IMG/VR virus record: IMGVR_UViG_3300023180_000280
Span: 1 to 29,712 of that record
Strand: one strand, 5' to 3'
Length of the DNA stretch: 29,712 bases
Source: a virus
The notes under the pieces were generated by a model. It searched no databases. It had not been told where the DNA came from and was given only the letters and a program-made list of their open reading frames with translations. The first letter of the stretch is position 1; each line of letters starts with the position of its first letter. The position numbers and the translations under genes were made by a program. This document shows positions 1-29,712 of the stretch, one piece after another.

Positions 1-279
1 ACCCAGGAATCCAACAACCACCTTCTGACCAGGCAAAAGATCAACTTCAACCTCAATATCACCTGCAGCAAATTGACCCAGGACCGGCACAAACTCAAAA
101 TCAACAGGATAATAAACCCCCTGCTGCTGAAAAAACACCGTCACATCATAAGTTGTGAAGGTATCCACCAAAGAGCCAGCAGCATCTTTTGTTCTTGCTG
201 CTTTAACTTCCCCAACTTCTGCATAAACTGCAGGGTAATCGGTTGGATGACTCATTTTTTCTAAGTGCGAATCAAGCAC
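1..279 (-). CDS. Partial baseplate-region protein, possibly spike (gpV-like)
   Basis: This gene lies just downstream of the baseplate J-like gene and leaves the window at the left edge, so only its first 93 codons are visible. I chose the GTG at 279 because a strong G-run binding site (AGGGGGT) lies four bases upstream; the later ATG at 255 has none. The visible part is beta-rich and ends in a stretch (GQKVVVGFLG) that looks like the OB-fold of phage baseplate spike proteins, where a similar valine-rich strand leads into a G-D-P turn. That resemblance and its place in the baseplate block are the only clues. It could equally be another small baseplate protein. The role is inferred, not shown. 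Confidence 0.6.
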   Translation of the reverse strand, partial: MLDSHLEKMSHPTDYPAVYAEVGEVKAARTKDAAGSLVDTFTTYDVTVFFQQQGVYYPVDFEFVPVLGQFAAGDIEVEVDLLPGQKVVVGFLG

Positions 280-287
280 GATACCCC

Positions 288-1661
288 CTAGCTTATCGTA
301 ACAACGCCACTGTAAATTATTTGCTTTGTAGTTGTTGTAACATCTGCTGAACTTGTGCCATCGTGCGCAGTTCCATTGATCACAAGCGTACCACTTAAAA
401 TATTTTCAACCCCAGGATAATCGCTTATAACAGCAGCGATCTCATAAGCCGGCGCATCTTCCCCAAGTTTTCTATTGTTTAAGTACTCTTCCACCGCTGC
501 AGCAACTTCTGCTTTGTTTGCACTTCCAACAACTGTTGCTTCCACAGTAGGCTGAACCCTCACAGCAGCGTAACAATTTAAAGTAACCCCTGCAGGACGA
601 TAGCCCGGATCTCTAGCTGTGCCATCACCACGCAACCGCTTTTCAACCAGTGCAACTAACTCTGCTGCAGTGCCACTTGTTGATCCCGAATCAATATAAA
701 CGTCTACATGCCCCGGCGACTCTTCAAGCAATGCACTTCTAACCACTGCAGCTTCACCTGCTGCAACATACTCTTTTATTATTGATCCGTTTGTGTGAGT
801 TGTTGCAGACGGACCCGGAGAAACACCCCTTGTTAATCCTGTTATTCTGTGTGGACTACTCGACAAATCCAGAGAACCAGGCGGATAAGAAACCAACTCT
901 GCAACGTTGCCAGCACTATCAAGGATCGCCAAAGTGCCACCCGCATCACTAATTGACACCAAATTAAGATCACTGACTTCTACAAAGTTTTGAATTGCTG
1001 TAGCATCCGACTGTAGAACGACTTGCTCTATTTCAAAATTCAAGCAGCCATCAACAATAGAAACTGGAGTACCCCGGCTTAACCCTTCGATATGCGCCAA
1101 TATTCGATCTCTGTAGACATCATCATTTTCTTGCTCTTGACCGCCACTTGTCACACTTGCATTAGTTACTGCTGTTAATCCACTAATGCCGGTTGTTATT
1201 TGCGTTATTGTGTTGCCTAATACGTTACCTGCAGAACCTTCTAACACAGCCTGCACCGGCACATTTGGAGAGCCAGAAGCAACCACTGTTTCTTGTGTTA
1301 CCTCAAAATCAATTCTATCACTGATTGAAGTTGCTGGAACGCTGACCAACGCACCAACAGGAACCGTTGCAGATCCCGTATACGTTACCTCACCAACGGC
1401 TTTTGTTTCTTCACGACGAACAACCCCCCAATCACTACCAAGATCATCAAGAGCTTGACCCGTAGCACGCTTTAAAAAACCGTTCAATTGTGCCTTAAAA
1501 ACTTGGTAGCCCAAGTGCTCTAATTCCATCCCCAGGCCAAAGCTTAAGCTACGAATAGCAGATCCCATTGAAGTATCTGCAATCCCTGTTTCAATTGCTA
1601 GTTGTGCCCTTATATCTTCTGCAAACTCTTCTGCAGTTTTTATTAAAACTGGATCGGCCAC
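288..1661 (-). CDS. Baseplate J-like protein (baseplate wedge)
   Basis: The 457-residue product looks like the Baseplate_J family (P2 gpJ, Mu gp47), the wedge component that links hub and tail fibre network in contractile tails. Family-like features are an acidic helical N-terminus (TAEEFAEDIRAQL), the segment GQALDDLGSDWGVVRRE near residues 68-84, followed by a Val/Gly-rich beta region (PVGALVSVPA), and a middle stretch with DDVYRDRILAHIEGLSRGTP, the usual R-x-R-hydrophobic segment before the insertion domain. The C-terminal part (RPAGVTLNCYAAV, NRKLGEDAPAYEIAAVI) fits the last conserved block. Start is GTG at 1661, overlapping the stop of the LysM gene by one base (TAGTG), with AGGGGGT upstream. 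Length is in the usual range for this family. Confidence 0.87.
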   Translation of the reverse strand: MADPVLIKTAEEFAEDIRAQLAIETGIADTSMGSAIRSLSFGLGMELEHLGYQVFKAQLNGFLKRATGQALDDLGSDWGVVRREETKAVGEVTYTGSATVPVGALVSVPATSISDRIDFEVTQETVVASGSPNVPVQAVLEGSAGNVLGNTITQITTGISGLTAVTNASVTSGGQEQENDDVYRDRILAHIEGLSRGTPVSIVDGCLNFEIEQVVLQSDATAIQNFVEVSDLNLVSISDAGGTLAILDSAGNVAELVSYPPGSLDLSSSPHRITGLTRGVSPGPSATTHTNGSIIKEYVAAGEAAVVRSALLEESPGHVDVYIDSGSTSGTAAELVALVEKRLRGDGTARDPGYRPAGVTLNCYAAVRVQPTVEATVVGSANKAEVAAAVEEYLNNRKLGEDAPAYEIAAVISDYPGVENILSGTLVINGTAHDGTSSADVTTTTKQIIYSGVVTIS

Positions 1662-3259
1662 TATACACCCCCTACAATTGAGCCTGCTGATAAACGATCA
1701 GTATTCCCCAATAATACCACACTGCGTTCATACCTTGTTGTATTCCCATCAACAACGACCTCAACAAATGCCTCTTTTATCCTGCTATCACTTTGCGCTG
1801 TTTCTCGCAGGCTCCAGGCTACACTTGCAGCCCCTTGTCTTGCTTGCGAGGAGCCAACGACCGCACGAATACCCCAAGTTGGATCTTCTGGCAGTGTGCC
1901 TTGCGCAATTCGATCCATGTGCTGCAGGATCTGCAGCACATTTTTCTTTCCTGATACCGTTGCAAGATCATTGTTTGCAAAAGCAACACTTATTTTACCA
2001 TTGGCAGAAACAACCGTTGCAAGGTCAACACCGTACAACCGATCTTCTTGCGTCTTAAAATTTGTTGTTGCCAGTTGACCTTGCACGCTACCACCGACCG
2101 CAGGATCAGCAGGAATTAAAAGCTCTGTTAGACTTAAAAGATCATTGTTATCAATCCGACCATTCAAGATCGCAATATCAAGCCACCTGCTAACGTTCCC
2201 TAATTCTCGAACTGCAATCTTTTCAAGCGTATCACCTGCAAGCACCTGCACTTTTCTTGCTCCAGATACGCTTGCATTTATTTTGCGATAAGCACCACGC
2301 AAACGCGCCGAATTCACCCCGTATAATTTGCTTTCTCGTTGCTTTTCACTTTCACCTGGAACAACAGGAGCAGCCAAAGCACCGCGCATTTCTTGCGCTG
2401 CTTGTTCAAACGTTGGCTTTAACACTTCTGGCATTGTTGCAAATCTGTTTAAGACTCTTTTTATTTGCCGAAGTTGCATTGCTAGCCTTACAACCGGCTC
2501 AACCGATCTTTCAGTAAGGCTTACAATTGCACGATCAATCTTGTTACCTAGATCAATAAAAATTTGACCAGGCAGATCCACAAACGCAGTTACACCAGAA
2601 ACAAAACGCTCTGTTTCTCGTATAATTCGATCAAGTGGCTTGGTAACAAATTGATCGATTGTTTGCTTAACAGCATCCTTTGACTTGCGCAACACCCGCC
2701 CTGCTGCAGCCAAGTTTTCTTGCACTGCTTGCATTGTTTTTAAATATTGCGCTGCTTTGCCCTTTGGATCTATCTTTTCTTTTCTAGGCTTGCGCTGCAC
2801 CTTCCCGTAACTTTCTAGGGTCCAACTATAGATTCTATGGATTTTGTTTGATCGACTTCTGCTGTAATTAATGCTTTGAGGCTCAACTAAAAAATGCCGA
2901 TCTTCCTCCCAATCGTGCCACTCGAACACAGCCTTTTTTGCAATAGCAGCATTAGTGCTAGCAGTATCAAGCCAGTACTGACCCACAACCTTTTCTATTT
3001 CTTGCAAGAGCTTTGTGCCGGTCATCTGTTGACCCAGCACAGTATAGGCCCTTAATCCAAACGTTCCGCTAATCTGTATCTGTCCTAATCCCTCGCCATT
3101 CAAACCGCGATAAATTGCACCATGCGGAAGCGGGATTTGCTGGTTAAGTGAGCTTCTTGTTGTGCTTATCTCTTCAACTCCTGGAGTCATATCCAGCCAC
3201 AATCCATAAGGTGTTTTGCTCGTTACAATGTGCAGACTAAAGCCTTTTCGTAATTGCAT
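1661..3259 (-). CDS. LysM-domain baseplate protein
   Basis: This 532-residue protein has an N-terminal beta-rich domain (about 1-155), a long helical middle (about 165-300), and a LysM-type repeat at about 336-383 (KVQVLAGDTLEKIAVRELG, then WLDIAILNGR and ELLIP). LysM domains bind peptidoglycan or act as structural adaptors; in phages they are common in baseplate proteins such as T4 gp53 and in proteins next to the tail hub. No lytic catalytic motif is visible. It lies between the hub-like gene and baseplate J. I chose ATG at 3259 because AAGGGGGT sits four bases upstream; the GTG three bases earlier is too close to that site. A baseplate hub/wedge adaptor role is inferred from context and the LysM domain. 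Confidence 0.75.
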   Translation of the reverse strand: MQLRKGFSLHIVTSKTPYGLWLDMTPGVEEISTTRSSLNQQIPLPHGAIYRGLNGEGLGQIQISGTFGLRAYTVLGQQMTGTKLLQEIEKVVGQYWLDTASTNAAIAKKAVFEWHDWEEDRHFLVEPQSINYSRSRSNKIHRIYSWTLESYGKVQRKPRKEKIDPKGKAAQYLKTMQAVQENLAAAGRVLRKSKDAVKQTIDQFVTKPLDRIIRETERFVSGVTAFVDLPGQIFIDLGNKIDRAIVSLTERSVEPVVRLAMQLRQIKRVLNRFATMPEVLKPTFEQAAQEMRGALAAPVVPGESEKQRESKLYGVNSARLRGAYRKINASVSGARKVQVLAGDTLEKIAVRELGNVSRWLDIAILNGRIDNNDLLSLTELLIPADPAVGGSVQGQLATTNFKTQEDRLYGVDLATVVSANGKISVAFANNDLATVSGKKNVLQILQHMDRIAQGTLPEDPTWGIRAVVGSSQARQGAASVAWSLRETAQSDSRIKEAFVEVVVDGNTTRYERSVVLLGNTDRLSAGSIVGGV

Positions 3260-3268
3260 CACACCCCC

Positions 3269-4777
3269 TTAAGCGACTGCATCACCAGCCATTGCAGGTA
3301 AAGCAGGAATCTTTAAATTATCTTCTTCTTGCCAAAGGCCAAACTTGACTAGCAAATTTTTAGGCAGCCGAGTTGACAGCGCACTATTATATTTGCTGCT
3401 TATTCTATCACGCCACCAACGCTTATAACTTTCTTGATTGCGCCCACGCTCAACTGAAATTCTTGTTATGTGATTGTTTGGAAAACTATAGGCTTGCTGC
3501 ACACCTGTAACATAATATTGCCAGTTGGACTTTTCTCTTTTAAGGATTGATCCGATTCTAACCCCATAATCAGGATCTGGACCAACACGCCCAGCAACAG
3601 AAAACATACCATCATAAAAATCTGTATATCCAAACCATTGATATAAATACAAAGTGCGCAAGGCTAGTGCTTCCCACTTGCGCAAATTTGAACCAGTTGT
3701 TAACCCGCTAGAGCTATCTTTTGCACCTATAAATTGTATATATTCTGTCCCTTGTGCCAATTCACGAAAACCAAAGCGACGAACTAGATCCGCATCGTAA
3801 AGTGGCAGTATTCCCCCGCTATTGTCAAAAGCCATGCTTAATTGATCAAAAGCAGAATATAGCCCTTTACCTGGACAGAAAAAGAACGAGTAAACACGCG
3901 CTAGATCTTTATGAAGCTCAAATCCATCACCAATTCTTTCTTCTTCGGTTAAGTCAAAACTCCAACCATCAGACAACGCTAGCTTATCCCAACTCTTTAT
4001 ATCAAAAGGTGTTGGACGGTGATACAACCCCACTTTGCCCAGGCTAGATTGATCTTTTTTGCTTTGTAACAATTCTTTTTCATGCTGGACATCCACAAAC
4101 AACTCATGCCACGGACGATCGCTATACCGGCTTAAAGTCTCCCACAAAGCACCTTCTAAGCCAAGAGCACCTAAAGCAGTGTTCCCATCACTAAGAATAG
4201 AATTTTCACCTCTAAATTCTATTATCTCAGCTAGCGTCTTACCATCGACAGACTTGAATATATAGTCGTCATTCATAAACGTTTGAAACAAACTTTTAAC
4301 AACTTCGTTAGGCTTACCCCTTGGAATCTTGCCCTTGCTACGAGCCAAAAACCCTAAGCCTCCAATATTGCTTCGACCTGCTAAGTGTGGATGCCAAAAA
4401 ATTCTATAGTTTGCTAACTCCCCAGCAATATCTTGCAACACAACTTCAACAAAGTGTTCAGGCTTGCCTGTAATTTCAGCTTCAACCACCTGCACTTTTT
4501 TGACCAGGCCAACAATATCAGTGTGCCTTTTGCCATCACGCGAAAGCATAGTTGCAACGCACAAATCATTCAGTGTTAAAACTTCCGTCCAAGAACGACC
4601 ATCCACAGACGAACCCAGCAAAGCTTGCACCACAGTACCACGCAACATAACTTGCGCAGTTGCAGTTGGTTCACTCATTAAACGACTGCTGCTATAGGTC
4701 TGCACAGATCCCACGCGAAAAGATCCAAACTTGCTAGTTGTAAAGTTAAGCTCTATTTGTGGATTGTGCTTAATCAC
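3269..4777 (-). CDS. Tail hub-like baseplate protein
   Basis: The 502-residue product follows the tape measure gene and precedes the LysM and J-like genes, the place where contractile phages encode the tail hub (T4 gp27, P2 gpD type). The sequence fits loosely: an N-terminal beta domain with regular strands (PTATAQVMLRGTVVQALLG, then DIVGLVKKVQVVEAEI), a region rich in aromatic residues, and many Trp/Tyr/Phe residues in the C-terminal half (SNWQYYVTGVQQAYSF). I do not see the family motifs clearly enough to be certain. Start is GTG at 4777 with AAGGG nine bases upstream, three bases from the stop of the tape measure gene. The alternative is another baseplate protein of unknown type. Confidence 0.6.
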   Translation of the reverse strand: MIKHNPQIELNFTTSKFGSFRVGSVQTYSSSRLMSEPTATAQVMLRGTVVQALLGSSVDGRSWTEVLTLNDLCVATMLSRDGKRHTDIVGLVKKVQVVEAEITGKPEHFVEVVLQDIAGELANYRIFWHPHLAGRSNIGGLGFLARSKGKIPRGKPNEVVKSLFQTFMNDDYIFKSVDGKTLAEIIEFRGENSILSDGNTALGALGLEGALWETLSRYSDRPWHELFVDVQHEKELLQSKKDQSSLGKVGLYHRPTPFDIKSWDKLALSDGWSFDLTEEERIGDGFELHKDLARVYSFFFCPGKGLYSAFDQLSMAFDNSGGILPLYDADLVRRFGFRELAQGTEYIQFIGAKDSSSGLTTGSNLRKWEALALRTLYLYQWFGYTDFYDGMFSVAGRVGPDPDYGVRIGSILKREKSNWQYYVTGVQQAYSFPNNHITRISVERGRNQESYKRWWRDRISSKYNSALSTRLPKNLLVKFGLWQEEDNLKIPALPAMAGDAVA

Positions 4778-4779
4778 TT

Positions 4780-6492
4780 TTAGTTACCCTTATTTGAATT
4801 AGGCACATCTAGCACTTCACGCACAACATATTCATTGCCTTGGGCATCACGAATAATAGTCTGACCTTTTTTATTTCTTCTTCTGCTTACAGTCTTTGGT
4901 ACTTTATAAGAGCTTGCAGGCTTGCCCGACCCACCAGGAGCGTCAACATCAGCATCATAAAACCGAGCAACATCCTTAGGTTTAGGCTTAGGTGGTGTTA
5001 TAAAATTACTAACTTTCGTTAACATCTGCAAAAACCTGCGCTCAATTGAAGCAATTTTATTCAAGGCAAGTTGCACCGCCCTGCTTCCAGCAAACTTTGC
5101 TTTTTCTTGATCTGTAGAAAGCTTTCTTCTAACGTCACGTGTTCTAGCCCTTATTTGTGCTAGCAATTGCTTTCTGTTTACTCCAGGACCACCCGCAGCC
5201 AATCCTCCCGGTCCCATCTGCACAAGGCTTAAAGCCTCGTGATATTTTATATTTCCACCCATCAGGCGATAAAGAGCACCTGCTTTGTTTTCTCTGCTCA
5301 TGCCTCCAAACTCTTTATCTATTTGGGTTAAGTATCTGTTTATATTTTCAGGCGTTGCACCCTTTTCCATTTCTGCGATTGATTGAAAATAACTACGACC
5401 CGAACCAAAGCCCATTGCACGCAGTTTGAAAGCCTGCATTGCTTCACTTCCACCCGGACCCATGCCAGCAGCCAGGCGACCAATTAAGCCTGCAGTGCGC
5501 TGAGGTGATCTTTGATAAACTCCACCTAACCTTGTGCTTAAAGCACTTAACAAACCTGCAGCTTCCTTACCTGTAAACTGTGTGCTACCCACTGCCATTC
5601 TTTGCAATACACTTGTTGAACCACGCAAAAACTCTTCCAACAATGCCGGACTTGCTTTAGTTGCCTTAAACGCTCCAACCAAAGTATCATTCAAAACTTT
5701 CCCAAGTGCTCTATCACCAGCAAACCTTGCAGCCCTTTGAAACCCTGTGAGATCTCCAAGGCTTAAATTCCGACCTTGCGCAAGCAGCATATTGCTATAT
5801 GCTGCTTGCTTATCCACCCCACCAACTGCGCGCCCTGTTTGCAACAAAGCCCCCATTGCATCAACTGGATTCATACCCAGACCGATCCCACGATAGCCAA
5901 ACGACTTTAAGCCACGTTGACCAAGCCCACCTTCTACTTCCAAGGCTGCACGCTCTTGACCAATCCGAACATTTAAGCCTTGCAACGTCCTACTTAAAAC
6001 GTAACCCTTGATTCCACCAAGAGCCATTGCACTAGCTAACTTGTATCTGTCTCTTCTTGCCCTTGCGCCCTGCTGACTGCGCAAGTAATCTTGTCTTTGC
6101 GCTAGCCCTTCTTGCCCCCCTGCAATTGCACGCGCCATCTCTCTTTGACGTTGCGCCATAAAGACAGAAGCAGATCGCATTGCTCCAGGTATGTTTTGAC
6201 CTTTCTTTTGAAGATCGTCCATCTCTTCGTTCATGCGGTTAATTTCTTGCGTTACACGCCTATATTCCCTGTGCATATAACGTATATTCCGCTGAACATT
6301 GCCAAGCTCTTTGTTGTACTTTTGGATCTCTTTTGCGCTGAACACCTCACCAAACAACTTTGCTTGATTGTTACTTGTCAGCTTGTCTAGCTTGTCGATC
6401 GCATCCGACAAACCGCCCATAAATTCAGCACCAGCATCACGATCTTCTCTTAGCTTTCTAAGCTCTTCTGCTAATGGATCAGTACCATTCAT
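4780..6492 (-). CDS. Tape measure protein
   Basis: The gene encodes 570 residues and follows the two tail chaperone frames, the standard tape measure position. The first 110 residues are charged and heptad-like (coiled coil), followed by Ala/Gly-rich helical stretches including a mildly hydrophobic segment (LASAMALGGIKGYVL) around residues 150-170, and a basic C-terminal end rich in Lys/Arg/Pro. Tape measure proteins span the tube lumen and set tail length; with the rough family rule of 1.5 angstrom per residue, 570 residues would predict a fairly short tail of about 85 nm. No peptidase or transglycosylase domain is visible. The ATG overlaps the preceding stop as ATGA, pointing to translational coupling. 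Confidence 0.82.
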   Translation of the reverse strand: MNGTDPLAEELRKLREDRDAGAEFMGGLSDAIDKLDKLTSNNQAKLFGEVFSAKEIQKYNKELGNVQRNIRYMHREYRRVTQEINRMNEEMDDLQKKGQNIPGAMRSASVFMAQRQREMARAIAGGQEGLAQRQDYLRSQQGARARRDRYKLASAMALGGIKGYVLSRTLQGLNVRIGQERAALEVEGGLGQRGLKSFGYRGIGLGMNPVDAMGALLQTGRAVGGVDKQAAYSNMLLAQGRNLSLGDLTGFQRAARFAGDRALGKVLNDTLVGAFKATKASPALLEEFLRGSTSVLQRMAVGSTQFTGKEAAGLLSALSTRLGGVYQRSPQRTAGLIGRLAAGMGPGGSEAMQAFKLRAMGFGSGRSYFQSIAEMEKGATPENINRYLTQIDKEFGGMSRENKAGALYRLMGGNIKYHEALSLVQMGPGGLAAGGPGVNRKQLLAQIRARTRDVRRKLSTDQEKAKFAGSRAVQLALNKIASIERRFLQMLTKVSNFITPPKPKPKDVARFYDADVDAPGGSGKPASSYKVPKTVSRRRNKKGQTIIRDAQGNEYVVREVLDVPNSNKGN

Positions 6493-6914
6493 AGTTCTAT
6501 ACCTGTGCGCTCAAAATACAGGGCTTTTGCCTCATCAAACACTGTATTTAGATCAATCTCTGCAGTGTTTTCTGATCCAAGCTTTGCAGCCTCCAAAAGC
6601 TCATCAAAAATTGTGTCAAAATCGTTTGGATCTTCCTCTTTAAAAACGTGCTTGAACTCCAGGCTTGCAAAAGAGCCTTCAAACTCTTCTGCAGCTTGTT
6701 CCACAATCAATTCCATTTCCCAATCTAACAGATCGGCTTTTGAAAGTTTATCAATTGCAGGGTGACCCGGATACAAGTTGTGAACCTCAGCCCACTGTTT
6801 TTTTAACCGGTAAATTGGATCTTGCAACCTTTGCTTTGCAGCATAAAACCTTTGCTTTTTAGTTATCCACTCGAAAGCTTTGCCAGTACGCGCCCACCTC
6901 AGAGGACGCTGCAC
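6489..6914 (-). CDS. Tail assembly chaperone, downstream (frameshifted) part
   Basis: This frame overlaps the end of the preceding 122-residue frame by 56 bases and runs to the tape measure start. A GTG at 6914 could in principle start it, but it has no binding site, and the first ATG inside the frame lies too deep to give a full protein. The product is helical and acidic (WEMELIVEQAAEEFEG, DEEAKALYF-like helices), as expected for the second half of a tail assembly chaperone, which binds the tape measure and recruits tube subunits. I therefore read it as the C-terminal extension made by frameshifting from the frame ending at 6859. The shift needed is +1 (or -2), with TTT-CGA at 6871-6876 the best site; the fusion would be about 245 residues. 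Confidence 0.75.
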   Translation of the reverse strand: MQRPLRWARTGKAFEWITKKQRFYAAKQRLQDPIYRLKKQWAEVHNLYPGHPAIDKLSKADLLDWEMELIVEQAAEEFEGSFASLEFKHVFKEEDPNDFDTIFDELLEAAKLGSENTAEIDLNTVFDEAKALYFERTGIEL

Positions 6915-7227
6915 GAATCAAACGGAAATCAATAATTTCATTGAAATCAAGAACCGCTGGATTATTGTCTACACTGGTAAAAGGCGAAATCTCGAAACAC
7001 ACATCAAACGTTGCTGCATAATCAGCCATTGCTTCAAGCTCAGGAGTAGGGCTTGAAGTCCCAATATATAGACTTTTGACTTGATGAAATTGCGATCGTG
7101 TTCCAAAAGTAGGCTTTTTTATCAAAAACCTAGCACGACCGCCAATCTCTTCATGATTGATCCAAAACGCTGCAGGATTGTCCGGATCACGCTCAATAAA
7201 ATCAAACAAAGGCGCAGGCTTATTCAT
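6859..7227 (-). CDS. Tail assembly chaperone, upstream part
   Basis: The 122-residue product sits between the tail tube gene and the tape measure gene, the conserved position of tail assembly chaperones (lambda gpG, P2 gpE). It begins FDFIERDPDNPAAFW and contains IGGRARFLIKKP, a beta-rich start and a helical middle (TPELEAMADYAATF). Start is ATG at 7227 with AAAGGT five bases upstream, 11 bases after the tube gene's stop. Its end overlaps the next frame (+1) by 56 bases, and the next frame has no convincing start of its own, so a fraction of ribosomes probably shifts to give a longer protein. Assignment rests mostly on position and gene architecture. Confidence 0.75.
   Translation of the reverse strand: MNKPAPLFDFIERDPDNPAAFWINHEEIGGRARFLIKKPTFGTRSQFHQVKSLYIGTSSPTPELEAMADYAATFDVCFEISPFTSVDNNPAVLDFNEIIDFRLIRAASSEVGAYWQSFRVDN
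6871..6876 (-). promoter_or_regulatory. Candidate +1 frameshift site TTT-CGA
   Basis: Reading the upstream chaperone frame, the codons are AGC TTT CGA GTG GAT AAC TAA. A tRNA-Phe on TTT can move one base forward onto TTC, while CGA, often a slowly read codon, waits in the A site. The new frame then continues GAG TGG ATA and stays open to 6489. It is the only place in the 56-base overlap where I see good re-pairing for +1. A -2 shift at GGGCGCG further upstream is a weaker alternative. Confidence 0.45.
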
Positions 7228-7238
7228 AAGTTACCTTT

Positions 7239-7655
7239 CTAGGTATCGAGTTCCATTTCACGCAAGCCAACACCGTCTAATTGATAAACGGCTTTTTGCC
7301 CCTTGCGGAAGGAAATAGGCTTGCTTGTAGGACGAAAACCTGAAACCTTGTGAAGCATTGCACCAGTCTTCTTTGACTGGACTAGCACGGTTACAGGCTT
7401 ATAGTTCATGATATTAAAATCACTGCTGACATCAGGCCACAAGCCACGCGCCACCAGGCCATCATAAGACCAACGTTCAATGACCATCGACACAGGGACA
7501 GCTGGCATTTCTGAATAAAAAATTTCATCAGGTCCATACTTGCCTAGGCTGTGTGATTCTTCGACATCGAGCCGAGCATCCACACTTACTTCATTAGCCT
7601 TGCCAACGATCTTATCATCAATATATAAAAATATTGTACTTCCTGTTTCTGCCAT
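7239..7655 (-). CDS. Tail tube protein
   Basis: The 138-residue, beta-rich product directly follows the sheath gene, the normal partner order for contractile tails. It starts ETGSTIFLYIDDKIVGKANEVSVDARLDVEE, with the alternating pattern and the loop that in tube proteins leads into stacked rings, and carries later strands (VPVSMVIERWSYDG, FNIMNYKPVTVLVQSKK). Tube subunits form the inner conduit for DNA ejection and contact the chaperone and tape measure during assembly. Start is ATG at 7655 with AGGGGG six bases upstream. Length is in the range of P2/T4-type tube proteins. The assignment is by position and fold-like pattern. Confidence 0.8.
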   Translation of the reverse strand: MAETGSTIFLYIDDKIVGKANEVSVDARLDVEESHSLGKYGPDEIFYSEMPAVPVSMVIERWSYDGLVARGLWPDVSSDFNIMNYKPVTVLVQSKKTGAMLHKVSGFRPTSKPISFRKGQKAVYQLDGVGLREMELDT

Positions 7656-7670
7656 AACGCGCCCCCTTTG

Positions 7671-9656
7671 TTATGCAACGTCTACAAAATCTTCTACAAA
7701 CGAATCACCTTGAATAAACTTGTTGCTGCCTGTAGGAGTAAATGCAAACTGGTATCCGACCACGTTACCTTGCACCTCGACCGGTAGAAGCCTATAGGCA
7801 GGCACACTTTCACGCTCACCTGCTGCATTAAGTTGCGAACCCTCAACAATTGATCCAACTTCATCACGGCAATAGTCCAAGGCATCCTGCAAAATTGATT
7901 GAATGTTTGAAGCTTTGACGCGCTTTTGACTTGAACCCAAAACCTTAATTTTCATCTGTGTGCGCACATATTTCAAAGTAAAAGCAACACTGTTGCGTAT
8001 ATCATGACTTATCTTTTCAAGATCATCATTGCCTTGCCATGTCGAAACACAACTAACAAACCTTATAAAATTATCTTCAAGATCTGCATGGCTTAAACCC
8101 CACTCTGTAAGCTCAGGATCAAGATTCATCAAGGTTTGTGATAATCCATCACTGAGCTTTGCAAAAGGCAAGATCTTATATTCGCACCCTTCACCATAAT
8201 CCATACCTGCACGCATCCCAGCTTGCGCACAAGCCAAAGCCCAAGGTTGAAGGCTTACAAGTTGTCCTGCATCGTTGTAATAGTTTTCAACTTTTTGAAA
8301 GCACATTGCAATATTTGGATCGTTGATATTCTTGGATCGGACCTTTAACGCATTTTCTGCTTCACCACTAGCTGCAGCCACATAGCCCAAAGCCTCTTTT
8401 CCATCTTTGCCCCAGCGAAGATCCAAGTGAGCAGACAATTTAGCATGGTACGAAGCAGAATTATCAAGCAGAACAATAAAATTAAAATCGTGCTTTCTAA
8501 GCTCTGCAAATACATCGTCATAATCTGAAGAGCTTGCAGATCCATTGCTACCACCTGTTAACCAAGTTTCAGTGCTAGGGCTGCTTGGTGTCCCTGTATT
8601 GTAAGCAGTATCTCTTATAGCTGTTAGGTGTTGACTTCTGCTATTGCACCAGGCGATCACATCTGCACAAACACTTGTTGCTTGAAAGTGGATCTGCCCA
8701 GATGCCCCACTGTGCGCTGTGGGAGTAGAATCCAAATAGCCACGCACAACCGTTTTTGCTGTTGCGTTGACAACAAACATATACTCACTTCCAACTTTGA
8801 TAACATTGTTATCTGCAGTGCCCGTTGGAAGCGTACCGGTTACCGTTGTACTAGTAGTGTCAGCAACTGTTACTGTGCCACTGGCAGATAAAAGCTTGCA
8901 ATCTGTTGCGCCGATAAAATCAAGATCTTCACACTTAAACGTTGCACCATCGTTTCTATGTACCGTTGCGTTGTATCCGTTTTGTGCGTTGATATAAGCA
9001 GCAACTTTTTCCAAAGTATCATAGGTTGCAAAATTAATTGTGTGGTCTGTTGATCCATCCGTTGAACCCGTTTGATCCAAGATCAACTGTGTTCGAGTTA
9101 TTTGACAGGTACAAGCAGAACCATCACCTGTATAATTGACTTCAAGCGCAGCATTAAAGCCCAGGTTATCCCCAACTTCATCCGTTGACCCAAACTTTTT
9201 AACCGTTAGCTTTTTGCCAAACGCCCCATCACTACCAGCAGCGATTGAAACGCTTACACTATTTGCTTTGATCCCATAGATCCGACTTGTCAAATTAATC
9301 AGATCGTTGCTTGAGCCATCTTCAAGATCCAGTGTGCCTTGTGTTGCAACGTTTGGACGTATTAACTTGATCTCACTTGCACCACGAACAAGCGAGCTAT
9401 CATCACGACTAGGCTTAAACAAAATCCTGCAAGCTTCAAGCAAATCACCTTCTAGCTCTTGACGCAGTTTTGCTTCACTTCCTTTTTTGTAGGATACAAC
9501 TTCTTTTGGTTTTGTTGTTGCAGTGCCCTCACCAACCAGAGCAACAACGCCCCTTGGTAAAAAAGTGCTGCTTACTCCAGAAGCACGGGATAAAGAGTTT
9601 TGATATACCCCGGCACGCCCTGTTTGATAACCACCAACATTTATAACTCTAGTCAT
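7671..9656 (-). CDS. Tail sheath protein
   Basis: The 661-residue product has the signature of contractile tail sheath subunits: N-terminus with PRGVVALVGEGTA (the P-x-G-hydrophobic-x-G start of the first domain), a central segment reporting FNFIVLLDNSASYH and LGYVAAASGEAENA (core alpha/beta domain), and a conserved C-terminal region (ISHDIRNSVAFTLKYVR, then a helix and the final strands GNVVGYQFAFTPTG) that forms the inter-subunit mesh. Residues of roughly 110-370 form a Thr/Ser/Gly-rich beta insertion, making it longer than minimal P2/Mu-type sheaths and similar in length to T4 gp18. The ATG at 9656 has a GGGGGG run three bases upstream. This gene fixes the phage as a myovirus. Confidence 0.9.
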   Translation of the reverse strand: MTRVINVGGYQTGRAGVYQNSLSRASGVSSTFLPRGVVALVGEGTATTKPKEVVSYKKGSEAKLRQELEGDLLEACRILFKPSRDDSSLVRGASEIKLIRPNVATQGTLDLEDGSSNDLINLTSRIYGIKANSVSVSIAAGSDGAFGKKLTVKKFGSTDEVGDNLGFNAALEVNYTGDGSACTCQITRTQLILDQTGSTDGSTDHTINFATYDTLEKVAAYINAQNGYNATVHRNDGATFKCEDLDFIGATDCKLLSASGTVTVADTTSTTVTGTLPTGTADNNVIKVGSEYMFVVNATAKTVVRGYLDSTPTAHSGASGQIHFQATSVCADVIAWCNSRSQHLTAIRDTAYNTGTPSSPSTETWLTGGSNGSASSSDYDDVFAELRKHDFNFIVLLDNSASYHAKLSAHLDLRWGKDGKEALGYVAAASGEAENALKVRSKNINDPNIAMCFQKVENYYNDAGQLVSLQPWALACAQAGMRAGMDYGEGCEYKILPFAKLSDGLSQTLMNLDPELTEWGLSHADLEDNFIRFVSCVSTWQGNDDLEKISHDIRNSVAFTLKYVRTQMKIKVLGSSQKRVKASNIQSILQDALDYCRDEVGSIVEGSQLNAAGERESVPAYRLLPVEVQGNVVGYQFAFTPTGSNKFIQGDSFVEDFVDVA

Positions 9657-9673
9657 GATCCCCCCTTGGATCT

Positions 9674-10369
9674 TTAAGGTTCTATCTTATATGGATCGAT
9701 CTCAACAGTACCACCCGGATACTCGTTTAATATACCCTTCACTTCTGTTATTCTTTCACCTCTTGACTTCCAAGTCAGAGAATTAACAAAAGAAAGTGTT
9801 GCTCTTGCCTCATGCACAATATGAATTGATTTGTCAGGCTGATAGCCCTCGCCATCCCGCCCATTTTGCCACATTAACGCCTGCGCACCAAGCCCTTCAA
9901 AATAGCCACGACCTCTTATAATCAACTCACGAAGAACTAGATATATATCGTCACGATTAGCTTTAGAGCCTGCACCGCCAGCTTGCACAATAAGCACGAC
10001 ACTTTCATCAAATTCAGATCCAAAAGTGCATGTTTCAAAAACACTATTGCTAGCATCTGAATCTTGCGAACGAAAATCACCAAGATATTCTGGACGCTCA
10101 CGATCAGAAACACGCAAAACGCATATTTTGGGCACAGTGTATTCAAACCGCACATATTCCCCTGTGACACTGATTGGATACTTCAACCAGTGCGCAAGAT
10201 CTTCTGCACGCTCTGCTGCTTCTTTTTGGGAAAAAATATCATCAGCCAGGCCAACACCGCTAGATTGCAATGTGTTGTTGTAGACATCGGTTAAACCATA
10301 ATAGCCAGTTGTTGCAAAACTACCTGTTAACAAGTCAATCACTGCACGTTTCATATCCAGGCTAGGCAC
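9674..10369 (-). CDS. Neck / tail terminator-like protein
   Basis: The 231-residue product lies just before the sheath gene, where tail terminator (completion) proteins are encoded. It has an N-terminal helix (MKRAVIDLLTGSF), a helical segment with AAERAEDLAHWLKYP, then strands with ICVLRVSDRERPEYLGDF and VVLIVQAGGAGSKANRDDIYLVLREL. This resembles the alpha/beta plan of tail terminators, where strands and one long helix form a ring that caps the tube, but I cannot see a diagnostic motif. Start is GTG at 10369, overlapping the previous stop by one base (TAGTG), with a seven-G run six bases upstream. Function is inferred from position. Confidence 0.6.
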   Translation of the reverse strand: MPSLDMKRAVIDLLTGSFATTGYYGLTDVYNNTLQSSGVGLADDIFSQKEAAERAEDLAHWLKYPISVTGEYVRFEYTVPKICVLRVSDRERPEYLGDFRSQDSDASNSVFETCTFGSEFDESVVLIVQAGGAGSKANRDDIYLVLRELIIRGRGYFEGLGAQALMWQNGRDGEGYQPDKSIHIVHEARATLSFVNSLTWKSRGERITEVKGILNEYPGGTVEIDPYKIEP

Positions 10370-11016
10370 TACGCACCCCCCCGAACGCTAACATCATCAC
10401 GCGCCAATTCTACGCGCCACGGCAACTGCTTTTTACCGTTTATCGATCGCAGCATAGGATGATTCTTAATGACCCAGATCGGATAAAACGAAGCAACCAC
10501 AACATATTTTGAACCTGGAGAGGGAGACAAGCCACCTTCCAACCATTCAATGCTCGGTTGACCACTTACAGGATCAACACTAACAACAAAATCTGTTTCT
10601 TGCGTATAAACTGCACTGGCAGACCGAAGCACAAACACTTCATCAAGCCAGCGATCCGCCAGCATATCAACACTAGAAGATCCACGAACTGCAGTAAACT
10701 CATCTGTTAAAGCAAATACACGCGGAACAATCCGATCATGATGTTTTACTTTGTAGGCAACCTGGACAGTGCCTTGACACCGCCCCTGCTCAAAAGCACC
10801 CATCATTTCAAAGTTTTCATCCAAAGCATGACCTGTAAACAAAACTTGAATTGCAACCGGATCTTCAAACTTATAACCACGATTATCACTATCAGTTACT
10901 GCATATCGTTGCGAACCATCCAAACGCTCACTAGGCACATAACTAGACCGATACCACAAGCAAGGCCAGCCAACGCGCCTAATTATTTGATCTGCTGGAC
11001 GGTAAGCTTGAGCCAT
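10369..11016 (-). CDS. Neck protein, probable head closure or adaptor
   Basis: The 215-residue product (from the ATG at 11016; a GTG sits directly before it) lies between the small beta-rich proteins and the terminator-like gene. It begins with a basic, aromatic stretch (RRVGWPCLWYRSSYVPSE), contains several beta strands, and ends with IKNHPMLRSINGKKQLPW. Nothing in it is catalytic. Head closure and neck proteins of about this size seal the portal/connector to the tail, and the context fits, but I do not recognise the family by motif. The stop of the upstream gene and this start overlap as TGATG, suggesting translational coupling. Confidence 0.55.
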   Translation of the reverse strand: MAQAYRPADQIIRRVGWPCLWYRSSYVPSERLDGSQRYAVTDSDNRGYKFEDPVAIQVLFTGHALDENFEMMGAFEQGRCQGTVQVAYKVKHHDRIVPRVFALTDEFTAVRGSSSVDMLADRWLDEVFVLRSASAVYTQETDFVVSVDPVSGQPSIEWLEGGLSPSPGSKYVVVASFYPIWVIKNHPMLRSINGKKQLPWRVELARDDVSVRGGA

Positions 11017-11402
11017 CACACGCCAACTAACTGTATATCAACAGCAGCACTTGCACCGCTGTTATTTGTGATTGACAAGCTTGTAAACTCACAGCCAGCC
11101 ATAACCAAAAAACCGCCACTTGCTGCAGCGTCACCAATCTTGACCCCGTTAGAGTCACCATTAAACTTTGCCACAACTTGACGATCGGACTTGATAAACA
11201 CACTGTATACAGTTGTTAAAGGACCAAAGCCCACAGCCTGCGTAGCACTGTCAGCAACAGTATAAGTTGTGCCTAGCTCAGTATCTGCTTTGCTTCCTGT
11301 TGTTGCGTGCGTATATGCTTCACTCCAATTTGCCCTTGCATCAGATAGGCTTGAATCACTGGCAACCTTAAAAGTGCTTGAAGCACTGACATACAAAGCC
11401 AT
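11016..11402 (-). CDS. Small beta-rich virion protein, unknown (third of three)
   Basis: The 128-residue product is rich in Ala, Ser, Thr, Gly and Val with regular hydrophobic alternation (VYSVFIKSDRQVVAKFNGD, AAVDIQLVGV), suggesting a beta-sandwich. It is the third in a row of small beta-rich proteins between the connector gene and the neck genes. Such proteins are often capsid decoration or head fibre proteins, but no family is recognised. Start is ATG at 11402 with GGGGT six bases upstream. There is no signal peptide or membrane segment. Its stop overlaps the next start as TGATG. Confidence 0.6.
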   Translation of the reverse strand: MALYVSASSTFKVASDSSLSDARANWSEAYTHATTGSKADTELGTTYTVADSATQAVGFGPLTTVYSVFIKSDRQVVAKFNGDSNGVKIGDAAASGGFLVMAGCEFTSLSITNNSGASAAVDIQLVGV

Positions 11403-11404
11403 AA

Positions 11405-11857
11405 TTAAACCCCTGCAGCATACACGTTAACGTTAGTGTAGCCCCCTAAAGTCAAGGCACTAACCACGACATAACAACGACGATTGCGCACCGCGTTTGC
11501 AAAGTAGACTTCTTCAAGCGCACCAACTGCACCTGCTTCTTCTACTAAAAAAGGATTGTCGTTTTGATCGTCGTGCGCCCAGAGTTGCAACGTTACACTT
11601 TCGCTTGAACCCGATCCGTTAAATTCAACGTAGCAACTTAGACCCATAAAACCGGCCAAATCCCACAACGGCGCATCTGTTGGAATTGTAGTGTCAGCAG
11701 AAGATACTGCAGATCTTACATATTGATAATTAGGTGCTGCACAGGTTGTTTCAATAAATAAATTATCGTCAGTTGAAGCCAGGCGAACTAATTCAACACC
11801 ACGCTTGCCAACACCTGCAGCACCTTTAATAGAGAGCCTACGGTTATATTCTGCCAT
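11405..11857 (-). CDS. Small beta-rich virion protein, unknown (second of three)
   Basis: The 150-residue product has a basic start (YNRRLSIKGAAGVGKRGVEL) followed by strand-like segments such as GLSCYVEFNGSGSSESVTLQLWAHDD and RRCYVVVSALTLGG. It looks like a single beta-sandwich domain. Neighbours are two other small beta-rich genes with spacing of two to twelve bases, in the head-to-neck part of the operon. A capsid decoration or head-fibre role is plausible but not shown by any motif. Start is ATG at 11857 with AAGGTGGT three bases upstream. Confidence 0.6.
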   Translation of the reverse strand: MAEYNRRLSIKGAAGVGKRGVELVRLASTDDNLFIETTCAAPNYQYVRSAVSSADTTIPTDAPLWDLAGFMGLSCYVEFNGSGSSESVTLQLWAHDDQNDNPFLVEEAGAVGALEEVYFANAVRNRRCYVVVSALTLGGYTNVNVYAAGV

Positions 11858-11869
11858 AACACCACCTTT

Positions 11870-12274
11870 TTAAAGCATGGTCCATTCAACACGAACTTCA
11901 GCATCAGTAAGTGTGCCAGTGCCATCAGTAGTAATGGTTGCTTCGATCACATCACCTTGCTCAAACTGCAAATTAGCTGCAGTGCTGTTAAGCTCAACTT
12001 CAGTTTTTGTGTTGAGAGTATAACCATCTAAAGCTTGTGTTGCGTCAAGACAGTTGTTCCCATCACAAGTCATAGTAAGATCTGCACTAGCAACTGCAGC
12101 TGTATTTGCAGACGTTGCATAAATACCGGTGATTTTGCCCTTGCTTGGTGCAGTCCACTGCTTCTTGCTAACCTTGCTGTTACCCATGGCAGCAAAAGAA
12201 AATCCAAATTCTCTATTAGCAAGAACATTTGCAAAATCTTGCGCACTGTACCCAGGTTTATTAAATTGCGCCAT
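11870..12274 (-). CDS. Small beta-rich virion protein, unknown (first of three)
   Basis: The 134-residue product begins with a short helical part (GYSAQDFANVLANREFGFSF) and continues as a Thr/Ala/Asp-rich beta domain (KGKITGIYATSANTAAV, ADLTMTCDGNNC, TEVELNSTAANLQF, GDVIEATITTDGTG). The pattern resembles decoration or fibre-like phage proteins with a short capsid-contact tail followed by a beta-sandwich. No enzymatic feature is visible. Start is ATG at 12274 with AAGGGGG four bases upstream and ten bases from the connector's stop. Family not recognised; structural role inferred from context. Confidence 0.6.
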   Translation of the reverse strand: MAQFNKPGYSAQDFANVLANREFGFSFAAMGNSKVSKKQWTAPSKGKITGIYATSANTAAVASADLTMTCDGNNCLDATQALDGYTLNTKTEVELNSTAANLQFEQGDVIEATITTDGTGTLTDAEVRVEWTML

Positions 12275-12283
12275 TGTTCCCCC

Positions 12284-13252
12284 TTAGCCCCACAAGGGCT
12301 TCTTGTATCGTTCTAGTAACTCTTTAAAGCCTTTTTCATACCAAATTCGACGTGCAGAAAACTGTGTTGTTGTAGCACTCGCCGTAAAACTTTCACTATA
12401 GCCATCAATAGATCTTGACGCTAAACCACCAGTCTCTGCTTCCCCCTGAATCTCCAGGATTGAAGCAGCCGACATTTCAATTATTGCTTGCGCAATATCA
12501 ACAGGTATTACAGCAAACCCATGACGGTAAGTGATCAAGATCTGCACTCTGTTTTGTCTATAGTGTCTATAGTTTAGCAGCGCAAACAGTGCTTGTATAT
12601 CTGCACTGGCAACAAAAACAGAAACCATGCCCCGATTGTAGCCACTTGCAGGATCATCAAATTCCACCTGCACATCCAAAGCTTGCAACTCTTCAGGTGT
12701 GCCAGGCCCACTAACCGAAGCACCGCGCACTTGATATTCTATCTTATCAACTCCAATTACAGGAAAGTGACGCAAGTTAAAAGGTTGACCCATGCGATCA
12801 CCTAGAATCTTTTGATAGACCTTAACGCCATATCTTTCTTGTGTTGCAGTTGTCTCACTAAGTTTTATGTTTGTATAATATTCAAACGAACGGATATAAG
12901 CAGTGATATAGCGTTGCACCAACTCTGCTTTGATAAAGTTTTGTGGAACCCCCTGGATCGTATCAAGCACTTCTTGCGGAAGCACCCCAAGAGGATCTGC
13001 ACCACGCTTGCCAATCCCAACAGGAAACAGACCCGTTGAAGCACCTGCACTATCAAAAAACCTTGCTTGATAGTACAAGTGCCCGTGTCCGTTTGTGTCG
13101 TGATAGTGCGTTATCCAATTGCCATAAGGATCTTTTGCAGCCAGTGAAACTAGCAAAGTCATAGAAGCAGGATCAGAAGTTAAACTGCTCCAGACTTCTA
13201 TTCTTTCAGTGCTAGAATCAAGAGGAGCATCCCAAAAGGCCAGCTTTGACAA
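12284..13252 (-). CDS. Head-tail connector (gp6-like) with N-terminal Fn3/Ig-like domain
   Basis: The 322-residue product appears to have two parts. Residues 1-90 resemble a fibronectin type III domain (ERIEVWSSLTSDPASMTLL, DPYGNWITHYHDTNGHGHLYYQARFFDSAGASTG condensed: Y-Y-x-A-R-F-F-D). The rest contains the helical connector-like segment ELVQRYITAYIRSFEYYTN and a later IDGYSESFTASATT-FSARRIWYEKGFKELLERYKK region common to head-tail adaptor proteins that ring the portal. Start is TTG at 13252, with only a weak GAG upstream and the previous stop two bases away; a start at a different codon cannot be excluded, since no ATG or GTG lies near. The Fn3 domain may be surface exposed at the head vertex. 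Confidence 0.65.
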   Translation of the reverse strand: MSKLAFWDAPLDSSTERIEVWSSLTSDPASMTLLVSLAAKDPYGNWITHYHDTNGHGHLYYQARFFDSAGASTGLFPVGIGKRGADPLGVLPQEVLDTIQGVPQNFIKAELVQRYITAYIRSFEYYTNIKLSETTATQERYGVKVYQKILGDRMGQPFNLRHFPVIGVDKIEYQVRGASVSGPGTPEELQALDVQVEFDDPASGYNRGMVSVFVASADIQALFALLNYRHYRQNRVQILITYRHGFAVIPVDIAQAIIEMSAASILEIQGEAETGGLASRSIDGYSESFTASATTTQFSARRIWYEKGFKELLERYKKPLWG

Positions 13253-13254
13253 GA

Positions 13255-13689
13255 TTAGATCTCGCTATACTTGCGCTTGCTATCTGCCATATTTCGCAAA
13301 ATAGAAGCAACTACACTTGGAACCTTGGCAACAGGATAAGAAGAGCCATCAAACCGCCACTCAATAACATAAATAGTTTGATTATCAATTGGAACGTGTG
13401 TTTCACGCTCTTCTCTAACACTAATTGCTGCAAACTTGTGCGTTAGTTCTCCGATCTCAGTACCTTTTTTGTATTGCCAACGATGAACAGGAGCAGTAGC
13501 AACAGGCTCAACTGTTGCAATGCTTGATGCTTCTTCAACTTTCAAAAGATCTGCAGCTTTTGTTGGACCCGACCGACGATCTTTAACCGGTGAATCTTCG
13601 CTAGTCTGTAAAGATTCTTCGGCCTCGACGACCGGCACGGCTGCTTTCTTTTTTGTTGTTTTTTTCTTCGCTGTTTTTCTTTGAGCCAT
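13255..13689 (-). CDS. Small Lys-rich head-region protein, unknown
   Basis: The 144-residue product starts with a strongly basic tail (AQRKTAKKKTTKKKAA), followed by an acidic/low-complexity linker and then a folded part with IDNQTIYVIEWRFDGSSYPV and VASILRNMADSKRKYSEI. ATG at 13689 has GGAG nine bases upstream. The first 89 bases are shared with the end of the previous gene in another frame, an unusually long overlap, yet the folded C-terminal half lies outside the overlap and looks like ordinary protein. Position after the capsid gene suggests a head or connector accessory; family not recognised. Confidence 0.65.
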   Translation of the reverse strand: MAQRKTAKKKTTKKKAAVPVVEAEESLQTSEDSPVKDRRSGPTKAADLLKVEEASSIATVEPVATAPVHRWQYKKGTEIGELTHKFAAISVREERETHVPIDNQTIYVIEWRFDGSSYPVAKVPSVVASILRNMADSKRKYSEI

Positions 13690-13984
13690 TGGCTAGCACT
13701 CCAAATTCTAAAAGGTATTTTCGTTCAGCAGCAAGCTTTTTAAGCCTAGCTTGATCTTTGCGCTTCAACTCACGATCGATCATTCCAAGCACCTGCACTA
13801 GATCTGCAGCAGTTAGTGCACCCAGCGCAAAAGACTTGCTTTGCTCTACACAAAACCTTTCTTGCTTGTGCAACAGATCCCTAGCACGTTGTAACTCTTC
13901 AACCGTGCTGATTCTAATCAAATCACGCAGGCCAATCAACGGCAAACGCGCAAGGGCATCTGTTAGACCAGGCAAAGCTTGCAT
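13601..13984 (-). CDS. Small head-region protein, unknown
   Basis: The 127-residue product starts at ATG 13984, overlapping the capsid stop as TAATG. It is helical: TDALARLPLIGLRDLIR, TVEELQRARDLLHKQERF and VLGMIDRELKRKDQARLKKLAAERK, and ends with a very basic, low-complexity tail (KNNKKESSRAGRRGRR) which is the part overlapping the next gene in another frame. Phages often carry small helical proteins directly after the capsid gene, but I do not recognise this one. Translational coupling to the capsid gene is likely given the overlap and the lack of a strong binding site. Confidence 0.65.
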   Translation of the reverse strand: MQALPGLTDALARLPLIGLRDLIRISTVEELQRARDLLHKQERFCVEQSKSFALGALTAADLVQVLGMIDRELKRKDQARLKKLAAERKYLLEFGVLANGSKKNSEEKNNKKESSRAGRRGRRIFTD

Positions 13985-15450
13985 TAAGCAGGATCGGTAA
14001 CACTACCGCCAATATTATAAAAGCGGATAATGTGTTGCTGCACATACAAGGCACAGGTTGCCATAGCATCAATTGAGAAACGATGCGTGTTGTCGATGCG
14101 TGGCAAATCTGCTGCAACTGGCTTTTCCAAGGCAATCAGGCCACAAGATCGTTCATCAACCATAATTGCTTCACGGCTACCAGGCACAATTGAACCATCA
14201 TCATTGATCGTTTGTGTGCCACCTGCAGAGCCAGTTAGCGCAACTTCTTTGAGCAAGCGCATCTTGGTATAATCTGCACCGCTAGTTGTGGAACGGTACA
14301 AGCGCAAAGACTTGATCTTATCAAAAGCGGTACCACTTGGAAGATCAACAACAACATTCACACTGTTGTTGGTTGTCCCTGTAGTGTAGCCCGTTGCGTG
14401 CAGCTTGATTGGACCCTCGCCAACTTCATTAACAAAAGCCACGCCATAAAAATATTCGTCATCAGGCAATTCACCACCAGCAGCAATTGCACTTGAAGCA
14501 TTGATTGAAGGAGGCTGAGAAGGTGCATTGCTATGAAATTTATCTGAATCCGTTGGATCTTCTGGAGTAGCTTTATACTTGCCACGAACACCCGCCAAGT
14601 GCAGATCCCAGATAATATCAAGATCGTTACCAAACTCATTAGACAGTTGGTCAACCTTGATACCAAGACCAAGTGCAGAAGGCACATCCTGCTTGTAAAA
14701 GCGCATCTGGTTATCAACATCCGAGCCAAAGCCAACGCGTTCTTGCGGAGCGCAATAAAGAGCACTGAAAGCACCGCCATATTGAATTGCGTTATGGACA
14801 CGACCGCGAACATCAGAAAGTTGAAGATCGCCACCCCCGGTAATCTTACCACCTGAAGTAGTTGCCATATCAACATTAAACTCACTGCTGGTATCCATTT
14901 GTTTAATGATTCCATCAAACGCAAGCGAGTTAAAAGCACTGTCACTGTGCCAGATGTCCCTTTCCAGGTTAATCAAAAACGCGCTCAACTGCTCTTTCAA
15001 CTCAAATGCTTTTGCATCACCAAAAGAGCCACCAGCAGCTTCTTGCAGTGCTCTTGTTACTGCACCCACACGACCCAAAAACTTTTGAGTACGAGAAACG
15101 CGAGAAACACGGCTTGACTCTGTTTGACCCAAAGCACCTTCACTGCGAAAGTTCCCAGAAAGATTACCGCGAGAGGTAAGCCTATTCCACTCAGAAGTTA
15201 GTGCACGGGCATCAAAAGTGTGCCAACGGCGCAGTTTAGGAGTATTGTTTTGCTCATCAAGTGTAGCGTAGCGAATGAGTCGATCCAGGTCATAACCATT
15301 CAGGTTTGAGCCATCAACACCGATTGAAGAGCTAGTTGCAAGAGCTTTTGAGATTTCAAAAACATCTGCACCAAAAAGACTTTCAAGAATGGCATTTTCT
15401 CTTGTGTGCGAAAATGCGTTACTAGCCGAAGCTTGCAATTGTGGCAACAT
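13984..15450 (-). CDS. Major capsid protein with inserted beta-rich domain
   Basis: The 488-residue product follows the protease/scaffold gene, the standard position for an HK97-fold capsid protein. The N-terminal part is helical and charged with the E-loop-like region (residues about 60-130, including SRVSRTQKFLG), then the long spine-helix-like segment (FELKEQLSAFLINLERDIWHSD, given in two parts: FELKEQLSAF and LINLERDIWHSD). Residues about 305-425 differ in character: Pro/Ser-rich lead, then DDEYFYGVAFVNEVGEGPIK, SLRLYRSTTSGADYTKMRLL and a closing turn. This looks like an Ig/Fn3-type domain inserted in the capsid fold. The last 60 residues return to the capsid (STDMATCALYVQQH-like helix). 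Start is ATG at 15450 with AGGGG upstream. Confidence 0.85.
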   Translation of the reverse strand: MLPQLQASASNAFSHTRENAILESLFGADVFEISKALATSSSIGVDGSNLNGYDLDRLIRYATLDEQNNTPKLRRWHTFDARALTSEWNRLTSRGNLSGNFRSEGALGQTESSRVSRVSRTQKFLGRVGAVTRALQEAAGGSFGDAKAFELKEQLSAFLINLERDIWHSDSAFNSLAFDGIIKQMDTSSEFNVDMATTSGGKITGGGDLQLSDVRGRVHNAIQYGGAFSALYCAPQERVGFGSDVDNQMRFYKQDVPSALGLGIKVDQLSNEFGNDLDIIWDLHLAGVRGKYKATPEDPTDSDKFHSNAPSQPPSINASSAIAAGGELPDDEYFYGVAFVNEVGEGPIKLHATGYTTGTTNNSVNVVVDLPSGTAFDKIKSLRLYRSTTSGADYTKMRLLKEVALTGSAGGTQTINDDGSIVPGSREAIMVDERSCGLIALEKPVAADLPRIDNTHRFSIDAMATCALYVQQHIIRFYNIGGSVTDPA

Positions 15451-15475
15451 GCTATTTTTCCCCTATTGTGCGAAT

Positions 15476-16009
15476 TTAAGCCAGTTGTTCTTTTGCCCAG
15501 GCTTGCGCTTTAGGGCTCAGATTAACGTTATCAATGATGGACATATGCCCTTGCTGTGCAGCGTCGATCAAAGCAAGTTTGTAGATATCATCTTTTGCCA
15601 TTGCAAAGCGATCACCCTCGCCAAAATTCAAACGCCCCCGGTATGATTCAGATGCACAATTCAAAGCTTTTTCAACAACGTTTACAGCTTTGACCTGCGC
15701 ACCAGTAGGCTTAACCTTTGCCTCAGTTGGAGTATTGATCGAAGTGAAACCACGACGATCAGCAAGACCCGCTGGATTGTGCCTAGCTTCTTGCTCCATT
15801 TGATCCATTCTTGCTTGCATGGACTTAATAACTTCTTGCTGCTCTGCAATCAATTCTTCTGCAGTTTTAGCAACTTCTACTTCAGGTACTTCAAAACCCA
15901 TTGCTTCAAGTCCCTTGCTAACTTCTTCAGGAAGCTCAACGTTGCCTTGATTGTCGGCTACTGCAGCCAGTGCAACTTGAAAAGCTTCAAACGCTTTAAC
16001 AACACTCAT
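15476..16009 (-). CDS. Nested scaffold protein (internal start)
   Basis: An in-frame ATG at 16009 is preceded by AGGGGG, five bases away, the same type of binding site used for many genes here. Starting there gives a 177-residue protein made of the C-terminal part of the protease gene: a helical start (VVKAFEAFQVALAAVADNQ), a coiled-coil middle and a basic end that may contact the capsid protein. The layout matches the nested protease/scaffold genes of lambda (C and Nu3). That the start is used is inferred from the binding site and domain boundary; it is not proven here. Confidence 0.6.
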   Translation of the reverse strand: MSVVKAFEAFQVALAAVADNQGNVELPEEVSKGLEAMGFEVPEVEVAKTAEELIAEQQEVIKSMQARMDQMEQEARHNPAGLADRRGFTSINTPTEAKVKPTGAQVKAVNVVEKALNCASESYRGRLNFGEGDRFAMAKDDIYKLALIDAAQQGHMSIIDNVNLSPKAQAWAKEQLA

Positions 16010-16696
16010 AGTTTCCCCCTGAGTATTAAGTGGTTTACAATCTAAGGCTTTTGCAATCTCGATTGCTTGCCCAAATGCCTTAGCAACTGTATTGATTGAC
16101 GTTATTTTTGTTCCCGGATGTATTGAGATCGGTGTAACACTAATTTCATACAATTCAACTTCTAGCACCCTTGGGACGACTTTATCTAGTTCACTGCTCC
16201 AGGCCGGTACAACTTCACGCACACCGCCACGAATGGACAAACCAGAATAAGCACCTGACTTTATACCTTGCCAAGCTTCCTCACACTTTAGCGCAATTGA
16301 GTCTAAAGGTATAGTGTTACTATGTTTACTCCATTGATCCAGAACCTCTTGCATGTTGAAGATTACACCGCATAAGTACATACCTTCATCTGTGAAGTGC
16401 AGACTTTCAACCCGTCCGATCGGCATATTTGCTTGGTGATGCCAGACAATAACAGGGTTGCGCTCCAGGTAAGTTTGCGCTCCTTTTTCGCAGGCTTTTG
16501 CAGCCACTTCCATGTCTTGCATGTCCAGGCCAGGCAGACTAGCCCAGCCTTCAAAGTATCGCCTATTTTGCCCAGAAGGATCAGCAACATGTTGCAGGCC
16601 ATTAACCGCCGTTGCAAAATCAACAGTACTTGTTGCGCGGATAGGCGCAGGAGTTAACAAGCTTGCTCTTTTTACTGTTGGTAAGTTCTGATTCAT
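15476..16696 (-). CDS. Prohead protease fused to scaffold
   Basis: The 406-residue product has an N-terminal caudoviral prohead protease domain (S78/U35 type, about residues 45-220): RRYFEGWASLPGLD, the histidine block NPVIVWHHQANMPIGRV (His86/His87), the serine block YSGLSIRGG (Ser154), and VELYEISVTPISIHPG. It matures capsid proteins after assembly. Residues about 230-406 form a different, helical, acidic domain with coiled-coil stretches (EELIAEQQEVIKSMQARMDQM), as expected of a scaffold. An internal ATG at codon 230 has its own strong binding site, so scaffold can probably also be made alone. Start is ATG at 16696; GGGAG lies eight bases upstream. It directly precedes the capsid gene. Confidence 0.88.
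   Translation of the reverse strand: MNQNLPTVKRASLLTPAPIRATSTVDFATAVNGLQHVADPSGQNRRYFEGWASLPGLDMQDMEVAAKACEKGAQTYLERNPVIVWHHQANMPIGRVESLHFTDEGMYLCGVIFNMQEVLDQWSKHSNTIPLDSIALKCEEAWQGIKSGAYSGLSIRGGVREVVPAWSSELDKVVPRVLEVELYEISVTPISIHPGTKITSINTVAKAFGQAIEIAKALDCKPLNTQGETMSVVKAFEAFQVALAAVADNQGNVELPEEVSKGLEAMGFEVPEVEVAKTAEELIAEQQEVIKSMQARMDQMEQEARHNPAGLADRRGFTSINTPTEAKVKPTGAQVKAVNVVEKALNCASESYRGRLNFGEGDRFAMAKDDIYKLALIDAAQQGHMSIIDNVNLSPKAQAWAKEQLA
16010..16018 (-). promoter_or_regulatory. Internal ribosome binding site for scaffold
   Basis: The minus strand reads GGGGGAAACT directly before the in-frame ATG at 16009, inside the protease gene. The five-base spacing and G-run match sites at the starts of other genes in this operon, for example the tail tube, sheath and baseplate J genes. 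Confidence 0.6.
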
Positions 16697-16699
16697 CCC

Positions 16700-19600
16700 C
16701 TACACTCCCAATGCTTTTTCATAACCTAAAGCTTTGCAAACACTCTTTTGCACAAACTTTTCTAACGACACTTGCAAAGCTTTTTTAACCTCACTAGTTG
16801 CAGGATCAAACGACCGGAAGGAATCATTGACATCAGCAAGATATTCTGGAAACACCTCTTGCACTGCTCTTTCGTCAAAATCGCTAACATCTGCAGCTCT
16901 GCCCATCAAAGGACGACCAAGCATATCAGTACTTGCCAAACTACTTGTTGAAATTGTGCCATTAGGATTAAGACCAGCAGACACACGACTTAAAACATCT
17001 GCTTTCTGATTAACGTACTCTTCATGAACCATAGAAAATTGAGCCAGGCCTAAGCCCTTATGATACTTTTTAGGCAAAGTGCCTTTAATTGTTCTTGCAA
17101 ACATATCCAGGTGATGGTCCCCCTCTTCAAACAATAAAGCAGGCAAAGGCTTATCAAGCTTTTTGTTTAGTTCTCTTGCAGCATGGCTTATTTGTGCATC
17201 AGAAAACCGATCAGCAATAGCGCGAAGATCTGCAGTTCCGTTTGGTGCAGATCTAATTTGACCATTAGCATCACTGAACATTTTGCGATCGTGCCTTGCT
17301 TGCTTTTTGCCCAACTTCTTAGGAGGCACAGACATCTTTTCCTGTGTGCCTTCACTAGTCTTTGCACCTTCTTTTTGCGCTGCTCCAGGCTCAACCGCTC
17401 CAGGCTTGCTTGCTGCAGGCTCAACCGCTCCAGGCTTGCTTGCTTCAGGCTCAATTTCTTTTAGTTTTTGCTTTATACTGTCGTGATAATAAAATAATGA
17501 AGCAACATCTAATTTATCTTTAAATTGTGATGTATCAAGATTACTACCACTTAAATGCGCAGCTAATGCAGCACTAATTGATTTAGCAAACCGATATTTA
17601 TCTTTGTTTAACTCAATATCAATTCGTGGCTTTGCTTCTAACCCTTTTTCAGTGCGCACTAAAGGCCGAATGCTATACTTACCAGCACCTTCACGCGCAA
17701 AAATAAAAGATCTGTCTTTGCCATCTGTAATAATTTTATCCTTTTGTCTAAGCTTCTTTGCATACCATTCAGGCCATATCTCTTTCTTAAGTGATGGTGT
17801 TTCTTTTGTTTCTAAATCCCCATTAACAAGATCTCTAATAGTATCAGATAGAACATCTGAAGATCTGTTAAAACGGATACTTACAGCTTCATCTACATAC
17901 TTTATTAAATCTTCTTTTGTTGCAATTTTGCTAGGATCTAATGATTGTTTTTCTTGCGCTCCAGGCTCAACCGCTCCAGGCTCAACCGCTCCAGGCTCAA
18001 CCGCTCCAGACTCAGACACATTAAACAACTGGGTTTGCAGATCCCTTGCAGTCTTTTTTGCTTCTTCCACAATAGGCTCAGACCTGCTAGCCAAGTGCTC
18101 AGGACCACGCGCCAACAACTCTTGATAAACGCGAGTACCAGCCCTTAACCGTATTAAATCTGCTTCTGTTCCAACGTCTTTTGCTTCGCTTATCAGTTGA
18201 CTAACACCAAACTCAGACATCCCCACACGCTGCATTAATTCTGCAAAGTGATCTTCAAGGTCGTTTTTTTCTTTTAAATTAAGCCCTGTGCTTTGCAGCT
18301 TATCCATCAAGGCCATACTATCTTGCTTAACCTCGTCGTTAGACTTCTTGCTAATCTTTTCACGCTCTGCAGATCTTCTTCTGTTCTCAACACGTTCTCT
18401 TTCTAGGCTGAGTGTAATAGCAGCAAGCTCACCTGCAATAAAATCATTATAAATTCTTATAATGTCGTCAGGGCCTGCACCTTCAGCAATAAGTTGTGGT
18501 TTGATCTCTTCAAACATCTTTTCAACGTTGTAATACTCAGCAAGATTCTTTTGTGCTTGTGGATCTGTACTGTCTGCAATCTGCTCTGCAGTCTTTGCAC
18601 CCGCCCCGCCCCTTGCTGCAACTTCATCTTTGTATTTTTGTGGTACTTGACCAGGCGAAAAATGTTGCACTGGCACACCTTCACGAAGTTCAACAGCCCT
18701 TGGACGTATATATCCTTCAGCACTAGCCCCTTCATCTTTTGGCTTTTTCTTTGCAGGCTTGTTTTTTTCACGCTCAATCAACGCTTTAAGCTCTAGTTTG
18801 TGTATTTCGTATTCTTCAGACCCAGGAGCACTTGACGCAAATTTATCTAAGGCTTCTTGTGTGTACTCAGAAACATAAACACGACTATCACCAGCACTTG
18901 CAATAGTTTGTGCTGCTGCTAGCAACTTTTGATCTTCTGCTGAAAGGTTCGCTTTTGGCGATTCAACACCAAGCACATCAGCTTCAACCGCTGCAGGCTC
19001 TTCAGATCCAGGCTCCACCACTGCAGGCTCTTCAGATCCAGGCTCCACCGCTGATGGCTCAACCTTTGCACCTTCTTCTTGCGCTCCAGGCTCAACCGCT
19101 CCAGGCTCCACCACTGCAGGCTCTTCAGTGCCAGGCCTCACAAAATCACCTGCTTCAATTCGCAACCGCATATCATCAAGCATTTTTGATGTTACTTGCC
19201 CTGCTTTGTCAGATAGGCTTGTTACACCCATCATCTTATACAGATCTTCTTTTGTTAGACCTTGCCTTGTTGCTTCAGCAAACAACTTACCACGCGCAGC
19301 ATTGAGCTTCTTCTTGTCGTCACTCTTAAGGTATGCTTTGTTTTCTTTGTGCCAGCGCAGCATTTCAGCTTTAGCAAGCTCAATTTGTCTTTCAGTTGCA
19401 ACGCCACCTAGAAGGCACTCTTGAAATAAATCTTGCCTAGCAATCAAGCCCTCCATTGCAGCCTTTTCAAACTCTTCTCTATGCTCTTCACGCAGCAACA
19501 CGCGAAAATCAGCACGGCTCATGGTTTGAACCGGCCCCCTGTTGCCATGCTCATCTTCATCTAAGTAAAACGTTAAGTTTTTGCCATCAACACTTTCAAT

Positions 19601-21763
19601 AATAAAATGCCCTTTGCCCTTACCAGCAGCAAAGCTTGCGCCTGCATGATAGTGCTTATCGGAAGATTCACCAAGTACACGCTTGTGCTCTGTTGCGTGC
19701 CCTTCATGCCTTGTTCTTTTTTTACCGCCACGCTTTGAAGGATATGCATACCTCCAAGAGCTTTTGCCCGTTTTTTTGTTGGTTACACGCCAACGCCTTA
19801 AATATTTTGTTGTCCGACCTTTGATAATCTCAACAAAAACCGCCTCCAAAGCCTTTTGGATCTCACTACCTTCAATCGACTCTTTCAGCAAGTCAACACT
19901 AGACGGAGCACCAAACAAGCCACCGCCTACACCACCTGTTGCAAGCCGATCATAGTTTCTAAATATCTTGCTCAATTGCACCGTTCCTTTGCTTGCCAAA
20001 GTATCAAACAATAAACTTGCACGTTCGTTTTTATTAACAGGGTGTTGCATTTCACCACGCGCACGCCGATCAAAATCCATGTCAAGATCCAGCCGTGCAT
20101 TTTCAACTGCTTTGCTGTTCTTTTCTGGCATCTTTCCAAGCTTTGAGCGCATTTCATTGATAGCACTCAAAGCCAACTTAAGATCGTTGCGCATTTTGTG
20201 ATCTTCACCTGCACCTTCAGCACTAAGCAAACTTGGTGCAATCCGAGCAATCGCAGTTTTCATGCTATCACTTGTTGCAGCCAATAGATCGCCGTCATCT
20301 ATAGTTTTGCCGAGCAAGGCCAATTCAACAAGCTCACGACCTTTTTTGTTAAGTCTTTTGTCTTTGCCTACAAACTGATTTCGATTGCGATCATCAATAA
20401 CACCAGACATAGCCAGGCTTTGCACAAAATCTTCACTGGCAGCACTTTTTAAAAAGTCGTTTAAGGTTTGATCGTCCTTAATACCGTTGGCAAGTGCATC
20501 TAAGTTATCTTTGCTCAACTTGCGACCAATCGCAGCAGCTTGTGCAGATTCATCCATCCCCTGCGTCATGCTTTCGTTAAATTGACGCACCAGCAGCCCT
20601 TGCTTTTCACCTTGCGCTTCAATTCTGCGCACAAGCACCGGCTCTTTCATGCCTTTAACATCTGCTGGATCAAAGCCTAGAGACTCAGCTTTTTTAAGCA
20701 ACTCTGCACGCAACTCTTTAGCCTTTTCACCACCTTGCTTATACAGCAATTGCATAGACATTGTGCGACTGTTGCCACCAAGCACCACCCCCTGCTCATT
20801 CACTACAGGAGGACCATTTAAGGCATCTGGATTTGTATTAACAACAATGCCAGGCTTGAAGTTTTCCGCATTTTTGCGCACTTTTTGCTGCTCTGCTTTA
20901 TCACGATGATATGCTCTTTCTTGCAGCCCAGCAGGATAGTTTTGATTGGCTTGAAAAGTTGTTGGGTCGTGTGATGGTATGATATCGCTTGCTTCAACTA
21001 GTCGATATTCACCTGCAACACTTTCAGGTTGCCCTTCTTTCCCAGGGTAAAAAACTTCTGTGGTGTTGCCTTTTTTGCCCTGCAACTCGCTTAGTTTTTC
21101 ACCACTTGCTGCAGTATCAAAGCCTTCTGTTGTTTGTCCTATCGTTTGTGATTCATCAATCGCAGTTGGTTTAATATCTGCTTTTGCAGCACTCTGCACA
21201 CCTGCGTTAACCTTTTTCCAACGCTCAACCTCTTTTCGTGCCCTTGATCTTTGCTGTGGTGTTGCACCTTGCCCCAACATGCTTTCAAGCTCAAGCCTTG
21301 CACGCAAACCCGCGTTAAACTCTTTATTGAATTGATCCGCATGCTGTTTGCGCAGTAAAGCTTGAAAAGCAGCAACGTTGATGTTTGCAGGACCACCAAC
21401 AAGCTTAAGACCCTGCTGCATGGTATACAGTGCAACTGTAAGCACCTTATCAGCAACTTTTTCGATACGATAAAAGCCACCGTCAGAGCTTGCAAACTCT
21501 GCACCCTTTGAATACAGCGACAGATCGCCCAAAACACCGCCCGGGAAAAATTCAAACCCAGCAAAGGCCGGATCTTTGCGCTGTTTTGTTTCTTCTCCAC
21601 TTTTTGCTGTGCGCTCTTTTTTCTCGTCAGGGTGCGCTTTCATCCACTGGTTACGGCCAGCCTTGTTTTTCTTAAGCACAAGGCCAGGCCGAGGAGGAGC
21701 AGCAAGAGCTTTTTGCAACTCTTGCTTGCGCACTGGTTTTAATTTGAAAAAAGAGCTTTGCAT
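16700..21763 (-). CDS. Large polyvalent protein with ddrB-like ParB domain
   Basis: This 1687-residue protein is the largest product here. Residues about 252-400 match the ddrB-like ParB superfamily domain: ASDIIPSHDPTTFQANQNYP, then VNTNPDALNGPPVV, VLGGNSRTMSM (residues 327-337) and LLVRQFNESM. Such domains occur in large polyvalent proteins of phages and plasmids that are thought to enter with the DNA and counter host defence. A unit of about 95 residues occurs twice (about 95-190 and 718-812). Three Pro/Glu/Gly/Ala linkers (about 878-926, 1252-1270, 1439-1465) separate further unassigned segments, the second and third being helical and charged. Two basic patches (NKAGRNQWMKAHPDEKK; RRWRVTNKKTGKSSWRY) recall other polyvalent proteins. 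It lies between the portal and protease genes, so packaging into the head is plausible. No protease, helicase or methylase motif is visible. Confidence 0.85.
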   Translation of the reverse strand: MQSSFFKLKPVRKQELQKALAAPPRPGLVLKKNKAGRNQWMKAHPDEKKERTAKSGEETKQRKDPAFAGFEFFPGGVLGDLSLYSKGAEFASSDGGFYRIEKVADKVLTVALYTMQQGLKLVGGPANINVAAFQALLRKQHADQFNKEFNAGLRARLELESMLGQGATPQQRSRARKEVERWKKVNAGVQSAAKADIKPTAIDESQTIGQTTEGFDTAASGEKLSELQGKKGNTTEVFYPGKEGQPESVAGEYRLVEASDIIPSHDPTTFQANQNYPAGLQERAYHRDKAEQQKVRKNAENFKPGIVVNTNPDALNGPPVVNEQGVVLGGNSRTMSMQLLYKQGGEKAKELRAELLKKAESLGFDPADVKGMKEPVLVRRIEAQGEKQGLLVRQFNESMTQGMDESAQAAAIGRKLSKDNLDALANGIKDDQTLNDFLKSAASEDFVQSLAMSGVIDDRNRNQFVGKDKRLNKKGRELVELALLGKTIDDGDLLAATSDSMKTAIARIAPSLLSAEGAGEDHKMRNDLKLALSAINEMRSKLGKMPEKNSKAVENARLDLDMDFDRRARGEMQHPVNKNERASLLFDTLASKGTVQLSKIFRNYDRLATGGVGGGLFGAPSSVDLLKESIEGSEIQKALEAVFVEIIKGRTTKYLRRWRVTNKKTGKSSWRYAYPSKRGGKKRTRHEGHATEHKRVLGESSDKHYHAGASFAAGKGKGHFIIESVDGKNLTFYLDEDEHGNRGPVQTMSRADFRVLLREEHREEFEKAAMEGLIARQDLFQECLLGGVATERQIELAKAEMLRWHKENKAYLKSDDKKKLNAARGKLFAEATRQGLTKEDLYKMMGVTSLSDKAGQVTSKMLDDMRLRIEAGDFVRPGTEEPAVVEPGAVEPGAQEEGAKVEPSAVEPGSEEPAVVEPGSEEPAAVEADVLGVESPKANLSAEDQKLLAAAQTIASAGDSRVYVSEYTQEALDKFASSAPGSEEYEIHKLELKALIEREKNKPAKKKPKDEGASAEGYIRPRAVELREGVPVQHFSPGQVPQKYKDEVAARGGAGAKTAEQIADSTDPQAQKNLAEYYNVEKMFEEIKPQLIAEGAGPDDIIRIYNDFIAGELAAITLSLERERVENRRRSAEREKISKKSNDEVKQDSMALMDKLQSTGLNLKEKNDLEDHFAELMQRVGMSEFGVSQLISEAKDVGTEADLIRLRAGTRVYQELLARGPEHLASRSEPIVEEAKKTARDLQTQLFNVSESGAVEPGAVEPGAVEPGAQEKQSLDPSKIATKEDLIKYVDEAVSIRFNRSSDVLSDTIRDLVNGDLETKETPSLKKEIWPEWYAKKLRQKDKIITDGKDRSFIFAREGAGKYSIRPLVRTEKGLEAKPRIDIELNKDKYRFAKSISAALAAHLSGSNLDTSQFKDKLDVASLFYYHDSIKQKLKEIEPEASKPGAVEPAASKPGAVEPGAAQKEGAKTSEGTQEKMSVPPKKLGKKQARHDRKMFSDANGQIRSAPNGTADLRAIADRFSDAQISHAARELNKKLDKPLPALLFEEGDHHLDMFARTIKGTLPKKYHKGLGLAQFSMVHEEYVNQKADVLSRVSAGLNPNGTISTSSLASTDMLGRPLMGRAADVSDFDERAVQEVFPEYLADVNDSFRSFDPATSEVKKALQVSLEKFVQKSVCKALGYEKALGV
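17369..17449 (-). repeat. Linker repeat 3 (ASKPGAVEP units)
   Basis: Two near-identical nine-residue units (ASKPGAVEP) lie at about residues 1441-1459 of the large polyvalent protein, followed by similar Ala/Gly/Pro residues. On the plus strand the unit contains gctccaggctc. The stretch separates two helical segments and looks like a flexible, expandable linker. Confidence 0.75.
17954..18010 (-). repeat. Linker repeat 2 (GAVEP units)
   Basis: Three tandem 15-base units encode GAVEP at about residues 1253-1267 of the large polyvalent protein; on the plus strand each reads ggctcaaccgctcca. The near-perfect DNA identity suggests recent slippage or recombination. Confidence 0.85.
18986..19132 (-). 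repeat. Linker repeat 1 (EPGAVEPG / EEPAVVEPGS units)
   Basis: About 49 residues (878-926) of the large polyvalent protein consist of Glu, Pro, Gly, Ala, Val and Ser, with repeated units such as EPGAVEPG and EEPAVVEPGS. The DNA repeats (ggctcttcagatccaggctc on the plus strand occurs twice) are nearly identical. A flexible acidic spacer between domains is the simplest reading. Confidence 0.85.
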
Positions 21764-21766
21764 TTT

Positions 21767-22111
21767 TTACTCTTCTTCTTCTTCTTCTTCTTCCATATCA
21801 AGACCAAGATCGGGCATCGGTGGCAACTCAGGAAGATCGCCCCCTGATTGATTGTTAGCCTTAACAACGCTAGCTTCCACACCTTCTTCTTGTGATAGTC
21901 GTTCTAACTCAGCATCGATTTCATCACGAGACATAGCTTTATAGACAGCCTTTTCTACCGCCTCATCAATCTTTTTTGAGTCCATAACTTCTTCAAAAGC
22001 TTTGATGACTTCAGCAACAGTAAAAAGCTTTTCTTGCTGTTGTTTGCTTACAGTGCTCACTAAACCAGCAACGTTGATAACCTTACTTGGTTTTTGTACT
22101 TGAATCTTCAT
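21767..22111 (-). CDS. Small acidic protein with poly-Glu tail, unknown
   Basis: The 114-residue product begins KIQVQKPSKVINVAGLVSTV, has a helical acidic middle (TVAEVIKAFEEVMDSKKIDEAVEKAVYKAM shortened: TVAEVIKAFEEVMD), and ends in eight consecutive glutamates coded by a GAA repeat. It lies between the W-GGD-motif protein and the giant polyvalent protein, three bases from the latter's start. The acid tail could mimic DNA, shield a basic partner such as the polyvalent protein, or be a head-assembly element. No family is recognised. Start is ATG at 22111 with AAAGGG six bases upstream, two bases from the previous stop. Confidence 0.7.
   Translation of the reverse strand: MKIQVQKPSKVINVAGLVSTVSKQQQEKLFTVAEVIKAFEEVMDSKKIDEAVEKAVYKAMSRDEIDAELERLSQEEGVEASVVKANNQSGGDLPELPPMPDLGLDMEEEEEEEE
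21770..21793 (-). repeat. GAA trinucleotide run coding poly-Glu
   Basis: A run of seven GAA codons plus a GAG ends the acidic protein gene directly before its stop. The run is prone to slippage in steps of three, so tail length may vary between relatives. It also lies upstream of the next start and its GAAGAG end may serve as that gene's weak ribosome binding site. Confidence 0.8.
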
Positions 22112-22113
22112 GC

Positions 22114-22551
22114 TTAACCCTTTTTATCTGCAGCTTCCATTTGACGCTTGATCTTGTTAGCCCACGCTTTGCCGGCATCACCACCCCAAAGCAGCCAACT
22201 TTGTCTAGCTTTGCCTTTTGGATCTGTCTTGTGCTTGTGCTTGTAGGCACTGTGCCGTGCAAAAAAAGCAACCATTCTTTTGATAGTATCCGGGCTTATG
22301 TTTTGCCTATTTGCTAGGCTAGATGCCCTGGAGACACCAGACCCGATCCCATGCGTTGATGCTTGCTTTTGATCCAAACCACCTTTTTTTGATTTTGGTG
22401 CTTCTTTTCGCAACTCCAAGCCACGCCTAGCAGCAGCAGCAACAGATTCTGGAGGTTTAAAATTAATGTGCGAATACTTGCCTAGTGCTTTTTGCACCGT
22501 TGCAACCTCCAGAACCTCTTGCAGCCAAAAGTCAAATATATTGACCTTCAC
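22114..22551 (-). CDS. Conserved phage head-region protein with WGGD motif
   Basis: The 145-residue product has a recognisable phage domain: KPPESVAAAARRGLELR, a Lys-rich bridge, GIGSGVSRASSLANRQNISPDTIKRMVAFFARH, (in parts: GIGSGVSRASSLANR; ISPDTIKRMVAFFARH), and SWLLWGGDAGKAWANKI. I know this pattern (PP-x-hydrophobic, R-A-x-x-L-A, S-x-D-T-hydrophobic-K-R-M, W-GGD-x-G-x-x-W) from proteins encoded near phage portal and protease genes, sometimes fused to them. Its function is not established to my knowledge. Start is GTG at 22551, overlapping the previous stop as TAGTG, so translation is probably coupled. Confidence 0.75.
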   Translation of the reverse strand: MKVNIFDFWLQEVLEVATVQKALGKYSHINFKPPESVAAAARRGLELRKEAPKSKKGGLDQKQASTHGIGSGVSRASSLANRQNISPDTIKRMVAFFARHSAYKHKHKTDPKGKARQSWLLWGGDAGKAWANKIKRQMEAADKKG

Positions 22552-22718
22552 TACATCTTACCCGGCTTTTTGTCGTAGTGACTCTTAGCAGGCATCTGAC
22601 CAGGCACACAGCAAGGTTTAGCCTTTTGCGCTGGAATAGGACTGCTAGCAACTGGAATTGATTGATACTTTTTTGCACCGCTCATATCTCTGTTTTTGTT
22701 ACCGTGCTCGACTTTCAT
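22551..22718 (-). CDS. Small 55-residue protein, unknown
   Basis: Between portal and the WGGD-motif gene lies an open frame of 55 codons starting at ATG 22718, with GGGG six bases upstream, and ending at TAG, which overlaps the next GTG by one base. The product starts KVEHGNKNRDMSGAKKYQ, has a Cys-Cys pair (KPCCVPGQMP) and ends KSHYDKKPGKM. Being basic and small, with an appropriate binding site and tight spacing on both sides, it looks like a real gene. I recognise no family. Confidence 0.65.
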   Translation of the reverse strand: MKVEHGNKNRDMSGAKKYQSIPVASSPIPAQKAKPCCVPGQMPAKSHYDKKPGKM

Positions 22719-22735
22719 GAGAAACCCCTTTTTTG

Positions 22736-24511
22736 TTAGTTAAGATCAAAGCCTTCAGGCTTTAATTCTTCAGGTATACCAGAAAGCGATAGATCGCCCG
22801 GATCTTCTCCGGGCAGATCTTCGCCACCCCCCGCTTGATCTGATACCTCAGCTTGCGCTAAGTCTTCCATCCCAGGTTGATCTTCCATCCCAGGTTGATC
22901 TTCCATCCCAGGTTGCGCATCAGATCGCGCTTTTTCGTCATAAAACGTTTTTCTATAGTTTAGCGGTTTATCGCCATCTTCAACGGGAGCTTTACCGCGT
23001 TCAAGTCTAGCTTCGTTTACAGTGAGCAAGTGCAGATCTAATTGCTTTTGTATCTGCTCTAGTGTTTCTGCCTCATCTGCACCGCCACGCTCTGCAACAC
23101 ACTTTACTAGATCGCTACCAAAATCTTGAACAATACAACGTGTTATTGTTGTTTCTATAACTCGCAAAATCGCATCAAGGCCAGTATCAGCTTCTTCAGC
23201 ACTCGCAAATGCTGTTGCTCTATTAACATCGTCAGTTATACCAATTTTAAACGGCGGGACATCGAGAACAGCACAAACCCTGACCATGAATTGCTTTTGC
23301 AATTGAACGCTCCACTTATCCCCACCGCCCGGATTCATGCTGAGATCAACGCCTTTAATTTCGCCATCTTTCCCAGATGCCATAATGGGCAATTGATAAG
23401 TACCTTCGAGTTCTGCCTCGTAATATGCCCGATAGGCATCAACATCTTCTTGCGTATTCAGCCCAGGTATCCCCTTAAGATGCAGCATTTTCCCGTATGT
23501 TTCACGCTTAAACTTTTTTAGCGTAGCAATATCTCCACGCGCATCCAGTTCTAGTGTGTTTAACAAGGTTTCTGTTCTGCTGTACGGATACCCCCGGAAC
23601 ATAACATCACTTTGGGGATGTTCCAAAACCGGCATAATATCGCAGGAACGAAAGCCAGGCCCAACTCTTTGATTGTCGATCCATTGTTCCCAGGATACCG
23701 CATCAGGATCAATATCCCCCGCATAGTCGCCAAACTCAGTTATAACGGGTCGTAAGGTTGCAGAATCCAACCAATGCAATTCTTTAATCTCGCTAGCAGG
23801 TGAGCTTGTGCCATCTGCCCCCGCTTCTCTGCGCAATTCCCACGCACCCAGGCCAATAGAGTATAGATCTTCAACTAATGGACGCAGCATATCATCCCAA
23901 GTGCGCCTTGTTCCGTTTGGATGCAAAAGCAACCGCCTAGGCCTTTCCGCAACCCGCTCTGCTTCAAGCAAAAGATCCAAATAAGCTAGCCTGAATCTAT
24001 AGCGCAACTCTCCTTCTGTTAGGTCACTACCAACAGTAGCAGCCAGCAGAGCACGCACAATCTTTGCAGGCAACCACAAAGGCTTATACCTTTCAAGATC
24101 CGCTGCACGCTCTTCAATCCTGTTTGCAGCAATTACAAGTTGCTCAAGCATGTCTAATTCTTTTTTGTGGTGCTCCAGATTTGGCACAATCCGCCAATTT
24201 GCACCAGCAACTTCGCGCTGCCTAACAGCAATACAAGCACGCAAAGCCCAATTCTTGCGCGCAAACGTTCTTAAAATTTCGTAGGTAACGCCCCAAGGCT
24301 TGCGCACCCCAAAACCGCCAGCTTCTCTAGCCCGATCCATGGGGCGTTTATGCAATCCAATTCTTTCGACACTACCACGATCAGCCATCAGTTGATTGAC
24401 TGGAGAGCGCAGGGCTTTTTCTAGCTCAAGACTATCAAGGCCACTGCTAGCAATAGACCAGGCACTCTTTAAACGAGTCCAATATGCTTGTGACCACTCC
24501 AACCAATTCAC
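22736..24511 (-). CDS. Portal protein
   Basis: The 591-residue product follows the large terminase gene with a GTGA overlap and has the portal plan: charged N-terminus, EILRTFARKNWALRACIAVRQREVAG (in parts: LRTFARKNWALRACI and AVRQREVAGANWRI) as the clip/wing entry segment, long helices, the strand region LPIMASGKDGEIKGVDLSMN, the conserved QLQKQFMVRVCAVLDVPPFKIGI (as KQFMVRVCAVLDVPP) and the DVNRATAFASAEEA block common in HK97/Mu-type portals. It forms the dodecameric entry ring through which terminase pumps DNA. The last 60 residues are acidic, with three tandem QPGMED units. Assigned with good confidence by motif and position. Confidence 0.88.
   Translation of the reverse strand: MNWLEWSQAYWTRLKSAWSIASSGLDSLELEKALRSPVNQLMADRGSVERIGLHKRPMDRAREAGGFGVRKPWGVTYEILRTFARKNWALRACIAVRQREVAGANWRIVPNLEHHKKELDMLEQLVIAANRIEERAADLERYKPLWLPAKIVRALLAATVGSDLTEGELRYRFRLAYLDLLLEAERVAERPRRLLLHPNGTRRTWDDMLRPLVEDLYSIGLGAWELRREAGADGTSSPASEIKELHWLDSATLRPVITEFGDYAGDIDPDAVSWEQWIDNQRVGPGFRSCDIMPVLEHPQSDVMFRGYPYSRTETLLNTLELDARGDIATLKKFKRETYGKMLHLKGIPGLNTQEDVDAYRAYYEAELEGTYQLPIMASGKDGEIKGVDLSMNPGGGDKWSVQLQKQFMVRVCAVLDVPPFKIGITDDVNRATAFASAEEADTGLDAILRVIETTITRCIVQDFGSDLVKCVAERGGADEAETLEQIQKQLDLHLLTVNEARLERGKAPVEDGDKPLNYRKTFYDEKARSDAQPGMEDQPGMEDQPGMEDLAQAEVSDQAGGGEDLPGEDPGDLSLSGIPEELKPEGFDLN
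22862..22915 (-). repeat. Three tandem 18-base units in portal C-terminus
   Basis: Three 18-base units code QPGMED three times (portal residues 533-550); the plus strand shows cttccatcccaggttgat repeated with only the last unit altered at its end. The near-identical DNA points to recent tandem expansion in a flexible acidic tail. Confidence 0.85.
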
Positions 24512-26367
24512 GACAAAACCCCCGGACGAATATACTTAACGGCGTGTGACACTGCACCGCATAAACTATCAGCAACGTCTTTTGACCCATAAGAAGGATG
24601 ATCTATTTTCTTGCCCCTCACCAACTCCAGTTGCAACAACTCAATTTGCAGTATAGCGCAACTATCCCCACTTTTGGCAAGTTGCGCTAGCTCTTGATAT
24701 GTTGTTTCTGTGTTTTGTCCGTGTGCAGGAGGAAAACAAACGCGCCCCTCATAGATCCCTTGCTTTAACGTGTTGTAGTGTAACACACTTTTTGCACCGT
24801 CCACACTTAACACTTCAACTTCAAAACCTTCGTTGTTCAAGGTCTGTATACTATCGATACTTTGCCAACCATCATAACTTGAATTAAGAAACCGAAAACC
24901 CCGGTGCTTTGAAAGCCAGTAAATAATTTCTCGAACGCGAGAAAAGACGACTTCACCACCAGGAGGAGCTTTGATTTGTATGCAGATCTCAACGTCTACC
25001 AAAACGCACCTTTCAGGCTTGCCCTCATTACTCACAAAAGCAACCTCATCGAAGCCAGCATTGCGCACTACTGTTAAGCCTGCAGCATCACCACTAGCAG
25101 ACCTGCTTAAAGCTAGATCTACATGAAAGTGATAAAATTCCCGACGATCCCCCACAAACCAATCTTCAACCAAACTATCAAAATGCGACCACAAATAACC
25201 TTGATCGACTGCAGCCATCCAAGCAAAAGGCTTGACCCCCGGCTTGATTGGATTGCGCAACTCGTAATCAGGAGAAACAAGATCACGCCTGCGGAAATAT
25301 GGAGTTTTTGAACCTGCTGGAATAGATCCCAGCACTCGCAAGCTACCTTCAGGATCTGTTGTAAAATCAGTCCAAAATCTTTCAGGAACCCAAAACCCGC
25401 TTGATATTTGGCTGTGCTCAACAGCAGGCAAAAGATCCCCTTCAGCAGACCTTTCCCAATCAAACTTTTCTGGAGAAAACAACCGCCACTTTTCCGCAGT
25501 GTTTCTTTCTTCAGGCCAGTTGCCCCAGCTTGTTTTGGGTTGTGGCAAATAAAACTTGCTGTGTGCGTCCGGATCTTTCGACCACTGCGCAATCTTGCGC
25601 TGTGTAAAATCGTTCTCTATATCACGCCGGGAAATGTAGATCCGCTTACCACTCAAACCAAAACTGCTAGTCACTCGCTTGTCAAGCTCGATGTCGAGAG
25701 CTTCAGCATGACATTCACCAGAGCTTTCAGGAGCAGTGAAAAGATTGCACTCATCCAGAATATAGGTAAACAGTGCAACACCTGCTGCACTAGTCAACTT
25801 GCTATGCCCAGGATAGATCACATATCTAGGTTTGCTTGGATTCAGCTTTCCATTTTCAACAGTACAAAATTGTATTTCACTCGTTACGTTTGGATTACGC
25901 CGAATTTTATTATAGATCTCAGGCTCTTTAAGCCACTTGCAACTCTCAATTGCTTGCGAGATCTCAACAAAAAGTTTACGTGCTAACTTTTGATTGATCG
26001 TAAAAATAGCGTTATAGATTACAGTGTGAGGAGCCAGGCCAAACTTGCCCCTTGGATCTTTCCCCAGCACAACTTCTTCAAAGATCTGCTTGCAGGTAAA
26101 ATAACAGGGCAGCCTACAGACCTTGAAACTTTTGCCCCCCCGGATACCTTCTTCAATCACACCACCCTTGCAGCTTTCACTGCACAGAATCTCTAGCTCT
26201 AAAAGTGATTTTTCCCAAAAACCAGACTCACCACAAAAACGATCGCTCTTGATAAATTCTCGAATATCAGGAAAAACAGCACTAGACGCACCTCTTTCTT
26301 GCACTTCTGCCAACAGTGCAGAATTGCATCTTTTTATTGCAGCAGATATTTCTTGAAGTTCGTTCAT
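24508..26367 (-). CDS. terL: Terminase large subunit
   Basis: The 619-residue product has both terminase activities. ATPase: Walker A-like GIRGGKS (about residues 74-80), Walker B YILDE (about 202-206). RNase H-like nuclease: HVDLALSRSASGDAAG (Asp417), NSSYDGWQSIDSI (Asp499), and HPSYGSKDVADS (Asp597). It cuts and pumps DNA into the prohead through the portal encoded next to it. I chose ATG at 26367 because AGGTGGGAG ends two bases upstream; a TTG 24 bases earlier lacks a site and lies within the promoter's -10 region. Its stop overlaps the portal start as GTGA. A near-consensus promoter lies just upstream. Confidence 0.93.
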   Translation of the reverse strand: MNELQEISAAIKRCNSALLAEVQERGASSAVFPDIREFIKSDRFCGESGFWEKSLLELEILCSESCKGGVIEEGIRGGKSFKVCRLPCYFTCKQIFEEVVLGKDPRGKFGLAPHTVIYNAIFTINQKLARKLFVEISQAIESCKWLKEPEIYNKIRRNPNVTSEIQFCTVENGKLNPSKPRYVIYPGHSKLTSAAGVALFTYILDECNLFTAPESSGECHAEALDIELDKRVTSSFGLSGKRIYISRRDIENDFTQRKIAQWSKDPDAHSKFYLPQPKTSWGNWPEERNTAEKWRLFSPEKFDWERSAEGDLLPAVEHSQISSGFWVPERFWTDFTTDPEGSLRVLGSIPAGSKTPYFRRRDLVSPDYELRNPIKPGVKPFAWMAAVDQGYLWSHFDSLVEDWFVGDRREFYHFHVDLALSRSASGDAAGLTVVRNAGFDEVAFVSNEGKPERCVLVDVEICIQIKAPPGGEVVFSRVREIIYWLSKHRGFRFLNSSYDGWQSIDSIQTLNNEGFEVEVLSVDGAKSVLHYNTLKQGIYEGRVCFPPAHGQNTETTYQELAQLAKSGDSCAILQIELLQLELVRGKKIDHPSYGSKDVADSLCGAVSHAVKYIRPGVLS

Positions 26368-26389
26368 TACTCCCACCTGTACTATCTGC

Positions 26390-26419
26390 AATATACTGAT
26401 AAGCTTTTCTAGTTGTCAA
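26390..26419 (-). promoter_or_regulatory. Sigma70-type promoter upstream of terL
   Basis: In the largest intergenic gap of the window (61 bases) the minus strand reads TTGACA (26414-26419), 18 bases, then TATATT (26390-26395). That is a perfect -35 and a five-of-six -10 box at acceptable spacing. A start about seven bases beyond the -10 box would give a leader of roughly 16 bases holding the terL binding site. It would drive the head and tail genes, all in the same direction. Predicted from sequence only. Confidence 0.65.
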
Positions 26420-26428
26420 TCAACGACT

Positions 26429-26923
26429 TCAAGCACGCCCTTCCAACTGTTGCAAAGGCTTTTTCGTTTCTTTTTTTGTTTCGTACATTTCAGCCACAGC
26501 CCTTAAGAACTCTACATCTTTGTTTTCAATGGCCTTTTCAAGAGCCTGCAAGATCTCTGTTAGTGTAATCTCTCTTTTTGTGCGAAATTCTTGAAGCCAC
26601 TTGTGGCACTCCAAAATATACCGGCAGTTGGGCAACTTACCTTCTCTTGCGCCTGCAAGCACACCTTCCCAGGCGACCCCATAAAGTTTATTTTTTGCAG
26701 TGTTAAGTGCGACAAACAGATCAACAAACAAAATTTGCTCTTCTGTGAGATCTTCACCGGACACTTGCTGTTCTTTCAGCAACTGCCCTTTGTTTTTCCA
26801 ATTGTTTAAGGTTTGTGGCGTAACTCCCAACTGCACAGCCATCACTTTATAGGGCACAAATTTGCTTGCTAACTCTGCAACTTGCTGCACAATCTCTGCT
26901 GTAATCTTTGATCTTCTAGCCAT
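26429..26923 (-). CDS. terS: Probable terminase small subunit
   Basis: The 164-residue product directly precedes the large terminase gene. Residues about 1-50 form a helix-turn-helix of the type used to bind packaging sites (KVMAVQLGVTPQTLNNWKNK), followed by a helical central region (EEQILFVDLFVALNTAKNKL; EGVLAGAREGKL; ECHKWLQEF) that would form the oligomeric ring, and a charged C-terminal tail. This plan and the position fit TerS. Start is ATG at 26923 with GGGG five bases upstream, one base after the previous stop. An unrelated helix-turn-helix regulator is less likely given the location and the central oligomerisation-like helices. Confidence 0.8.
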   Translation of the reverse strand: MARRSKITAEIVQQVAELASKFVPYKVMAVQLGVTPQTLNNWKNKGQLLKEQQVSGEDLTEEQILFVDLFVALNTAKNKLYGVAWEGVLAGAREGKLPNCRYILECHKWLQEFRTKREITLTEILQALEKAIENKDVEFLRAVAEMYETKKETKKPLQQLEGRA

Positions 26924-26924
26924 G

Positions 26925-27140
26925 TTAGCCCCTCACTTTCTTAAAACTGTATGACCCTTTCAGTACTCGATGCAAGAACTTCCCCTTGCTTGCTGCTGTC
27001 AAAAAAGCTTTGTATATCTGTGGATCAACTTGAAAATACTGATAGACACCACCGTTTAAAAACTCAACTTCTAACACGCCCGCTTGCGCATCGTAGCCAA
27101 TTGAAGCAACGTTTGAGCTTTGCACAGATATTCTTTTCAC
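26925..27140 (-). CDS. KTSC-domain protein
   Basis: The 71-residue product is a single KTSC domain: SSNVASIGYDAQAGVLEVEF, NGGVYQYFQVDPQIYKAFL, AASKGKFLHRVLKGSYSFKK. KTSC domains occur at the C-terminus of some lysyl-tRNA synthetases and as stand-alone small proteins in phages and bacteria; a role in nucleic acid binding is often suggested but not established. Start is GTG at 27140, overlapping the SEC-C gene's stop as GTGA. In the transcription direction it lies between the SEC-C gene and the terminase small subunit. Confidence 0.85.
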   Translation of the reverse strand: MKRISVQSSNVASIGYDAQAGVLEVEFLNGGVYQYFQVDPQIYKAFLTAASKGKFLHRVLKGSYSFKKVRG

Positions 27141-27274
27141 AACTTCAGCAACTCTTTATGATTGCGCAACTCGTCCAACAGCAAGCAGCAGTGTTTATAT
27201 TTTTTTCCACTGTTGCAACTGCACTTGCTGTTTCTTCCTTTCTTTGGTGTATTTCGCTTGTATGGCTTGCTCAC
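27137..27274 (-). CDS. SEC-C motif small protein
   Basis: A 45-residue frame, short enough to be missed, fills the gap between the exonuclease and KTSC genes. It holds a complete SEC-C zinc motif: KKGRNSKCSCNSGKKYKHCC, with Cys18, Cys20, Cys29 and Cys30 in the C-x-C-x8-C-C spacing known from the SecA C-terminus. Start is GTG at 27274, overlapping the exonuclease stop as GTGA, and its own stop overlaps the next GTG the same way. SEC-C binds zinc and mediates contacts to protein or nucleic acid; the role in this phage is unknown. Confidence 0.8.
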   Translation of the reverse strand: MSKPYKRNTPKKGRNSKCSCNSGKKYKHCCLLLDELRNHKELLKL

Positions 27275-28122
27275 TTCAACCGCCCTTGTTTTTCAGCCTT
27301 GCGAACGTTTTTTAAGAGCCCGTACAACTCACCTTTTGTTGGTGGATAGTGATCCCCAATTGCATACTTCTGCAACTCAGGCTTGATCCTAGTATAGTAC
27401 TCTTCTTGCGTTTCTTCTTGTTCAATATCCCAATAACGCTTTAACTCTTCCCACTGCTTAACTTCTGCTGGACCTTTCCAATTGGTGGACCAGGCAGCAG
27501 ATCGCTTGCTTAAATACGGCTCAAATTCAAGAAACACTGCCTTACCATCAGGAGCCAAAACAAACCCGTTATTGAGCGCAAACCAGCACAAGCTTTCTTC
27601 AAGATCAATATCCCCAACAAGATAAGAATCAAGCGCATCATGCTTACCTTCAGCAAACAAGCCCGGAGCTTCAGCACCCGATCCGAGCTTTCCACGTCCC
27701 AGGGTTGTTTGCGCGACTTCTTCAAGCTTGTAAAACTTAAAGTAACCACTGCAACGCTGAACAACGCGCATAAGATCGAAGGTAGCACGCACGTTTACTT
27801 CCACAAACTTACTAAGCAGATTCAAGTCAAAGCCATCTTCAAGGTGCGGATACTCGCCAATGTTCCACCCTGTTACAAACTCAGCTTGATCCAGGATTGC
27901 AGCAGCTTCTTGCAGTCTTTTTGGGTCGTCGGAGTATAAGCGCACTTCTGTATTGTAAGGCGGTTGCAAATATCGAATTTTCAACCCCAGCCGAGCGATC
28001 CCAAGATAAGCGACAGGATCGAAGCCCTCGCCGTGCTCTTCAAGCAGATCTCTTAAAACCTTGCCTTTTGGGATAAGGTGCTTCGTTTCAATATCGAGGC
28101 AGCAATAAAACTTCCTAGACAT
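27271..28122 (-). CDS. DnaQ/PolB-like 3'-5' exonuclease
   Basis: The 283-residue product shows the DEDD exonuclease plan: Exo I CLDIETK (Asp10, Glu12), Exo II region FVTGWNIGEYPHLEDGFD (about 82-99), an ATFDLM element (Asp116), and Exo III YLVGD (Tyr167, Asp171), matching the Y-x3-D form of PolB-type and RNase_H_2 exonucleases. The C-terminal 100 residues are helical and charged and lack a polymerase domain. It could act in replication or recombination, or recycle host DNA. The ATG at 28122 overlaps the HTH gene's stop by eight bases. The exact biochemical class (DNA or RNA substrate) cannot be told from sequence. Confidence 0.75.
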   Translation of the reverse strand: MSRKFYCCLDIETKHLIPKGKVLRDLLEEHGEGFDPVAYLGIARLGLKIRYLQPPYNTEVRLYSDDPKRLQEAAAILDQAEFVTGWNIGEYPHLEDGFDLNLLSKFVEVNVRATFDLMRVVQRCSGYFKFYKLEEVAQTTLGRGKLGSGAEAPGLFAEGKHDALDSYLVGDIDLEESLCWFALNNGFVLAPDGKAVFLEFEPYLSKRSAAWSTNWKGPAEVKQWEELKRYWDIEQEETQEEYYTRIKPELQKYAIGDHYPPTKGELYGLLKNVRKAEKQGRLK

Positions 28123-28450
28123 GCGTATAAGCCCGGAAAACGTGCTTTTCTAGCCACTTCTTAGGAACCGGACGCTTGCCCTTTTCGACCAGGGAGTAAA
28201 ACGCCCCATCAGAATAATCAAGCACCTGCTTTGCAAACGCTTTTCTTGTAAGTCCTAGCTCTTCACGCACGCTTGCCACTTCAACCGCTGTAAGTTGCTT
28301 TTCTTGCTTTTCTTGCTCCATGATTTCCTCGCTATATGGATCAAAATCCCAATTCTCAATAGAATCACAATCGCAGTTGTGAACATGTTTTTTATGCACG
28401 TTGCACCAGAAATTTCCACACCTGCAAGCTTCCCAATAAAATTTTTTCAT
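28115..28450 (-). CDS. Cys/His-rich helix-turn-helix protein
   Basis: The 111-residue product has an N-terminal Cys/His-rich part (Cys9, Cys11, Cys16, His19, His22, His24, Cys26, Cys28), likely zinc-binding, an acidic bridge (EEIMEQEKQEKQ), and a C-terminal XRE-like helix-turn-helix (TAVEVASVREELGLTRKAF, then SDGAFYSLVEKGKRPVP). I chose the ATG at 28450 because it overlaps the previous stop as ATGA, typical of this cassette; the longer frame starting at 28516 has no site. It may regulate phage or host genes, or be an accessory DNA-binding protein. The family name is not known to me. Confidence 0.7.
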   Translation of the reverse strand: MKKFYWEACRCGNFWCNVHKKHVHNCDCDSIENWDFDPYSEEIMEQEKQEKQLTAVEVASVREELGLTRKAFAKQVLDYSDGAFYSLVEKGKRPVPKKWLEKHVFRAYTHV

Positions 28451-28668
28451 AACGGTCTTATCTGTTGCCGAAAGCACCAGGCTTTCCCACCATTGATCCA
28501 GTGTATCAAATACCAAGTTGATCTTCTACACTTTGATCGCTTGTTCGGTCTAGTTTCAAAGATACTGACCACAACACCAATTCTGCCAGTGCTCAGGCAC
28601 TCAACACGATCTTTAACGTCCACCTGGAGTAAGGGCAGGTTTATTCCTTGCAGGTTTATTCCTTGCAC
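28447..28668 (-). CDS. Small 73-residue protein, unknown
   Basis: The product continues after a two-fold repeat (QGINLQGINL) with a small beta-rich domain: DVKDRVECLSTGRIGVVVSI, then TWYLIHWINGGKAWCFRQQI. The G-R-I-G-V-V-V pattern recalls small SH3/KOW-like barrels. Start taken is GTG at 28668, overlapping the upstream gene's stop by 13 bases, but there is no clear binding site, and an AAGGAA copy lies in each repeat unit, so the true start may differ. Its stop overlaps the HTH gene's ATG. Function unknown. Confidence 0.6.
   Translation of the reverse strand: MQGINLQGINLPLLQVDVKDRVECLSTGRIGVVVSIFETRPNKRSKCRRSTWYLIHWINGGKAWCFRQQIRPL
28632..28667 (-). repeat. Two tandem 15-base units at a gene start
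   Basis: The minus strand carries two exact copies of CAAGGAATAAACCTG next to each other, covering the end of the PPC-motif gene (its stop TAA lies in the first copy) and the first codons of the 73-residue gene. Each copy contains AAGGAA, so a ribosome binding site may have been duplicated. Confidence 0.75.
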
Positions 28669-29225
28669 GTTTCAACCATATCAATCAAAAGGTTTCTAAA
28701 TTCAATAGGTGTTGCAGCCCTTTCACGCTTGCTAAGACTTTCACAAACCCCCCTTCTATTTGGGTTATGATTATGCACTTTAGACTTCCCCCAAATCAAA
28801 ATAGGCGGATTGTTACCCACATAATAAAGCCAAGTTGCCTTGCTTGCTCTGTGCCCGTAAAAGCCTTGATCCACACAACAAGACCAACCAAAATCATCAG
28901 ACTTGATCCAGCCCCCAGTATGCGGAGGTTTGAGCAAGCCAAAATGATCCCAAGCTTTACTATTTTTCGGATGCTCCAAAACCCCACCATAATTTCTTAC
29001 AGCACGAAGAGCATAGGCAAAACAACCGCCATCATCACCTAGCTTATATCTTTTTTTCCCAGACGGAGATCCAAACCAATAAGACCCCCAACGCGCACAA
29101 GGAGGATGCGCAATCACAGGATAAGGACCACGATACAAACGGGCATCCCGCTTTTCATCCCAGGGATCAACACTTTCAAGGTTAAAATAACAACCGTTTG
29201 TTTGGACAAAGAGAGCAGCAATCAC
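28656..29225 (-). CDS. PPC-motif protein, cytosine-C5-methyltransferase-like half
   Basis: The 189-residue product contains VIAHPPCARWGSYWF (Pro41-Pro42-Cys43) and GGVLEHPKNSKAW (Glu84), spaced like motif IV (PPC, nucleophilic cysteine) and motif VI (ENV) of cytosine-C5 methyltransferases. The usual SAM-binding motif I at the N-terminus is absent, and the target-recognition part is not evident. It also has VDPWDEKRDARLY and FGWSCCVDQGFYGH, conserved in similar short phage proteins I recall, which have no proven function. I chose GTG at 29225: GGGGT lies seven bases upstream, and the TTG at 29243 has no site. Located directly after QueD, so a link to DNA modification is possible. Confidence 0.65.
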   Translation of the reverse strand: MIAALFVQTNGCYFNLESVDPWDEKRDARLYRGPYPVIAHPPCARWGSYWFGSPSGKKRYKLGDDGGCFAYALRAVRNYGGVLEHPKNSKAWDHFGLLKPPHTGGWIKSDDFGWSCCVDQGFYGHRASKATWLYYVGNNPPILIWGKSKVHNHNPNRRGVCESLSKRERAATPIEFRNLLIDMVETCKE

Positions 29226-29249
29226 AGCAACACCCCGACACAAGTATAA

Positions 29250-29642
29250 TTACTTCTTGCACTTGTAAATTGCTTTACTTCTAGTGTTTTCTTGAACAGT
29301 AACTTTTACAAGATCCAAGTTTGCAGGCAAGCTTGGTTTAATTCTATCAGAAATCCAGATGCATAAATTTTCACTAGTTGGATTGGATAAACCACTCACA
29401 GTATTCAAGTTTTGATGATCGATCATTTCAAAAATTGGCTTAAAGCATTGATCGATCGTTGCAAAGTCCACAACCCAGCCTAACTTTCTATCAACTTCAC
29501 CTTCAACAGTAAGTTTAATGATCCAATTGTGCCCATGCGTTCTATGACACTTATGAGATTCATCAGTAGCTGGCAAGCTATGTGCTGCTTGCACCTCATA
29601 TTTTCTTTCAAGTCTCAAAATAGGTTTAGTTGCTTTGGACAA
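29250..29642 (-). CDS. queD: 6-carboxytetrahydropterin synthase (QueD)
   Basis: The 130-residue product belongs to the PTPS/QueD family, converting 7,8-dihydroneopterin triphosphate to 6-carboxytetrahydropterin on the way to preQ0. Zinc ligands are His21 (VQAAHSL), His36 and His38 (HGHNW); the catalytic Cys32 lies in CHRTHGH, the QueD spacing; IDHQNLN, PTSENL and Glu118 (TVQENTRS) complete the family set. I chose the TTG at 29642, because AAAGGAG ends eight bases upstream; the GTG at 29663 has none. In phages the pathway often feeds 7-deazaguanine base modification of DNA, with folE, queE, queC and dpdA as partners, none visible in this window. Confidence 0.88.
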   Translation of the reverse strand: MSKATKPILRLERKYEVQAAHSLPATDESHKCHRTHGHNWIIKLTVEGEVDRKLGWVVDFATIDQCFKPIFEMIDHQNLNTVSGLSNPTSENLCIWISDRIKPSLPANLDLVKVTVQENTRSKAIYKCKK

Positions 29643-29643
29643 T

Positions 29644-29712
29644 TTAAGATCTCCTTTCTCCACTGCAGCGCAAACTTAAGACAATTTGCACACTTTTTAT
29701 GCGTGCAGCCTT
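29644..29712 (-). other. Possible 3' end of an upstream gene at the window edge
   Basis: One minus-strand frame is open from the edge to a TAA at 29644-29646, one base before the queD start; it ends RCSGERRS. A second frame, which is Cys-rich (CTHKKCANCLKF), runs to 29615 and would overlap queD. Either could be the end of the previous gene. The first fits the packing of this operon better, but too little is visible to decide. No promoter is seen here. Confidence 0.3.
29651..29657 (-). promoter_or_regulatory. Shine-Dalgarno site deciding the queD start
   Basis: The minus strand reads AAAGGAG, then eight bases, then TTG at 29642. This is one of the few GGAG-type sites here and is the reason for the TTG start; it puts the start next to the stop of an upstream frame at 29644. 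Confidence 0.7.

Follow-up and report, generated by a model that had tools for sequence, protein, structure and literature searches.

A phage genome fragment carries a gene for a protein of 1687 residues in the midst of the genes that build its head, and the locus raises the question of whether the product belongs to the head or is a cargo that travels in it. The window, by which we mean the whole stretch of DNA analysed, is the viral record IMGVR_UViG_3300023180_000280, which is 29,712 bases long and classed as linear, often meaning a fragment. The relatives of its portal include SPO1-type and Thermus phiYS40-type portals, which points to a contractile-tailed phage far from known isolates; judged by this gene, the source is a myophage with an SPO1-like portal.

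Genomic context

Read from right to left, the window begins with a QueD-like gene, a terminase small-subunit-like ORF, a 627-aa ORF, the portal gene and small ORFs, and continues through the giant gene, the head maturation protease, the major head protein, a head-tail adaptor, the sheath and the baseplate (Table 1). The giant gene therefore lies between the portal and two small ORFs on one side and the protease and major head protein on the other. A preliminary description, made from the letters of the sequence, had placed the ORF between portal-side genes and the prohead protease, and its position on the reverse strand together with the PHROG matches of portal and protease agrees. Portal, protease, major head protein and sheath provide a virion, late-gene context. 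GC content by codon position is coding-like in all segments of the gene (0.51-0.60, 0.38-0.43 and 0.20-0.39 at the three positions when the first linker is set aside).

Table 1. Features of the giant gene and its neighbours in the window.
Feature	Residues	Position	Strand	Evidence
Major head protein		13984..15450	(-)	PHROG 5.5e-22
Prohead (head maturation) protease		15476..16696	(-)	PHROG 2.9e-10
Giant RYYY-ParB-RYYY polyvalent protein	1687 aa	16700..21763	(-)	ATG start, 1687 codons
C-terminal segment	1467-1687	16703..17365	(-)	no family match
Linker 3	1436-1466	17366..17458	(-)	Pro/Glu/Gly/Ala
Segment	1275-1435	17459..17941	(-)	no family match
Linker 2	1249-1274	17942..18019	(-)	Pro/Glu/Gly/Ala
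Segment	931-1248	18020..18973	(-)	mostly helical in low-confidence model
Linker 1	874-930	18974..19144	(-)	Pro/Glu/Gly/Ala; 15-bp DNA repeats
Second RYYY copy and helices	646-872	19148..19828	(-)	HMM match, alignment
All-helical extension conserved with the ParB domain	402-645	19829..20560	(-)	homology and model
DdrB-like ParB fold domain	231-401	20561..21073	(-)	PF18763, AF2 pLDDT >90 over most, structural matches
GGNSR active-site-type motif	329-333	20765..20779	(-)	65-sequence alignment
First RYYY copy	~27-195	21179..21685	(-)	34% identical to second copy; position relative to ParB as in relatives
Acidic protein	114 aa	21767..22111	(-)	directly upstream of giant gene
Small neighbour, KPPESVA...RGLELR type		22114..22551	(-)	phrog_2859 7.6e-12
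Portal protein		22736..24511	(-)	PHROG portal 4e-20; portal profile 3.7e-155, the window portal being among that profile's own members

A DdrB-type ParB unit

The ddrB-like ParB domain named in the preliminary description was recovered by the Pfam model ddrB-ParB (PF18763), which matches residues 247-381 with an E value of 5.5e-20 and 72.2 bits against a gathering cut-off of 27.6. A ParB fold, anticipated at residues 252-400, was likewise found at 234-401: when the model was compared with solved structures by VIA-align, the top eight rows were all ParB, Noc, PadC or pNOB8-like ParB, with Z scores of 6.8-8.2 that exceed those of unrelated rows, and most of them superposed 92-102 residues at 2.3-3.6 A. 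A Foldseek search of the ParB-unit model against the PDB gave no significant match, and ParB surfaced in the second look with VIA-align only. The best predicted-structure matches of the unit are 'DdrB-like domain-containing' proteins of uncultured phages, so that homologues are already named in public databases.

The AlphaFold2 model, built from 65 sequences, has pLDDT mostly above 90 over residues 231-645, with values of about 80-96, lower in places, over 402-645; similarity to phage proteins spans residues 223-541 and in close relatives continues to ~610. G330, N331 and R333 are invariant across the 65 aligned sequences, and because of this the domain does not look degenerate. The ParB/Srx pocket has a conserved active-site arginine (PMC5512222), to which we infer that the arginine of G-N-x-R is equivalent. 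Alignment and predicted structure together describe a complete DdrB-type ParB domain, with the ParB/Noc fold and the invariant G-N-x-R, followed by a conserved helical extension. One ddrB-ParB domain apiece was present in 20 of 20 records and then in nine of 12 more (29/32 overall), most of these records having been picked for carrying it, and no other enzyme of the head cargo is as constant as DdrB-ParB. Iyer et al. proposed a nucleotide-regulated DNase or NTP sensing for DdrB-ParB (PMC5512222); a ParB-like clamp on incoming DNA is as open as that proposal.

A duplicated module on either side of the ParB unit

Residues 34-186 and 664-808 are 34% identical (E 7e-18), an internal duplication that, like the association with MuF described below, is absent from the preliminary description. 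The repeated element, here called RYYY, is a module of ~110-150 aa, with one copy on either side of the ParB unit. In relatives it runs K-Y-x-R-R...Y-R-Y-Y-Y, then a strand-rich small domain (GHFHI-x-x-V-D-G-D...H-D), then a helix. An HMM made from relatives only and searched against the whole record matches the second copy (19448-19666) at 8e-10, and the model of the first copy predicts a degenerate Tyr-rich hairpin, a small beta-barrel and a helical hairpin (pLDDT about 30-86). On this evidence a common module stands at residues 27-195 and again at 646-830, and the protein parses as two module-headed units. The notion that the first ~230 residues form an N-domain specific to ParB was rejected, since RYYY also exists without ParB.

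RYYY gave no significant match in Pfam, PHROGs or NCBIfam, and three variants of it were not found in 50,697 phage records. A match to MraZ in the second copy (0.046) was dismissed as chance. For the pattern scan the RYYY alignment A5 was too diverse, and the narrower A7 was used instead.

Distribution of RYYY among relatives

The ParB protein carries RYYY in 35 of 46 close relatives, a set that includes many near-duplicates, and the module lies upstream of ParB, usually by ~190-330 aa; the RYYY-ParB-RYYY order of the window recurs in L017 and L096. RYYY also begins neighbouring proteins that lack ParB (L039, L043, L045, L049 and L051, from residue 15) and heads ParB-less giants directly behind the portal (L088-L090, L100, L112, L114 and L116). 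One of the portal-adjacent RYYY giants without ParB bears an SNF2 helicase, and L017 encodes, next to MuF, an RYYY protein with a methyltransferase match. A scan of genome_contigs added one MAG contig, L117, which likewise has portal and RYYY genes.

The module was hit 35 times across 20 records, and 31 of these hits are no more than 7 kb from a portal or MuF gene against 21.7 expected at random (P 5e-5), and in records of at least 40 kb the figure is 13 of 15 against 5.3 expected; these P values overstate independence, as they ignore that the records are related to each other and were chosen. The exceptions are two copies in G022, ~15 kb from portal or MuF, and single copies in G031 and in G004, both at ~10 kb. 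In the records surveyed, RYYY is nearly confined to the portal-MuF block.

The slot itself appears permissive. In L099 RYYY and ParB are split into separate adjacent genes, and the slot protein of L110 (7974-10484) keeps RYYY and a C-terminal LLDLYKALRC tail around an unrelated middle with no ParB; by these examples the slot accepts both gene splitting and loss of ParB. The LLDLYKALRC tail recurs in L034, L037, L039, L045, L049 and L051.

RYYY copies of one genome have long stretches of identical DNA in common in several relatives. Two adjacent modules of L051 (2772 and 4631) share 92 bp of identical DNA, an identity that reads as the trace of a recent duplication, or of gene conversion from one cargo gene to another. 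By eye, RNR-like and SNF2-type helicase-like genes can be seen inside the head block of L041 (3843-7789), L045 (2475-6421) and L117 (2834-6828), lying between the portal-side giants and the ParB gene, and operon position alone is therefore no proof of packaging.

Association with MuF and exchange of domains

In 33 of the 46 close relatives, the ParB protein is linked to a minor head protein of MuF type (PHROG minor head, 4e-8): six have MuF as an N-terminal fusion to ParB, and 27 encode it in a separate downstream gene, often with an overlap of a few bases. In three further relatives MuF is located elsewhere in the record. Fusion, with MuF first, and adjacency, with MuF second, are each a sign in their own right, at the level of gene arrangement, of a functional tie between the ParB protein and MuF. 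A MuF profile built from relatives detected no MuF in the window, and the giant protein itself has no MuF domain.

While ParB is constant, the ParB protein of close relatives may be as short as 461 aa or as long as 3699 aa, and their extra domains comprise SNF2/ResIII helicases, LPD1, InPase, C5 methylase, Zeta toxin, RelA/SpoT, SAM lyase, GNAT and ART-PolyVal (ADP-ribosyltransferase). The domains around ParB are swapped among relatives. At least two distinct conflict-type domains, by which a polyvalent protein is recognised, are clearly present in relatives; the window protein has one known domain (ParB) and two RYYY copies, and its other segments match no family. The DdrB-type ParB and the position of the gene support the view, put forward at the outset, of a large polyvalent-type protein in the head-assembly block.

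C-terminal segments and linkers

What the window protein adds to this common core is residues 874-1687, three segments with their linkers. The preliminary description held that the segments from about 930 to 1687 match nothing recognisable and may be new effector domains. The former stands: neither Pfam nor the 50,697 phage records held a match to residues 931-1248, 1275-1435 or 1467-1687, and none came from pattern scans of IMG/VR, from 80 related loci or from PDB sequences. The latter is unsupported, the segments having no relatives and the AlphaFold2 model of residues 931-1687, made from a single sequence without homologues, a pLDDT of 42. IMG/VR scans with the full-length protein and with the segments found relatives for the ParB unit only, and tblastn of the non-ParB parts against phages returned nothing even at E 1. 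Weak matches to LPD14 (0.26, in the last segment) and TarS_C2 were dismissed as chance. A Pfam search of residues 646-1687 gave no peptidase match, which a diverged peptidase could escape where there is no confident fold. RYYY is a more informative novelty than this C-terminal half.

The linkers are as first described, rich in Pro, Glu, Gly and Ala, and all are built from one 15-bp unit. Exact DNA common to linker pairs amounts to 33 (linkers 1 and 2), 25 and 25 bp, against means of 12-13 bp and maxima of 27, 21 and 25 bp in 300 synonymous redraws. We rejected the explanation that they are mere low-complexity protein, as the DNA identity of two pairs is above all 300 draws and that of the third is level with the highest draw. 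These are the sole direct repeats of at least 24 bp at a spacing of at least 200 bp within the window. The 25-33 bp of identical DNA suggests exchangeable cassettes, and the linker repeats, with the identical RYYY DNA of relatives, would fit cassette exchange or duplication by recombination.

Role of the giant protein

We consider the giant protein to be a polyvalent protein that is probably packaged in the head and co-ejected with the DNA, a reading drawn from sequence comparison and from analogy to which we assign a probability of about 0.72. The preliminary description had offered it as a candidate for such a protein, and the candidacy, likely though unproven, gains from MuF fusion and adjacency in relatives, from the P1 precedent and from ParB in epsilon15-type ejection clusters. 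P1 offers the closest precedent that has been tested: DdrB (39 peptides), DarB and further proteins were detected in its virions, the N-terminus of DarB bears a capsid-targeting sequence (PMC9024508), and the Dar proteins enter together with the DNA (PMC9024508, PMC12810830). Proteins with ddrB-ParB are located among late virion genes (PMC5512222). Counting against packaging, the window has no recognisable MuF, and RYYY is internal rather than N-terminal in the MuF fusions.

According to this reading, the protein would be made late, alongside the head genes, and brought into the prohead near the portal or MuF during assembly, with RYYY as the presumptive docking part. That RYYY steers cargo to the part of the head around portal and MuF is suggested because giants of the head block that are otherwise unrelated have it in common, and we place the chance of this only slightly under even. 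At infection the protein would exit the head with the DNA. The ParB unit would then act on incoming DNA or on nucleotides; by analogy with P1 Dar it may bind or load onto the entering DNA via its nucleotide-dependent fold and protect or process it, a step that we favour a little less. The C-terminal segments may be exchangeable add-ons bounded by recombinogenic linker repeats.

More generally, and tentatively, we propose that one clade of uncultivated phages uses RYYY as a transferable module for head targeting (or for docking to portal or MuF), and that proteins carrying it would be loaded into the head and injected; the targeting role is assigned by association. If this is true, the portal-to-MuF block would be a cargo bay, and recombination between RYYY modules and linker repeats would exchange its contents (helicase, methyltransferase, ParB and cassettes). 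As an element common to otherwise unrelated giants of one head block, RYYY provides a cargo tag that can be tested directly and a sequence-based route to injected effectors, and the constancy of DdrB-ParB makes activity on incoming DNA or nucleotides a focused question.

For the module alone, a different function can be argued: RYYY might be a KOW/SH3-like barrel that binds DNA or other nucleic acid and grips the genome, packaging being achieved through DNA binding or other signals. The best similarities of the RYYY profile among PDB sequences include the SPT5 KOW domain and a designed SH3 barrel, at a non-significant E of about 0.07, and K/R-rich basic tails trail the module in several members. 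The conserved acidic and His positions (GHFHI...HD) are in our judgement atypical of a DNA-binding barrel and, with the similarities below significance, they count against this function, which we rate as rather less likely than not. For the protein as a whole, a structural inner-head part (core, scaffold or head-completion), which stays at the head or portal vertex and uses its ParB fold for DNA arrangement or packaging rather than for any task inside the host, is much less probable than ejected cargo. It would explain the fusion and adjacency to MuF and a gene adjoining those of the protease and major head protein, and P1 DarA and Hdf do have head-morphogenesis roles besides defence (PMC12810830), but the spread in size from 461 to 3699 aa and the accompanying enzyme domains are odd for a structural part, and the slot can be without ParB, as in L110. 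Least probable of all is a late or cytoplasmic protein outside the virion, co-transcribed with head genes and serving, for example, replication, genome segregation or host DNA degradation: the RNR- and SNF2-helicase-like genes in relatives imply that the block is not all virion, and ParB folds otherwise belong to DNA-partition and CTPase proteins, but the repeated MuF fusion, the portal/MuF adjacency, the precedent of DdrB in P1 virions and the presence of ParB, together with an SLT domain, in ejection clusters of epsilon15 type speak against it.

Comparison with known systems

Packaging and ejection, which we prefer, would place the giant protein beside several known systems. MuF-effector fusions, or polymorphic phage toxins, join effector-type domains to the MuF minor head protein. 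Such fusions occur in several close relatives of the window protein, whereas the window protein has no MuF domain and the element common to the group is RYYY. The epsilon15 gp16-like ejection proteins of Alcaligenes phage Piluca and Acinetobacter phage TPWB-05 have ddrB-ParB of the same family over ~320 residues and lie in a podophage ejection-protein cluster; they differ in belonging to podophages, in an SLT transglycosylase fusion and in having no RYYY that we could see, and identity is only 26-27%. Chromosomal ParB/Noc CTPases resemble residues 234-401 in fold (92-93 residues superposed at 2.3 A, with Z reaching 8.2), but identity in those rows is 13-19% and the window shows no partition system.

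P1 DdrB (Dar system) is likewise a multidomain phage protein with a DdrB-like ParB domain, and the ParB core of a relative matches P1-type DdrB genes in tblastn. Unlike the window protein, in which Pfam finds none, P1 DdrB has a C-terminal metallopeptidase (PMC5512222), and the window protein is set apart by its two RYYY modules, its unrelated C-terminal segments and its position between portal and protease. Iyer et al. 2017 (PMC5512222) described large polyvalent proteins that are similarly multidomain, phage-encoded and found beside virion genes, with ddrB-ParB as a principal domain, and relatives of the window protein bear LPD, InPase, SNF2, ART, Zeta and RelA/SpoT domains. In contrast to LPD domains, which Pfam holds, RYYY matches no Pfam model, and the C-terminal segments of the window protein match no known LPD. 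The protein type is already known from Iyer et al. 2017 and from P1 DdrB, the novelty lies in the RYYY module and the logic of its slot, and the giant protein is an architecturally distinct new member of the polyvalent head-cargo proteins.

Other genes of the window

The KPPESVA...RGLELR protein (phrog_2859) is a constant companion, encoded in many relatives directly 5' of RYYY genes, and is a possible partner of the cargo system. The 114-aa acidic protein ends at its C-terminus in an unbroken glutamate run and could be scaffold- or chaperone-like. The major head protein found no relatives when used as query in an IMG/VR scan. The 3' end of the portal gene (22863-22915) contains three perfect copies of an 18-bp unit, encoding QPGMED repeats. 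The 627-aa ORF (24508-26391), with no match in Pfam or PHROGs, occupies the terminase position and by eye its second half resembles a terminase nuclease domain; it is possibly a very diverged large terminase. At the contig edge (28656-29663), a QueD-like gene and a phrog_12600 gene suggest queuosine-type DNA modification or metabolism.
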